Below, one piece after another: positions 1 through 59,190 of a stretch of 59,190 bases of DNA. Numbering within the stretch: position 1 is the stretch's first letter; each line of letters starts with the position of its first letter. The position numbers and the translations under genes are program-made. Below the pieces are notes generated by a model. The model did not search any database and was not told the origin of the DNA. It was given only the letters and a program-made list of their open reading frames with translations. The DNA comes from Methylacidiphilum sp. Yel. GTDB lineage: Bacteria > Verrucomicrobiota > Verrucomicrobiia > Methylacidiphilales > Methylacidiphilaceae. The stretch covers positions 1 through 59,190 of the forward strand of contig NZ_LXQB01000052.1 in the NCBI RefSeq assembly GCF_004421185.1, written 5' to 3'.

Positions 1-429
1 GGCGCGATTGCGAGCAGGTTCTCAGTCGGCGCATCGTCGATTCTGCCTGTTCCGGTACTGTGATTGTTGTTGAAAATCTAAAACACATACGCACACATGC
101 CAAGCAACGTAGGGCAGGCAGCCGACGCCGCTTGCATTTGTGGGCGTTTGCACAATTGCACTCGTTCCTCGAATACAAAGCGGAGGGAAAAGAATGCGTC
201 GTTGTTGGCATCGATCCTCACACTACACCTCACAAATGTGCTCGTGTTGTGGGGATACCCACCGATACAATCGCCAAACACAATCAGGTTTTGTGTGCCG
301 AAATTGGGCTTCGAACTGAACGCCAGGCTAAAGGCGGCTTGCAACATTGCTCGGAAATACCTTGCCGGAGGAGGCGGCATGTCCACTTCCGGCGGGCTGC
401 TGTCAGCCAGCCTATCGTGTCAGCCGTAA
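1..429 (+). pseudogene. tnpB: decayed IS200/IS605-type tnpB (OrfB), 3' part
   Basis: RNA-guided nuclease TnpB of IS200/IS605 elements, cut at its 5' side by the window edge. Reading from base 3 gives the conserved IVVENLKHIR and RRRLHLWAFAQL blocks and a DPHTT stretch entering the C-terminal zinc ribbon at C237-239. Near 243-248 the reading frame slips (two extra bases or one missing): the next frame gives CG and a QTQSGFVCRN stretch. Near 300-312 it slips again into a third frame with GFELNARLKAACNIARKYL and a stop at 427-429. Family genes read C-x2-C...C-x2-C-GFELNAD-AARNIA in one frame, so this copy needs at least two frame corrections and is dead unless these are assembly errors. It is followed by a GCCC-TTTA-GGGC hairpin. 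Confidence 0.85.
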
Positions 430-440
430 GGCTAGGCACA

Positions 441-474
441 CGCCCTGCCCTTTAGGGCTGAGGTAGCTGCCCCA
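441..474 (+). repeat. right-end hairpin of IS605-type element
   Basis: Just downstream of the broken tnpB stop there is a small perfect hairpin, GCCC (447-450), loop TTTA, GGGC (455-458), inside a C/G-rich stretch. Subterminal hairpins at the right end are typical of IS200/IS605-family elements, which move as single strands. From here to the next gene (605) nothing else is recognisable. Confidence 0.55.
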
Positions 475-604
475 TGAAGCCATGAGTATCAATCAACTTT
501 CTAATTAGCTCTTAACTATCGGTAAGGACCAATAAGAGCTCCTCTTTGGAAATAGGTAGGAGAAATATTCAAAGTATTTGTTGTAGAGACATTTGTAAAT
601 CAAC

Positions 605-1441
605 TCAAGGTTTGTTTTGATTCACAATTAGAAAAGCCTCTGGATAAGCTTGAGACAAAGGGGGGAGGTCCCACTGGATTTGGAGCCTAGCATAATCAGG
701 AATAGAGAGGATCACAATTTTAGGCTTAGCATTATAAGATATCCATCGAATTAATTCGATTAATCTTTCCTTTTCCATTGCGACACAACCAGAAGTAGGG
801 GTATGTTCTCCATATCTTTCGTGAAGGAAAACAGCACTTCCCAAGCCTGGGATAGCATCTGGATAGTTATGTTCTATAAAGACCATCCATTCCAAATGTG
901 GATCTTCGATGCGAAGCCGTTGCTTTTCAAACCATGTTGGAGGAGAAGAAGCTTCAGAAATAGTGACAAGATGGTTATAATGAGCTAAGGTGGGATCTTC
1001 GATCCAAGCATCCAGAGGGCTTTTTTTATGGTATAAAGGCCAGCTAGCTCCTAAAGGTAGCTCTTCAGCAATTCCCATGATTAATCCCAAATTAAAGATA
1101 CCTGCTGGTGTCTTTCCATCTCCCTCTTTTTTTTGTTCTCCTTCCTGTGCGTCGTGCAATCCTCTGCCCCAGGACAAACCATTTCTGCCAATAAGCACGG
1201 GGATAAAATCTGACTCAGAGGTCCATTGCCCTCCATCTCCGATTCTTTCAAAAAATCTCATATACCCTTCACAAGAGGTGGGGGTAGGAACGACAACAGT
1301 AATTTTTTGTTGTTTAGGAAATTTTGGGGGAAACATTCTTTGGATCTTATCTATAAAATACAAAAGAAAAAGAGAAAAAAGGACAAGTAAAAGGCCTATA
1401 AAAAGACTTACAAAAAAAGTTTTGTTAGGACAAGCAGCCAT
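605..1441 (-). CDS. L,D-transpeptidase (YkuD family), membrane-anchored
   Basis: Peptidoglycan-modifying enzyme of 278 residues, expected to make 3-3 cross-links or attach proteins to murein in the periplasm. A hydrophobic segment at residues 9-31 anchors the N-terminus. The YkuD signature is clear: a KKEGDGKTPAGIF block at about 104-116, His207 in LHERYG, and TPTSGCVAM at 214-222 with catalytic Cys219. ATG start. It is transcribed away from the next gene, with about 130 bases between the two starts. The exact substrate (cross-linking or protein attachment) cannot be told from sequence. Confidence 0.85.
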   Translation of the reverse strand: MAACPNKTFFVSLFIGLLLVLFSLFLLYFIDKIQRMFPPKFPKQQKITVVVPTPTSCEGYMRFFERIGDGGQWTSESDFIPVLIGRNGLSWGRGLHDAQEGEQKKEGDGKTPAGIFNLGLIMGIAEELPLGASWPLYHKKSPLDAWIEDPTLAHYNHLVTISEASSPPTWFEKQRLRIEDPHLEWMVFIEHNYPDAIPGLGSAVFLHERYGEHTPTSGCVAMEKERLIELIRWISYNAKPKIVILSIPDYARLQIQWDLPPLSQAYPEAFLIVNQNKP

Positions 1442-1571
1442 CTTTGATCCAAAGTAGTTAAACTTTTTTTGACAAAAGGGAAAATTGACTATCCAGTCAT
1501 ACCAATGCTCTTTATTGACCTTTGGTACTTATAATCTAAATTTTCTATAAATACTTAAAAAGGATCTCTAT

Positions 1572-2906
1572 ATGTTAACAAAAATTGGGAGTGTGCTTGG
1601 GGGAATAGTAGTTCTTTTGATGTCATACTTTTCCTTCTCACAAGCCTATCATGAGCACCAATTACAAAAAGCAAAAAAAGAATTTAGTGCTGCTTTTTCT
1701 TCCGGATTATCAACTTTACCCCCTGACTCAGAGCAACAAGGAAGGATGAGTCAAGTCCAAGGGCTTCTTGCGGATCCTTCGCACGCTACTGAAGCGACCA
1801 TTATGCAGTTGCAAATGGCTGCTACAAATTCCAGAAACTATGCTCAATCCGTAAGAAGGACCATCGAGCAAATAAAATCCAAACAAAATGAAATTGCTTC
1901 TCGTTACCATGTCAATCCAGATGATCTGATTACCGTTCCTCAAGCTTTGAAACTGGAACAACTCACAAGCAGTGCTGATGGAGCAGACCAGTTTGCTCAG
2001 TTTGTAGAAGCTCAAATTCCAATGGTTCAAAAGGCAATTAGTCAGGGAAGAAGAGGAGAAAATTCCAATAAAGAAGAAAGCAATAGGGCTGAAAATAATG
2101 CTTCGAACTCATCAGCTTTCAGAGGATACACTGGAGCTGTTGGCTCTTCCTATTATCCTCCCCCCTATTATCCTTATTGGTATCCTCCCTATTGGGCTTA
2201 TTCTCCTTGGTTTTTAGGTCCTTATTGGTGGGCTCCTCTTTGGTATCCGTGGATAGGTTGGGGATGGGGTGTCGGGATTGGATTAGGATTTTGGGGAGGA
2301 GGTTGGGGATTAGGAATTGGAATAGGGTATCCTTTTATCCCTGGAATTTCTCTTGGATTCTTCTTTGGAAGGCCATGGTGGGGAATGCCCTGGTATTCTG
2401 TTAGTTCGTTTTACAGGACGACTATTGTTAATAACAATACGATTATTAATCGGAATATGTTCAACACAACAAGGAATTTCGGAACTTGGGGAACTCATTC
2501 CTTTAATGGACAGTCCCCTCTAACTCAGGGCAATTGGTCAAGGAATTTTGGTGCTCAATCTTATGGGGCTTCCCCTCATACTTTTACTCAAAGGGCGAAT
2601 AATCCTGGAAATTCTTTAATAGGACATGGTGGAACATCTTTTAATTCTCCAGCCCTCCATTCATCTCCCTCTCCCATGACTAACTCTAGAGTTGGGGGAT
2701 CTCAGTTCCATCAAGGGCTTCCAACTAGAAACTGGGCTTCACCCGCTATGAGAGGCTATGGTCATGCTCCCTTTTATGGAGGAGCGCGTTTTCATGGGTA
2801 TCCAGGGGGTAGAGGAGTTCCCGGCGGCTTCCATGGTGGTGGACCTCATGGAGGTGGGTTTCATGGCGGGGGTGGATTCCATGGGGGTGGCGGATTCCAT
2901 AGATAG
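1572..2906 (+). CDS. secreted or membrane-anchored aromatic/glycine-rich protein, unknown function
   Basis: A 444-residue protein I do not recognise as a named family. It has an N-terminal hydrophobic segment (about 5-22), then a charged, probably helical region (about 25-165) with many Gln, Lys and Glu. A striking segment at about 195-280 is dominated by Tyr, Pro, Trp and Gly (YYPPPYYPYWYPPYW and many GWG/GIG units), then comes an Asn/Ser-rich region, and the last 25 residues are Gly-Gly-Phe-His repeats. An AGGA-like ribosome site lies before the ATG. Such composition suggests an envelope or extracellular structural protein, but that is inference. The Gly-His tail could bind metal. Confidence 0.7.
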   Translation: MLTKIGSVLGGIVVLLMSYFSFSQAYHEHQLQKAKKEFSAAFSSGLSTLPPDSEQQGRMSQVQGLLADPSHATEATIMQLQMAATNSRNYAQSVRRTIEQIKSKQNEIASRYHVNPDDLITVPQALKLEQLTSSADGADQFAQFVEAQIPMVQKAISQGRRGENSNKEESNRAENNASNSSAFRGYTGAVGSSYYPPPYYPYWYPPYWAYSPWFLGPYWWAPLWYPWIGWGWGVGIGLGFWGGGWGLGIGIGYPFIPGISLGFFFGRPWWGMPWYSVSSFYRTTIVNNNTIINRNMFNTTRNFGTWGTHSFNGQSPLTQGNWSRNFGAQSYGASPHTFTQRANNPGNSLIGHGGTSFNSPALHSSPSPMTNSRVGGSQFHQGLPTRNWASPAMRGYGHAPFYGGARFHGYPGGRGVPGGFHGGGPHGGGFHGGGGFHGGGGFHR

Positions 2907-2933
2907 TGGGAAAATACTTTTCCTTAGAACTCT

Positions 2934-3677
2934 TTAGAGAGAGAGGGTTTCTCTTCGTTTAGGAGTAGAACCTTGTTTTGTATCAGACATTGAAAATCCA
3001 ATCCAAACAGACCACTTTTCCTGTTCTTTGTCGGTCTTCAGAGAAGAGTTTTTCTTTTCAAATCGGTTCTTTTGGTCTTCTGTTTTTATCCCACTCATGT
3101 TTTCTTTTAGGACGGATCGACCCAGTTCCATACATGTCTTCAGAATGTGTTTGGTCAAAGGAGTAAAAAGGTCCGTTTTTACAAAATCCACTTTTGATGA
3201 AGAACTTTTCAATTGCTTTTTTGATTGGGCTTTCTTTTTAGCTTGGGAATTCATAGTTTTTGCTGTTTCTGAAGTAGAAGAGATTTTCTGTTTCGAATCA
3301 GGCTCTTGAAAACTTTCCTTGGGTGGCTTATTGGGCGAGCGGTTAAGATCTTTGAGAGTAGTTGCGGCTGTCTCTTCTTTAGTGGAAAAGTTTTTATCTA
3401 TTGGCTGAGATTTTTCTTTCTCTTTATCGCCAGCATTGGTTTTTTTGGATACGTCTTGGCTACGAAAAGAATCATACAGTTCTTTGGCCCAACTAAAAAG
3501 ATTCGATACTGTCTCATAAAGAGAGCGGGCGCCAGTGATAATTTCTTTCCAATTGAGGAAATTTTGGTCTAGAGTTATTGTTTTTTTGTTGTTCCAAAAG
3601 GGATGAAACTGGGCATTTAGATGGTAATTTCCATGCTCCGTGGCGGTAAGTTTGACAGAAAAATGTTTGTAATCCAT
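2934..3677 (-). CDS. hypothetical lysine/serine-rich protein
   Basis: Protein of about 247 residues. The reading frame extends upstream to 3776, but the ATG at 3675-3677 is preferred because a GAGGAAAGAAAGG purine stretch lies just before it and the sequence upstream of it is not protein-like. The first ~75 residues look folded (MDYKHFSVKL, then an amphipathic segment with SLYETVSNLFSWAKELYDS). The rest is low-complexity, very rich in Lys, Ser, Glu and Thr, ending in KRRETLSL. I recognise no domain. It is convergent with the gene ending at 2906, 27 bases apart. Confidence 0.6.
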   Translation of the reverse strand: MDYKHFSVKLTATEHGNYHLNAQFHPFWNNKKTITLDQNFLNWKEIITGARSLYETVSNLFSWAKELYDSFRSQDVSKKTNAGDKEKEKSQPIDKNFSTKEETAATTLKDLNRSPNKPPKESFQEPDSKQKISSTSETAKTMNSQAKKKAQSKKQLKSSSSKVDFVKTDLFTPLTKHILKTCMELGRSVLKENMSGIKTEDQKNRFEKKNSSLKTDKEQEKWSVWIGFSMSDTKQGSTPKRRETLSL

Positions 3678-3849
3678 AAGTTTTTTTTCCTTTCTTTCCT
3701 CTAAGAATAAAATGTGTGTTGAAAAATACAAAAGCCTCATTTTTTTAGTAACGATGCAAAGGAATAGAGAGAGCAAGGTCTGGTGGAACTTTGATTTGAA
3801 CGGATGAATTTAGATTTTTCAAAAAACTGCCCTCCTATGGCATTGGAGA

Positions 3850-4773
3850 ATGCACCAATTTTTTTTTTTGGTTGGTGCGACATCAACTGGGAAAACAGCG
3901 ATCGCTCATAGAATTGCTGAAGCAACGGGGGTGTCCCTTTTGTCTATTGATTCGATGCAAGTTTATAAAAAACTTGACATAGGGACAGCAAAACCTTCTC
4001 TACATGAGAGAATTCGGTATAGGTATGGGGGTATAGATCTTGTAGATTGGAAAGAGTCTTTTAATGTCTTTCTTTTTATCCAATGGGCTAAGGAGTATTT
4101 AGCCAAAGAGCTGCAAAAAAAAAGGGCTATCTTAGTAGTTGGGGGCTGTGGTCTTTATTTCCGAGCGATGACTAGGGGACTTTGTGCGGCACCTGCAGCA
4201 GATGCTCTGTTGAGAAAGTCATTAGAAAAATTAGATAGGAAAAAACTAATAGAGCTTTTAATACAGATTGATCCTTTAGCCGCCTCTTCTATCGACTGTT
4301 CCAATCCAAGGAGAGTGATTCGAGCCATAGAAGTTAAAAAATGTAGTGGCATCTCTATTATTGAATGGCAGCAAAAAACAACCTTTCCGTTGGTGGTTCC
4401 TTCATTAGCCTTTTGGATTGATCGTCCTAAGTCAGAATTAGAAATACGTTTAAGAAATAGAATCCAAAGTATGTTTGAAGCGGGATGGGAAAAGGAAACA
4501 TGCATGCTACTTGAAGAAGGAGGCATTGAGGCAATCGAAAGATGTCAGGCCATTGGTTATAAACTAATTGGCCAGTATTTGCTGCAAAAAGGAAAAAATA
4601 AGCTAAAATTGATGGAGGATATATTTAGAGAGCATTGTGCCTATGGGAAAAGACAAAAAACTTGGTTCAAAAGGGAGAATTCTTTAAGTTACTGTTTGTT
4701 GAAAAATGAACAGGAAGAATGTTCATTTATTAAAAGTTATATTGAAAAAATAAATTTTTTTATTCGTAAATAA
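3850..4773 (+). CDS. miaA: tRNA dimethylallyltransferase MiaA
   Basis: Transfers a dimethylallyl group to N6 of A37 in tRNAs reading UNN codons. The 307-residue length is normal for the family. Visible motifs are the P-loop GATSTGKT at 9-16, then IDSMQVYKKLDIGTAKPS (the DSxQVYxxLDIGTAKP signature) and VVGGCGLYFRAM, followed by RRVIRAIEV. The first ATG in frame puts the P-loop at the usual distance from the N-terminus. hflX follows after about 60 bases, a miaA-hflX linkage that is common in bacteria. Confidence 0.95.
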   Translation: MHQFFFLVGATSTGKTAIAHRIAEATGVSLLSIDSMQVYKKLDIGTAKPSLHERIRYRYGGIDLVDWKESFNVFLFIQWAKEYLAKELQKKRAILVVGGCGLYFRAMTRGLCAAPAADALLRKSLEKLDRKKLIELLIQIDPLAASSIDCSNPRRVIRAIEVKKCSGISIIEWQQKTTFPLVVPSLAFWIDRPKSELEIRLRNRIQSMFEAGWEKETCMLLEEGGIEAIERCQAIGYKLIGQYLLQKGKNKLKLMEDIFREHCAYGKRQKTWFKRENSLSYCLLKNEQEECSFIKSYIEKINFFIRK

Positions 4774-4834
4774 ATAAAAAGGTTAATTTTGTCTTAGGAG
4801 GAAGAAAAAAAAAGAGATTTTTGAGCAAGCAAGC

Positions 4835-6145
4835 ATGATATCTTTAGTCGAGGAGGAGAAAAAAGAAATAGGTATCCTTGTCGGATTAGATAAAGGAGAG
4901 AAGAATTTTGAAGAAGCTTTTGAGGAGTTAGAAGAATTAGCCATTTCGGCGGGTGGGCTTATTATTGAAAGGATTGTCCAGCGGCTCTCTTCTCCAACAG
5001 CTCCTTTTTATATTGGGAAAGGGAAAGCAAAAGAGATCGCTGAAATTTGTAAAGAAAAAAAAGTTTCTTTTGTCCTTTTTAATGACGATCTCTCTCCCAT
5101 TCAATGCCGTAATTTGAGTTCTCTTTTCGGTTGTAAGGTTCTGGATCGAACCCAACTTATTTTAGATATCTTTGCACAGAGAGCAAAGACACGGGAAGGC
5201 AAACTCCAAATTGAACTTGCCCAACTTCTCTATCTGCTTCCTAGGCTAACGCGGTTGTGGACACATCTCTCTCGGCAGACTGGAGGAATTGGGACGCGGG
5301 GTCCTGGAGAAACCCAACTTGAAGTTGATCGCCGGCGTATCCAGGAAAAGATTCATAGATTAAAAAAAGAGCTCGAGGAGGTAAAGAAAACTCGATTTAT
5401 CCAACGAAGTAGCCGACAAAAGTCTTCATGGCCGACTGCTTGTCTTGTTGGATACACAAATGCGGGGAAATCCACCCTTTTTAATCTTCTAACCAATTCG
5501 AAAGTTCTTGTTGAAAATAAGCTTTTTGCTACCCTCGATCCGACCATTAGACTGTTTGAATTTTCAGGCGGTCAAAAAATATTTCTCTCTGATACCGTTG
5601 GGTTCATTCAAAAGTTACCTTTTCATTTAGTTGAATCTTTTAAGGCAACTTTAGAAGAAGTCAAAGAGGCCGATTTATTGATTCATCTGGTAGATATTTC
5701 CCATCCTTTATCTGAAAATCAGATTGAAGAAGTTAATAAAGTTCTAGAACAGCTTGGAGCCTTAGACAAACCAACGATTCTGGTCTGGAATAAAATCGAT
5801 TTAGTGAAGTCCAAGGGACTCATTAAAAGAAGAATCCAAGAATATCCAGGGAGTGTCCCCATTTCTGCGGCAACGGGAGTGGGATGTGAAAAGCTTTTAC
5901 TTAAAATTGAGCAGTGGTTGAAAACAAAGCGTCGATATCTCTCTTTAAAGTTGCCTGTCGATAGGATGGACATGGTTGCTAAATTTCATCGGGTGGGCTT
6001 TGGAGTCGAAACCGATTATCAGCCTGAAGGGATTTTAGTTAATGGATGGATTCCTCTTTCTTTTGTTTCTTCCTTCGAACCATTTAATGTTTTATCTAAT
6101 GGCCATGAAGGACATGAAAATGGCAATATGAGAAGGATACAATAA
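4835..6145 (+). CDS. hflX: ribosome-associated GTPase HflX
   Basis: GTPase that binds the 50S subunit and splits stalled ribosomes. 436 residues. The N-terminal HflX domain (about 10-190) contains the hallmark GGIGTRGPGE at 150-159, followed by the coiled-coil linker with RLKKELEEVKK. The G domain shows G1 GYTNAGKST at 206-214, G3 DTVGF at 253-257 and G4 NKID at 319-322. The usual acidic C-terminal extension is replaced by a short His/Gly-containing tail. It lies directly downstream of miaA in the same direction. Confidence 0.95.
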   Translation: MISLVEEEKKEIGILVGLDKGEKNFEEAFEELEELAISAGGLIIERIVQRLSSPTAPFYIGKGKAKEIAEICKEKKVSFVLFNDDLSPIQCRNLSSLFGCKVLDRTQLILDIFAQRAKTREGKLQIELAQLLYLLPRLTRLWTHLSRQTGGIGTRGPGETQLEVDRRRIQEKIHRLKKELEEVKKTRFIQRSSRQKSSWPTACLVGYTNAGKSTLFNLLTNSKVLVENKLFATLDPTIRLFEFSGGQKIFLSDTVGFIQKLPFHLVESFKATLEEVKEADLLIHLVDISHPLSENQIEEVNKVLEQLGALDKPTILVWNKIDLVKSKGLIKRRIQEYPGSVPISAATGVGCEKLLLKIEQWLKTKRRYLSLKLPVDRMDMVAKFHRVGFGVETDYQPEGILVNGWIPLSFVSSFEPFNVLSNGHEGHENGNMRRIQ

Positions 6146-6223
6146 GAAAAAAACTCATTTTAATATATTTTTTTCTTCTTTTTTTAGATTGCCTTAAGAG
6201 CGCTCAAGGAGAGAAAATTTTTT

Positions 6224-7021
6224 ATGATACATCCAACGGCAATTGTTAGTTCCAAGGCTGAAATTGGGAAAGACGTTTCTATTGGCCCATGGGCTATTGT
6301 GGAAGCAGGCTGTTCTATTGGTGACAGTTGTGAAATTCGGGCCCATGCGGTAATAACAGGCAATAGTCAGATTGGGAAAAGAAATCAGATTGGTTTTGGC
6401 GCTATTATTGGGGCTGAGCCTCAGGACGTGTCGTTTAAAGGGGGATTTTCTTCGGTTATTATTGGGGATGATAATATCATTCGAGAATATGTAACTATCC
6501 ATCGTGGTTCGGCCGAATCGTCTGTTACAAAAATTGGGAATCATTGTTTTCTCATGGCTGGAAGCCATGTAGCGCATAACTGTTTGGTGGAAGATCAGGT
6601 TGTTTTAGTTAACAACGTTCTTCTTGCTGGCTATGTTCATGTTGGGAAAAGGGCGTTTTTAGGAGGAGCAGCGGTTATACATCAACACGTTAGAATAGGG
6701 GAGCTTACGATGATTCGTGGTCAGACCCGGATTGGGAAAGATCTTCCTCCTTATTTTATGGCTGTCGATACGAATGAAGTTTCAGGTATCAATAGAGTAG
6801 GATTAAAAAGGGCAGGGATTACGGAGGAAATAAGAAGAAAAATCGAAGAGGCCTACAAGATTCTTTATTTTAGCGGATATAATGTTTCACAGGCCTTAGA
6901 AAAAATTGAAAAAGTTTCGCAGTGTAATGAAATTCAAAAACTCGTCGACTTTATTCAGAAGACAAAAAGAGGAATTTGCATGGCGAGGAAAAAAAATAAG
7001 AAAGACTTTCAAGAAGAATAA
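6224..7021 (+). CDS. lpxA: acyl-[ACP]-UDP-N-acetylglucosamine O-acyltransferase LpxA
   Basis: First enzyme of lipid A synthesis: it adds a 3-hydroxyacyl chain from ACP to UDP-GlcNAc in the cytoplasm. 265 residues, the family norm. The N-terminal two thirds is a left-handed beta-helix of hexapeptide repeats starting IHPTAIVSSKAEIGKDVSIGP, with IGAEPQDVSFKG and AGSHVAHNC (the region carrying the catalytic His). The helical C-terminal domain begins near NRVGLKRAGI. A GGAG site lies upstream of the ATG. The gene implies an LPS-type outer membrane. The lysine-rich tail (ARKKNKK) is a little unusual. Confidence 0.95.
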   Translation: MIHPTAIVSSKAEIGKDVSIGPWAIVEAGCSIGDSCEIRAHAVITGNSQIGKRNQIGFGAIIGAEPQDVSFKGGFSSVIIGDDNIIREYVTIHRGSAESSVTKIGNHCFLMAGSHVAHNCLVEDQVVLVNNVLLAGYVHVGKRAFLGGAAVIHQHVRIGELTMIRGQTRIGKDLPPYFMAVDTNEVSGINRVGLKRAGITEEIRRKIEEAYKILYFSGYNVSQALEKIEKVSQCNEIQKLVDFIQKTKRGICMARKKNKKDFQEE

Positions 7022-7241
7022 AGCAAGCCGAGGTCTTTAAAGGACAGAAAGAACCGGTTCTTTTGATATGGCGCCTATAAGGGAAAAGTAGCCAAAAAAC
7101 TGCAATATATCTAATAGTTAAAAAGGCTTAAGAGTATATAGTGCTATCTTTATTGGAGCGGTGTAGAGGGAGATGGGTTTTGATTTTATTTTTTATAAAA
7201 GCGGGGGTTTCCCATCCCTTTTAGGAAATAGGGCAGAATCA

Positions 7242-7781
7242 CTAGAACTGAAGAATAGAATAACAAGGAAATGGGAAAAGCTTTTCTCTTCCTTTTAAAT
7301 CACATAGCTCAGCAAGAAATCCTAACTCCATTAGATTCCCTCCACACTTTTCGATGAGCAAAGCTGCGGTAAGCGCTGTATTGCCAGTTGCCAACACATC
7401 ATCTATAATGAGAACACTCTCTCCTTTGGTTATGGCGTCTTGATGTATTGTTAAAATTTCTTCCCCATATTCGCTTTTATAAGGCAATTCATAAGTTTTA
7501 TAGGGTAATTTTCCCTTTTTCCGGATAGGAATAATCCCCACTCCCAAAGAATGAGCTAAAGCTCCTGCAAAAATAAATCCTCGGGCATCGATGGCAGCAA
7601 TTTTATCAATTTTTTTCTTTTGATAACGGGAAATAAAGATTGTCATTATCAATCTAAAGAACTGTCCCTCACCGATTGCAGGAGTAATATCTTTGAATTG
7701 AACTCCCTGACGGGGGAAATTAGGGATATTTCGAATTTTCTCCTTAAGCCTTTCGATAGAGCTACTTAAAACATAGGTCAT
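7242..7781 (-). CDS. apt: adenine phosphoribosyltransferase
   Basis: Purine salvage enzyme converting adenine and PRPP to AMP. 179 residues, typical. Motifs are RNIPNFPRQGVQFKDITPAI at the N-terminus, DARGFIFAGALA, and the PRPP-binding loop VLIIDDVLATGNTA. It lies 30 bases downstream of the sigma factor gene on the same strand, so the two could share a transcript. Confidence 0.95.
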   Translation of the reverse strand: MTYVLSSSIERLKEKIRNIPNFPRQGVQFKDITPAIGEGQFFRLIMTIFISRYQKKKIDKIAAIDARGFIFAGALAHSLGVGIIPIRKKGKLPYKTYELPYKSEYGEEILTIHQDAITKGESVLIIDDVLATGNTALTAALLIEKCGGNLMELGFLAELCDLKGREKLFPFPCYSILQF

Positions 7782-7811
7782 AGGGAAAAGAGTATTTTTC
7801 CTTTATTTCTA

Positions 7812-8672
7812 TTATTTTTTTAAGGATTGTTTAGTGGTAAGACGGTTTTTCCCTTTTTCTTGTTTTTCTAGCTCTTTTCGAATTTTTCGTAAAGCAATAT
7901 TTTGGAGTTGACGAATTCTTTCCCTAGTTACATGAAATTCTTTTCCGATTTCTTCCAAAGTCATTTGTTCATTGCCTTCTAGCCCAAATCTAAGGCTTAA
8001 TATTTTTCTTTCCCTTTCATCTAGCTTAGGCAGCAATTCAAGAATAGTATTCTTGAGATTTTGGTCAAGAACAGATTGGTCGGGACTCGTTGCGGATTCA
8101 TCCTTAACTAGTTCTCCCAAGGATGTGCCATCCTCTTCTTCTCCTACCGTGGCATCGAGAGAAGCGGGTCTGATGGCAATCGTCCTTAACTCGGCAACTT
8201 TTGTTGTAGACATGCCAAGTTCTTCAGCTAATTCTTCATCTGTTGGATCTCTCCCAAGAACTTCCGATAGCTGCATGGCTACCCTTCTCATCTTAGCTAT
8301 CTTATCAACAAGATGGACTGGAAGCCGAATTGTTTTACTTTGATTGGCTAGAGCCCGTTTGATGGACTGCTTGATCCACCATGCAGCATAAGTGCTCAGC
8401 TTCCCTCCCTTTGAGGGATCAAAGCGATCGACCGCTTTCATTAGCCCAATGTTGCCTTCGGAAATAAGGTCTGGTAGAGGCAACCCACTATTGGCATAGT
8501 CATGGGCTATCTTCACGACCAACCGGAGGTTGGCCTGAATCATTTGCCGTCTTGCCTCTTGATCCCCTTGTTGTATTCTTTTAGCCAATTCCACTTCTTT
8601 TTCTTTTGTCAGCAGTGGAATTTGGCTTATTTCCCTTAAATAAAGTTTGAGAGCAGAATCGTTGTTATCCAT
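7812..8672 (-). CDS. RNA polymerase sigma-70 family factor (RpoD/RpoS-like)
   Basis: Promoter-recognition subunit of RNA polymerase. 286 residues spanning regions 1.2 to 4.2: DSALKLYLREISQIPLLT (1.2), the core region 2 block from NLRLVVKIAHDY to DLISEGNIGLMKAVDRFDP and STYAAWWIKQSIKRA, region 3 PVHLVDKI, and region 4 LSLRFGLEG...TLEEIGKEF with VTRERIRQLQ. It lacks region 1.1 and the long non-conserved insert of large primary sigma factors. It could be a compact primary sigma or a group 2 factor; the sequence alone does not decide, so no symbol is given. Confidence 0.92.
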   Translation of the reverse strand: MDNNDSALKLYLREISQIPLLTKEKEVELAKRIQQGDQEARRQMIQANLRLVVKIAHDYANSGLPLPDLISEGNIGLMKAVDRFDPSKGGKLSTYAAWWIKQSIKRALANQSKTIRLPVHLVDKIAKMRRVAMQLSEVLGRDPTDEELAEELGMSTTKVAELRTIAIRPASLDATVGEEEDGTSLGELVKDESATSPDQSVLDQNLKNTILELLPKLDERERKILSLRFGLEGNEQMTLEEIGKEFHVTRERIRQLQNIALRKIRKELEKQEKGKNRLTTKQSLKK

Positions 8673-8848
8673 TGCTTAATATTGATACGCTTAGAATTAG
8701 TGAAAAGTTGAGAAGGTAAATAAGAAATTATTGAAAATAACTTACGTTATTTTTATACATTAAGAAAAGCTAAGAATTTTATAATAGTTAATTTGCAGTA
8801 TAAAAATAATTTTAAAAGTATAACAAGTCAAGGGAAGAATAAAAAAAT

Positions 8849-9817
8849 TTAGATAATACCACCTGCAAATTTTTTCGCTTGCTCTGCAAGGGCAGTACTT
8901 AAATATCTTTCGCCTGTACTGGCTGCGATGGCTACAATCAATTTCCCTTTATTTTCTTTGCGCTTAGCAATTTCAATGGCGGCAAAAACAGTAGCTCCTG
9001 AAGAAATACCTGCTAAAATGCCTTCTTCGGAAGCCAGTCGTTGAGCCGTAGTGATTGCCTCTTGATCCGTTACTGTAAAGACTTCATCAATTATTTTAAG
9101 ATTCAGATTTTTAGGGACAAAACCTGCTCCTATCCCTTGAATTTTATGGGGACCAGGCTTTAGAGGTTCCCCTCTAAGAGTCTGAGAAATGACGGGGGAG
9201 GCAGCCGGTTCTACGGCAACAGAATAAAACGATGATTTTCTTTTCTTTATTACCTCACTCACTCCTGTAATCGTGCCTCCAGTTCCCACACCAGCAACAA
9301 AAATATCTACTTTTCCCTCTGTATCTTTCCAAATTTCTTCGGCAGTAGTCCTCCGATGGATTTCAGGGTTAGCGGGATTGTCAAATTGTTGAGGGATCCA
9401 ACTATTTTCTGTTTTCGATGCAATTTCCATTGCTTTCTCGACCGCCCCACGCATGCCTTGTTGAGCCGGAGTCAATACCAGACGAGCACCAAGAAGGGCT
9501 AGAAGAGTTCTTCGTTCTATACTCATGCTTTCAGGCATGGTTAAAATTAGAGGATAACCTTTAGCAGCCGCTACGAAGGCCAAGGCAATACCAGTGTTCC
9601 CAGAAGTCGGTTCAATGATCGTTGTCTTAGCATTTATTTTTCCTTCTCTTTCCGCCTGATCGATCATTGCTATCCCAATACGGTCTTTGACACTGCTCAA
9701 AGGGTTGAAAAATTCGCATTTAATAGCTACTTGCGCCTCCAATCCTTGGGTCATTTTATTTAACCGGACCAAAGGCGTCCTTCCTATTGTCTCAATGATA
9801 GAGGGAAAAATAAGCAT
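8849..9817 (-). CDS. cysK: cysteine synthase A (O-acetylserine sulfhydrylase)
   Basis: PLP enzyme making cysteine from O-acetylserine and sulfide. 322 residues. Visible features are [11 protein letters not shown] with the PLP lysine, [19 protein letters not shown] (substrate loop), GTGGTITG (phosphate loop), [11 protein letters not shown], and [12 protein letters not shown]. The C-terminus AKKFAGGII ends in Ile, as CysK proteins that dock with serine acetyltransferase (CysE) usually do. It is divergent from the phosphoesterase at 9928, sharing an AT-rich intergenic stretch of about 110 bases. Confidence 0.94.
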
Positions 9818-9927
9818 AGAATATACTCTAGTAATAAAATAGACTATCTATAGTCAAGAATATTATTAGTCAAAAAGAAAAACTAAGCAACGGTTTCCTA
9901 TTTCGAGAAAATTTATTAGATTTGAAA

Positions 9928-10665
9928 ATGAAAATCGCTTTTTTAAGTGACATTCATGGGAATCTAGAGGCTTTGGAATCGGTTCTGGAAGAAATTGCCA
10001 AGATAAAAGTAGATAAAATAATATGTCTTGGGGATGTGGTAGGCTATGGGGCCGAACCTTCTCGATGCTTACGAAAGATAAGAGAACAGGCTGAGATCAT
10101 TCTCATGGGAAACCATGATTATTACTGTTCTTTGCCTCAAATCCCAGAAGCGATGACAAATCAACTGAATCCTATCGCTCTGAAAGCCATACATTTTACC
10201 CGGTCGATTTTGTCTAAAGAAGAAAAGCAATTTTTAGCTTCTCTTCCCTTGATTTGGCAAAATGAAGATCTTATGGCTGTCCATTCTAATTTTCGTTCTC
10301 CTACCAGCTGGCAATATGTTTTGTCCAATGAAGAAGCAGAAGAGAATTTTCGAGCGGCTTCATTCCGTATAGGATTTTTAGGACATACCCATATTGTAGC
10401 TCTCTTTGTACAAAATGATCATTCTGTTTTTCAGTTTCGATTCAAAAGGCTATTTCTAAAAGAAAATTTCCGATTTCTACTTAATGTTGGAAGTGTTGGA
10501 CAACCAAGAGATGGGGATCCAAGGGCCACTTTTGTCGTTTATCAAACTGAAAATTATGAGGCAACCCTCTACAGGGTTGCCTATGATATTGAAAAGTCTG
10601 CGTTAAAAATTAAAAATGCAAACCTACCCATCCAATTGGCCGAAAGACTCCGGTGGGGTGTTTGA
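9928..10665 (+). CDS. metallophosphoesterase family protein
   Basis: Calcineurin-like phosphoesterase of about 245 residues. The metal-binding motif set is complete: SDIHGN near the N-terminus, GDVVGYGAEP, MGNHD and GHTH, followed by NVGSVGQPRDGDPRATFVV, which is typical of the YfcE/MJ0936-like group. A TTG two codons upstream (9922) is also in frame, but the ATG at 9928 gives the usual MKIAFLSDIHGN start. Substrate unknown. Followed after about 40 bases by a glycosyltransferase in the same direction. Confidence 0.88.
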   Translation: MKIAFLSDIHGNLEALESVLEEIAKIKVDKIICLGDVVGYGAEPSRCLRKIREQAEIILMGNHDYYCSLPQIPEAMTNQLNPIALKAIHFTRSILSKEEKQFLASLPLIWQNEDLMAVHSNFRSPTSWQYVLSNEEAEENFRAASFRIGFLGHTHIVALFVQNDHSVFQFRFKRLFLKENFRFLLNVGSVGQPRDGDPRATFVVYQTENYEATLYRVAYDIEKSALKIKNANLPIQLAERLRWGV

Positions 10666-10707
10666 AAATTGATTTAGGTATTTAGCGATCCTCTTAGGAA
10701 CAAAGAA

Positions 10708-11664
10708 ATGAAGATTTTAATCATCAAATTAAGTTCCTTTGGAGATATTATTCAGTGTTTTCCAGTAGCCAGCGGGCTGTTAAAAAAGTTTCTTTCAGCA
10801 AAAATCGATTGGGTCACATATGATATTTATCGAGAGCTATTCGATTATCAACCTTCCATTTCTCGTGTCTTTACTATCCCACATTATTCTTCTTGTGGGA
10901 TGATAGAATCGATTGCTCAGATTATCAAGCTGATTAGGGCGCTTAAGAAAGAGCGTTATGACATGGTTCTCGATCTCCAGGGGCTTTTCCGAAGTGGTAT
11001 TATCTGTGGTTTTAGTGGAGCAAAAAGAAAGATAGGGCCATGGAATGGGAGGGAAGGCTCTCTTTTCTTTTATAAGGAGCGGATTATGCCTCCTCCTCCT
11101 CCAGCTCAAGAAAGATATTTAGAGTTTTTGCGATACTTAGGAATCCAACCCGATCCTTATGCTTTTCAGCTGCCCCTGCTTCCGTCAATTTTAGATATAA
11201 AAGACTATATAGTCATTCATCCTTACTCCCGGTGGCCCTCCAAAATTTGGCCTTGGAGGAACTATCAAGCCTTAACCCTACGGCTGCCTCAATTCCACTT
11301 TGTTTTTGTTGGGATCGGGCCATGGTTTCCTATCAATGAAGCTAATTGCACGGACCTTCGTGGAAAACTTCCTTTAGGAAAGCTAATAGCTCTATTAGGC
11401 AATGCCAAAGCTATGATAAGTGGGGATTCGGGACCAGCTCATCTTGCAGCTGCTTTAGGATGTCCGACCCTTGTGATGTTTGGCCCTACGGATGCAGCAG
11501 AATCTCGTCCGATAGGAAAAAAAGTCTTTGTGCTTCAAAGCGATGTTTCTTGTTCCCCATGTTGGCATGCAATTTGCTTAAACAAAGAGTCTCCCTTACA
11601 ATGTTTGTCAGGCATAACGGTAGAAGTAATTATAAAAAAATTAATGATTCTTTTGGAAAATTAA
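10708..11664 (+). CDS. glycosyltransferase family 9 (heptosyltransferase-like)
   Basis: ADP-heptose:LPS heptosyltransferase family enzyme of 318 residues, expected at the inner face of the cytoplasmic membrane in LPS core assembly. It opens with MKILIIKLSSFGDIIQCFPV (the family's KxSSLGDvIhtxP motif), then DLQGLFRSGI, and a C-terminal nucleotide-sugar domain with HPYSRWPSKIWP, SGDSGPAHLAAALGCPTLVM and FGPTDAAESRP. It ends with a CSPCWHAICLN cysteine cluster often seen in this family. Whether it is WaaC-, WaaF- or WaaQ-like cannot be decided here. Confidence 0.88.
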   Translation: MKILIIKLSSFGDIIQCFPVASGLLKKFLSAKIDWVTYDIYRELFDYQPSISRVFTIPHYSSCGMIESIAQIIKLIRALKKERYDMVLDLQGLFRSGIICGFSGAKRKIGPWNGREGSLFFYKERIMPPPPPAQERYLEFLRYLGIQPDPYAFQLPLLPSILDIKDYIVIHPYSRWPSKIWPWRNYQALTLRLPQFHFVFVGIGPWFPINEANCTDLRGKLPLGKLIALLGNAKAMISGDSGPAHLAAALGCPTLVMFGPTDAAESRPIGKKVFVLQSDVSCSPCWHAICLNKESPLQCLSGITVEVIIKKLMILLEN

Positions 11665-11747
11665 TAGCTTATAAAAAAATTGAATTTATTAAATTTATTT
11701 GACAAACGCGATAAATTTAAAATATTTCTTTGAAAAGGTGATTCTAT

Positions 11748-12524
11748 ATGAAACCCCAACCAATAGACCAAACTATAAAGAAAAATAAAGAATGGACCGA
11801 GGCAGTGGTTCTCGAGGAAATTAAAAGATGGCATGAAGCAGGTAAGCCTCTTTTTTCTCATTACATGAGGAAGCATTATCAGGAACTTCTTGCTGCTGCT
11901 GTTCGATATTTTGGCAATTGGGGGAAAGCGGTGGAAGCTGCTGGTCTATCTTATGATGAGATCCGTCGGTACAAAGCCTGGTCGAAAGAAAAGATTATCC
12001 AGTTGATTCAACAGCTTTATCGCCAAGGTACTGATCTTTCTTTTCGATCCATGATGCTGGGAGAATACGCGCCTATGGTTTATGCGGCTATCCGGCCCAA
12101 TTATTTTGGAAGTTGGAAAAATGCACTTCTAGCTGCTGGATTGGCACCTCAGGACATTTATAGATATAAATCTTGGAAAAACGAAAATATTCTTGAAGAA
12201 ATTAGAAGATTGTATAAAGAGGGTGCGGACTTAAGTTCCAAGCAAATGGAAAAGAATGCGAGTTCTTTAATTGCTATCGCCCGCAGGAGATTTGGCAGTT
12301 GGTCTTCGGCAATAGAACAGGCAGGCTTGGATTACGATAAGATTCGTAACCGAAAAAGGTGGTCAAAAGAGCAGATTATTCAAGGGATAAGGGCGTTAAA
12401 AGAAAAGGGAATTTCATTAACGAGTACGAAGGTTAGGGAGGTTGATCCTGCTCTTTTTGCAGCCGCTTGTAAAAAGAGGTTTTTTGGGAGTTGGAAAAAA
12501 GCGGTGGAAAACGCTTTAAGTTGA
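11748..12524 (+). CDS. four-repeat protein resembling homing-endonuclease-associated (HNH_repeat) modules
   Basis: A 258-residue protein built almost entirely of four tandem ~60-residue units (about 12-75, 76-139, 140-200, 201-258). Each runs W(S/K)xExI, then L-xx-G-x-xLS, a small hydrophobic helix, and the signature (Y/R)FG(S/N)W-xxA(L/I/V)-xAAGL followed by YxxIRrYK. This matches, as I recall it, the helix-turn-helix-like repeat found beside HNH homing endonucleases (Pfam PF18780, HNH_repeat). No nuclease domain (no HNH or GIY-YIG motif) is present, so DNA or RNA binding is the inferred role. A weak purine stretch (GAAAAGG) precedes the ATG. Neighbours do not explain its job. Confidence 0.75.
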   Translation: MKPQPIDQTIKKNKEWTEAVVLEEIKRWHEAGKPLFSHYMRKHYQELLAAAVRYFGNWGKAVEAAGLSYDEIRRYKAWSKEKIIQLIQQLYRQGTDLSFRSMMLGEYAPMVYAAIRPNYFGSWKNALLAAGLAPQDIYRYKSWKNENILEEIRRLYKEGADLSSKQMEKNASSLIAIARRRFGSWSSAIEQAGLDYDKIRNRKRWSKEQIIQGIRALKEKGISLTSTKVREVDPALFAAACKKRFFGSWKKAVENALS

Positions 12525-12598
12525 TTTTTCCCCCATTCCAAAGAAAAAAGGTTGACATCTTTGCAAGAGAAAGTCAAAAGTGACCAGATCTTGCAGAC

Positions 12599-13711
12599 GT
12601 GTTAAATCCGAATAAAAAAACTCTCTTGCCAAAGGCTTTATTAAGCTTTCTATTCTTCCTTTTTTCTTTTCACCTACTATTTTTTTGTTCTGCTGAAGTC
12701 TCTTCTCATCCCATAAAAACCCATATCAAAATTAGGGTTGCAACCAGAAATGACCCTCCATTTTCCATTCGAGGCATGGATGGGGAATGGGAAGGAATTG
12801 CGGCTGACTTATGGAAAAGGATCGCTGCTGATCTCAATATTCCCTATGAATTTATCGAAATGCCCGGTGACCAACAGGCTCTTGTTCGAAGCTTACTGGA
12901 TAAGAAAGTAGATGTGGTGGTAACCGGGATGGGAATCAACATTGAGCTTTTAAAAAAGCTTGCTTTTAGTTATCCCTTCCTTTCTTCTGGGTTGGGAGTT
13001 GCTTATAGGTCAAGTCCAATTAGTTCTCTACAAGCAGTATTTCGGTTTATGCTTAACCCAGAATTTGCCACTGTTGTCTGTGGGATGACATTTCTGACAT
13101 TGATTGCTGGATTTTTTGTTTGGATTTTTGAAAGAAAAAAGAACCCTCATTTTGGAGGCAGTTTTATTCATGGCATAGGGAATGCTTTTTGGTGGGCTGC
13201 TGTTACCATGACGACTATTGGTTATGGGGATAAAGTCCCCAAAACTGTTGGCGGTAGAACGGTAGCTATGATTTGGATGTTTGTTGGGGTGGTCCTATTG
13301 TCTTTTTTTACAGCGTGGATTACAGCAGGGGTGGCTTTAGAAAAAGTCAGTTTGGATATTGTTAAAGCTAAAGATCTCTCTCAAATTCGTATAGCTGCTG
13401 TAAAAAATTCAATGGGCAGCAGTTATTTAAGAAAAAGGCAAATTCGAGCGATCCTCTTTGATACCTTAAATGGTGCCCTGGAAGCTCTTAAAGAGAAAAA
13501 GGTGGATGCTGTTCTTTCCGAATTAGAACAGTTACGATATGTAATTCAAAAAGAATTTGGGGGAGAATTAGAGGTATCTGAAAAAACTTTTTTAAGAATT
13601 GATTATGCGTTTGCATTCCGACCTGGAGAAGAAATTCTTCAGCTAGTGGATACATGGATGGTCTCTCATCTCAATGAATTGAAAATATATGAGAACCATG
13701 AGAGATATTGA
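12599..13711 (+). CDS. GluR0-like ligand-gated potassium channel (prokaryotic ionotropic glutamate receptor)
   Basis: 370 residues with the layout of a bacterial ionotropic glutamate receptor. An N-terminal hydrophobic leader (about 11-31) is followed by the first lobe of a solute-binding domain (44-140, starting IRVATRNDPPFSI), TM1 (about 156-176), a pore helix with the K+ selectivity filter TTIGYGD at 205-211, TM2 (about 222-244), then the second lobe (260-360, with KNSMGSSYL and DAVLSELEQL). The start is a GTG. The ligand is probably an amino acid by analogy with GluR0, but no residue proves it. It stands alone in its orientation. Confidence 0.88.
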   Translation: MLNPNKKTLLPKALLSFLFFLFSFHLLFFCSAEVSSHPIKTHIKIRVATRNDPPFSIRGMDGEWEGIAADLWKRIAADLNIPYEFIEMPGDQQALVRSLLDKKVDVVVTGMGINIELLKKLAFSYPFLSSGLGVAYRSSPISSLQAVFRFMLNPEFATVVCGMTFLTLIAGFFVWIFERKKNPHFGGSFIHGIGNAFWWAAVTMTTIGYGDKVPKTVGGRTVAMIWMFVGVVLLSFFTAWITAGVALEKVSLDIVKAKDLSQIRIAAVKNSMGSSYLRKRQIRAILFDTLNGALEALKEKKVDAVLSELEQLRYVIQKEFGGELEVSEKTFLRIDYAFAFRPGEEILQLVDTWMVSHLNELKIYENHERY

Positions 13712-13780
13712 CTCTAGGAAAACTTTCCCTAAGACGTTGCTGGTTGGGTTTCTAGAAAAAGCTAATTTGGTTCAAGTTTT

Positions 13781-14107
13781 TTAAAACAATCGGACACAAG
13801 CCAGAACAACAACAAAAAAAAGCCCATTTAGGAGGAAACCAACGATGCAGGAAGGCCGAAACATCTCTTTTAATGAAAGACTAAGACCACCAAACAGGAT
13901 ACCAAAAAAATTAGCGACAAGGCCCAGAAAAGTAAAAAAACCAATCAATGCAGAGCTAAATTCTGTTTCACTCCCACTCGCTCTTAATATCAACTCGCTA
14001 AAACCAATTACTATCCAATACAACAAGGTTGCAATTGCTATGAGGAGGCTAATTCTTCTGCTCCAATGAGCCAAATGATCCAAAGACTTTTTTAATGCCT
14101 CTTCCAT
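13781..14107 (-). CDS. small hypothetical membrane protein
   Basis: 108 residues with a charged amphipathic N-terminus (EEALKKSLDHLAHWSRR) followed by three hydrophobic stretches at about 18-40, 52-75 and 85-106. No family is recognised. It lies between the convergent channel gene and the dehydrogenase, about 75 bases from each. Overlapping frames on the other strand are shorter and lack a membrane pattern. Confidence 0.55.
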   Translation of the reverse strand: MEEALKKSLDHLAHWSRRISLLIAIATLLYWIVIGFSELILRASGSETEFSSALIGFFTFLGLVANFFGILFGGLSLSLKEMFRPSCIVGFLLNGLFFVVVLACVRLF

Positions 14108-14184
14108 GCTTCAATAATGCAATAAAAATGGAAATTATTCAAGGGCAGAAAATATTAAAAAAACATTTAAGCACTTCTAATCGC

Positions 14185-15072
14185 TTAAAAGGGGCGATCT
14201 TCAGAGCAATCGAAAACTTCTGAAGAGATGGCGGAGAAATCAAGCTCAGCTTTCCCATGGTTCAATGCAGAGAGAAAGCGCCAGTACACCACGTCCAGAT
14301 AAGGTAATGGAACCCTATAGGACTGTACTAAATCTCTTGCTAGTGTTGCATCTTTAAATCCGAGTTGTAATGTGAAACCTGGTTCGCTAAAGGCTTTTTT
14401 AACGATAAGTTGGCCGTAATTTTCATAGAGGGGGGAACGAAACAATGCTTGATTGACAGCGGAAAGAAAATCTTGAGGGAGGATCTTAGCTTTTTGAGCC
14501 AAAGAGAAACTCTCGCTTAAGGCTTCAATAACGGTCATGATTAGAAAATTGCCTAAAATTTTTACAATATTCGCTTTGGCGGGTTCTTCTCCAAAATTAG
14601 AATAACCTCTTCCTAAGGCTTGGAAGATGGGGTGACATTTTCTCACGGCTTCTAGAGGTCCAGCAGTAATAATCCACAATTCTTTTCTTGCAGCTGCATC
14701 AGGACGTCCAAACACAGGGGCTGAAACAAGAATCTGCTTTTTGGCTGCATGCATCCTTTGAATTTCCTGAATGACTTTCGGACTAACCGTGCTCATAGAT
14801 AGATGAACACCTTCTTCGTGTAATCCATGGATGATCCCTTCGCTGCCAGCTGTGATTTCTAATAATGCCTCATCATTGGCAAGCATAGTAATGACAACAT
14901 CACTGCTTGTTGCCACTTCTTTAGGACATCCAAGAATTTTGGCACCGAAAGCTGCCAAAGGATCAGCTTTTTCTTTCGTACGGTTATAAATAAAGAGTTC
15001 TTTTCCAGAGGCCAAAAGGTTTTGGGCCATTGGATATCCCATCTTCCCAGTACCTATAAAACCAATTTTCAT
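14185..15072 (-). CDS. NAD(P)-dependent beta-hydroxyacid dehydrogenase family oxidoreductase
   Basis: 295-residue member of the 3-hydroxyisobutyrate / tartronate-semialdehyde / GLYR dehydrogenase family. It starts with the dinucleotide fold MKIGFIGTGKMGYPMAQNLL, then YNRTKEKA. The substrate loop normally reads DAPVSGG; here it is VSAPVFGRPDAA at about 118-129, like the glyoxylate-reductase/GLYR1 branch. The catalytic Lys lies in AKANIVKILGNFL at about 174-186. Possible substrates are succinic semialdehyde, glyoxylate or an imine; the sequence does not decide. Divergent from the RND cassette. Confidence 0.85.
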   Translation of the reverse strand: MKIGFIGTGKMGYPMAQNLLASGKELFIYNRTKEKADPLAAFGAKILGCPKEVATSSDVVITMLANDEALLEITAGSEGIIHGLHEEGVHLSMSTVSPKVIQEIQRMHAAKKQILVSAPVFGRPDAAARKELWIITAGPLEAVRKCHPIFQALGRGYSNFGEEPAKANIVKILGNFLIMTVIEALSESFSLAQKAKILPQDFLSAVNQALFRSPLYENYGQLIVKKAFSEPGFTLQLGFKDATLARDLVQSYRVPLPYLDVVYWRFLSALNHGKAELDFSAISSEVFDCSEDRPF

Positions 15073-15282
15073 TGAAAATTTTTATAGCAAGAAATTTGAA
15101 ACAAATTACAAAATCGTTTTTCATCTATTTATGATTCCATTGAGTATTTAACACAACCCCTTTGAAATGGTGGGGAGAAAAAATTTTGTTTTTTTGCAAC
15201 ATAATGGTATTGAAACTGCTATTGTCGAGAAGAAACTTATTTTTAGTTGAGGGGTTCTTTTTTTTAAGGGAAAAATAATATT

Positions 15283-18200
15283 ATGCTCTGGCTGGTCAAA
15301 GTTGCACTTAGAAAGCCCTATACAGTCGCTGTGATGGCAGCGCTCATATTTGTCATGGGACTATTGACTATTGAAACAACTCCAACGGATATTTTCCCCG
15401 ACATCGATATTCCCGTTGTGAACGTTGTCTGGTTTTATCAGGGTCTGACTCCAGAGGATATGACCAATTTCATTACTACCTTTAGCGAGTTCAATCTTTC
15501 CCAGTATGTGGATAATGTAGCCCGAATGGAGTCAAGAACCTATTATGGGCTTAATGTTATTCGCATGTATTTTCAACCAGGAGTCCCTATCGATCTGGCT
15601 GTTTCGGAAGCGGTATCGATCTGTCAGACTGTCATAAAAAGAATGCCCCTTGGAACTACCCCTCCTTATGTTTTGCGCTATTCTGCAGCGGAAGTCCCTG
15701 TTATACAGTTGGCTGTAAGTGGGAAAACAAAATCAAATGCTGATTTGTTCGATTATACTTGGTATATCTTTAGAAGAGAATTAGCTACGATTCGAGGAGC
15801 CACTTTCCCTCCACCCTGGGGGGGGACAGCGCGATTTATTCGTGTCGATGCTTATCCAGATCAGCTTTTAGCTAGAGGCATCACCGCTCAAGAGTTAATG
15901 GAAGTAATCAATAACCAAATTTTGGATTATGCTTCTGGAGATATCAAAATAGGAGATCGTGACTATTTAGTCTCTGTGAACAATGTTCCAACGAATGTTC
16001 AGGAGATGAACGACATTCCGATTAAAAAAGTCAATGGCCAAATCGTTTATATGCATGACCTAGGGTATGTCAGGGATGGAGGAGCAGTCCAATGGAATTT
16101 TGCTCGGTATAATGGGATTCCTGCTGTGATTATGCCTCTTTTGAAAAACGGTATGGCATCAACTTTGGAATTAGTCGCTAATCTTAGAAAACTGCTTCCG
16201 ATCGCTAAAGCTTCAGCTCCAGAAGGAATTGAAATCAAAGAATTAATGGACCAATCAGTCTTTGTCCGGGCTTCTGTAGAAGGGGTGGTTAAGGAAGGGT
16301 TGATTGCTGCAGGCCTTACAGGGATTATGATTTTAGTCTTTTTAGGGAGCTGGAGATCGACTTTAATCGTTTTAACTTCCATTCCTCTTTGTATTCTTGT
16401 GGCTCTTTTCATTCTTAGCCGCATGGGCAATACCATAAACATCATGACTCTTGGAGGGCTTGCTCTGGCTGTTGGAATTCTTGTGGATGATGCGACCGTG
16501 GAGGTGGAAAATATCCATAGAAATCACGGTATGGGAAAGCCTCTTGTTCAGGCAATTCTCGATGGTGCTCAGCAGATTGCTAATGCGGCTTTCGTTGCAA
16601 CGCTTTCTATTTGTATCGTATTTACTTCTGTAATTTTTTTAGAAGGGCCTCCAAAATATCTTTTTACTCCCATGGCCTTAGGAGTCGTCTTTTCGATGCT
16701 TTTCTCTTATTTTCTTTCAAGGACCCTCGTTCCTACGATGGCTAATATGCTTATTCGACAGGAAGAGATCATTGAGCATAAAAGGAAAATCGAAGGCAAA
16801 CCGCTCTCGCGTTTTATGCGGTTTCATCACTGGTTTATGGAACGCTTTGAAGAGTTCAGGGATAATTATGGAGAGCTTTTGAAATGGGCCCTGCATCATA
16901 AAGGAGCAGTGTTTTTACTCTTTGGTATCTTGGGTTTTGCTTCCTTTGTGGCTTTGCCTTTTGTAGGAGAGAATTTTTTCCCTCCTGTAGATGCTGGTAA
17001 GTTTAGGCTTCATGTTTTTACCCCGCCAGGAACAAGATTGGAAACAACAGCCAGAATTTTCAGTGAAATTGAAGAATACATAAAAAAGGAAATTGTTCCG
17101 GAGGAAGAAATCGATTCTATAGTGGATTTAGGAGGGCTTCCTTTTTGGTTTCCTGCAGGAATGGCTTTTGGTGATTATATCAATGAAGGGACATTTGACG
17201 GAGAGATTTTAGTATCGCTCAAAGAAGATCATCATTCCACATTTGCATACATGAAAAAGATAAGGGAGAAATTGCCAAGGAAGTTCCCTGGATGCGAGTT
17301 CTTCTTCCAACCACCAGATATGGTCAATCAGATTCTTAACTTTGGTTCAGCTGCTCCTATTGATATACAAGTTGTAGGAAAGGACCCGGATATTACGTCT
17401 CGATTTGCAAAAGAAATCCAAAAAAAAGTAAAAAAGATCAAAGGAGCTGCTGATGTTATTATTTATCAGAAAAAACAGCCCTATCTGCATTTAAAAATAG
17501 ATCGAATACGGGCTCTTGATTTTGGTTTGAATCAAAGGGAAATTGCTAACAACATTTTAAACCAGTTGAGTTCAAGCTATGTGGTGGCCCCTAATTATTG
17601 GGCAGATCCTAAAACCACCATCAACTATCCGGTTGTTGTTCAAACCCCCCAGCACCTGATTGACAGTCATAACTCTTTGCTCAATATTAATCTTCATCCG
17701 ATAAAGGAATATTATTCTGATCTCCTTGCTTCAAGAGAAGAGACTCAGCTATTGAGTAATGTGGTTTCGGTGGAGCATACCCAAAAGGCTGCCGTTGTCA
17801 GCCATTATAATGTCAAGCCTATTTACAATGTTTTTGTTAATGTGCAAGGAAGAGATCTGGGAGGGGTAGTCCACGACGTCCAAAAAGTTATCAATAGCGT
17901 CAAAAAGGAATTGCCTCCAGCCTATGAAATCCATATTCGTGGACAGGCTGAAAGCATGCAGAATGCCTTTGGTCGTCTTGGTCTTGGCATTGTTTTTGCC
18001 ATTCTGATGGTCTATTTTTTGTTAGTAGTCAATTTTCAAGGATGGGTGGATCCTTTCATCATTCTAATGGCCCTGCCGGCAGGATTTTGTGGTGTTATCT
18101 GGATGCTTTATCTTACTGGCACAACATTTAGTGTCCCCTCTCTTATGGGGATGATTATGACCGTTGGAGTTGCCACTTCCAATAGCATTTTGCTGATTAC

Positions 18201-18474
18201 TTTTGCCAATGAAGAAATGAGAAATGGAGCCGATGCTCTTACAGCTGCTTGGATGGCTGGAAGAATTCGGCTTAGGCCGGTTCTTATGACTGCTGGGGCG
18301 ATGATTCTTGGTATGCTCCCTATGTCCCTTGGACTTGGAGAGGGAGGAGAACAGAATGCTCCTCTTGGCAGAGCGGTTATTGGAGGGATGATTTTTGCTA
18401 CCATAGGAACTCTTTTCTTCGTTCCAGTTGTTTTCAGCATTATTCGTAGCAAGAAAACAAGACCTACGGAATAG
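15283..18474 (+). CDS. RND efflux transporter, inner-membrane permease
   Basis: 1063-residue AcrB/CzcA-type proton-driven exporter. N-terminal TM1 is followed by PTDIFPDIDIPVVNVVW, the first periplasmic porter domain to about 335, TMs 2-6 with the TM4 proton-relay pair Asp402-Asp403 in GILVDDATVEVEN, a second periplasmic domain, and a terminal TM bundle with VGVATSNSILLITFANEE and RLRPVLMTAGAMILGMLP. The substrate class is not obvious. It is closest in pattern to the hydrophobe/cation-type permeases often called AcrB/AcrD/AcrF. It precedes its adaptor by 26 bases; no outer-membrane TolC-type gene is in this cluster. Confidence 0.93.
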   Translation: MLWLVKVALRKPYTVAVMAALIFVMGLLTIETTPTDIFPDIDIPVVNVVWFYQGLTPEDMTNFITTFSEFNLSQYVDNVARMESRTYYGLNVIRMYFQPGVPIDLAVSEAVSICQTVIKRMPLGTTPPYVLRYSAAEVPVIQLAVSGKTKSNADLFDYTWYIFRRELATIRGATFPPPWGGTARFIRVDAYPDQLLARGITAQELMEVINNQILDYASGDIKIGDRDYLVSVNNVPTNVQEMNDIPIKKVNGQIVYMHDLGYVRDGGAVQWNFARYNGIPAVIMPLLKNGMASTLELVANLRKLLPIAKASAPEGIEIKELMDQSVFVRASVEGVVKEGLIAAGLTGIMILVFLGSWRSTLIVLTSIPLCILVALFILSRMGNTINIMTLGGLALAVGILVDDATVEVENIHRNHGMGKPLVQAILDGAQQIANAAFVATLSICIVFTSVIFLEGPPKYLFTPMALGVVFSMLFSYFLSRTLVPTMANMLIRQEEIIEHKRKIEGKPLSRFMRFHHWFMERFEEFRDNYGELLKWALHHKGAVFLLFGILGFASFVALPFVGENFFPPVDAGKFRLHVFTPPGTRLETTARIFSEIEEYIKKEIVPEEEIDSIVDLGGLPFWFPAGMAFGDYINEGTFDGEILVSLKEDHHSTFAYMKKIREKLPRKFPGCEFFFQPPDMVNQILNFGSAAPIDIQVVGKDPDITSRFAKEIQKKVKKIKGAADVIIYQKKQPYLHLKIDRIRALDFGLNQREIANNILNQLSSSYVVAPNYWADPKTTINYPVVVQTPQHLIDSHNSLLNINLHPIKEYYSDLLASREETQLLSNVVSVEHTQKAAVVSHYNVKPIYNVFVNVQGRDLGGVVHDVQKVINSVKKELPPAYEIHIRGQAESMQNAFGRLGLGIVFAILMVYFLLVVNFQGWVDPFIILMALPAGFCGVIWMLYLTGTTFSVPSLMGMIMTVGVATSNSILLITFANEEMRNGADALTAAWMAGRIRLRPVLMTAGAMILGMLPMSLGLGEGGEQNAPLGRAVIGGMIFATIGTLFFVPVVFSIIRSKKTRPTE

Positions 18475-18500
18475 ACAAAGCTTACAAATGAGTAGATTTT

Positions 18501-19913
18501 ATGAGTAGTAAGGAGTTCGATGTGGGTTCGAAAATAAAAGACACCAAACGTGGCATATTAGAAAAATTAGCCCGGATCGTTGATAAAAAGCGTAAAGGAA
18601 GCGGGAAAAGCCAAGAAGAGGGACCTATTCAAAATAAAGAACAGGACAATCTCTCTCCCACCATTCCTGAACCGCCTCCTGTTAAAAAACGGGAACGACT
18701 TGAACCCATTTTAAAGAAAATCAAAAGTGGACCCGCTTTTATAGCTCTTTCTTTGGGAGCAATTCTTCTTGCTCTTTTTATTATAGGACTCATCCCAAGG
18801 CTGCATAATCAAGGAATACTGAAAAAATATGTGGCTATAGCCAATGAAATCCCTGTTTCTGTTATTAGCCCAAAGCTTGCTCCACCAATCACGGATTTAA
18901 GGCTTCCTGGGACAGCAAGAGGCTATTTTGAAACACCCATATGGGCAAGAGTCAATGGGTATATTAAAAATTGGTGGGTAGATATAGGGGACGAAGTGAA
19001 GGAAGGCCAACTGATGGCTGTAATTGATGCCCCGGATATTGATCGTCAAGTGTTGGAGATGGAAGGGGTATTGAAATCAGCTGAGGCGAATTTGGAAATT
19101 GCCAGGATTTCTTTGGATAGATGGAAAGAACTAATAAAAACCCGTGCGGTTTCCCAACAGCAGCTCGATGAAAGGCAGGCTGCTTATGATGCTGCTCTTG
19201 CTCGAGTCAACGCTTCTCGAGGACAACATGAATATTGGAAAGAACTTCAAAATTTTGAAAAGATTTATGCTCCATTTAGTGGGGTCGTTACTGCTCGAAA
19301 TATAGATATTGGCACGTTAGTGTCTCTGGGCAGTGATAAAGGAGTAAGGGAACTCTATCGGATATCCGTGACGGATGTCATGAGGGTGTATGTGGCTGTT
19401 CCTCAGAATTATGCTCCTCAGATCCAGCTTGGGGCTTGGGCTGATGTCACTGCTTCGGAATTGCCTGGAAAAATCTTCAAAGGGCTAGTTGTAAGAACAT
19501 CGAAAGCGGTTGACCCTCTTTCTCGTACACTGTTGACAGAAGTCGATGTCGGTAATCCCAATGGAGAGATTATTGTCAATATGTATGTAGATGTGACTTT
19601 CCATCTTCCAAGGACACAGGAAACCTATCTAGTGCCTGTCAATACAATAGTCGTAAGGGCCGATGGCAATTATGTGCTTAGTGTTGATGAACATCAGACT
19701 GTCCATTATAATAAGGTAGAACTGGGGAAAGATTTGGGACAATTCATTGAGATTCCTTCTGGACTTTCCAAAGATCAGAAAATTATATTAAATCCCCCTG
19801 AAATTCTTGAAGAAGGGGATAAAGTAGTGGTTGTAGAGGATCTTTCTAAACCAAAGCCTGATAAGATAAAAGAGAAAAAGTTATTACAAAAGGGAAAGCT
19901 AGCTCATGAATGA
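18501..19913 (+). CDS. RND efflux periplasmic adaptor (membrane fusion protein)
   Basis: 470-residue HlyD/AcrA-type adaptor linking the permease at 15283 to an outer-membrane channel. An unusually long charged cytoplasmic leader of about 75 residues (many Lys/Glu/Pro) precedes a single TM at about 79-98. After that come the lipoyl-like half motif ARVNGYIKNWWVDIGDEVKEGQ, the coiled-coil hairpin (about 175-245, with RAVSQQQLDERQAAYDAALA), the second lipoyl half YAPFSGVVTARNIDIGTLVS, and the beta-barrel. It is anchored by a TM rather than a lipid. The next ORF overlaps its end by 8 bases. Confidence 0.92.
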   Translation: MSSKEFDVGSKIKDTKRGILEKLARIVDKKRKGSGKSQEEGPIQNKEQDNLSPTIPEPPPVKKRERLEPILKKIKSGPAFIALSLGAILLALFIIGLIPRLHNQGILKKYVAIANEIPVSVISPKLAPPITDLRLPGTARGYFETPIWARVNGYIKNWWVDIGDEVKEGQLMAVIDAPDIDRQVLEMEGVLKSAEANLEIARISLDRWKELIKTRAVSQQQLDERQAAYDAALARVNASRGQHEYWKELQNFEKIYAPFSGVVTARNIDIGTLVSLGSDKGVRELYRISVTDVMRVYVAVPQNYAPQIQLGAWADVTASELPGKIFKGLVVRTSKAVDPLSRTLLTEVDVGNPNGEIIVNMYVDVTFHLPRTQETYLVPVNTIVVRADGNYVLSVDEHQTVHYNKVELGKDLGQFIEIPSGLSKDQKIILNPPEILEEGDKVVVVEDLSKPKPDKIKEKKLLQKGKLAHE

Positions 19914-20256
19914 TGACCGACAAGAAAATAGAAAAGTAGCAAGTGCCACTTCGATAGAGGCTCAGGGTGGGGTCGTTGCTTCGGAGAGACCTGTTGCCTT
20001 CTTTACCATAGAATCTCCAGGAAGAAATTGGGTTTTCCCTTATTCAAGAATCCTTTTTGCTCATACCGATACCGAAGGCAATCGATTTTTTCTCCGGACG
20101 ATAAGTCATGATATCTGGATTAATGGTCAAAACTTACAAAAGGCCATTTCTTTAATCCAGCAGGAAAGATTGATGGACGTCAAAAAGGGGAGTAATGAGA
20201 ATGGGAAAGTGGATTCGGTAGAAGTCATGGAAAATCCTGGTGGAATGTTTGCTTAA
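19906..20256 (+). CDS. small protein of RND cassette, unknown function
   Basis: 116 residues; the ATG lies inside the last codons of the adaptor (8-base overlap), which suggests translational coupling. There is no signal peptide or TM. The central part (about 27-75) reads RPVAFFTIESPGRNWVFPYSRILFAHTD...FLRTISHDIWINGQNL, suggesting a small beta-rich fold, with disordered charged ends. I recognise no family. Its position makes a role with the efflux pump likely but unproven. Confidence 0.65.
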   Translation: MNDDRQENRKVASATSIEAQGGVVASERPVAFFTIESPGRNWVFPYSRILFAHTDTEGNRFFLRTISHDIWINGQNLQKAISLIQQERLMDVKKGSNENGKVDSVEVMENPGGMFA

Positions 20257-20535
20257 AGCATTTTGTTAAGCATTCACAGTCTTGTTTGGTAGGGCGGCAG
20301 AGAGAAATAGACAGCTACACCTGAGGGCAAGAAAAACCAATATGAGGCTGTAGGCTCATAGGAACCTTGTGAAGTCATAGGAAGCGGTACGGTGTTGGGC
20401 GCTTGAATGTGATCAAGGACTGACAGCCTCCTGTATATAAGTAGAAAAAGATATTCCAGATGGCATTTATTGAATTGGATTAGCCCTTTAAGATTTTCTT
20501 TGCAGGATGTGCTTGAAATTCCACAAGGCGAATTG
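20257..20535. other. stretch without a recognisable gene
   Basis: Between the RND cassette and the tnpB relic. Reading frames here are short or implausible in composition. This may be the badly decayed upstream part of the tnpB element that follows, but I cannot align it to any transposase motif. Confidence 0.4.
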
Positions 20536-20722
20536 TCGTGCTCTATTGCTTGTCTTTTCACAAGCAATACTTACTCCTCTTGAGGCGAGAAACTTAGACA
20601 ACTAGCTGAACATCGGCAAGAGTGGAGGAATCCATGCTATGGAGCAAGCCCACGATCATGATCTTAATAGAGCGAACAATCTAAAGAATTTGGCTCTGAG
20701 GGCCATGGGCATGATAAAGTGA
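20536..20722 (+). pseudogene. tnpB: decayed tnpB C-terminal relic with destroyed zinc ribbon
   Basis: Reading from 20551, the segment F-T-S-N-T-Y-S-S-stop-GEKLRQLAEHRQEW aligns to the TnpB block FPSSKTCSSCGEKL...REW; the two Cys codons are now TAC (20572-20574) and TGA (20581-20583). Further on, NPCYGAS stands where CPxCGAS is expected, so the second Cys pair is Asn (AAT) and Tyr (TAT). An extra C at 20650 shifts the frame, after which HDHDLNRANNLKNLALRAMG matches HDRDLNAA-NL. Stop TGA at 20720-20722. All four zinc ligands, the frame and a stop are hit, so this is a dead relic. Confidence 0.85.
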
Positions 20723-20781
20723 CGAAGGAGAATAAATTTAGTCTGGTTCCTTTCAACCCTTTTGCTATTTTTATAAATACT

Positions 20782-21741
20782 ATGTCGTTTGAATCATCTC
20801 TGGAGCATCTCGATAAAGGAAAGATTGCTCTCATAGGTGCTGGAGCCATTGGTTCGTTCTATGGTGGGCTTCTTGCGAAAGCTGGGTATGATGTCAATTT
20901 CTTGATGCGAAAGGACTATGAGATAGTTAAGGAAAGAGGACTTATTATTGAATGGGGAAAAGAAAAGACCTTTCAGCTTTATCCGGTTAAAGTTTATACT
21001 AATACCAATCAGATTGGCCCTTGTAAGTGGGTGATTATTTCTTTAAAAACTTCTGCAAATGATATTCTTTTTGAATTGCTTCCCCCACTTCTTTCTTCTG
21101 AAACAGTCTTGGTTTGTTTCCAAAATGGCATAGATAATGAAAAGTGGCTTTATGAGAATTTTGGACCTCGAATCATTATTGGAGGAATATTATTTGTGTG
21201 TATTAATCGAACGGGTCCAGGCAAAGTCACAAATTTTGGTTTTGGGAAAGTAGAACTTGGACAGTATAATGCGTTGCCTGGAAAAGAATTAAAGGATTTC
21301 GCAACGATGCTTAGGACAGCAGGGATTGAAACAGAAATAGTCAACTCATTAGAAGAAGCAAGATGGAAAAAATTGGTATGGAATATTCCTTTTAATGGAT
21401 TATCCGTTGCTGCTGGAGGGGTTGATGTAGCTGTGATTCTGGAGAAGCCCGAACTTGCTTTAGCTGCTAGGGAATTGATGCAAGAAATTATTAAGGCGGC
21501 TAAAGCATTCGGTTTTTCCATCACTAATGATTTTATTGAAATGCAGCTTCTTAGAACCAAAAAGATGGGACATTATAAACCTTCAAGCTTGTTCGATTTT
21601 TTAGAGCATAAACCTCTTGAGGTAGAAGCAATTTGGGGCAGGCCTTTAAAAAAAGCAAGAGAGAAAGGCCTTGAGCTTCCAAGGCTTCAACTGCTTTATG
21701 CGATTCTTGATTCATTGAATTCCCTCAGTTCTAGGAACTGA
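20782..21741 (+). CDS. 2-dehydropantoate 2-reductase family protein (PanE/ApbA)
   Basis: Ketopantoate reductase-type NADPH enzyme; the canonical reaction makes pantoate for coenzyme A. 319 residues from ATG 20782; an in-frame GTG at 20719 would add 21 residues but overlaps the stop of the tnpB relic. Motifs are KIALIGAGAIGSFYGGLLAKAG (nucleotide fold), VCFQNGIDNE, ARWKKLVWNIPFNGLS with the catalytic Lys/Asn, and HYKPSSLFDFLEHKPLEVEAI with the KPSS substrate loop and the Glu. Flanked by dead tnpB copies. It may be true PanE or a paralogue of another ketoacid specificity. Confidence 0.85.
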   Translation: MSFESSLEHLDKGKIALIGAGAIGSFYGGLLAKAGYDVNFLMRKDYEIVKERGLIIEWGKEKTFQLYPVKVYTNTNQIGPCKWVIISLKTSANDILFELLPPLLSSETVLVCFQNGIDNEKWLYENFGPRIIIGGILFVCINRTGPGKVTNFGFGKVELGQYNALPGKELKDFATMLRTAGIETEIVNSLEEARWKKLVWNIPFNGLSVAAGGVDVAVILEKPELALAARELMQEIIKAAKAFGFSITNDFIEMQLLRTKKMGHYKPSSLFDFLEHKPLEVEAIWGRPLKKAREKGLELPRLQLLYAILDSLNSLSSRN

Positions 21742-21757
21742 GAGAAACTTGCTTGCG

Positions 21758-22234
21758 ATGCGGGGCTTTTGGCTAAAAAAAAGAGTTAGACAAATAAGCG
21801 TCATTTTTTTGGTATTGATTTTTAGTATTGGATGTTCCAGGTTGTGGGAGAATAAACCAAATTTCATTCTCTCCATTTATCATTACTTAGACTTCTATCC
21901 GGATAAAGATGTTCCTAATGAAGATCTCCCATTGGTGTTAAGAGAACGGAAAAAAGCCGTATCCCTTTTACCTCCAATTCTTAAAGTTATAAGTAAAGAA
22001 CATAAGGAACTATTGGTAAATAAAATTATTGTGAATAATTCAGTGGAAGCGGAGTATTACTGTCAGCCGACCTATGATCCTGCTAATCCATGTAAAAAGA
22101 TAAAAGTTTTACCCAAAAAAATGGATTATGATGACGTTTTGCAAGTCTCACTTATCGGTTGCAAAGAAAGAATCAACAGTATTGTGATCGAATCCAATGC
22201 AGGAAGATGGGAGTATAGCCTGCCTCAAAACTGA
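21758..22234 (+). CDS. putative lipoprotein, unknown function
   Basis: 158 residues from ATG 21758 (a TTG at 21749 is also in frame). A basic N-terminus (FWLKKRVRQ) and hydrophobic stretch end in a lipobox-like FSIGC with Cys26, followed by a soluble domain with two further Cys in YYCQPTYDPANPCKK and one in LIGCKERI. No family recognised. It lies 16 bases after the PanE-like gene, so both may be one transcript. Confidence 0.6.
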   Translation: MRGFWLKKRVRQISVIFLVLIFSIGCSRLWENKPNFILSIYHYLDFYPDKDVPNEDLPLVLRERKKAVSLLPPILKVISKEHKELLVNKIIVNNSVEAEYYCQPTYDPANPCKKIKVLPKKMDYDDVLQVSLIGCKERINSIVIESNAGRWEYSLPQN

Positions 22235-22317
22235 ATGTTACGATGACTGCCGGAAAAATCCTACTTTTAGAGATAGAAAGCAATCACGATGAATTGAAAA
22301 GGGCCAAAAAGGAATCG

Positions 22318-22620
22318 CCGTTCCCTCAGACTTACTCATTTCTACTAACACAGGTTCGAAGCTGATTTCCTGCTTCACCGAGGCTGGTTTCACTCAGGCC
22401 TTGCGGTCCAAGCCAGAGCCTTCCTCTCCACAGGCTTTCCATCCGGACGTACCTCGCCGTAGAGCCGCAGCCAATCCACAGGCCAGGAGATTTTTGGCCG
22501 CATTCACGTCTCGGTCGTGTGTGTGGTTCCACAGTCCGGATAGGTCCAATGCTGACCATCTTGCGAGACATGCTCAAATACATATCTTTGCGCAAGAAAG
22601 TGCAGCTTAAATTGAAACTG
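22318..22620 (-). pseudogene. tnpB: decayed tnpB C-terminal relic (second type)
   Basis: On the minus strand the sequence reads WTYPDCGTTH, then after a frameshift [20 protein letters not shown] and GWKACGEEGSGLDRKA, a TGA, and VKPASVKQE, which together rebuild the usual TnpB tail [22 protein letters not shown]...VKPASVKQE. Here the first Cys of the CPDC pair is Tyr, the frame breaks inside THTHDRD, and a stop interrupts the tail. The subfamily differs from the relic at 20536. It faces that relic across the PanE-like gene. Confidence 0.82.
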
Positions 22621-22643
22621 TTCAAGCCCCTTTTTTCAGACCT

Positions 22644-25154
22644 TTAGACAGCTGATTCAACTTGAGATTGAGTCGAAGATTCATTTTGGGAAGGTTTCGG
22701 AGTAAAGATGAGCATTCCTTCCCGTGCATCAATCTCAACGACTGTAGCTTCGGCTAATTTACCTTTGAGCAATTCTTCAGCGATAGCATTTTCCACATAT
22801 TTCTCAACTGCTCTTCTCAAGGGTCTAGCACCATAGGCTGGTTCATATCCCTTTTCAATCAAGAAATCGATGGCTGCATCTGTGAGAAGAATGCTCAATT
22901 TGCGACTCTTTAGTCTTTCCGCCACTTTATTAACTTCCAAATGAACGATTTTGATCATGTCTTCTCTGCTAAGCGATCTGAAGACAATAAGATCATCAAC
23001 CCTGTTTAAAAACTCCGGTTTAAAAGTCTTTTTAACAGTTTCCAGCATTCTTTCCTTCATTTGCTCATAGGAAATCTCATCCTGCTTTGTTCGGAAGCCA
23101 AGCACGCCTGGTTTCAAACCCATCTCAGCACCGACATTGGATGTCATGATGATGATGGTATTTCTAAAGTCAATCTTTCTACCAAGGCTATCGGTAACGA
23201 TTCCATCCTCGAGAATTTGCAAGAGAATATTCCAAACATCCGGATGGGCTTTCTCTATCTCGTCAAAAAGAACAACCGAATAGGGCCTACGCCGAATTTT
23301 TTCGGTTAACTGTCCTCCTTCCTCATACCCAACATATCCAGGCGGAGAACCGATGAGTCGAGAGACATTGAACTTTTCCATGTACTCACTCATATCAATC
23401 TGTATGAGGGCGTCAGCACTGCCAAAAACATATTCGGCTAATGTTTTTGCCAGCATCGTTTTGCCTACACCCGTTGGTCCAAGGAATATAAAGGACCCAA
23501 TGGGTCTTTTGGGATCTTTAAGATCAGCCCTTGAGCGCTGCAAGGCTCTACTCAAGGCCTCTATGGCCTCATCCTGACCAATCACCCTCTTTCTCAATTC
23601 TTCGCCAACATTGAGAAACTTATCCTGATCATTCTGAGTGATCCGAGTAATAGGAATCCCTGTCCACTTCGAGACAATTTGCATCATATCGTCTTCAGTG
23701 ATGGTTGTCTCCTTTTCGTCTCGCCGTTTCTTCCATTCAGCAATCCGTTGTTCGAGCTTTTCTTTAAGCTCTCTCTCTTTGTCTCTCAATGCTGCAGCCT
23801 TTTCGAAATTTTGAGCCTTAATGCACTCATCTTTCTTGGCTCTAATAGCAAGCAGCTCGTTTTCAAGTTCTTTTAATTCTGGTGGCCTCATTGTTGCGGC
23901 AATTCTAGCCCTAGCCCCAGCTTCGTCCATGATGTCGATGGCTTTATCAGGTAAGAATCTTCCCGTAAGATATCTATCCGAAAGACGGACGGCAGTATCA
24001 ATAGCCTGGTCGGTAAACTTGGCTTTATGATGTGCTTCGTACTTTGGTTTGAGTCCGTGCAAAATCTGAATCGTTTCTTCAACGCTTGGGGCTTCCACAA
24101 GAACGGTTTGAAATCTTCTTTCCAAAGCCGCGTCTTTCTCTATGTATTTGCGATATTCTGAAAGAGTAGTCGCACCTATGCATTGTAATTCCCCACGTGA
24201 CAACGCCGGTTTAATAATATTGGAAGCATCCATCGCTCCTTCTGCAGAACCAGCCCCCACAATCGTATGCAATTCGTCAATAAAAAGGATAATGTTTTTG
24301 GCCTTACGGATCTCCTCCATCACCGCCTTAATCCTTTCCTCAAATTGTCCTCTGTATTTTGTTCCGGCGACCATTAGGGCTAAATCCAAAGTGATCACCC
24401 TTTTATCTCTCAACAAATCGGGAACATTTTCATTGGCGATTTCCTGGGCTAATCCTTCGACAATGGCCGTTTTCCCCACCCCCGCTTCACCAATAAGCAC
24501 GGGATTGTTTTTTGTCCTTCTGCAAAGGATCTGCATCACTCGTTCGATCTCGTTTTTTCTTCCAATCACTGGATCAAGTTCTCCACGACGCGCCAGTTCT
24601 GTTAAATCCCTACCAAAAGCTTTCAAAGCGGGTGTTTTCACTTCCTTTTTTGAGGTTGTTTCGGTAGTCCCAGCAAAAGCTGGTTCAGGATTTTCTTCTT
24701 CTCCACTGGCAGAGAAATTAGGATCTAATTCCTTTAAAATCTCATTGCGCACTCTTTCCAGATCGATATCGAGATTTTTAAGGATAGTGGCAGCCACTCC
24801 CTCACCTTCTCGAAGCAGTCCTAAAAGAATATGCTCCGTTCCTACATAGCTATGGTTCAGGGCTTTTGCTTCTTTGCTGGCTAAAGCCAAAACTTTCTTC
24901 ACCCGAGGTGTGTAAGGAATAGGCGTTGTCGGTTTGCCTTCGGAAGGGACAGAACCTATTTTTTTCTCTATTTCGATTCGTACAGTTTCCAGATCTACTC
25001 CAAGTTTTTGGAGGACATTAATGGCTACTCCTTGGGCCAGTTTAATTAAACCAAGCAAAAGATGCTCAGTGCCCACATGGTTGTGCCCAAACCTTTCGGC
25101 TTCCTGTCTAGCAAGTGCCAATACTTGTTGTGCTCTAGGCGTAAAGTTTGTCAT
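22644..25154 (-). CDS. clpC: ATP-dependent Clp protease ATPase subunit ClpC
   Basis: 836-residue AAA+ unfoldase that feeds ClpP. Two N-terminal Clp-N repeats (about 5-68 and 83-143) carry the paired VGTEHLLLGL / VGTEHILLGL motifs. D1 has Walker A GEAGVGKT at 222-229 and FIDELHT. The middle domain contains a UVR motif (about 436-467), diagnostic of ClpC rather than ClpA/ClpB. D2 has GPTGVGKT at 559-566 and a GFRTKQ-type loop region near the ClpP contact. It follows mcsB on the same strand with only 19 bases between, implying one operon. Confidence 0.96.
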   Translation of the reverse strand: MTNFTPRAQQVLALARQEAERFGHNHVGTEHLLLGLIKLAQGVAINVLQKLGVDLETVRIEIEKKIGSVPSEGKPTTPIPYTPRVKKVLALASKEAKALNHSYVGTEHILLGLLREGEGVAATILKNLDIDLERVRNEILKELDPNFSASGEEENPEPAFAGTTETTSKKEVKTPALKAFGRDLTELARRGELDPVIGRKNEIERVMQILCRRTKNNPVLIGEAGVGKTAIVEGLAQEIANENVPDLLRDKRVITLDLALMVAGTKYRGQFEERIKAVMEEIRKAKNIILFIDELHTIVGAGSAEGAMDASNIIKPALSRGELQCIGATTLSEYRKYIEKDAALERRFQTVLVEAPSVEETIQILHGLKPKYEAHHKAKFTDQAIDTAVRLSDRYLTGRFLPDKAIDIMDEAGARARIAATMRPPELKELENELLAIRAKKDECIKAQNFEKAAALRDKERELKEKLEQRIAEWKKRRDEKETTITEDDMMQIVSKWTGIPITRITQNDQDKFLNVGEELRKRVIGQDEAIEALSRALQRSRADLKDPKRPIGSFIFLGPTGVGKTMLAKTLAEYVFGSADALIQIDMSEYMEKFNVSRLIGSPPGYVGYEEGGQLTEKIRRRPYSVVLFDEIEKAHPDVWNILLQILEDGIVTDSLGRKIDFRNTIIIMTSNVGAEMGLKPGVLGFRTKQDEISYEQMKERMLETVKKTFKPEFLNRVDDLIVFRSLSREDMIKIVHLEVNKVAERLKSRKLSILLTDAAIDFLIEKGYEPAYGARPLRRAVEKYVENAIAEELLKGKLAEATVVEIDAREGMLIFTPKPSQNESSTQSQVESAV

Positions 25155-25173
25155 TTTGAGATAGCCTCCTACT

Positions 25174-26271
25174 TTAATGATGATAAGGAAACTGCAAATG
25201 TCTTGTATCGGGAGAAGGAAAATTTTTAAACTTTTCCCTTAAGAAATCAGCTCGTAACTGGTCTCTTTCCTCCGAAGAAAGTTTCCTCTCATAAGCCATT
25301 TGTAAATGAGCTGGCTGAATTTTTATCAAACACTCATCAATAATCATTCTATAATTTTCTGGAAACATCCCTAAATCAATCCCCAAACGAACGACTGATA
25401 ACAAATTCAATGTTTCCTTAGAAGTAATTATATACGAATTTTGTAAAATTCCAAATGCTCTGCTTACTTGATCCAATATAAATTTAGGCTTTTCTTGTAA
25501 AAGTTTTTGCCGAGCATTTTCTTCATGTTGAATTATCTGGGTAATTACTTTATGCAACCTCTCTAAAATTTCCTCTTCACTCTCCCCAAGGGTCATCTGA
25601 TTGGAAATCTGGAATAAGTTGCCCAATGCTTCCGTTCCTTCTCCAAATAACCCGCGAACGGCTAATCCAATTCTATTAACCGCTTTTACTATTTGGCTGA
25701 TCTGTTCGCTCAAAACGAGGGCCGGAAGGTGCATCATGGCCGAGACCCTTAAACCAGTTCCCACATTTGTAGGACAGGCAGTTAAATAGCCTAATTTTGT
25801 AGAAAAGGCAAATTCAAGTTTCTCATCCAGTTCATCATCTATTTTTTCAGCAAGTTTCCATGCCGCTTTTAGTTGCAAGCCAGATTTGAATGTCTGTATC
25901 CGTAAATGATCTTCTTCATTGATCATTATAGAAACCGAACGGGTGGAATTGATAGCCAACCCACTCCCAACATTTTTGGCTGCGTGTTCTCTACTGATAA
26001 GATGTTCCTCTACGAGCACCTGCTTTTCCAATGGAGAAAACCGGTCCATGGAATCTACAATCGCTAAAGGCTTCATTTCCCCTAGAGAGGAGACTTCAGG
26101 AAGCGTAATCGATAATATTCTTATCCGTTCGTTCTTCCTTGCCCATCCAGGGAATGGAAACCGATTGAGATTTCTTGCAATGCGAACCCTGCTTGAAACA
26201 ACAATCTTGTTGTTGCCCTCTCCAGAATGCAGCCACTCACTGGGAGAAGAGATTAAAGAATTTATTTTCAC
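25174..26271 (-). CDS. mcsB: protein arginine kinase McsB
   Basis: 365-residue guanido-kinase-fold enzyme that phosphorylates arginines and marks proteins for ClpC-ClpP. Nucleotide and catalytic motifs are present: SSRVRIARNL at 27-36, INEEDHLRIQ at 117-126 with the catalytic acidic pair, CPTNVGTGLR at 166-175, and RGLFGEGTEALGNLFQISNQ at 206-225. No N-terminal phosphagen-kinase guanidino-specificity domain is present, as expected for McsB. It lies directly upstream of clpC. The activator McsA, which usually lies between or beside them in Bacilli, is not here. Confidence 0.94.
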   Translation of the reverse strand: MKINSLISSPSEWLHSGEGNNKIVVSSRVRIARNLNRFPFPGWARKNERIRILSITLPEVSSLGEMKPLAIVDSMDRFSPLEKQVLVEEHLISREHAAKNVGSGLAINSTRSVSIMINEEDHLRIQTFKSGLQLKAAWKLAEKIDDELDEKLEFAFSTKLGYLTACPTNVGTGLRVSAMMHLPALVLSEQISQIVKAVNRIGLAVRGLFGEGTEALGNLFQISNQMTLGESEEEILERLHKVITQIIQHEENARQKLLQEKPKFILDQVSRAFGILQNSYIITSKETLNLLSVVRLGIDLGMFPENYRMIIDECLIKIQPAHLQMAYERKLSSEERDQLRADFLREKFKNFPSPDTRHLQFPYHH

Positions 26272-26382
26272 TTCTTAGTAAAATAATAAAGATTGAGGCA
26301 ATTCGCAACAACATCAAGAAGGATTTCTTTGAAGGATGCAAAGAAAATGTTCAAGAAAAAAAGGGAAGATGCAAAAAAAAGG

Positions 26383-27657
26383 TTATTTTTCCCCTCTTCT
26401 TATTTTAATCGATGCTCCATGGGCATCAAGAGATTCAATGTTGGCGAAAGATTCTAAAAAGGGGGACACTTTTAACAGAGCCTTTTTCGAATATTCGACA
26501 ACGCTAGTTCTTTTGTAGAACTGTGATAAGGTAAGACCACTGAAGGATTTTGCCCCACCTCCGGTGGGAAGTGTGTGGCTTGGCCCAGATAGAAAATCTC
26601 CTGCAGCAACTGCAGAATACGGTCCAAGATAGATTGCTCCGCAATTTTTTAATCTAGAAAGAAATTTTTTAGGAGAAGGGATCTGCAAGCTCAGATGTTC
26701 AGGAGCGAATTCTTCTATGAGCTCAATTCCTTCATCCAGAGAAGCAACTTGAACAAAGTAGGCATGATGAGCGAGTACTTCCATTAGAATATGTTTTCTT
26801 TGCAAGGAAATAAGCTGTTGGTTTATCGCTTCCATAACTGATTGCAATAATGTATCATCGGGAGTAACGAATAAAATTTTACTGGAAGGGCCATGTTCGG
26901 CTTGAGCAAGGAGATCAGCAGCAATAAACTCAGGATTAGAACCTTTAGAAGCCAGCACGGCAATTTCGCTTGGACCAGGTAATAAATCGATGGCTACGGG
27001 TCCTACTACCTGTCTTTTTGCTTCAACAACATAGGCATTTCCAGGTCCGAATATCTTTTCGACTTTTCTAATGCTTTCGGTGCCAAAAGCTAAAGCACCT
27101 ATGGCTTGGATGCCTCCAATCTGATAGAGTTCGGTTGCCCCAGAATATTCAATAGCGTAATGAAGAATCGGATTGATTGGGGGAGGGGAAACAACGACAA
27201 TTTCTTTAACCCCGGCAGTTTTAGCAATGCATACAGTCATCAACGCCGTTGAAACAAGTGGGGCAGTTCCTCCTGGCACGTAGACACCTATTCTTTGGAA
27301 AGGACTGTAAATTTCTCCGACTCGAGCCCCTTCCATGTTTCTTATAGACCAATTTTTGATTTTAGAAGCCTTTGCAAACAAAGTTATGTTTTTCTTTGCC
27401 CAGCGTAGGGCATCTATAACGGGTTTTGGAGGGGGAGAGGGCTTCTTTGTGATTCTAAAAGATTGTGGATCTATAGACTGTTTGTCAAACTGCTCAGTAT
27501 ACTGACTAACTGCTTTATCCCCTCTTTGCAGAACTTCTTCCAGAACCGTCTTTACTTTTTCTTCAATTTCTTTCGAAGAAAGATAAGTACGAGAGAGAGC
27601 TTTTTTCTTTTGATTCCAATCTGGATCGGAAAAACGTAGAATTTTAAAATCAATCAT
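26383..27657 (-). CDS. hisD: histidinol dehydrogenase
   Basis: Last enzyme of histidine synthesis, oxidising histidinol to histidine with NAD+ and zinc. About 424 residues. Motifs are ERIGVYVPGGTAPLVSTALM (after YSPFQ), GGIQAIGALAFGT, IFGPGNAYVVEAKR, LLPGPSEIAV and AGDFLSGPSHTLPTGG. Two start codons are possible (27663 and 27657). The second makes an ATGA overlap with the guaA stop and is preferred as translationally coupled. Neighbourhood with purine genes fits the shared AICAR link of histidine and purine synthesis. Confidence 0.93.
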   Translation of the reverse strand: MIDFKILRFSDPDWNQKKKALSRTYLSSKEIEEKVKTVLEEVLQRGDKAVSQYTEQFDKQSIDPQSFRITKKPSPPPKPVIDALRWAKKNITLFAKASKIKNWSIRNMEGARVGEIYSPFQRIGVYVPGGTAPLVSTALMTVCIAKTAGVKEIVVVSPPPINPILHYAIEYSGATELYQIGGIQAIGALAFGTESIRKVEKIFGPGNAYVVEAKRQVVGPVAIDLLPGPSEIAVLASKGSNPEFIAADLLAQAEHGPSSKILFVTPDDTLLQSVMEAINQQLISLQRKHILMEVLAHHAYFVQVASLDEGIELIEEFAPEHLSLQIPSPKKFLSRLKNCGAIYLGPYSAVAAGDFLSGPSHTLPTGGGAKSFSGLTLSQFYKRTSVVEYSKKALLKVSPFLESFANIESLDAHGASIKIRRGEK

Positions 27658-29216
27658 TCCCATTCTATGGTTGCAGGCGGTTTTGAAGAAATATCGTAAA
27701 CGACCCGATTAACTCCTTCAACTTCATTTATAATTTTATTAGCTAGCCTGGATAAAAGTTCTGGAGGCAACTTGGCCCAATCGGCAGTCATGCCGTCAAT
27801 GCTTTCTACCACTCTCAGTGCGATAGTAAAGCCATAGGTTCGTCTATCTCCCATGACTCCTACAGAGCGGACAGGCAAAAGCACTGCAAAGGCCTGCCAT
27901 ACTTTCTCATAATAGCCAGCCTTTTTTATTTCTTCGATGACAATCGCATCGGCATCTCTTAGAATCCGTAGATTTTCTTCTCGAATTGGAGCTAGACAAC
28001 GAACCGCTAGTCCTGGCCCTGGAAAAGGATGCCGATAGAGCAGTTCGTGAGATAAACCAAGTAGGGTGCCAACCTTTCTGACTTCATCCTTGAAAAGAAA
28101 TCGTAGGGGTTCTATGAGCTTGAAAGGAACTCTTTTGGGTAATCCTCCGACGTTATGATGGCTTTTTATTAGGCAGGCCCCTTTTCGACCAGAATGCGCG
28201 CTTTCGATGATATCTGTATATAAGGTTCCCTGTGCAAGAAATTTGGCTTCTCCAACACTTTGGGCAGCTCGTTCAAAAACTCGAATAAACAGATTGCCAA
28301 TGATCTTCCTTTTTCTTTCTGGATCGGCAACATTTCTTAATTTAGTCAAAAATTCCTTCGAAGCATCAAAACAATGGATGTTGATTCCAAGGTTTCGACG
28401 CATGAGCTCTGAAATTATTTGGGCTTCGTTTTTTCGTAAAAGTCCTGTATCCACAAAAATGGGATAGAGTCTTTCCCCAATGGCTTTATGAATAAGGGCT
28501 GCGGTTACCGAAGAATCTACGCCACCACTGATGCCTAAAATGACTCTTTCTTTGCCCACTTTCCGTTTAATCTCCTCAATACTTTCTTCAATAAAAGAAC
28601 CAAGATTCCAGTTAGCCGTGGCATGACAGATTTCAAAGAGAAAATTAGCTAATATTTTTTCTCCATGCTCAGTATGAGTGACTTCCGGATGGAATTGAAG
28701 ACAATAGATGTTCTTTTTAAGATTGCAGATTGCTGCATGCGGTTCATCGGCCGTAAAAGCAACTACTTCAAAATCTTCAGGTAATACACTGACTCTGTCA
28801 CCATGGCTATTCCAAACGGTCAAATGAGAGGGAAGTCCTTCAAAAAGCCTTGTTGGATTAATAATCGAAAGAGAAGTAGGGCCGTATTCACCTTGCTCCC
28901 CTTTTTCAACCTTTCCTCCAAAATGAGAGGCAATCCATTGATAGCCATAACAGATGCCAAGGATTGGAACCCCAAGTTCGAAGATACGATTATCAAAAGT
29001 AGGAGCTGCTTCTTCAAGAATGCTTGAGGGGCCACCCGAAAGGATAATGCCTGCGGGAGAAAGTTCACATAACTCTTGAAAAGAACTTTCCCAAGAAAGA
29101 ATAGTTGAGAAGACGCCAAGATCCCTAATTCGACGCGCAATAAGCTGTGTATATTGGGACCCAAAATCGATGATAGCTATGGATCCCTTTTCAGGCAAAA
29201 GTTTGGGGTTTTTCAT
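27654..29216 (-). CDS. guaA: GMP synthase (glutamine-hydrolysing)
   Basis: 520-residue enzyme amidating XMP to GMP. The N-terminal class I amidotransferase has GGPSSI, the nucleophile elbow GICYGYQ and the HPEVTHTEHG His/Glu. The ATP pyrophosphatase domain starts at GISGGVDSSVTAALIH, and the dimerisation tail ends KPPATIEWE, the family's invariant C-terminus. Its stop overlaps the hisD start by four bases. guaB3 lies 152 bases upstream on the same strand, so the two IMP-to-GMP steps are clustered. Confidence 0.96.
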   Translation of the reverse strand: MKNPKLLPEKGSIAIIDFGSQYTQLIARRIRDLGVFSTILSWESSFQELCELSPAGIILSGGPSSILEEAAPTFDNRIFELGVPILGICYGYQWIASHFGGKVEKGEQGEYGPTSLSIINPTRLFEGLPSHLTVWNSHGDRVSVLPEDFEVVAFTADEPHAAICNLKKNIYCLQFHPEVTHTEHGEKILANFLFEICHATANWNLGSFIEESIEEIKRKVGKERVILGISGGVDSSVTAALIHKAIGERLYPIFVDTGLLRKNEAQIISELMRRNLGINIHCFDASKEFLTKLRNVADPERKRKIIGNLFIRVFERAAQSVGEAKFLAQGTLYTDIIESAHSGRKGACLIKSHHNVGGLPKRVPFKLIEPLRFLFKDEVRKVGTLLGLSHELLYRHPFPGPGLAVRCLAPIREENLRILRDADAIVIEEIKKAGYYEKVWQAFAVLLPVRSVGVMGDRRTYGFTIALRVVESIDGMTADWAKLPPELLSRLANKIINEVEGVNRVVYDISSKPPATIEWE

Positions 29217-29368
29217 GACTCAACAGACTATCCTGCTTCCTTTTCTTTATTCATAGCAGAATAAGAAAAGCTGTGTGCTTCTTTTCAGGATGCTATTTTT
29301 CCTATTCCTTGGCGTTGCCCTGGAGATCCTTCGTCTCTCTTTTTTTATTCCTACAACAAAAGGCATCA

Positions 29369-30544
29369 TTATCTCCCCATGCCCACCGATTGAATCATTT
29401 GAAAAAGCTTTCCTTCGGACTGAATACTCGGAGCAATGATAATTTCGGCTTCTTGAAATTGTTTTATAGTTGCAGCCCCCACATTTCCCATGGATGTCGC
29501 GAGGGCTCCAACCAGATTTTGAGAACCATCATCCACAGTAGCTGGACCATAAAGGATTTGGGAAAGCGGTCCAGATATTCCCATTCGAATCAATGTGCCT
29601 CGTGGCAGATTCGCATGGGGAGTGGCCATTCCCCAATGACATCCTTTGCCAGGAGCCTCTTCAGCTCTGGCAAAAGCAGAACCAATCATGACAGCATCGG
29701 ATCCGCAAGCAATGGCTTTGCAAAGATCTCCGCCTCTTCGCATACCGCCATCGGTAATGATTGGAACATAGCGGCCCGTTTTTTTATAATAGGTATCTCT
29801 AGCGGCAGCCGCATCGACTGTGGCGGTGACTTGTGGCACACCAATACCAAGCACTCCCCTTGAGGTACATGCAGCTCCTGGGCCAACACCTATTAATACA
29901 CCACTGACTCCGCAGTCCATCAATTCGAGGACTACATTATAAGTCACGGCGTTGCCTACAAGTACAGGAATACGCATATTTTTGCAAAATTGCTTTAAAT
30001 CCAGGGTTTTATATCGAGTTGAAATATGCCTGACCGTGCTTACGGTAGATTGAACAATATAGAGATCGGCTCCAGCTTCTTGGGCAATGTATCCATAGGT
30101 TTCGGCAGTTTGAGGAATAGATGAAACCGCCGCAATAGCATTACCCTTTTTAAGCTCTTCAATTCTTGCAACGATGAGTTTTTCTTTGACTGGAGCAGAA
30201 TAAATTTTTTGAAGGAGTTCGGTTACCTTATTCTGGTCGCATTTTATGATCTCATTAATGACTTCTTGAGGGTTTTCATAGCGGGTTTGAATCCCTTCAA
30301 GATTGATGACTCCAATCCCACCCAATCGACTCATCTCAATACAAAACCGAGGGTCTGTCACTCCATCCATAGCACTTGCTAAAATTGGGATTTTTAATTT
30401 GATTGTTTTGCCTGAAGGATGGGTAATTTCAAAGCTGGTATCGACTTCCTCAGGATTAATAGTGATCTCACCTGGGACTAACGAAATCTCGTCAAATCCA
30501 TAACAGACTCTTGCTTTTCGATTTCTTCCTATCCACATGCCCAT
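29369..30544 (-). CDS. GuaB3-family IMP dehydrogenase (no CBS domains)
   Basis: 391-residue IMP dehydrogenase/GMP reductase-family TIM barrel, probably making XMP for GuaA. The catalytic loop GPGAACTSRGVLGIGVPQ contains Cys226, and DGGMRRGGDLCKAIACGSDAVMIG binds the phosphate. Standard bacterial GuaB is about 490 residues with two CBS domains inserted after the first barrel strands. Here the barrel continues without that insert, the architecture of the GuaB3 group known in Actinobacteria and cyanobacteria. The position just upstream of guaA supports IMPDH activity over GMP reductase, but this is inference. Confidence 0.88.
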   Translation of the reverse strand: MGMWIGRNRKARVCYGFDEISLVPGEITINPEEVDTSFEITHPSGKTIKLKIPILASAMDGVTDPRFCIEMSRLGGIGVINLEGIQTRYENPQEVINEIIKCDQNKVTELLQKIYSAPVKEKLIVARIEELKKGNAIAAVSSIPQTAETYGYIAQEAGADLYIVQSTVSTVRHISTRYKTLDLKQFCKNMRIPVLVGNAVTYNVVLELMDCGVSGVLIGVGPGAACTSRGVLGIGVPQVTATVDAAAARDTYYKKTGRYVPIITDGGMRRGGDLCKAIACGSDAVMIGSAFARAEEAPGKGCHWGMATPHANLPRGTLIRMGISGPLSQILYGPATVDDGSQNLVGALATSMGNVGAATIKQFQEAEIIIAPSIQSEGKLFQMIQSVGMGR

Positions 30545-30564
30545 TTTATTACCTCCACTATTAA

Positions 30565-30789
30565 TTAAACTTTCATTTCAACATTTTGAATAGCATTGCA
30601 TCTTGGACACCGTAAGGTTATTTGTCCAGGTTCGAGTTCTACTTTTTGTTGGCAGAACCGGCAAATAAAAATGCGCCGCTTTTCCAAGCGACGCCTCTTG
30701 GAATAAAAAAAAAGCCATAAAATGAATAGAAAAGCAAGTGAAAGAGTTGCATAGAAAAAAAAAGCTTCAGATAAAGTGATTCGCATCAT
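30565..30789 (-). CDS. small membrane-anchored zinc-ribbon protein
   Basis: 74 residues: an N-terminal TM (about 7-29), a basic stop-transfer patch KRRRLEKRR, then a zinc ribbon C43-x2-C46...C61-x2-C64. Its ATG overlaps the stop of the tonB-like gene by four bases (ATGA) and it ends 20 bases before guaB3, so it is embedded in the operon. Function unknown; a cytoplasmic metal-binding or RNA/protein-contact ribbon tethered to the membrane is the likely topology. Confidence 0.7.
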   Translation of the reverse strand: MMRITLSEAFFFYATLSLAFLFILWLFFYSKRRRLEKRRIFICRFCQQKVELEPGQITLRCPRCNAIQNVEMKV

Positions 30790-31589
30790 GGGATTGCCTC
30801 ATTGCGAGTCTGAGCGTTGTCACTATAGCTCCAAAAAATTTTTATCTTTCCCCAAATGGTTCTTTTCGTTAGAGGATCTGGAGCAAAATGGAGCTTGCGC
30901 ACTTCTGATAGTGCTAGTAGATCGGCCTGTTCGTTGCCGCAACTTTCTTCTAGAAGGGCATTATGGACGATACCATCTGGTTCTACAGAAATGACCAGTT
31001 TTGTTATTCTTGCTTCGGATAAAAGATTGGTGGAGATTTTAGGTAGTTCCCAAGAACAAAGCAGTCTTTTTTTTAAGATATCATCAAAAAAAACAATCGA
31101 TTTCTTGGGCATCACCGGTAGGACTTTCCCAAAAGAAGGCCTTTCTTTCGATAAAGGAAAACTTTTAGCGCATTGATCCAAAGACATAGTCTTTATTTTT
31201 AAAAAATCAACTTCTTTATCCGCTGGAATTGGAGCGGGGGAAGGAAAATTGGTTTTTGCAAGCAACAGATGGGGTTGGATCATGATCATGCTATGGTGTC
31301 TTTTTGCATTGGCATTTGGATGGATGAGAGCGATTGGATCTCTATATTTTAAAAGGAAGTTGATCCTATTAGTTAGAAAAGGATCGAGGGTCGTATTGTT
31401 TGGAGAAAAAATATATACGCGGCTTTTGGGTAAAGGTTCTTGGAGTGGGGCCACATAGGTTACTTTACAAAACAGAAGAAAGAAAACATGGAAGAGAATG
31501 GAACAAATAACCCAAAAAAAGATAGAAGAACGTTGGAGATAAAAAGGTCGATCAATTTTGTTTGTTTCTGATAAATTAATGTTCTGCAT
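30786..31589 (-). CDS. TonB-like energy transducer
   Basis: 267 residues. One N-terminal TM (about 22-45) is followed by a periplasmic linker and a C-terminal TonB-like domain (about 185-255) in which VEPDGIVHNALLEESCGNE and ALSEVRKLHFAPD match the TonB pattern GxVxxaxvxxSSGxxxlDxaAlxavrxwrFxPa. The usual Pro-Lys/Pro-Glu rich linker is weak. It is encoded directly after exbB and exbD (14-base overlap with exbD), which fixes the role as the third partner of a TonB or TolA-like system. Outer-membrane receptor genes are not present nearby. Confidence 0.75.
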   Translation of the reverse strand: MQNINLSETNKIDRPFYLQRSSIFFWVICSILFHVFFLLFCKVTYVAPLQEPLPKSRVYIFSPNNTTLDPFLTNRINFLLKYRDPIALIHPNANAKRHHSMIMIQPHLLLAKTNFPSPAPIPADKEVDFLKIKTMSLDQCAKSFPLSKERPSFGKVLPVMPKKSIVFFDDILKKRLLCSWELPKISTNLLSEARITKLVISVEPDGIVHNALLEESCGNEQADLLALSEVRKLHFAPDPLTKRTIWGKIKIFWSYSDNAQTRNEAIP

Positions 31590-32028
31590 CGGGTTGAGTT
31601 GCCAGTAAAACAGATAGATTCTGAGCTAAAAAAAGATTTGTTAATTCGATGATATAGGCCTGAGGTACTTCTTTGTCGGCTTTAATAATAACCATTTGGT
31701 TGGGATGCTGGGAGGCAATTTCAGGGATCATTTTTTTTAGTTCCTCAAAATTCAATTCTTGATCGTTGACATAGAAAAGAACTTCTCTTTTGGCAGCAAA
31801 GCCTGTGGATGTGTCCTTTTTTTCAGGTTCGAGAAAAACCGATACGATAAGATTGCTCAATGGAACACTGATTCCAAAGGGACTTTTAGGCAGTTCAACA
31901 ATAATGCCAGGGAGGGTCACAAAGGAAGAACCAAGCAAGAAGAAAAAAAGGAGTAGAAGTATCACAGTGACCAGTGGCACCGGATTAATTGTGCCGCTCA
32001 TAAGGTTCAGTCTTGGGCGCAATTTCAT
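31576..32028 (-). CDS. exbD: ExbD/TolR-family biopolymer transport protein
   Basis: 150 residues from the ATG at 32028 (a TTG 21 bases upstream opens the frame but lacks a ribosome site). KLRPRLNLMSGTINPVPLVTVIL is the cytoplasmic tail and TM start; the family's essential Asp in the TM (usually PLxDV) is Thr here (PLVTVIL). A periplasmic domain follows, with VLFYVNDQELNFEEL and QMVIIKADKEVPQAYIIEL. It overlaps the exbB end by 44 bases and the TonB-like start by 14. Partner of ExbB in a proton-driven complex. Confidence 0.85.
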   Translation of the reverse strand: MKLRPRLNLMSGTINPVPLVTVILLLLFFFLLGSSFVTLPGIIVELPKSPFGISVPLSNLIVSVFLEPEKKDTSTGFAAKREVLFYVNDQELNFEELKKMIPEIASQHPNQMVIIKADKEVPQAYIIELTNLFLAQNLSVLLATQPDAEH

Positions 32029-32755
32029 TGGTTGTGTTGTCTTCTTCAAAACCCTGGTTATTTTGCCAACGGTATTCTATCAAGGCATGGATTAATTCGG
32101 TTGATACCCGTTCAATGTCGCCAAGAATACCAGAGAGTCTTGTAATTAAAAAATTATAGGCGATCTGTGTGGGTATCGCAACGGATATTCCAGCAGCCGT
32201 GCTGACTAACGCCATCCATATGCCAGAAGCTAAATCGGTGACAGAAACAGTTCCAGAGGCTCTATTCATTGCCAAAAAGGCCTCGATCATCCCATTGACG
32301 GTCCCTAAAAGACCCAGCAGAGGGCTGATGGAAGCAATAGTTGAAAGAATCGGAAGGTGAGCTTCTAGTTTTGGAATTTCAAGTTGGGCAACATTTTTGG
32401 CTACTTCTCTTAATTCTGATAAAGGCAGATAGTGAAAAAGGAGAATCTGTCGAATCACCCGACCTATCGGTCCATAAAAAGAAGAGGCCCGAAGGAGGGC
32501 CTCTTCGAAATTTCCTTTGTGAATTAAATTTTTAATTCCTGCTATCGATTCTTCGATGGGTAGTTCACACCGCCGGTACATAAAGAGCCTTTCCAAAAAA
32601 ACCCCTAAGCCCAAAACGCTGCAAAAGAGGATTGGCCACATGATCAATCCGCCTTTGTGCACAATGTCGAACAGAGAGATAGCTTCTTGAATGACTCGAG
32701 GATTTTGTTTGGCGGCTAAAAAAAGCTGTGCGAATAGCCAAAAATCATCTTTCAT
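31985..32755 (-). CDS. exbB: ExbB/TolQ/MotA-type proton channel protein
   Basis: 256 residues with three TMs (about 33-55, 145-170, 185-210). The hallmark block SISPLLGLLGTVNGMIEAF is followed by ASGIWMALVSTAAGISVAIPTQIAYNFL, the conserved TM2-TM3 region forming the motor with ExbD. It is the first gene of the exbB-exbD-tonB-like cluster, which continues into the zinc-ribbon gene and guaB3. ATG start at 32755. Confidence 0.93.
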   Translation of the reverse strand: MKDDFWLFAQLFLAAKQNPRVIQEAISLFDIVHKGGLIMWPILFCSVLGLGVFLERLFMYRRCELPIEESIAGIKNLIHKGNFEEALLRASSFYGPIGRVIRQILLFHYLPLSELREVAKNVAQLEIPKLEAHLPILSTIASISPLLGLLGTVNGMIEAFLAMNRASGTVSVTDLASGIWMALVSTAAGISVAIPTQIAYNFLITRLSGILGDIERVSTELIHALIEYRWQNNQGFEEDNTTNEIAPKTEPYERHN

Positions 32756-32862
32756 TGCCTTTTAACGGTGCACTTTATGAGAAAATTTCTTTCCAATCAT
32801 TTCCTTCTGATTCCAAAATGTATGTATTCAGTGAATCGTATGTAAACTTTTTATTCCCACTT

Positions 32863-33375
32863 TTACCAAATAAAGGATTTAGATTGAGCAATAATCACGT
32901 TATTTTTTAATATAGAAAATCTCCAGGCAAAAACCGTTCCATTTGTAAAATAGGCATCACCAATCACCTTAAAAATCGAATCAATGGCCCCATGAGCATG
33001 TGGATAATAGATCGACTGAGACCATACCTCTTCTTTTGTCTTCAGCTGTCTGTATTCGAATCTTGCCGTGAGGGCTTCTGGTTTACCACTCTTTTTCCAT
33101 GCGAAAATATAAATTTGGCCAGCACGCGCTCGAAAATCCGATGGGACAATTGCTCCCCAGTTCCAATAGGCTCTTTCATAGATAAGAGATTGCAGCCCAC
33201 CCGCTTTTAGTTTTTTATCATTGAGAATCTCAAGGACTTTGAGAATTTTTATATTTTTATCGGGAATGAAGGTTTCTTGTTCTTTTTTAGAAGCTTCTTC
33301 TCCCCTCAACTGAAGGGAGAAAAAACAAAAGAGTAAGAAAAAAAATAAGTACGTAAAAGATCTTAACTTGACCAT
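32863..33375 (-). CDS. exported hypothetical protein
   Basis: 170 residues with a clear signal peptide (MVKLRSFTYLFFFLLFCFF, cleavage near residue 25). The mature part contains AYWNWGAIVPSDFRARAGQIYIFAWKKSG and a C-terminal FAWRFSILKNNVIIAQSKSFIW, compatible with a beta-sandwich. I recognise no family. It starts 24 bases downstream of rsmI and is followed by exbB 107 bases on, all on the same strand. Confidence 0.65.
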   Translation of the reverse strand: MVKLRSFTYLFFFLLFCFFSLQLRGEEASKKEQETFIPDKNIKILKVLEILNDKKLKAGGLQSLIYERAYWNWGAIVPSDFRARAGQIYIFAWKKSGKPEALTARFEYRQLKTKEEVWSQSIYYPHAHGAIDSIFKVIGDAYFTNGTVFAWRFSILKNNVIIAQSKSFIW

Positions 33376-33399
33376 AAAAGAACACTGTCGATATCTTTC

Positions 33400-34161
33400 T
33401 TATGTTATATCAGTAGAAGGATCTGTCGATCTTTTTTGCTGTTTTTCTTTTGCATACCCAAAACCATCGACGACGATACTAAATTCTCCTTTTATTTTTA
33501 CAGATTGTAATTGGAACAACAGCTCTTTTGGTTTCCCTCTGAAGACTTCCTCGAATTTTTTTGTCATTTCTTTGACGATGCAAAGCATACAGTCTGGAAT
33601 AGTTAGTTGAGCATCTTCTAAGGAGGAAATAAGTCTGTAAGGAGATTCAAAATACACAGAGGTGTACGGTCTTTCTGCCGATTGGAGCCATTCAGCTTGT
33701 CTTGCTTTGGTTTTGATCGGTAAAAACCCGCCAAAATAAAAGGGAGTGGTTTTGAACCCTGAAAGAAGGAGAGCCTGTAAGACAGCCGAGGGACCTGGAA
33801 TGACTTCAAAAGGTATATTATTTTCGATGCATTTATGAATGAGCCTTTCTCCTGGATCAGAAATACAGGGCAGGCCTGCTTCAGAAATAAGCGCCACTTT
33901 TTTTCCTTTGAGAAGGATTTTGAGTAGGCTAGAAGCTTTTTTTTCTTCGTTTATTTTATTATAGGTAAAGAGAGGTTTTTTGATTTCCCATTTTTGAATC
34001 AAAATGAGAGCCTTTCGGGTATCTTCGGCTGCGATAATATCCACTTCTTTCAATGTTTTAACCGCTTTATAGGTAATGTCTTCAAGATTACCTATCGGTG
34101 TGCCAACGACAAAAAGCCTTCCGATGAGATTATTTTTTGTATTTTCTTGGCTCTGGTTCAT
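33400..34161 (-). CDS. rsmI: 16S rRNA (cytidine1402-2'-O)-methyltransferase RsmI
   Basis: Methylates the ribose of C1402 in the ribosomal P site. About 253 residues from ATG 34161 (the frame opens further upstream with a TTG at 34191). Typical motifs are FVVGTPIGNLEDITYKAVKTL, AAEDTRKALIL, ISEAGLPCISDPGERLI and EVIPGPSAVLQALLLSGF, then CIVKEMTKKFEEVFRG. It is the SAM tetrapyrrole-methylase fold. The C-terminal extension is shorter than in E. coli RsmI. Confidence 0.95.
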   Translation of the reverse strand: MNQSQENTKNNLIGRLFVVGTPIGNLEDITYKAVKTLKEVDIIAAEDTRKALILIQKWEIKKPLFTYNKINEEKKASSLLKILLKGKKVALISEAGLPCISDPGERLIHKCIENNIPFEVIPGPSAVLQALLLSGFKTTPFYFGGFLPIKTKARQAEWLQSAERPYTSVYFESPYRLISSLEDAQLTIPDCMLCIVKEMTKKFEEVFRGKPKELLFQLQSVKIKGEFSIVVDGFGYAKEKQQKRSTDPSTDIT

Positions 34162-34325
34162 CGAAAAATATCTTTTCGGCCGATATGGCAATTGGTAATA
34201 TAATGGAGAAGGGTTCAGTCTGAATATTTTATTTTAGATAAATCCATTATAAATCCTTGTTTGGGAGTAAAAATAAGAGTTTTTTTCGATTTCTTTTCTT
34301 TTTATTGTTTTTTAGAGGAAACATT

Positions 34326-34407
34326 GGGCTTGTGGCGGAACTGGCAGACGCGCTAGACTTAGGATCTAGTGGGTAACACCGTGCGGGTTCAAATCCCGCC
34401 AAGCCCA
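34326..34407 (+). tRNA. tRNA-Leu (anticodon UAG)
   Basis: 82-nt class II tRNA. The 7-bp acceptor stem is GGGCTTG (34326-34332) with CAAGCCC (34400-34406) and discriminator A at 34407. D-arm GGCAGACGC, anticodon stem CTAGA/TCTAG with loop CTTAGGA, giving anticodon TAG (reads CUA). A long variable arm GTGGGTAACACC follows, then a T-arm with GGGTTCAAATCCC. CCA is not encoded. It stands alone between rsmI (opposite strand) and a methyltransferase. Confidence 0.93.
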
Positions 34408-34785
34408 TAAAGATTTAAAGAGAGAATATTTTTCCCCACTTACTGACTAGAAACAGAAAGTGTGCAATCTACATGATTGGAGTAGTTAATAGGCATTAGA
34501 CTGGAATAGCGGAGAAGTTTGTGTTCTTTCTTATTCACTATTCTGCATTAGGAAACAAGAATTGCATACTGCCATATCTTTAAATCTTTAAAAGCCTAGA
34601 AAAGAAGAGATCTGTTGACTCTAAATGGATTAAAATCTATGCAGCTATTAGAACGATTGATTCTTTTTGTTCGAAAGAGCCGCCGCCTAATCCCAAGCTT
34701 CTCTGGAAAACCATGACTGGATCATTATTGCCATAGCCTTAGTGGATTATTGACGCAGACTATTAGTTTTGTTCTATTCTTTATA
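34408..34785. other. 378-base stretch without a recognisable gene
   Basis: Downstream of tRNA-Leu. Frames are short and without motifs. A TTGACT followed 17 bases later by TATGCA (34615-34643) could be a weak promoter, and TATAATG overlaps the methyltransferase start, which would suit a leaderless transcript. Neither is convincing. Confidence 0.35.
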
Positions 34786-35607
34786 ATGAGCAAAATTGAA
34801 AACAATATTACTGAAAGTCAGAAGCGTTCCCGATCCCATTTTTCCTCTTGTGCTTCTTACTATCAAAAAGGTCACATCCTGAAGAATACGGAGGATTTAG
34901 AAAAGACTTTTGAAGATATAAAACTTCAAAAAGGAATGAAAGCATTGGATATAGCGACTGGTAATGGCTATACGGCTTTTTTCCTTGCGGAACATGGTCT
35001 TGATGTTACCGCCTGTGATATAACTGAAACTATGCTTGAAGGAGCCAGAAAAACAGCCATAGAAAAAAACTATGACATAAAATTTGTACTCCACAGTGCA
35101 GAAAAGCTGCCGTATCCCAATGAATCCTTTGATCTGGTATGCTGCCGGTATGCAGCGCATCATTTCGGCGATCAGAAAGCTTTTGTGCGTGAATCTGCTA
35201 GAGTCCTTAAGAAAGACGGACTTTTCGTTTTGATTGATGGAACAGTTCCTAATGGAGCATCGGAAGCTTATGAGTGGTTAGACCGAGTCGAAAAACTGAG
35301 GGATTACAGTCATGTAGGATATAGATTTGAAAGTGAATGGAAAGAATATTGTCGGGAGGCTGGTTTAGAACCTGTTAAATCCCTCTTTATTCCTTTTAAA
35401 CAAGATGATATCGAATGGTATTTCCGCTCTGGAGGAACATCTGTCGAAAACCAACAGGCCATTTACAAGATGGTGAAAGAAGCCTCGGAAAGAGTAAAGA
35501 AAGTTTTAAAAATTGGCTGGGAAGATGGAAAGCCAGTTTGGTGGTGGATTAAACTTGCATTGGTAGCTAGAAAAACGCTACCAGCTCCTAAGGAAAATTC
35601 GGAATGA
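34786..35607 (+). CDS. class I SAM-dependent methyltransferase (UbiE/BioC-like)
   Basis: 273 residues from ATG 34786 (the frame opens at a TTG, 34750). Rossmann SAM motif ALDIATGNGYTAFFLAEHG (motif I), then CDITETML, SAEKLPYPNESFDLVCCRYAAHHF (motif II/III) and ESARVLKKDGLFVLID. No N- or C-terminal extra domain. Substrate unknown; menaquinone/ubiquinone methylation or small-molecule methylation are possible. Its 3' end overlaps the convergent AsmA-like gene by 20 bases. Confidence 0.87.
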   Translation: MSKIENNITESQKRSRSHFSSCASYYQKGHILKNTEDLEKTFEDIKLQKGMKALDIATGNGYTAFFLAEHGLDVTACDITETMLEGARKTAIEKNYDIKFVLHSAEKLPYPNESFDLVCCRYAAHHFGDQKAFVRESARVLKKDGLFVLIDGTVPNGASEAYEWLDRVEKLRDYSHVGYRFESEWKEYCREAGLEPVKSLFIPFKQDDIEWYFRSGGTSVENQQAIYKMVKEASERVKKVLKIGWEDGKPVWWWIKLALVARKTLPAPKENSE

Positions 35608-36958
35608 TGTTTCTGAAAATCCTTCCTGGGACCTGTCTTTGAATCTCTCTTTCGATTCCTTTTTTAATTATCCCCTGAACAGCCTGATTCAGGCGTGGGG
35701 AAAAGTCTTCATGGATATCGTCAATGGTTCCAGAAAGATGGATTTCAGTCCAAAAAAACCCGTCAAGAGCAGCATTGAATAACTTTGCCCCTAATCCTGG
35801 AAGTTTCTGTATCCAGTCAGAACGAAGACCTAACATTAGAGTACCAGTGACGTTCTTTTCAACGAGAGTCACCCATCCAGTCAGCTTCATTGTGTCTTCG
35901 GATTGCCAATTAATGTGATGGAGCTTGATGGTGTTTGGTTCTAGAGTGATTAAGAAGTGGGCTACAGTAAGTGGAATATCTTCAAGACGGTGGAGATTTA
36001 AAAAAGAATCTATATTAGTTAGAAACGTCAAATGGACAAGACGTCCTTGATCAATAAACATCTGCCCCTCTCCATGATAAGTTTTTGCAATATCGCTCTC
36101 TGCGTTTAGTCCAATATTGCCACCTAAATACCCTTTGAGTTCATTACGTAAAGAGCCAAATAAAATGGAATTAAGTGGGATCTGATGTAAAGAGAGGTTC
36201 AAATGAGTTTTTTGAGGCGATACCAGGGCCATTGTTCCTTGAATGAGGACAGTGGCTTTGGGATCGGTCTTAAGATGTAAGGTAGCGTCAGAAACTTCAA
36301 AAGATCTCTTAGTCAAGAGCCCTTTGATATTTTCGAAAGCTAATTCAGGGAAAGATCTTAACAGAAGAACGCCTCGATGGGTATTGATAGCCCAATTTTC
36401 TTCTTTTGGCAGGACATCGAGTTCCATGCCATTGACTTGTCCACCTCCTCCCATTGTTGCAGGCCAACTAAGACTGAGGTTTTTGATAGAAATCTTTTCA
36501 ATCGACACAGTTTTTTCTTTATTATTTTTTAAAGCGGCAGCAGTTGGCAGTTTTTCAGTTTTCCTTTCGGGAGGAAGTTCAGGATTTTGTAAAACAACAG
36601 AGAGATCGCCAAGTTCTATGGAACGAATAATCCAGGGACGCCCAAAAATTCCTATAGATCTTAATTGAACGGTCAGTGGTGCAATGGCAATGGAGGCAAT
36701 GGGTGATTCTTTCGTTCCTTTTCCTTTATAGGAGCTTGTTTCTAATCCGAATCCATAAAACATAAAAGGCTCAAAACTGCCCGTAATAGCTGTATATTTT
36801 TCGACAATCTTTGAGGCATAGTCAGCGAAAGCTTTGCTTTTAACGATTGCATTAACCCACCAGATGAAGCCAAAAGCTCCAAGAACCAAAATCGCAAAAA
36901 AAATAAGGAGGGAAAGAAGAATAGGGCTAACTCTCCTTTTTTTTCCCTGTTGTTTCAT
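35588..36958 (-). CDS. AsmA-like membrane-anchored periplasmic protein
   Basis: 456 residues. A basic tail (KQQGKKRRV) and one TM (about 11-35) anchor a large periplasmic domain of beta-rich repeats: IRSIELGDLSVVLQN, IEKISIKNLSLSWP, a long middle region, and HLSGTIDDIHEDFSPRL near the end. This pattern of N-terminal anchor followed by beta-taco-like repeats resembles AsmA/TamB/YdbH proteins that bridge the envelope for lipid transport; that is inference. It lies 17 bases downstream of glgP. Confidence 0.6.
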   Translation of the reverse strand: MKQQGKKRRVSPILLSLLIFFAILVLGAFGFIWWVNAIVKSKAFADYASKIVEKYTAITGSFEPFMFYGFGLETSSYKGKGTKESPIASIAIAPLTVQLRSIGIFGRPWIIRSIELGDLSVVLQNPELPPERKTEKLPTAAALKNNKEKTVSIEKISIKNLSLSWPATMGGGGQVNGMELDVLPKEENWAINTHRGVLLLRSFPELAFENIKGLLTKRSFEVSDATLHLKTDPKATVLIQGTMALVSPQKTHLNLSLHQIPLNSILFGSLRNELKGYLGGNIGLNAESDIAKTYHGEGQMFIDQGRLVHLTFLTNIDSFLNLHRLEDIPLTVAHFLITLEPNTIKLHHINWQSEDTMKLTGWVTLVEKNVTGTLMLGLRSDWIQKLPGLGAKLFNAALDGFFWTEIHLSGTIDDIHEDFSPRLNQAVQGIIKKGIEREIQRQVPGRIFRNIIPNFP

Positions 36959-36975
36959 TTAAAAAAATTTTTAAA

Positions 36976-39495
36976 CTACCTATACCATAGAATTTCTGTA
37001 GCTTCAGTAGGCAGAAAAGCATTGGGATGGTAAGGTCTAATTCTTGGAGTAAAATCTCCTGGATTTCTGTCTGTAACCACTACAAGTTTATAGTTAAATC
37101 CATTTAAAGCACCCACCAAAGGCTCAGCTCTCTCCATCATATTACAAAACGCTGGAGCATGGTCTTTTTCATCCGCATATAATTCGACGGCCACCCAATC
37201 AGGAGGGATCTCATCAAGATAAACTTGAACGCTAAATTGAATCTGGCCTTCTGTTTGAACAAAACTAAAGTTTCCGAAATGGATTGCATGCCAATGGGAA
37301 GCAACCGTTCTTTTCCAGGTCTCCAATTCTCGGCTGAGATTCCACTCTTTTGCTTTTCTTTTTTCAGCTGCATGACAAAGGGGAATATAATAGTCGGTTG
37401 TATATTCTCTTATCATCCTGTTGGTGGAAAAATAAGGGGTAAGCCGAGAGATACTTTCTCGCATCATATTGACCCATTTTTTAGGAATTCCACGTTCGTC
37501 TCTTTCATAAAATGCAGGAATTACTTCATTTTCCAAAATAGAATAAAGTTGGTTAGCTTCAAAAGCATCCCAGGCTGGATCATTATCATGCTCTTGACCA
37601 TCTCCAATAGCCCATCCTAATTCTGGGGCGTATGCTTCAGCCCACCACCCATCCAACTCAGATAGATTTAGTCCGCCATTAGCCAGGACTTTCATTCCAC
37701 TTGTCCCGCTTGCCTCCCAAGGTCTTCTTGGATTGTTTATCCAAAGATCAATTCCTTGGACCAGATCCAGGGCCAGTCTCATGTCATAATCTTCAACGAA
37801 AACCACCCGATTATGAAGCTCCTTTCTGGCAACAAATTCAGTCCACTCCTTAATCATCGCTTTACCAATACGATCTTGGGGATGGGCTTTGCCAGCTACC
37901 ACCAATTGCACTGGCCTTTGCGGGTGCGTAAGAATTTTCATCAGTCTTTCCTTATCATGAAGAAGTAGAGTAGGTCTTTTATAGGAAGCAAAGCGTCTTG
38001 CAAAACCAATGGTGAGCACATTAGGATCAAACAAACAGACGCATTGGGACATTGTATGCTCGTGTTTTCCTAGCATGGCACAATGACAACGGGATCTTTT
38101 CCGCAAGGAGAGGATGAGCTTGAGCCGATTTTTTTTCCTCCATTCTAGCAAGGTGCAGTCATTGGCAGATCGAAATTTTTCGCCAAGAGTTTCTGTCGGT
38201 TGTCTCCAAGGGTATTTGCCGCATATGCTGCTCCATAACTCATCTGTTTCCACCGAATGCCAAGTGGGTACATGAACTCCATTGGTAACCGATCCAACGG
38301 GTATCTGCCATGTTGGCCACCGAGGAAATAATCCCTGAAAAATTCTTTGGCTCACTTTTCCATGGAGTTTGCTGACTCCATTGGTAGCAGCAGAACCTCT
38401 GATGGCCAGATAGGCCATATTAAAAGGCTCCTCTTGACTCCTGTATTGTTGTCCTAAAGCTAAAAGATCTTCAATAGGAACCTGTACCTCCTGCGCAAAA
38501 TCGGAAAAGTATTTTTTAAATAGCGCAGGGCTAAACCGATCAAAACCTGCTTCAACAGGAGTGTGGGTTGTGAAAAGATTACCACAGCGTGTCGCCCAAA
38601 GAGCCGTCCAGAAAGAAGAAGAGGGCATTTTTTTCATGCAGTCTTTGGCTCTTTCAAAAATGGCAAAGGCAGCATGCCCCTCGTTAAGATGGCAAATGTT
38701 ACAGTCTATGCCTAGCTGCGTAAGGAGTTTCCACCCACCCATTCCAAGGACGATCTCTTGCAAAATCCGCGTCTCATTATCGCCTCCATACAAGGTCCCC
38801 GTAATGGTCCTATCTGAAGGGATGTTTGCTGGATCATTGCTATCCAGAAGATAGAGGAAGACTCTTCCAACTTTTGCCCACCAAGATCGCAGGGTAACCA
38901 TTCTTCCAGGTAGCTGGACTTGGACAGCAATCCATTCGCCCGACTCGTTTCTCAATGGGAAAACAGGGAGGAGAGCCGGATCATTGTATGGATAAAATTC
39001 GATTTGTTCCCCGTTAGAATCAATCAGTTGGCGAAAATAACCTTGTTGATAGAGCAGTCCAATGCCAACAACAGGAAGGCCCAGATCACTTGCCGCCTTT
39101 AAGTAGTCACCAGCCAAAATCCCTAATCCACCTGAATAAATGGGCAACTCTTCTCCCAATCCAAATTCCATACTAAAATAGGCGATGTTGCCTTTAAAGT
39201 AAGGGAAATTTGATTCAAACCATGTTTTTTCCTCAAAATAACGTTTTCTTTCTTCTAACTGGCAATGAAAAAGAGAGAGAAATTCTTCATCTTGAGAAAG
39301 CTCCTTCATTTTTTCTTTAGATAGGCTTTCAAGAATGAACCAAGGATTGGAAGTGGCCTCCCAGAGTTGTGGATTGACTTTACGCCAAAGTCTTCGGGAA
39401 CCTGAAACAGTATGCCATAGCATATCGGAGGCAATATCTTCTAAGCCTTTTAGTTCCTCAGGAAGATCGGGGAAAAGGTATTGCTGGGGGATCAT
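36976..39495 (-). CDS. glgP: alpha-glucan (glycogen/maltodextrin) phosphorylase
   Basis: 839 residues; releases glucose-1-phosphate from glycogen-type polymers. The ATG at 39495 is chosen because AGGAG lies 8 bases before it; a GTG at 39504 falls within that site. N-terminal GNIAYFSMEFGLGEELPIYSGGLGILAGD is the hallmark of the short (TIGR02094-type) GlgP group. The PLP site region reads EASGTSGMKVLANGGLNLSELDGWW, with the lysine following SGM. Glycogen storage genes are common in Methylacidiphilum. No other glg gene lies alongside. Confidence 0.92.
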   Translation of the reverse strand: MIPQQYLFPDLPEELKGLEDIASDMLWHTVSGSRRLWRKVNPQLWEATSNPWFILESLSKEKMKELSQDEEFLSLFHCQLEERKRYFEEKTWFESNFPYFKGNIAYFSMEFGLGEELPIYSGGLGILAGDYLKAASDLGLPVVGIGLLYQQGYFRQLIDSNGEQIEFYPYNDPALLPVFPLRNESGEWIAVQVQLPGRMVTLRSWWAKVGRVFLYLLDSNDPANIPSDRTITGTLYGGDNETRILQEIVLGMGGWKLLTQLGIDCNICHLNEGHAAFAIFERAKDCMKKMPSSSFWTALWATRCGNLFTTHTPVEAGFDRFSPALFKKYFSDFAQEVQVPIEDLLALGQQYRSQEEPFNMAYLAIRGSAATNGVSKLHGKVSQRIFQGLFPRWPTWQIPVGSVTNGVHVPTWHSVETDELWSSICGKYPWRQPTETLGEKFRSANDCTLLEWRKKNRLKLILSLRKRSRCHCAMLGKHEHTMSQCVCLFDPNVLTIGFARRFASYKRPTLLLHDKERLMKILTHPQRPVQLVVAGKAHPQDRIGKAMIKEWTEFVARKELHNRVVFVEDYDMRLALDLVQGIDLWINNPRRPWEASGTSGMKVLANGGLNLSELDGWWAEAYAPELGWAIGDGQEHDNDPAWDAFEANQLYSILENEVIPAFYERDERGIPKKWVNMMRESISRLTPYFSTNRMIREYTTDYYIPLCHAAEKRKAKEWNLSRELETWKRTVASHWHAIHFGNFSFVQTEGQIQFSVQVYLDEIPPDWVAVELYADEKDHAPAFCNMMERAEPLVGALNGFNYKLVVVTDRNPGDFTPRIRPYHPNAFLPTEATEILWYR

Positions 39496-39662
39496 TGAAC
39501 TCACTCCTTTGTCTTTACAACATAAAAAATGTTGGAAGCGGAAAGTATTGAAAAATTTAGTTTTAGTTTTTAGTTTGTTCTGCCTATAGAAATTTTCTAA
39601 AGGTATCTACTTTCTAAAGATATTAGAAAACAGTTAAAAAAACAATAAGAAGGGTTTGAGGA

Positions 39663-40796
39663 ATGCTGCCTATAAAAAAAAGTGTATGGGGGAAGAAAAG
39701 TGCATTGCTTTTTGCTAATAAATCTTTTGTATTTTCAATCGTTTCTCTCTTTGTATTGCTTTTTTTTGTCAGAGAAAGACTGACTATAATAAGCAATTTT
39801 CAGGAATTTTTAATTGGGTTTTTTTGGTTTTTTAGCCTCGTCTTGGCAAATTCTTTTGTTTCAGTTAAACATGCTGAGAAGCTAGCCAAGCATTATGGAG
39901 AACCTTATGGTTCCTTAATACTAACATTTGCTGCCACTGCTATAGAGTTTTCCTCTATTTGGGATATCATGTCTTCTGGGGAAAATTTAACCTTTGCCCG
40001 AGACACCATTTATTCGGTCATAATGATTATTCTTGGTGGCATGATTGGCACCGTTTTGCTTGTCGGAGGTATCTATCATAAGGAACAAAAAATTAATTTA
40101 GAGGGTGCAAGAGCTTTTATTAGTGTGATTGTGCCACTAGCCGTCCTCATTTTGATTCTTCCTAATTTCACTCGTTCGACACAGGGCCCAACCTTTTCTA
40201 AATTTCAAACTCTTTTCTATATTTTTGCTTGTCTCTTTCTCTATTTGCTCTTTCTAGTTGTTCAGACTGTAAGGCATAGAAAATATTTTTTTTTGGATGA
40301 AATGGAAACCAATCCTGTAGCTAGGGAAAAGGATGATCAAAAAGCTTCCTTTCCCTTCTATCACGTCTTGATGCTGGTGGTTTCTTTGCTTTTCGTTGTT
40401 TTTTTTGCAGAAAAATTAGCTTTTCCAATCGAGTATGCCATTGAAAAGATGAAAGCTCCCAAAGTCGTAGGCGGCTTTTTAATTGCTCTGCTTGTCTTAC
40501 TTCCTGAATCGCTTACTGCGATTGAAGCGGCAATTTATAACGGGCTTCAACGATCGGTCAATATCCTTTTAGGATCGGTCTGTGCTACCATTGGGTTGAC
40601 ATTGCCCCTGATCCTTGCTTTCAGTCTGTTGAAAAGCTCTTCGCTTATCCTAGGGCTTAGCCAGGTCGAAGCTACACTTCTTGTTTTGACTCTACTCCTT
40701 TGCCAGATTACCTTTTCTGGAGGAAAAACCAATATTCTCCAAGGAGCGGTACACCTGCTTCTCTTTTTTTCTTATCTTATCATGATGTTCGATTGA
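39663..40796 (+). CDS. calcium/proton antiporter, CaCA family (ChaA-like)
   Basis: 377 residues, about 10-11 TMs. The two inverted repeats each carry the family motif: GEPYGSLILTFAATAIEFS (alpha-1) and VVGGFLIALLVLLPESLTAIEAA (alpha-2, with the exchange-site Glu). ChaA of E. coli has the same GEPYGTLILTLSVTxIE block, so Ca2+/H+ or Na+/H+ (K+/H+) exchange is likely. It is convergent with metE, 15 bases between stops. Confidence 0.88.
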   Translation: MLPIKKSVWGKKSALLFANKSFVFSIVSLFVLLFFVRERLTIISNFQEFLIGFFWFFSLVLANSFVSVKHAEKLAKHYGEPYGSLILTFAATAIEFSSIWDIMSSGENLTFARDTIYSVIMIILGGMIGTVLLVGGIYHKEQKINLEGARAFISVIVPLAVLILILPNFTRSTQGPTFSKFQTLFYIFACLFLYLLFLVVQTVRHRKYFFLDEMETNPVAREKDDQKASFPFYHVLMLVVSLLFVVFFAEKLAFPIEYAIEKMKAPKVVGGFLIALLVLLPESLTAIEAAIYNGLQRSVNILLGSVCATIGLTLPLILAFSLLKSSSLILGLSQVEATLLVLTLLLCQITFSGGKTNILQGAVHLLLFFSYLIMMFD

Positions 40797-40811
40797 TAGA
40801 TTAGAGCCTTC

Positions 40812-43172
40812 TTATGGAGATTCTGCTATGGTTGGCTCTACAGAAGCTTTCTTTGTAACTTCATTTCTTAAAATTCGTGCCGCTTCCACCATATTTTTTA
40901 AAGAGGGGATCACTTCTTGATAACTTCGTGTTTTAAGCCCACAATCCGGATTAACCCATAATGATTCTTTGGGTAAAACAGATAGGGCTTTTCGCAAGGT
41001 AGCTAGCATCTCTTCTGTCGTTGGAATTCTTGGAGAATGGATATCCCATACCCCAAGACCAATATCATTTGGATACCTGAATTTTGCAAAAGAGTTGATT
41101 AATTCAAAGCCGGATCGGGAAGCTTCCAGAGAAATTACATCAGCATCCAGCTTGGCTATAGCTTGAAGGATATCGCCAAATTCAGAATAACACATATGGG
41201 TATGGATTTGGGTAGAGTCTTCCACACAACAAGAAGCGATGCGGAAACTCTCAATAGCCCACTGAAAATAGTCTTCCCAGTCGATTTTGCGCAAAGGTAA
41301 AGCTTCTCTTAAAGCAGGTTCATCAATCTGAATGACTCCAATCCCATTTTTTTCTAGTTCCTTAACTTCTTCTCGTATTGCTAAGGCAATCTGCTTGGCT
41401 GTTATTTTTCTTGGTTGATCGTCTCTGACAAAACTCCATTGTAGCATGGTAATGGGTCCAGTAAGCATGCCTTTCATGGGTTTTTTTGTGAGGGATTGGG
41501 CAAACTTGGACCATCGTATCGTCATAGCCTCTTTTCTGGATACATCCCCAAAAATGATTGGAGGCTTCACACAGCGAGATCCATAGCTTTGGACCCATCC
41601 GTTTTCAGTGATAAGAAACCCATTGAGTTTTTCACCGAAATATTCGACCATGTCCGTTCTTTCAAATTCCCCATGAACTAAAACGTCTAATCCGATTTCC
41701 TCTTGTAACTCTACCACCCGTTTTATCTCTTCTTCTATAAAAGTTTCATAGGCTTCTTGAGAGATAGACCCATGCCGGTATCGCGAACGGATTCTTCTGA
41801 TTTCTGCAGTTTGCGGGAAAGAGCCGATGGTAGTGGTCGGGAAAAGAGGTAGCCGCAGTTTTTTTTGTTGAAGTTCTTTTCTAACTCTATAAGGACTCTT
41901 TCTGGAAAGATCGGTTTCTTTTAGAGCTGCTAACCTTTCGTGAACGGTGGGATCATGAATTAGGCTGCTGGTCTTTCTTTTCTCAATTGCTTTTTGGTTT
42001 TCCTTAAACTGTTCATCATTCTGATAATTTTCCATTAGGGCCAGACTGGAAAGAATGTTGAGCTCTTCCAATTTTTCATCGGCAAATGCAAGACAGGCTC
42101 TAAGCTCTTCGTTTAATTTCTTTTCGGCTTGTAGACTTACAGGCACAAAATGAAGCGAACAGGAAGGAGCAAGCCAGAGCGATTCACTTGGAATATAATC
42201 AAGAGCGCTATGAATAACTTTCAACGAGTTGGAAAAATCGTTTTTCCAAATATTTCTTCCGTCGACGATGCCAAGGGAAAAAACTTTGTTTTTATCCCAG
42301 TTCTGTAGCAAACCGTAGAGTTCCTGTCCACCACGAGTCCAATCGTAATGGAAACCGTCGATGGGAATGGAAACGACTATTTCTCTATTTTCCTTCAAAG
42401 GACCAAAATAGGTAGCCAAAAGAATTTTCAGCGCAGGCACTTTCTGTTTAAGCCTAGGGTAAACATCATAAAAGGCTTTCTGCCATTCGGTGGGAATATC
42501 AAGGGTCAAAATTGGTTCATCGAACTCTATCCAATCAGCGCCAAGGCTATAGAATTCCTTCAAAATTTCTTCGTAGAGAGGAAGAATCTTCTCGAAAAGC
42601 TCAGCATTTTTTATCGATGGATCCTTTTTTTTACCTAAAAAGAGGAGGGAAATAGGTCCTAAAAGAATCGGTTTAGAAAGATAGCCAAGATATTTTGCTT
42701 CTTTAAACTCCTCGAACGGTTTTGAGGATCCTAATGAAAAATGTTGATCTTTTTCAAATTCAGGAACGATATAATGATAATTGGTATCAAACCATTTGGT
42801 CATCTCCATGGGCTGAGGAATGGTGTTTTCTTCTGCGCTTGCTTTTTCCATGCCTCTTGCCATCGTAAAAAGAAGATCTAGAGAAATAGGACCATTGCCT
42901 CTTTTAAACCGGCTCGGTATGGCTCCTATGAGGCAGATGGCATCTAAAACATGGTCATAAAAACTAAAATCGTTGGATGAGACGATAGATATTTGAGCTT
43001 TGCGTTGCTTTTCCCATCCCTCCTGTTTAATGGTTTTAGCTGTCTGAATGAGGTCATGCAGTGAGCTTTCCCCTTTCCAATACGCTTCTAAAGCAAATTT
43101 TAGTTGCCTATTCGATCCAATCCTTGGATATCCAAGAATATGGGTATGGAGACGATTGTTAGTGGGTGTCAT
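40812..43172 (-). CDS. metE: cobalamin-independent methionine synthase
   Basis: 786 residues; transfers methyl from 5-methyltetrahydrofolate (triglutamate) to homocysteine. N-terminal half starts ILGYPRIGSNRQLKFALEAYWKG. The C-terminal catalytic half begins FPTTTIGSFPQTAEIRRIR and has HGEFERTDMVEYFGEKLNGF, HTHMCYSEF (zinc ligands His and Cys) and NPDCGLKTR (second Cys). No SAM or cobalamin riboswitch is seen in the 148-base upstream gap, which is AT-rich and shared with rsmA. Confidence 0.96.
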   Translation of the reverse strand: MTPTNNRLHTHILGYPRIGSNRQLKFALEAYWKGESSLHDLIQTAKTIKQEGWEKQRKAQISIVSSNDFSFYDHVLDAICLIGAIPSRFKRGNGPISLDLLFTMARGMEKASAEENTIPQPMEMTKWFDTNYHYIVPEFEKDQHFSLGSSKPFEEFKEAKYLGYLSKPILLGPISLLFLGKKKDPSIKNAELFEKILPLYEEILKEFYSLGADWIEFDEPILTLDIPTEWQKAFYDVYPRLKQKVPALKILLATYFGPLKENREIVVSIPIDGFHYDWTRGGQELYGLLQNWDKNKVFSLGIVDGRNIWKNDFSNSLKVIHSALDYIPSESLWLAPSCSLHFVPVSLQAEKKLNEELRACLAFADEKLEELNILSSLALMENYQNDEQFKENQKAIEKRKTSSLIHDPTVHERLAALKETDLSRKSPYRVRKELQQKKLRLPLFPTTTIGSFPQTAEIRRIRSRYRHGSISQEAYETFIEEEIKRVVELQEEIGLDVLVHGEFERTDMVEYFGEKLNGFLITENGWVQSYGSRCVKPPIIFGDVSRKEAMTIRWSKFAQSLTKKPMKGMLTGPITMLQWSFVRDDQPRKITAKQIALAIREEVKELEKNGIGVIQIDEPALREALPLRKIDWEDYFQWAIESFRIASCCVEDSTQIHTHMCYSEFGDILQAIAKLDADVISLEASRSGFELINSFAKFRYPNDIGLGVWDIHSPRIPTTEEMLATLRKALSVLPKESLWVNPDCGLKTRSYQEVIPSLKNMVEAARILRNEVTKKASVEPTIAESP

Positions 43173-43320
43173 GGTTTTTATCGGTTATGATGATGAAAAA
43201 TAAAGAGACAAACAATTATAAAAATTTGTTTGGTTATATAGACAAACCACTAAATTTTCAAATAAATTTGTTTTATATTTTTAAACAATACAGTTTCTTT
43301 AACATATTTGATTAGGATCT

Positions 43321-44130
43321 GTGACATTATTTCAGATTAAAAGTTTGTTGTCTACCTACCATCTTTCTCCTCTCAAAAAACTGAGCCAGAACTTTCTTAT
43401 CGATCAAAACATGGCAAAGTTGATCGTAAGAGAAAGCCTGCATGGCATGCCGTTGCCGCTAGAAGTCTACGAGATAGGTCCGGGACTAGGGGCTTTAACT
43501 GAGTTTTTTTTAAATGAAAATATCTCCTTGAAAGCAATAGAAATAGACAGAGGCTTTTGTAAAGTCCTGCAAGAAAGATTTGGCTCTAATCCAAAATTTG
43601 AGCTTATTCAAGGCAATGCGCTCGATTTTCCTTTTCCCAATGCTAAAAACGATACCATTCTTGTAGGAAACCTTCCCTATAACATTGCATCCCTCTTATT
43701 AGTCAAACTTTCACTTCTTCCTGAGCTATTTCCTAGGATGGTGTTTACCCTGCAGCATGAAGTAGCCTTACGACTGCTAACTAACCCAAAAACAAAGCAA
43801 TATGGAGCCCTCTCCGTTCTCATGCAATCTCTTTTTCATATTAAGCGATTGAGAACGCTGCCTAAAGAATTGTTTTATCCACTACCCAAGGTCTTATCTG
43901 CGGTCGTTTTATTTGAACCCAAGGGAACAGCGGTAAACTTGACAGCCAAGGACAAAACTTCGTTTTATGCCTTTGTCAGGAAAGGTTTTTCTCAACGGAG
44001 AAAAAAACTCAACAAAGTTTTAGGAATTCCTTTGGAGAAAAGAGCCGAGGAAATTCCACCAGAACATTGGATAAAACTATGGAGGGAGTTCAATGATTCC
44101 AGTATAGCTAAAAAAGTGGGGGGTCTGTAA
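43321..44130 (+). CDS. rsmA: 16S rRNA dimethyladenosine transferase RsmA (KsgA)
   Basis: Dimethylates A1518 and A1519 of 16S rRNA in late 30S maturation. 269 residues from a GTG start; the family opener KKLSQNFLIDQNMAKLIV is near residue 18-35. SAM motif EIGPGLGALTEFF, the catalytic NLPYNIAS motif, and FSQRRKKLNKVL near the C-terminus. Divergent from metE. Followed by two very short membrane-protein genes. Confidence 0.94.
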   Translation: MTLFQIKSLLSTYHLSPLKKLSQNFLIDQNMAKLIVRESLHGMPLPLEVYEIGPGLGALTEFFLNENISLKAIEIDRGFCKVLQERFGSNPKFELIQGNALDFPFPNAKNDTILVGNLPYNIASLLLVKLSLLPELFPRMVFTLQHEVALRLLTNPKTKQYGALSVLMQSLFHIKRLRTLPKELFYPLPKVLSAVVLFEPKGTAVNLTAKDKTSFYAFVRKGFSQRRKKLNKVLGIPLEKRAEEIPPEHWIKLWREFNDSSIAKKVGGL

Positions 44131-44210
44131 AAACTAAGCTTTATTTCTCTTCTTTTTGGTTTCACATTGGGAAATAAAACTAAAAGCTAAAGATTTTCTA
44201 TAGGAATCCC

Positions 44211-44366
44211 ATGAATAAAGAAGGCAGAGAACCACAAAAAGATCCCCAGAAGAAAAAAAGGTCGGTTGCAGCAGAAAACGTTTATTTTTTTGTTATCATG
44301 TTTTTGATCGGCCTATTATTTGTGTTCTTAATCTTTTCGGTCATCACCAAGAAAAGTTATATGTAA
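44211..44366 (+). CDS. mini membrane protein A (51 aa), tandem pair
   Basis: ATG at 44211, TAA at 44364-44366; a TAGGAAT stretch is a possible ribosome site. Charged N-terminus (about 22 residues, KDPQKKKR), then one TM: YFFVIMFLIGLLFVFLIFSV, and a short C-tail ITKKSYM. The TM region is nearly identical to that of the neighbour at 44409 (YFF-MFLIGLLF-FLIFSVI), while the tails differ, so this is a duplicated coding gene. I know no named family. N-in, single-span topology is predicted by the positive-inside rule. Confidence 0.72.
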   Translation: MNKEGREPQKDPQKKKRSVAAENVYFFVIMFLIGLLFVFLIFSVITKKSYM

Positions 44367-44408
44367 AAAAAGCTTTTTTTTTAACATAAGATGTCATAAC
44401 CTTTCATT

Positions 44409-44558
44409 ATGACATCGAAAAACCCTGAAGATCGAAGAAAAAAGACTATATCGTCTGGGGATATCTATTTCTTTATCGTTATGTTTCTGATAGGACTTTT
44501 ATTTATATTCCTCATTTTTTCTGTGATCAGCAAAAACACCGTTCACGTTCATGGATAA
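44409..44558 (+). CDS. mini membrane protein B (49 aa), tandem pair
   Basis: ATG at 44409, TAA at 44556-44558. N-terminus TSKNPEDRRKKTISSGD, then TM YFFIVMFLIGLLFIFLIFSV and tail ISKNTVHVHG ending in HVHG. Paralogue of the ORF at 44211, 42 bases downstream of its stop. Synonymous differences across the TM (for example different Leu and Ile codons) indicate that both copies are kept as protein. The unlike tails suggest divergent partners. The region to 44782 that follows has no further gene. Confidence 0.72.
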   Translation: MTSKNPEDRRKKTISSGDIYFFIVMFLIGLLFIFLIFSVISKNTVHVHG

Positions 44559-44782
44559 ATGCTTGGGATTTCAAGTCAATTTAAGGAACTCTTTTTCTTA
44601 GCTGTTGGAAGAGAGTTTGGAGTAGCGGTAAAAGTTCCAGATACCCACTAAGAGATAGCGGGTGTTAAAAATGAATAAAGGAAATAGCGTGGCACTTGTA
44701 ATCAGATAGGCTCATTGTAGCTTTGGATTCGAAAAAAATAGTGCTTTTTTAAATCTCCCTAGATCTTTGCGACTTATAGATT

Positions 44783-46264
44783 ATGGATCTTGCCGCTTCT
44801 GTTGACATTGGATCGCACAGTTTTCATCTATTAGTGGTTCAGGTGGAAAATGAAACAATACGACCTATCGATAAAATTAGGGATCCTGTTGCTTTAGCAG
44901 CCGGCTTAGATGAAAATAGGTTTTTGACTCCAGAAGCTATCACGAGGGCTATTCGCTCTCTGAATAAATTTGGGGAAAGAATAAAAGCTATACCATCGCA
45001 TCGAGTACGAGCTGTTGGCACCAATACCCTGCGTATTGCTAAAAATAGTGAGCAGTTTCTAAAACTTGCCGAAACTGCCTTAGGGCATCAGATTGAAATC
45101 ATCTCAGGACACGAAGAGGCCCGCCTTATCTATCTAGGAGTTGCTCATTCTATGGAAGACGATGGCCAAAAACGATTGGTGGTAGATATTGGGGGAGGAA
45201 GCACAGAACTGATTCTTGGAGAAAGCTTTATTCCACAGCGAGTAGAAAGTCTTTATATAGGTTGCGTGAGCTTTTCAAAAACTTTTTTTCCTGATGGGAT
45301 TGTGTCAGCATCTAGACTGAGGAATGCCGAAATATCAGCCTTGCAAGAATTAGAACCCATAGTGGGATCCTTTAAAAAATATGGATGGCAACGAGTTATT
45401 GGATCTAGTGGAACAATCCTAGCCATTCAACAAGGAGTCATTGCAGAGGGATGGTCTAATAGCGGCATTACCGCCTCTTCTTTGAAAAAATTGAGAAAGT
45501 ATCTTCTGTCTATCGGTCAGATTGATAAGCTTTCGATTAAAGGTATCGATTTGGACAGAAAACAAGTCTTAGCTGGTGGTTTTGCGATTCTTTCAGCTAT
45601 TTTTGAATCATTGGGCATTGAAACCATGGAAGTTTCATCTGGAGCTTTAAGAGAGGGAGTGATTTATGATTTGCTCGGCAGGCTTTGTCAGAAGGATATA
45701 AGAGAAAAAACGGTTCGAGATCTAATCAGCCGTTTTCAAATTGACGAAGCGCAAGCTGAAAGAGTTCGTGCTCTTTCTGTTTCTTTTTATGAAAAAGTGA
45801 AAAAGGATTGGAAAATAGAGGAGGATTTCCATAAGCGAATGATTGTTTGGGCCTCCCTACTTCATGAAATTGGCTTGTTTATATCCTACAGCCAATATCA
45901 TAAGCATGGGCAATATCTTTTGAATCATCTTGACATGCCTGGGTTTTCTCTCAGAGACCAGCAATGCCTCGCTTTTCTTGTCCGTAGCCATAGGAGAAAG
46001 TTCCCACTCTCCGAGCTTCAGTTGTTGAGGCAAGAAGACCGAGAAGCTATGAGAAAACTTGGAGTGCTATTAAGACTTTCAGTTCTTTTGAATAGGGTAA
46101 GGAATAGTCAAGAGTTGCCTGAAATAAAAATTATAGTTAACGCCAACTTAATTTCCCTTACTTTTCCCAAAGAATGGCTCCAAAGCCATCCTTTGACCTC
46201 AGCAGATTTAGCAACCGAATCGCAATATTTGATTAATGCAGGCTTCTTTTTACAATACAGCTAA
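44783..46264 (+). CDS. Ppx/GppA family exopolyphosphatase with HD-type C-terminus
   Basis: 493 residues. ASKHA-fold phosphatase domain: VDIGSHSFHLLVVQV (P-loop 1), VDIGGGSTELIL (phosphate 2) and GSSGTILAIQQG; the C-terminal about 190 residues contain the helical HD-like domain (WASLLHEIGLFISYSQYHKHGQYLL). Family members hydrolyse polyphosphate or (p)ppGpp pentaphosphate. Which one cannot be told. Convergent with zwf (8 bases between stops). Confidence 0.88.
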   Translation: MDLAASVDIGSHSFHLLVVQVENETIRPIDKIRDPVALAAGLDENRFLTPEAITRAIRSLNKFGERIKAIPSHRVRAVGTNTLRIAKNSEQFLKLAETALGHQIEIISGHEEARLIYLGVAHSMEDDGQKRLVVDIGGGSTELILGESFIPQRVESLYIGCVSFSKTFFPDGIVSASRLRNAEISALQELEPIVGSFKKYGWQRVIGSSGTILAIQQGVIAEGWSNSGITASSLKKLRKYLLSIGQIDKLSIKGIDLDRKQVLAGGFAILSAIFESLGIETMEVSSGALREGVIYDLLGRLCQKDIREKTVRDLISRFQIDEAQAERVRALSVSFYEKVKKDWKIEEDFHKRMIVWASLLHEIGLFISYSQYHKHGQYLLNHLDMPGFSLRDQQCLAFLVRSHRRKFPLSELQLLRQEDREAMRKLGVLLRLSVLLNRVRNSQELPEIKIIVNANLISLTFPKEWLQSHPLTSADLATESQYLINAGFFLQYS

Positions 46265-46272
46265 TTAAAAAA

Positions 46273-47784
46273 TCAAAATCCTCCTTCATACCAACTTTTC
46301 CCATCTTTGGCAATAAGGACTTGTGCGGCTTCTGGCCCCCAGCTTCCGGCAGGATAATTTGGAAAATCTATTGGAGGGGTACTCTGCCAGAATTCCAGAA
46401 TAGGATCAACGATTGACCAGGCGGCTTGAGCCTGATCGGCGCGCATGAAAAGAGTACCATCACCAATGATAACATCGCGCAAAAGCGTTTCGTAAGCTTC
46501 AGGAGAGCCTTTTTTAAAAGCCTCTTGATATTTAAATTGCAGATTGACCGGACTTAAACGAATGACTGGTCCGGGTATCTTGGCATGGAATACCAAGGAG
46601 ATACTCTCCTCAGGTTGGATGTTAAGAATCATTCGGTTGGGAAGCCACTGATCTAGCGCTCGCGGTGGAAATGCTTGATGAGGAATAGGTTTTAAGGTTA
46701 CCACAATCTGTGTTACCCTTTTAGCTAGTCTCTTTCCTGTTCTTAAATAGAAAGGGACATTTTGCCAACGCCAATTGTCTACAAACAGTTTAATGGCAGC
46801 AAAAGTTTCCGTTGAAGAGTCAGGTTTGACTCCCGGTTCTTCCCTATAAGCAACGACCTCTTTTCCTCTTATCCATCCCCTGCCATATTGGCCACGTACC
46901 GCGACTTGATGCACTTCATCTACACTGATTTTCCTAACAGCATGGAGGACATCTACCTTTTTATTTCTAATTTCATCGGAATCAAAAGAAACGGGAGGTT
47001 CCATGGCAATGAGGCAAAGAAGTTGCAGCATGTGGTTCTGAACCATATCCCGTAGAGCTCCAGCATGTTCGTAATACTCTCCACGCTGTTCTACGCCAAC
47101 TTCTTCAGCCACAGTTATCTGTACATGATCGATGTAACGACTATCCCAAATGGGTTCCCACCAGGCATTGGAAAATCTCAGAGCAAGAATGTTTTGAACG
47201 GTTTCTTTCCCCAAATAGTGATCGATCCGAAAAATTTGAGACTCTTTGAAAACCTTTCCAAGGCATTGATCAAGCTCGTTGGCAGATTTTAAGTCATGCC
47301 CATAAGGCTTTTCAACAACAATTCTCGATTCCCTAGGAGCTTCAGATAGCTGAGCAATACCTATATGAGTCACGACTGTTTTAATCAAAGTGGGAGAAAT
47401 CGCTAAATAAAAAATCCAATTTGGCGCACTATCCCATTTTGTCGCAATCTGTTGCAAGGTATGTTTTAAGGACTCATAAAAGGCTTCTTCCGATAGATCG
47501 GCAACAAGATAGGATTCGATTTTTTCAGAAAAACAAGACCACAATGAACTATCGTATCCTGTGGCAAATGTTTCAATACCGTTTCGTATATGTTCCCGGT
47601 ATTCTTCTAGGCTCATTGATTTTTTATCGGCGGCCACGATAGCGAAATTCTCAGGAAGCCAACCAGAACAGTACAGACTAAAAAGCGCAGGGAAGAGCTT
47701 CCTCCAGCTTAAATCGCCTGCTCCTCCAAAGATAACAAGGATAGTTGGGGCTATTTGATGCAATTTTTCGTTTGTTTGAGTCAT
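46273..47784 (-). CDS. zwf: glucose-6-phosphate 1-dehydrogenase
   Basis: 503 residues; first oxidative step of the pentose phosphate route, yielding NADPH. The coenzyme fold opens TILVIFGGAGDLSWRKLFPALFSL; the substrate motif is RIDHYLGKETVQNILALRF with catalytic His; EKPYGHD precedes it. C-terminal region has LRDVIIGDGTLFMRADQ and the WGPEAAQVLI end block. Clustered oppositely to Ppx/GppA. No devB (pgl) or gnd neighbour here. Confidence 0.95.
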   Translation of the reverse strand: MTQTNEKLHQIAPTILVIFGGAGDLSWRKLFPALFSLYCSGWLPENFAIVAADKKSMSLEEYREHIRNGIETFATGYDSSLWSCFSEKIESYLVADLSEEAFYESLKHTLQQIATKWDSAPNWIFYLAISPTLIKTVVTHIGIAQLSEAPRESRIVVEKPYGHDLKSANELDQCLGKVFKESQIFRIDHYLGKETVQNILALRFSNAWWEPIWDSRYIDHVQITVAEEVGVEQRGEYYEHAGALRDMVQNHMLQLLCLIAMEPPVSFDSDEIRNKKVDVLHAVRKISVDEVHQVAVRGQYGRGWIRGKEVVAYREEPGVKPDSSTETFAAIKLFVDNWRWQNVPFYLRTGKRLAKRVTQIVVTLKPIPHQAFPPRALDQWLPNRMILNIQPEESISLVFHAKIPGPVIRLSPVNLQFKYQEAFKKGSPEAYETLLRDVIIGDGTLFMRADQAQAAWSIVDPILEFWQSTPPIDFPNYPAGSWGPEAAQVLIAKDGKSWYEGGF

Positions 47785-47857
47785 AAAGGCAGATGAAGAA
47801 AATTCCTATAATTTAAAATCTTTCCTTAAAGGAAAGTTGTTCAAAATCTGATTTTCT

Positions 47858-48241
47858 TCATTGAATTTTTTTCAGAACAATCGGTTTACCAAAAACTTTG
47901 TGATTAGGATCAATCAGTTCATTCCCATGGATCAGTAAAATTGTATAAATCTTGTTGTTTGATCCAATGAGAATTTTTTCATCTTGTACTTTGTATTCTG
48001 CTTCCCAAACATCTCTTTCTTGTGGGTTAGTAGGGGTTTTAGAACGACGCTCCCCTTTGGCTTTCCCATCTTCACTGAGATATAAGGTCATACAAGTCAG
48101 GGTGCCATTTTCTTCATTCCAGCAACCTGTATATTTCCCAGATGGATTTGACAATGCAGGCTGTCGAGAACAGCCTGTCGAAAAAACAAAAGTACTGGTT
48201 AGCGTAAGAACAAAAAATAAAAAGAAAAAACGACCCTTCAT
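47858..48241 (-). CDS. putative lipoprotein, unknown function
   Basis: 127 residues. Signal peptide with lipobox FSTGC (Cys24), then SGKYTGCWNEENGTLTCMTLYLSEDG, a small beta-strand-rich domain (probable lipocalin-like or DUF-type, not identified). Ends with LILIH-type strands and GKPIVLKKIQ. Stands alone. Membrane attachment and export are inferred from the lipobox. Confidence 0.62.
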   Translation of the reverse strand: MKGRFFFLFFVLTLTSTFVFSTGCSRQPALSNPSGKYTGCWNEENGTLTCMTLYLSEDGKAKGERRSKTPTNPQERDVWEAEYKVQDEKILIGSNNKIYTILLIHGNELIDPNHKVFGKPIVLKKIQ

Positions 48242-49017
48242 AAATAGATGAATTTTTAGCTTTTTGATAGAACAATAATTCCAATTGGAAGCTAAGAAAA
48301 TGATTTTGTATTTTTAAAATCATAACTATTTTGCAAACCGTTTCTCCAATTATAGATAATCATGCTCCTATTAAGAAGATCGGCTAAGGGGAGCTAGCTA
48401 AAATTACTCTTGTTGATTCATCTCATGGAGGGGGGCTTGCTACTTTTTGCTCAAACACCTACCAAACATGCAATTGGACTACAAGTTCTCTTGGATAAGT
48501 CTCCTTCTTTTTTTGCAGCAAGAGAATGCACGCATGCTTTATTTAGCTTTGCTCCTATGGACAAAAGTCAAAGCCAAACCTGCTTGCATTGCCTCAATGG
48601 TAGTTCCAATAAAAGCCTTGGTAGAGAAGAATAAGTATTTTAAGTATAGGAGAGGCTTTCTGTAAAGAAAGCGGCCGTAGTCTTCCATGAGCGGGCATTT
48701 CCCAAAGCAATGGGCAGGTGGTTAGTTCTTTAGGGAATCTACTCAACTCCTACTGGAAAGGAACTGAAAAAAGCTTGCAGGAGCTATCAGTTGAACTTTG
48801 CCCTATATCTAATGGATAAGATTAGCCATCCATGGGAAAACTTATCGGTAAGTTCCTAGAGAAAGAGGGGTGCTTTTTGAAAAATATTCCCGAATTTCCT
48901 TTCCTTTCTTTTGATTCTAATCTTCTTAAAAACGCCGATAGCATTCGGAGAGAATGCAAAGTCTTTTCACTTGGAACGATCGGAAGGAGATACGAAGGAA
49001 AAAGAGAGGATAAGAAT
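48242..49017. other. 776-base stretch without a recognisable gene
   Basis: Upstream of the oxidase gene. It carries only short overlapping frames without motifs (48410-48665). The oxidase frame itself is open from 48832, but the first 62 codons do not resemble the family and lie before a clear ribosome site. Some phrases from 48690 to 48830 could be a decayed gene, but no motif could be matched. A long untranslated leader or a promoter may lie here. Confidence 0.45.
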
Positions 49018-50910
49018 ATGGAGAATCAAGATTTTGAGAGTGCGAAAAAGCAGGGGACAGCGCAGAATGCTAACTCATGGGTTGCTGAGAATCCGCATGA
49101 GACTCATCTCAGAGTACACGAGGTAGAACTACCCTGGTATCGAAAGTACTTATTTTCTACCGATCATAAGGTTATTGGTATCCAATATATGATCACTTCA
49201 CTACTTATCGCCCTTTTTGGCTTTGGCCTGATGATCGTCATGCGTTGGCAGCTTTCCTATCCGGGTAAGCCGATTCCATTGTTAGGCGGAGTTTTGGAAA
49301 ATATTTTGGGTCACGATATGTTTCCCAATGGAGTCATGACTCCTCAGGCCTATAATGCCTTTGGTGCGATCCATGGAACAGTGATGATTTTTATGGCCCT
49401 TGTACCGGCTTTGTTTGCTGGATTTGGAAATTTTGTTGTTCCATTACAACTTGGAGCCCCTGATATGGCTTTCCCAAGGCTGAATATGGCTAGTTTCTGG
49501 TGTTTTTTTGTCGGCGCAGTTATTATCATGGTGAGTTTTTTTGTGCCTGGAGGAGCTGCAAAATCGGGTTGGACTTCCTATCCGCCACTGGCAGATTTGG
49601 CTGATTCTGGCCCTAATTTTCACCCTATTTTGAATGGGCAAACGCTGTGGCTTTTGGGGATGGCTTTTAATATTACTGGCTCTTTGCTTGGGGTAATCAA
49701 CATGATCACGACAATTTTTCAATTGCGTGTTCCTGGTTTAAGCTGGATGCGGCTTCCTTTTTTTGTCTGGGCTGAGCTGGTAACAGCTTTTCTTATGCTT
49801 CTGGCATTTCCTCCTTTGGAAGCTGCTGCCATCATGCAATTGATGGATAGGGTAGCTGGAACCAGTTTTTTTTCTCCTGATGGGCTAATCGTCAATGGAC
49901 AGCAGGCACATTACAGTGGAGGAGGTGCTCCTCTGCTATGGCAACACCTTTTTTGGTTTTTGGGTCATCCAGAAGTTTACGTCCAGATACTTCCTACTAT
50001 GGGAATTGTTGCCGAGATCATTGCTAACAACACGCGAAAACCACTATGGAGCTACAGAATCCTTGTTTATTCAGTTTTGACAATTGGCTTTGTTGGCATG
50101 ATCGTTTGGGCTCATCATATGTACATGACAGGGATGGGGCAAGCCATCAGTACTTTCTTCCAACTTTTTACAACTATTATTTCCATTCCTTCGGTTCTCA
50201 TTGGAACGGTTTTTTTGATGTCTCTTTGGGGTGCTTCGATTCGATTCAATCTTCCTATGATGTTTGCCTTGGCGTGGTTGCCTTTGTTTGGCATTGGTGG
50301 ACTGACTGGTCTTCCTTTAGGATGGTCTACCTCAGATATGGTCTTGCATGATACCTATTATGTCGTTGGCCATTTCCATTATATGATGGCTCCCACCTCT
50401 ATCATGGCTCTCTTTGCCGGTATATATTATTGGTATCCAAAGGCAACAGGAAGAGAAATGAACGAGTTTTTAGGCAAACTCCATTTTTGGCCTACTTTCA
50501 TAACCTTCAATGGAATCTTTCTTCCCATGCTGATGCAGGGTTTCGCTGGAATCCATAGACGCTGGTATGATGGGGGTCAAGGATGGGAAATGGCTCAAGG
50601 TTTGTTATGGCTAAATCATGTTATGTCTGTTTCAGCATGGTTGTTGGCTCTAGCTCAGATTCCTTTTATTCTCAATTTCTTCTGGAGCCTTTTCTATGGA
50701 AAGAAAGTTCAATCTGATAATCCTTGGCAAGCTACCACTCTAGAGTGGGCAACACCTACGCCCCCAGGGCATGGGAATTTTCTCAAGCCCTTGACCGTTT
50801 ATAGAGGTCCCTATGCATATAGCGTACCGGGAAATGAAAAAGACTATTTGCCCCAATGGGAACCTGATACAAAGCCACAGGTACCACAAGCAAAAGTGAC
50901 AAAAATATAA
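49018..50910 (+). CDS. haem-copper (cytochrome c-type) oxidase subunit I, variant lacking K-pathway Lys
   Basis: 630 residues from ATG 49018 (AGAGAGG upstream). Terminal oxidase core with about 12-14 TMs. Haem ligands: H119 (IHGTVMIF), H452 and H454 (GHFHY). CuB ligands H317, H366, H367, and cross-link Tyr321 in GHPEVYVQ. D-pathway Asp149 in GAPDMAF, Asn138 and Asn156, and Glu319 are intact. Position 395, aligned to bovine Lys319 without gaps (28 residues after the second CuB His), is Ile, and bovine Thr316 is Ser392. No subunit II or III gene is adjacent. This is an A-family oxidase with an altered K channel. Confidence 0.9.
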   Translation: MENQDFESAKKQGTAQNANSWVAENPHETHLRVHEVELPWYRKYLFSTDHKVIGIQYMITSLLIALFGFGLMIVMRWQLSYPGKPIPLLGGVLENILGHDMFPNGVMTPQAYNAFGAIHGTVMIFMALVPALFAGFGNFVVPLQLGAPDMAFPRLNMASFWCFFVGAVIIMVSFFVPGGAAKSGWTSYPPLADLADSGPNFHPILNGQTLWLLGMAFNITGSLLGVINMITTIFQLRVPGLSWMRLPFFVWAELVTAFLMLLAFPPLEAAAIMQLMDRVAGTSFFSPDGLIVNGQQAHYSGGGAPLLWQHLFWFLGHPEVYVQILPTMGIVAEIIANNTRKPLWSYRILVYSVLTIGFVGMIVWAHHMYMTGMGQAISTFFQLFTTIISIPSVLIGTVFLMSLWGASIRFNLPMMFALAWLPLFGIGGLTGLPLGWSTSDMVLHDTYYVVGHFHYMMAPTSIMALFAGIYYWYPKATGREMNEFLGKLHFWPTFITFNGIFLPMLMQGFAGIHRRWYDGGQGWEMAQGLLWLNHVMSVSAWLLALAQIPFILNFFWSLFYGKKVQSDNPWQATTLEWATPTPPGHGNFLKPLTVYRGPYAYSVPGNEKDYLPQWEPDTKPQVPQAKVTKI

Positions 50911-51091
50911 AAAAAAAGAAATAAGAATGCTACGCTCCTCTCTCCTATCTATTAGAGAGGAAAGAGGGAACTGGCGCTTGGCCTCGATGTTTCTTAAAGA
51001 AAAAAGCAAGAAAATAGGGAAGGACTGTTTTCGATTGGTTAAACAAAGAAAAGATAGTTTATAAAGAGCAAAGAAAAAAGAGCAGGTATAA

Positions 51092-51313
51092 ATGAATCCA
51101 TTGATGGCCGTTGTGGGTATTTTTGCTTCTATTGAGAAAGTGTATGCAGCTTGCTTATTTTCTAGGTTATTTCTCTTTGGTTTAGTTTTGGTTCTCCTTC
51201 TTGCCTTTTCCATTTTCGGCTGGTATTTGTACAAAAAACAAACCCAACAGCCTCCTCCTTATTCTGAATTTTTGTTTTCCGAAGAGTTAATAGAAGAAGA
51301 AGAAAATGAGTAG
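51092..51313 (+). CDS. small single-TM protein next to oxidase subunit I
   Basis: 73 residues: N-terminal hydrophobic stretch, strong TM at about 24-47 (LFLFGLVLVLLLAFSIFGWYLY), then a cytoplasmic-type tail with KKQTQQPPPYSEF and an acidic end EELIEEEENE. GAGCAGG lies before the ATG. It is the only ORF between the oxidase and the convergent beta-CASP gene, about 180 bases downstream of the oxidase on the same strand. It may be a small oxidase-associated subunit, but no similarity supports it. Confidence 0.55.
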   Translation: MNPLMAVVGIFASIEKVYAACLFSRLFLFGLVLVLLLAFSIFGWYLYKKQTQQPPPYSEFLFSEELIEEEENE

Positions 51314-51404
51314 AGTAAATAACAAACCCAAGACTTTTATGAGCTTCTTCAGACCTTAGCCAATCAAAGAAGTAAGGCTTTAGCGGGAATGGGGAGGCTC
51401 AATT

Positions 51405-52778
51405 TTAGATTTCTATCAATTTCCCAGGAGGTGGAATAATCAACTGAATTTGTGGACTTTCCTCTTCTAACTTTTGTTTGAACCAATCGAGAGCGGCCGG
51501 ATCGCCATGAACCAGAATGCAGGTTCGAGGTTCTAAAAACTGGATATAGGAAAGAATATCCTCTCTTAGCGCATGACTTGTTAGGTCGAACTGATCGACT
51601 TCACAAATGACTGGTTGAGGTTTGCTAGATTTGTTGAGCACAACTAAATTGCCTCGGGGTGTAGCCAAAAGTTGACCGGCAGGAGAATCAGGATCACAGT
51701 ATCCAACAAAAAATATGGAGTGTTTTTCGTTTGGTAAGAATTTTTGAGCTAAAACATTGGAAATGGTATTCTCATTCATCATTCCGGAGGTCACCAGATA
51801 GATTTCACCTTTCGAGGGTTGAATCTTCATGGGTTTTTTCCCATTAATGACGATAGGAGCTATCGTATCAAGAATCTTGAAGCCTGGATACCTTCTTAAC
51901 GATCTGGAAGCAAGCTTGTCATAGATTTCTGAAAAGCTTCTACTTAACCCTCCAATAAAAATAGGACATTTTCGGAGTCTTCCCGCTTGCTGTTCTAGAA
52001 AAAGAGTAGTAAGGATTTCTTGTGTTTTGCCGAGGGCAAAAACTGGGATTAAAACAGAGCCTCCTCGATCGAAAGTAGCTTCAATGCTTTCAACAAGTCT
52101 TTGAATTTCCGTCTCTCTAGTTTTCCCTTTGACCATTTCTTGAGCCCCTCTTGTTGATTCGATAATAAGGACATCGATACCGTTTTGGGGAAAATCCGCT
52201 GGGAGCATGAGGGTTTGTTCTTTGAAACTAACATCTCCCGTATAAAAAATTCTACGGCCTCGGTGAAATATTCGAATTCCGACGGCTCCAAGAATATGGC
52301 CACTAGGATAGAATTGAAAGGTAAGAGGCTCATGCTTGGGATTGGGATAGCCGTTAAATGACCATTCCTTGTTGATATGACAAGCCTGCCACCGTTCCGT
52401 GCAACGATCTATTTCCTTATGGGTATACAAGGGGTATTCGGGAATTTGTAACTCAGCTCTTTGTTTAAGCATCACTTCTACTGAGTTGTGGAGTAGTGGA
52501 GAAGTTAAGTAATAGGTAGGTTCGCTTAAGAAAACTTTGAGCTTTGGATATTTTCTAAGAAACAGAGGTAAAGAGCCTGTATGGTCGTGATGCGCATGGC
52601 TTATAAGAAGACAATCCACTGGATAGTCTTCAAGAGATTGAAAATTTGGGGTAGCCAACTCTCCTTCTATTTTGGGATGCAGACCTGCATCCAGAATTAT
52701 CCGCCCATCCTGGCCAAAATCTAAAAAATAGGAATTTGCTCCTATTTCGTTAGAACGTGTTAAATTTATAAATTTCAC
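51405..52778 (-). CDS. MBL-fold beta-CASP RNA metallohydrolase
   Basis: 457 residues, start GTG at 52776-52778. The zinc-binding motif HAHHDHTG is at 61-68; GHILGAVGIRIFHRGRRIFYTGDVS follows; then a beta-CASP domain with PVFALGKTQEIL and TSGMMNE; and a C-terminal VHGDPAALDWFKQKL (motif C). This layout is that of bacterial CPSF73/YSH1-like exonucleases or nuclease-like phosphodiesterases, distinct from RNase J (no long C-terminus). RNA processing role inferred. Confidence 0.88.
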   Translation of the reverse strand: MKFINLTRSNEIGANSYFLDFGQDGRIILDAGLHPKIEGELATPNFQSLEDYPVDCLLISHAHHDHTGSLPLFLRKYPKLKVFLSEPTYYLTSPLLHNSVEVMLKQRAELQIPEYPLYTHKEIDRCTERWQACHINKEWSFNGYPNPKHEPLTFQFYPSGHILGAVGIRIFHRGRRIFYTGDVSFKEQTLMLPADFPQNGIDVLIIESTRGAQEMVKGKTRETEIQRLVESIEATFDRGGSVLIPVFALGKTQEILTTLFLEQQAGRLRKCPIFIGGLSRSFSEIYDKLASRSLRRYPGFKILDTIAPIVINGKKPMKIQPSKGEIYLVTSGMMNENTISNVLAQKFLPNEKHSIFFVGYCDPDSPAGQLLATPRGNLVVLNKSSKPQPVICEVDQFDLTSHALREDILSYIQFLEPRTCILVHGDPAALDWFKQKLEEESPQIQLIIPPPGKLIEI

Positions 52779-52977
52779 TAAACCAATGCTAAAATCAAAA
52801 GAAATTATCTATTTTGCAAGTTAATTTAACTAACTTATTTTCTATCATAAATCAATAGCAAATCATTTTCTCTCTCTCAAAGAAAAACGAAGAAAAGGTT
52901 TCAGAATTGTTTTTACTGATTATAAAATTATAAAATATGCTCATTCTTTATCGAGTACTGATTGGAAAGATTGAAAA

Positions 52978-53991
52978 ATGAAAGCCATTTTGTTGACCAA
53001 GCCCTCTCCTTTAGAAGAAAAACCGTTGATACTCCAACAAATCGATCTGCCTCGGCTTAAAGAGGATGAAGTATTGATTCGAACTGAAGCCTGTGGGGTG
53101 TGTCGATCCAACTTGCATATGATTGAAGGGGATTGGATACAAAGAGGGGTGCCATCAAAACTTCCTATTATCCCAGGGCATGAAATTGTTGGAAAGATCG
53201 AGGAGGTGGGGAGCCGTGTCTCTCATTTTAAAAAGGGTGATCGAGTGGGACTCCAGCCTCTGTGGTCTTCGTGTGGAAGATGTACTTACTGTCGGACTGG
53301 GAGAGAACAGCTTTGTCCTTGTAAAGAAATTACTGGAGAGACAGTGGATGGGGGTTATGCCGAATATGTTGTTGGAAAAGAGGATTTTCTCTATCTTATC
53401 CCTGATTCTCTATCAGCGGTGGAGGCAGCTCCTTTATTTTGCCCAGGAATTACGGCTTTCCATGCTATACAAAAAGCTGGCCCGTTGCTTGGCAAGCGCG
53501 TGGCGATCTTTGGGATTGGTGGAGTAGGGCACATGGCCGTACAATTTGCTCGCCTCGCGGGTGCTAACGTTATAGCACTGTCTAGAAACCCTAAACATTT
53601 GCAAATAGCAAAAGAGCTTGGAGCTCAAGATTGTATTGATGCCAATGACTCTCAACGTTTAGAAAAGTTGAAAAAGCAAGGAGATATTGATTGTGCGGTT
53701 GTCTTTGCGCCTTCCCATGCGATTGCCCAACAGGCGATCTCATTGGTAAAAGCTGGTGGTAAGATCGTTTTGGGGGTCAATGCAGAGCTAGGAGCCTTTT
53801 CTTTTGTGGAAGAAAAAGTTATTTTAGGAACTGTTATTGGCCCCAGAGAGGAAATGAAAGAAGTCTTGCGGCTTGCAGCGGAAGGGAAAATTAAAGCAAT
53901 CAGTCAAACATTTACTTTAGAACAGGCACCGGAAGCTTTATTACAACTTAAAAGAGGAGAAATATTATCCCGGGCAGTCCTTATCATGTAA
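52978..53991 (+). CDS. zinc-dependent alcohol dehydrogenase (MDR family)
   Basis: 337 residues. Catalytic zinc: Cys39 in ACGVCRSNLH, His68-Glu69 in GHEIVG. Structural zinc lobe C99-x2-C102-x2-C105-x7-C113. Coenzyme fold FGIGGVGHMAVQFARLAGANVIAL. The catalytic Cys, His, Glu set and four-Cys lobe indicate a class related to NAD(P)-dependent primary or secondary alcohol dehydrogenases. Substrate not known. AT-rich upstream region, ATG start. Confidence 0.9.
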   Translation: MKAILLTKPSPLEEKPLILQQIDLPRLKEDEVLIRTEACGVCRSNLHMIEGDWIQRGVPSKLPIIPGHEIVGKIEEVGSRVSHFKKGDRVGLQPLWSSCGRCTYCRTGREQLCPCKEITGETVDGGYAEYVVGKEDFLYLIPDSLSAVEAAPLFCPGITAFHAIQKAGPLLGKRVAIFGIGGVGHMAVQFARLAGANVIALSRNPKHLQIAKELGAQDCIDANDSQRLEKLKKQGDIDCAVVFAPSHAIAQQAISLVKAGGKIVLGVNAELGAFSFVEEKVILGTVIGPREEMKEVLRLAAEGKIKAISQTFTLEQAPEALLQLKRGEILSRAVLIM

Positions 53992-54154
53992 AAAAGAATT
54001 CCAATGCCATTTTTCGGATTTTGAATGCTTTGGTTTTATTGGCAGAATCAAGACTAGCGCTAAGAAAGCCTTAGGGAATGGGTGAGGAGTCAGAGCTATT
54101 TGAGGGATTCAATCTCAGTTGCTAGAGGAGCTAGATAGCCAATAAGATAGGGGG

Positions 54155-54928
54155 TTATGAGATTTCAAAAAATCGTGGATTATGAATTTTCTGAAAACCT
54201 TTCGTTAGTTTTAAAAACTCTTCGAGGTCATCGGAAAGAGGCAAAAAGACAGTCTGTTTTTTCCCTTTCCAGAAAAAAGAAAGAAAAGCTGCATGCAAAG
54301 CATGTCTTGGCAAAAGTAGACTTTTTTCCATTTCTTTTGTCCATCCCTGTTTTGAAAAGTCCAAAAAGTAGGAGGGATTCGGGCCATAAAGTTTATCTCC
54401 AACAATAGGATGTTTGATAAGGGATAGGTGGACTCTGATTTGATGTAGTTTTCCAGTTTGAGGTTTTACCCATAGTAAGCTGTGTCCTCCGCCATAGCCT
54501 AGAGGATAAATTTCTGTGATGGCTTGGCTTCCCTTTGGGCGGATACCTTGACGGATTACGATTTCATTCTCACTCGAAACCCCTAGATAGCCAAGCGGAG
54601 CTTCAATTTTTAGATAATCGGCTTTCAGTTCCCCCCAAGTAATAGCAAAATAGCCTTTGTGGATTAACCTTTTTTCCATTTGACGACCAAAATACGCCGC
54701 CGAAGCATTATTTTTAGCTACCAATAATAGGCCACTAGTTTCACGATCCAGCCGGTGAATAAGCTTCCATGGAATTTGATTATTCTGATTATAAAGCCAT
54801 TCCAGAAGACTGGATCCTCTTTTTTTCTTTGTTGGATGAGAAAGAAAAAAAGGGGGTTTATCGACAACAGCAAAATCTTCGTTTTCTATAATAATCCTTG
54901 GCTGATAAGGAGGATCCAGAAAGAGCAT
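54155..54928 (-). CDS. RluA-family rRNA/tRNA pseudouridine synthase
   Basis: 257 residues. N-terminal NEDFAVVDKPPFFLSHP, catalytic signature LIHRLDRETSGLLLVAKNN (HRLDxxTSG, catalytic Asp) and PQTGKLHQIRVHLSLIKHPIVGDKLYG. No S4 domain. Specific U position unknown. The start codon lies directly after a terminator-like hairpin (54929-54954), so the true start or leader deserves a check. Convergent with the alcohol dehydrogenase. Confidence 0.9.
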   Translation of the reverse strand: MLFLDPPYQPRIIIENEDFAVVDKPPFFLSHPTKKKRGSSLLEWLYNQNNQIPWKLIHRLDRETSGLLLVAKNNASAAYFGRQMEKRLIHKGYFAITWGELKADYLKIEAPLGYLGVSSENEIVIRQGIRPKGSQAITEIYPLGYGGGHSLLWVKPQTGKLHQIRVHLSLIKHPIVGDKLYGPNPSYFLDFSKQGWTKEMEKSLLLPRHALHAAFLSFFWKGKKQTVFLPLSDDLEEFLKLTKGFQKIHNPRFFEIS

Positions 54929-54960
54929 AGAAAAAAAGAGCTAGCTTAGCTCTTCTACTT
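54929..54960 (-). terminator. intrinsic-terminator-like hairpin ahead of the RluA-family gene
   Basis: On the minus strand: AAGAGCTA, 3-nt loop, TAGCTCTT (8-bp stem, 54936-54954) immediately followed by a run of T (54929-54937). Read on the plus strand the same stem is followed by CTACTTTTTA, so it may act in both directions. On the minus strand it would end transcripts from the gene at 55155-55511. It abuts the start codon of the pseudouridine synthase. Confidence 0.6.
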
Positions 54961-55154
54961 TTTATCATAGGATAGCTAAAATAGCTAAAATTTACTACTC
55001 GCTTTTAAATGCCTTTAAATGCCATAGGCAAGAGAATATCCTATAGAGTCGCTAATGAGTAGCCAGTTGTAAAAGAAATAACAAAACAATATCCCTAGTA
55101 TTATCTTTAAAAAAAACGCAAAGCGAGAGAGAAAAAAAACTATAGTGGTTATAC

Positions 55155-55511
55155 TTATTGAACTATTTCAGCATTTTCTATCAAATTAAAACCATCTTTA
55201 CTAACGACTTTGCCTTTTACAGTAATGATTTGCTGGGCTTTAGAAACAAGTTCTGAGTTTATCGGCTTATGTTCTCCGACTATGAGATAAAGCTTTCCAT
55301 CTTCACCTTTCAATCCCACAGGCAATCCTGATCCAATACACGTTTTGGCACACTTCAAATGTTTTTCGCCTTCAGCTCCATGATCAAGGTAGCAAACCAA
55401 GTCAACGACTTTTCCTTTGATGACAGTTTTCTCATCCTGAGCATGGAGAGATGAGATGGGTAAAACGAAACTAACGAATAACAAAATGAGGGCATGGATT
55501 GTTGTTTTCAT
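55155..55511 (-). CDS. secreted Cys/His-rich protein, unknown function
   Basis: 118 residues from ATG 55511 (the frame opens upstream at 55544). Signal peptide MKTTIHALILLFVSFVLPIS with likely cleavage after SSLHA (residue 24). Mature part has Cys40, His44, His51, Cys54, Cys58 in DLVCYLDHGAEGEKHLKC and AKTCIGSGLPVG, then a beta-strand region GKLYLIVGEHKPIN and VKGKVVSKDG. The C-x3-H-x6-H-x2-C-x3-C pattern could be a metal- or haem-handling site in the periplasm. I know this motif from uncharacterised proteins only. Confidence 0.68.
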   Translation of the reverse strand: MKTTIHALILLFVSFVLPISSLHAQDEKTVIKGKVVDLVCYLDHGAEGEKHLKCAKTCIGSGLPVGLKGEDGKLYLIVGEHKPINSELVSKAQQIITVKGKVVSKDGFNLIENAEIVQ

Positions 55512-55709
55512 AATTATTCTCAGGATGTTTTTGTAAATCAGCATACTCCCTTAATAAGCAAATAGCAATATTTATTGCTCAGAGATCATATAAATTTATT
55601 TTTAGGGGAAAGGATTAAAAGGAAAGATGTAGAAGTATGCTTCTCTGAATCAGGCAAAACTAAGAGGAAAGCTTTTAGGATTTCCTAAATGCAAAGAGCT
55701 GTTTTGTGA

Positions 55710-57725
55710 TTATTCGATAATTTCAATAGGGGTATTGGGGATCGAATTAAGAAAAATTTTCCCATAGGATTTAGAAAGGATTCTTGAATCAAGAATAGCC
55801 ACAATGCCTTTATCTTCTTTGCTTCTTATTAACCTACCAATCCCTTGGCGGAACTTTAAAACAGCCTCTGGTAGGCTGTAATGAACAAAAGCATTCAGTC
55901 CTCGTTTTTCTAATTTTTCGCATTTTGCTTGCACTTGTGGATGGTCAGGGGATGAGAAGGGCAGTTTGGTGATGATTACATTTTTTAAGGCATCTCCAGG
56001 GACATCTATTCCCTGCCAGAAACTATCCATTCCAAAGAGGATCGAATGTTTGGCTTCCTTGAAGAGTTTCAAAAGCTTGTGCCGAGAGGTCTTGCCATCC
56101 TGTACATAGAGAGGGAAGCCAAGTTCGGCAAATTTGGAACTCAGGGCTTCTACCATACTCGCTAATGTCTTACGGTTTGTAAAAAGTACCAAGGCTGATC
56201 CTGCTGTCTGTTTGACCAATTTTTCTATCCAGACTGCCAGGGCTGCTTCATAGGAGCTACTGGAGGGATCTGGCATATCTTTAGGAATAAGGATTTTCAT
56301 CTGCCTTCCGTAGTCAAAAGGCGATTCTAAAGAAAGGGTTTGGGAAAAAAGCCCGACACGGTTTTGGAAAAAAGAAAAACTATTGGCCACTTTTATTGTG
56401 GCACTGGTCATAATTACTGAAAGTTCTTTTTCATAGAGGAAGGACTGCAATAATGGGCCGACATCCAGTGGGGTAGCCAGAAGTTGTACATTTGATTCGG
56501 GATTAGGCTCTTCCAGTTCTAGCCAGTAAACATGATCTGGAATACGCATTTCAAAAAAATTGATAATGATATTATTTTCCAGGGTGATTTTTTCAATACA
56601 ATTTGTTATTTCTTCTTTGATTTCTTTGTCTGGAAAATTTGCTACAGCACAAGAGAGCTTTTCAACAATAGTATTTAAAGTTTCTGGCAAAGCGTTAGGT
56701 ATAGGTATTGGCTCAAGAATTCTATGTTCTTGAAGAGATAGTTTTACAAGAGTTTCAGCAATGGATTTAAATAAAGAGCCCACTTCTTCGTAAGCTTTGT
56801 GAACCATTGGAATGAGATTGCTATCTTTTAGAAAAAGGAGCAACCCCTTGTGAGTGATAGGATTGAAAAGCCGAAAAAGCAAGTTCTGAAGCCGAAATTT
56901 AGAAGTTGAAAATCCTAACTGATTGGAAGCGATTTTTTCAATGGTATGCGCCTCATCAAAAATGACGAAATTTTCGCCAAAAGGCAGGCCTTCTTCTTTT
57001 TGAAGTTGGGGATCAGTAGTCCTTCCAAGAAGAGAAAAATAAAGGGCGTGATTAACGATTGTTAGATCTGAGTGAGCACTTTGTTCGCGAAAGAGGTGAT
57101 AAAAGCAGCGGGGATTGGTAGCGCAATTCCTCGGATGGCATATGCCGGGCTCCGAACATATTTGGCTCCATAAGTGAAAAGAAGGTTGAGGATGAAGCTC
57201 TTCGATATCGCCAGTTTGTGTTCTTAGAGACCAATCGTAAATACGCAAGATCTCAGTCATTTCAAAAGAAGGGAAGAGGTCTGTCGCATGTTTGAGCACC
57301 TTTTCTAATCGTTTGGGACAGATATAATTTTGACGTCCTTTAAGGAGGACCACAGAAAACTCTTTTGGGAAAATCTTTTTCAACAGCGGAATATCCTTAT
57401 GAAGCAGTTGATCCTGGAGGTTGAGGGTATGAGTAGAAATTACCCCTCTTTGAGCATTCTTTTGGCAATAACAAAGTGCGGCAAGTAAGTAAGCCAAACT
57501 TTTGCCGGTCCCCGTGGGAGCTTCAACAATCAGATGTTTTTTCTTTTCAAGGCTTTTATAGATGGCTTCAGCCATCTGCTTTTGTTGAGGGCGGTACTCG
57601 AAATGAGCGGCTTGAGCTAGAGGACCAGAAGGAGAAAAATAAAAGGTAGGGTCTAAAGAGGCCTCTTTTGCCTCTGAATTTTCGAGTCGACCATTTAAAA
57701 AACCATTTCTTGCTTCGATCGACAC
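55710..57725 (-). CDS. DinG-type ATP-dependent DNA helicase (XPD-like)
   Basis: 671 residues from a GTG start with a GAGG ribosome site. Superfamily 2 helicase: Walker A APTGTGKSLAYLLAALCYC, VIFDEAHTIEK (DEAH box), GMDSFWQGIDVPGD and the RQGIGRLIRSKED motif VI. Between Walker A and DEAH there is the four-Cys iron-sulfur region: Cys in NYICPKRLEK and then EPGICHPRNCATNPRCF. 5'-3' helicase for damage or R-loop repair is the known role of DinG. Confidence 0.9.
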   Translation of the reverse strand: MSIEARNGFLNGRLENSEAKEASLDPTFYFSPSGPLAQAAHFEYRPQQKQMAEAIYKSLEKKKHLIVEAPTGTGKSLAYLLAALCYCQKNAQRGVISTHTLNLQDQLLHKDIPLLKKIFPKEFSVVLLKGRQNYICPKRLEKVLKHATDLFPSFEMTEILRIYDWSLRTQTGDIEELHPQPSFHLWSQICSEPGICHPRNCATNPRCFYHLFREQSAHSDLTIVNHALYFSLLGRTTDPQLQKEEGLPFGENFVIFDEAHTIEKIASNQLGFSTSKFRLQNLLFRLFNPITHKGLLLFLKDSNLIPMVHKAYEEVGSLFKSIAETLVKLSLQEHRILEPIPIPNALPETLNTIVEKLSCAVANFPDKEIKEEITNCIEKITLENNIIINFFEMRIPDHVYWLELEEPNPESNVQLLATPLDVGPLLQSFLYEKELSVIMTSATIKVANSFSFFQNRVGLFSQTLSLESPFDYGRQMKILIPKDMPDPSSSSYEAALAVWIEKLVKQTAGSALVLFTNRKTLASMVEALSSKFAELGFPLYVQDGKTSRHKLLKLFKEAKHSILFGMDSFWQGIDVPGDALKNVIITKLPFSSPDHPQVQAKCEKLEKRGLNAFVHYSLPEAVLKFRQGIGRLIRSKEDKGIVAILDSRILSKSYGKIFLNSIPNTPIEIIE

Positions 57726-57785
57726 AATTCTATTTTCCTCGTTCTTTTTTCCTCGAAAAAAAAGTTTGTGTTATCCTCTAAAGAC

Positions 57786-59030
57786 CTACGACCATTCCCA
57801 GGAACAGTCAGAAAGTCTATCCTTTAACTTTGCCATTATTTCTTTTTCTTCTTCTGGGCTTTGAGCGGGATAGGTAACGCTCCATCTTAAGAATGGACCT
57901 ACATCATCCCAAGGAACGGTGGAAATAAGTTTTTCCTGAATGAGCCATTCTGTGAGATCTTCAGCGTTCTGAAACCAGATTTCTTTGGAATGGTATCTAA
58001 CTCCTTTGGGAGCTTCTGTATAAAGAAAGAAGGAGGCCTTTGGTTTTTCAGCTTTAAAACCTAGGCTGCTAAGAGTTTCTACCATAAGATCCATTCTCCG
58101 CGAATATTTCTGTGCTATCCTTTCAGTGATCTCACTATGATCCAGACAGTAAGCATAAGCATTCTGGATAGCTAGAAATTGACCTGAATCGGTATGATCC
58201 TTGACATATCCATAAGCCTTAACAAGTTTGGGATTGCCTACCACAAAACCGCAACGCCAACCAGTCATATTGAAATTCTTGCTTGCGGAATGAAGTTCAA
58301 TTCCCACCTCTTTCGCTCCCGGTACAGAGAGAAAGCTTAGCGGTTTGCCTTCGAAAACCAAACCAGCGTAGGCAAAATCATGAATCACAACCAGCCTGTT
58401 TTTTATTGCAAATCTAACCACATCTTCAAAGAATTCCCTTGTAGCAACAGCTCCAGTAGGATTGTTAGGATAGTTTAGGACTAAGACCTTGGCCTTAGAA
58501 AGGATTTCTTTAGGCACAGTCTCTAGATCTGGTAAGAAGTGATTTTCTTTGCGTAGTGCTAGATTAAAAACTTTGCCCCCGTAATATTGGGCATGTGTGC
58601 CAAATACAGGATATCCTGGAACTGTCATCAGCACATAATCTCCTGGATTGATAAGGGCAGCAGGAAGAATGGATAATGCTGCTTTTATGCCTATGGAGTG
58701 GATGATCTCGGTTTGAGGATCAACGGTTACCCCACATATTCTTTGCATGTATCGAGCCGCTGCTTCTTTAAGCCGTTGGCCCCCATTGTCTGCATAAAAG
58801 CGATTTTCGGCTTTTGCTGCCTCTTCGGCTAGGATCTTTACCGTTTCCTTGGTGGCAGGCTCATCAGGTTCCCCTACGCCAAAATCGAGCAATTCGATTG
58901 TAGGATTGTTTGCTTGTGCCAATCGTTTCGCTCTTTTGATTTTTTCAAATTTATATATCTGAGTGCTTTCACCAAAGGAAGCCCCCCCAATTCTTTGAGC
59001 AAAAATAGACTGAATATAATCGATATGCAT
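57786..59030 (-). CDS. dapL: LL-diaminopimelate aminotransferase (DapL)
   Basis: 414 residues of class I/II aminotransferase fold. IELLDFGVGEPDEPA, VLNYPNNPTGAVAT, DFAYAGLVF and the PLP lysine in SASKNFNMTGWRCGFVVGN. This NMTGWRxGF variant with ADNGGQRLKEAAARYM is typical of DapL, which makes LL-diaminopimelate directly from tetrahydrodipicolinate and is used in Verrucomicrobiota and Chlamydiae. An aspartate or other aminotransferase is less likely. ATG start at 59030. Confidence 0.8.
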   Translation of the reverse strand: MHIDYIQSIFAQRIGGASFGESTQIYKFEKIKRAKRLAQANNPTIELLDFGVGEPDEPATKETVKILAEEAAKAENRFYADNGGQRLKEAAARYMQRICGVTVDPQTEIIHSIGIKAALSILPAALINPGDYVLMTVPGYPVFGTHAQYYGGKVFNLALRKENHFLPDLETVPKEILSKAKVLVLNYPNNPTGAVATREFFEDVVRFAIKNRLVVIHDFAYAGLVFEGKPLSFLSVPGAKEVGIELHSASKNFNMTGWRCGFVVGNPKLVKAYGYVKDHTDSGQFLAIQNAYAYCLDHSEITERIAQKYSRRMDLMVETLSSLGFKAEKPKASFFLYTEAPKGVRYHSKEIWFQNAEDLTEWLIQEKLISTVPWDDVGPFLRWSVTYPAQSPEEEKEIMAKLKDRLSDCSWEWS

Positions 59031-59079
59031 AGCTTTAATTTCTCTTAAAAAAGATACGCACTTTCCTAATTGACATCCT

Positions 59080-59100
59080 CCCCATGCCTAAAGGCAGGGG
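59080..59100 (-). repeat. right-end hairpin of IS605-type element
   Basis: CCCC-A-TGCC-TAAA-GGCA-GGGG, an imperfect palindrome overlapping the stop codon of the tnpB fragment, with the TAAA loop also seen at 451-454 on the other strand as TTTA. These subterminal hairpins are where IS200/IS605 elements are cut and rejoined. Confidence 0.6.
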
Positions 59101-59190
59101 ATTCCTGGAGATAACTGACCAGATTTAGCCAGGGCAAGCTCTCCGATGAGGGTGTTGAGGTTTTGATAGACCCTGACACTCTCATCGGCC
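59088..59190 (-). CDS. tnpB: C-terminal end of a TnpB (OrfB), cut by window edge
   Basis: The last 34 codons of a minus-strand frame with stop at 59088-59090: ADESVRVYQNLNTLIGELAL, ending SPGIPCL. No broken frame is visible in this short part, and a right-end hairpin lies over the stop, as in IS200/IS605 tnpB genes. The identification rests mainly on this hairpin and the G/C-rich tail; no zinc-ribbon motif is within the window. Confidence 0.5.
   Translation of the reverse strand, partial: ADESVRVYQNLNTLIGELALAKSGQLSPGIPCL

Follow-up and report, generated by a model that had tools for sequence, protein, structure and literature searches.

CydX, KdpF and AcrZ are small membrane proteins of the E. 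coli type, which are usually accessory to a large complex, and small single-pass subunits are common in oxidases. Hok, Ibs and ZorO are small hydrophobic single-pass type I toxins, which sometimes occur in tandem and have their start region within an mRNA structure. Usually the type I toxins show a patchy distribution and are often located on mobile DNA. PmoD and AmoD are membrane copper-binding proteins of methanotrophs and ammonia oxidisers, in which a sizeable copper-binding N-terminal part precedes the membrane helix. PmoD is reported to have a single C-terminal helix, and four homologues, two of them with signal sequence, were described in Methylacidiphilum (PMC6688271). AmoX, AmoY and AmoZ were described as extra subunits of the archaeal ammonia monooxygenase and are linked to the core genes in some lineages only (PMC10030591). 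In the crystal structure 4PHZ of the particulate methane monooxygenase (pMMO) of Methylocystis (Rockwell), the protomer contains a single extra unidentified helix (PMC8098663). The verrucomicrobial pMMO is divergent from the proteobacterial enzyme and its pmoB genes are without conserved copper-binding sites (PMC6688271).

ORF1 and ORF2 (Table 1) were examined in the window, i.e. the whole analysed stretch of 59,190 nucleotides from Methylacidiphilum sp. Yel. The two resemble CydX, KdpF and AcrZ in size and in the possession of a single helix. In contrast to these proteins, to which no sequence relation was found, the ORFs are tandem paralogues with distinct invariant tails.

Table 1 Coordinates of the ORF pair, its repeats and the genes referred to in the window
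Feature	Position	Strand	Description
rsmA	43321..44130		upstream flank; RrnaAD, TIGR00755
ORF1	44211..44366	+	51-aa protein, one membrane helix at about residues 24-45, C-tail TKKSYM
A-run/T-run palindrome aaaaagcttttttttt	44367..44382	+	directly 3' of the ORF1 stop; similar in five genomes
Inverted repeat GATGTCATAA-CCTTTCA-TTATGACATC	44390..44416	+	perfect 10-bp repeat; ORF2 ATG in the 3' arm
ORF2	44409..44558	+	49-aa protein, one membrane helix at about residues 19-40, C-tail SKNTVHVHG
ppx/gppA	44783..46264		downstream flank
COX1 gene	48832..50910		haem-copper oxidase gene

The gap between the ORFs comprises 42 nt in the window, and the positions and lengths given in an initial annotation of this DNA were reproduced. 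It had further described a nearly identical membrane segment in both proteins. Indeed, the 22-residue membrane cores VYFFVIMFLIGLLFVFLIFSVI and IYFFIVMFLIGLLFIFLIFSVI are identical at 18 positions, and all four differences are exchanges between V and I. With ORF2 as query, ORF1 was matched in its own genome at E = 2.3e-12; hence, the likeness is not due to chance. ORF1 and ORF2 are true paralogues, co-directional genes for single-pass membrane proteins. Both genes are certain, and their function is what we infer below.

Within Methylacidiphilum all five genomes contain both genes, with unchanged order and a gap of 42-43 nt. The C-termini KKSYM (ORF1) and TVHVHG (ORF2), whose difference had already been pointed out, are unchanged in these five. 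For 9 of the 18 identical core residues different codons are used, from which the initial annotation had concluded selection on the protein. The comparison of substitution rates between the copies, which it proposed, resulted in pN 0.25 and pS 0.99 for the window genome, a divergence near synonymous saturation. Between species the pooled pN/pS was 0.22 for ORF1 and 0.13 for ORF2, and a significant synonymous excess was measured in the single comparison of G000 with G010 (Fisher p ~1e-11). Judged by these substitutions, both ORFs are under strong purifying selection, in agreement with the earlier conclusion. Neither missing conservation nor frameshifts in the membrane part, named in the initial annotation as findings that would disprove its claim, were encountered in the main copies of the relatives: these are intact in 12 genomes, five of the genus and seven of the sister genus. 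Alternatively, the ORFs might be chance reading frames over a conserved DNA or RNA element and no protein genes. They are short, and with the hairpin described below the DNA is structured in part. This explanation is refuted by the substitution pattern, with a strong synonymous bias in both ORFs between species as well as between copies, and the intact main copies in 12 genomes argue against it, too; its probability is negligible.

One orthologue of ORF2, with 58-73 amino acids and the end TVNIHGH, was identified in 7/7 genomes of the sister genus, which is taken as Methylacidimicrobium. The alignment of ORF2 with these copies contains invariant F, L, S-V and T-V-x-x-H-G. On the basis of this alignment the sister-genus gene is orthologous to ORF2, and ORF2 represents the type common to both genera. 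In one sister-genus genome a second copy (G007:C82:5614-5785, L108) is decayed; its membrane part is interrupted by a stop and a frameshift. The small protein is present in 12/13 genomes of the family, and its place is fixed within each genus. With a profile of ORF2 and the sister copies no homologue was detected in G012, the family's third genus. A profile search in relatives, as recommended by the initial annotation, was positive for 5/5 genomes of the genus and 7/7 of the sister genus, and no credible relative was detected elsewhere among 384 genomes of the class. The single match of E = 9e-6 outside the family (G153, L037) is an unrelated 128-aa protein with charged tail and helix; all remaining matches outside the family had E > 0.002. 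Among the GTDB contigs there was no credible relative except LP2A itself, which we take to be a Methylacidimicrobium strain, and the search of plasmids and phages yielded no homologue. No family of Pfam, NCBIfam or PHROG fits; the matches were below threshold and of the generic type with charged tail and one membrane helix. A profile search of PDB chain sequences resulted in a weak match to a SNARE tail (E 0.056), and the matches to the defence families KwaA and ZorB (PADLOC) were weak and confined to the helix; these candidates were rejected. The earlier statement that no established family has this size and core is thus in line with the curated libraries, where only sub-threshold matches occur. 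As far as the searched libraries show, the protein family has not been filed before; its kind, small single-pass membrane proteins, is well known.

A candidate third paralogue (G000:C26:9699-9857; L003, L096; ...NQSSPYERMFHR) was rejected as well, as it matched ORF1 and ORF2 with E 0.003-0.05, the level of generic proteins with tail and helix. It is a 53-aa single-helix protein ending SSPYERMFHR, which occurs in 5/5 genomes of the genus and is without clear relative. The neighbouring genes code for a predicted secreted protein, resembling Slp lipoproteins by eye, and for a glycosyltransferase-like protein.

In a tree of the small proteins the sister-genus copies formed one fully supported group as against ORF1 and ORF2 of the genus, and ORF1 formed its own fully supported clade. 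ORF2 retains the tail T-V-x-x-H-G in common with the sister genus. The simplest history would be a single ancestral gene of the ORF2 type, followed by a duplication in the window's genus; ORF1 would have arisen by this duplication, its C-tail changing from TVxxHG to KKSYM. As this tree has no root and is built from short proteins, the duplication might also be older and combined with gene conversion in the core.

The hydrophobic 19-mers reached Kyte-Doolittle values of 3.2, 3.2 and 2.0. The N-tail of ORF1 is rich in K/R (7 K/R, 4 D/E) and that of ORF2 is charged, too (5 K/R, 3 D/E), whereas the C-tails contain two and one K/R, respectively. According to the positive-inside rule, this bias suggests an N-in/C-out orientation for both proteins, with a cytoplasmic charged N-tail and a C-tail of 6-10 residues in the periplasm. 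For ORF1 the orientation is less certain than for ORF2, because KK directly follows the helix. The C-tail SKNTVHVHG of ORF2 includes an HxH motif. This histidine pair is kept in both genera with a shifted register (HVHG vs. IHGH), and selection apparently acts on the pair and not on fixed positions. Binding of a metal by the two C-terminal histidines is conjecture.

With PmoD and AmoD the ORFs share the single membrane helix and the occurrence in pMMO-bearing bacteria, and a link to copper is possible. In contrast to these proteins, the N-tail consists of only about 20 charged residues (18-26), which leaves no room for a folded domain. Moreover, the helix is followed by a tail of 6-10 residues, so the structural definition of PmoD does not apply. 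No relation to PmoD/AmoD was reported by the family libraries searched.

The ORF2 start lies within an inverted repeat (Table 1). Perfect 10-bp repeats with the same spacing occur about six times in the 59 kb. As single strand, the hairpin of the window folds at -11.1 kcal/mol (z = -5.5), and z values of -5.3, -3.9 and -3.2 were obtained for G009, G010 and G008. A hairpin at the start codon is kept in 5/5 genomes of the genus despite sequence change; in G008 the favoured stem is shifted and its arm takes in the first two bases of the ATG only. If the arms are slid, the pairing falls from 92% to 10-58%. One stem pair varies between U-A, U.G and A-U, and the second codon of ORF2 varies between Thr, Ala and Ser. 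This covariation among three lineages is suggestive, but no proof, as it concerns one pair and its score, reached by 75 of 500 shuffles, is not significant alone. Among the five genomes searched, the exact repeat pattern was found in two only, with one occurrence each in G000 and G011. A recurring operator or regulon site was rejected, the exact inverted repeat being single-copy in each genome that has one. Comparison with the RNA families of Rfam gave no credible match at the locus.

No Shine-Dalgarno sequence precedes ORF2 in 5/5 genomes, and a Shine-Dalgarno-like AGGA or AGG was found upstream of ORF1 in 4/5. Several other genes of the window, ppx and zwf among them, are also without this sequence. 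A predicted hairpin over the start and a missing Shine-Dalgarno sequence would be the anatomy of translational coupling: the predicted fold provides the inhibitory structure, and the Shine-Dalgarno scan revealed no strong ribosome-binding site of ORF2's own. That coupled pairs can have structure around the start of the downstream gene is established, and with rpmI-rplT a precedent at +52 nt exists (PMC12548453). In tested pairs coupling was little or none above 30 nt (PMC12548453). The spacing of 42-43 nt in the five genomes is beyond the usual range. The hairpin begins 24 nt past the ORF1 stop, and a ribosome terminating at ORF1 would probably not reach it. As an alternative, the hairpin might be an mRNA processing site or the binding site of a local regulator.

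A start codon within such a structure would also suit type I toxin-like peptides, whose translation is held off by the mRNA structure, perhaps with an antisense RNA, and which, once released, act on the membrane. The ORFs agree with such toxins in size, in the single helix, in the charged tails and in the tandem duplication, and duplicated loci such as zorO/zorP are described for small hydrophobic type I toxins (PMC3919570). Both ORFs encode small hydrophobic single-pass peptides. In contrast to Hok, Ibs and ZorO, they are conserved in the core genome and evidence for an antisense RNA was not found: Rfam gave no antitoxin match, and the -35/-10 matches found there are close to what shuffled sequence leads one to expect. 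Orthologues are one-to-one and keep their position on the chromosome in 5/5 genomes of the genus and 7/7 of the sister genus; together with pN/pS of 0.13-0.22 and the lack of any copy in the plasmids and phages searched, this is at variance with a patchy, mobile distribution. The toxin reading agrees with the anatomy, but is at odds with a fixed distribution in the core genome, and we regard it as quite improbable.

We tentatively favour two co-expressed single-pass N-in/C-out proteins that are accessory to a membrane complex in the energy or copper metabolism of the methanotroph, a reading which is possible and falls short of probable. Both proteins would be made together from one transcript. 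Hairpin and missing Shine-Dalgarno sequence would hold translation of ORF2 down unless ribosomes arrive from ORF1, which would give the two proteins in a set ratio. With less certainty, ORF1 and ORF2 may pair in parallel, side by side, through their near-identical helices, and the pair might serve as small non-catalytic accessory subunits or as assembly or stability factors of a larger membrane complex. The periplasmic tail would then provide the specific contact with this complex.

Such a fixed partner may also be missing. Many small bacterial membrane proteins are of the stand-alone stress or lipid-interacting kind (PMC12719787), and peptides of this kind, with a duplicate kept only for dosage, would agree with the gene neighbourhoods, which differ between the two genera. 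The invariant and distinct C-termini KKSYM and TVHVHG point to separate specific contacts and not to dosage; the stand-alone reading seems rather unlikely.

For the proposed accessory proteins, the identity of the complex was considered with regard to the gene neighbourhoods. The position between rsmA and ppx/gppA gives no function, as stated before: the sister genus does not retain this context. There, ppx follows a methionine sulfoxide reductase-like gene and no similar small ORF is present, and a context conserved outside the genus was rejected. The initial annotation had implied a link to an oxidase, for which the COX1 gene about 4.3 kb downstream in the window is the sole support; its counterpart stays nearby in the genus. 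On this basis the pair could belong, as small accessory subunits, to a haem-copper oxidase or another respiratory complex in place of the pMMO. Against this, no oxidase small-subunit family of Pfam or NCBIfam was matched above cut-off, and the pair is not located in an oxidase operon in either genus. Furthermore, COX1 is separated from the pair by glucose-6-phosphate dehydrogenase and, on the opposite strand, a lipoprotein-like gene. Service to an oxidase is considered unlikely.

Two features, the location close to pmoCAB in the sister genus and the conservation of the C-terminal HxH, would make the pMMO or its copper supply, with due speculation, the candidate to consider first for the accessory proteins we prefer. 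Among the sister-genus genomes, 5/5 with sufficiently long contigs (G002-G006) have pmoB on the same DNA piece as the small gene. Linkage to pmoCAB, which is to be expected of a pMMO accessory protein, was hence seen in all testable sister-genus genomes and is absent in the window's genus, where no pmo operon lies in the vicinity of the pair. A further expectation, presence in all pmo-bearing relatives, is contradicted by the third genus: G012 has pmoB without a detectable homologue, which means that not every pMMO of this family depends on the protein. In the loci read, pmoC and the small gene are separated by a gene for a UbiE-like methyltransferase, which is divergent from pmoC. A conserved candidate promoter was identified about 45 bases ahead of the small gene (L045, L046, L047, L050, L051, L110, L111); in 6/7 genomes it consists of -35 TTGCCG or TTGCGG, a spacer of 17 nt and -10 TATAAT, TATACT or GATATT and ends 6-8 nt before the ATG. 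The small gene thus appears to have its own promoter, and its mRNA should therefore be leaderless. Because of the intervening divergent methyltransferase gene and this promoter, the small gene is not part of the pmo operon.

Like AmoX, AmoY and AmoZ, the ORFs are lineage-specific and linked to the core genes in some lineages only. The archaeal subunits were found by co-migration, whereas the ORFs are known by gene neighbourhood in one of two genera. Presence wherever the enzyme occurs, as for subunits of this type, does not hold for the ORFs, given one pmoB-bearing genus without the protein. With the additional helix of 4PHZ they share that a single helix is concerned; it belongs to another phylum. 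That the pair represents unrecognised small subunits of the pMMO or factors of copper delivery or assembly, duplicated in Methylacidiphilum and set in their ratio by the hairpin, is distinctly unlikely in this specific form. A family of conserved membrane proteins that is restricted to two methanotroph genera, and near pmoCAB in one, would offer candidate parts of the pMMO system, which could have been overlooked owing to the very small size of the genes. Should the connection with the pMMO not hold, there would still be a protein family not described before and, with it, a candidate start-codon hairpin controlling a paralogue pair. A family of two genera with one gene neighbourhood as functional clue is common among small membrane proteins.

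The gene next after the small gene in the sister genus codes for a predicted secreted protein. Its orthologues were found in the three genomes of the window's genus searched and not in G012, the same distribution as that of the small protein. Two of these genomes are single contigs, in which the distance to pmoB is about 12 and 21 kb. In the loci read (G000, G008) the orthologues adjoin what appear to be pntA and a gene for an outer-membrane receptor. This placement argues for some connection with the genome's methane-oxidation region.

The predicted secreted protein (L045:9033-9599, minus strand; L114:1423-1959, plus strand) has conserved cysteines close to its C-terminus (MRQVxxLRCMxxCRH) and matched no Pfam family in a scan. 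A second secreted protein, rich in His and Met (HHxxSMELHHMH...), is encoded in the sister genus close to the pmo region (L050:13138-13614 and L045:8545-8955, both plus strand). It has no Pfam family, either, and is possibly a metal-binding protein. For the COX1 gene of the window, the first 60-odd residues are probably non-coding: the relative in G010 starts with MDNQDF..., matching an internal M (MENQDF...) of the window's COX1.
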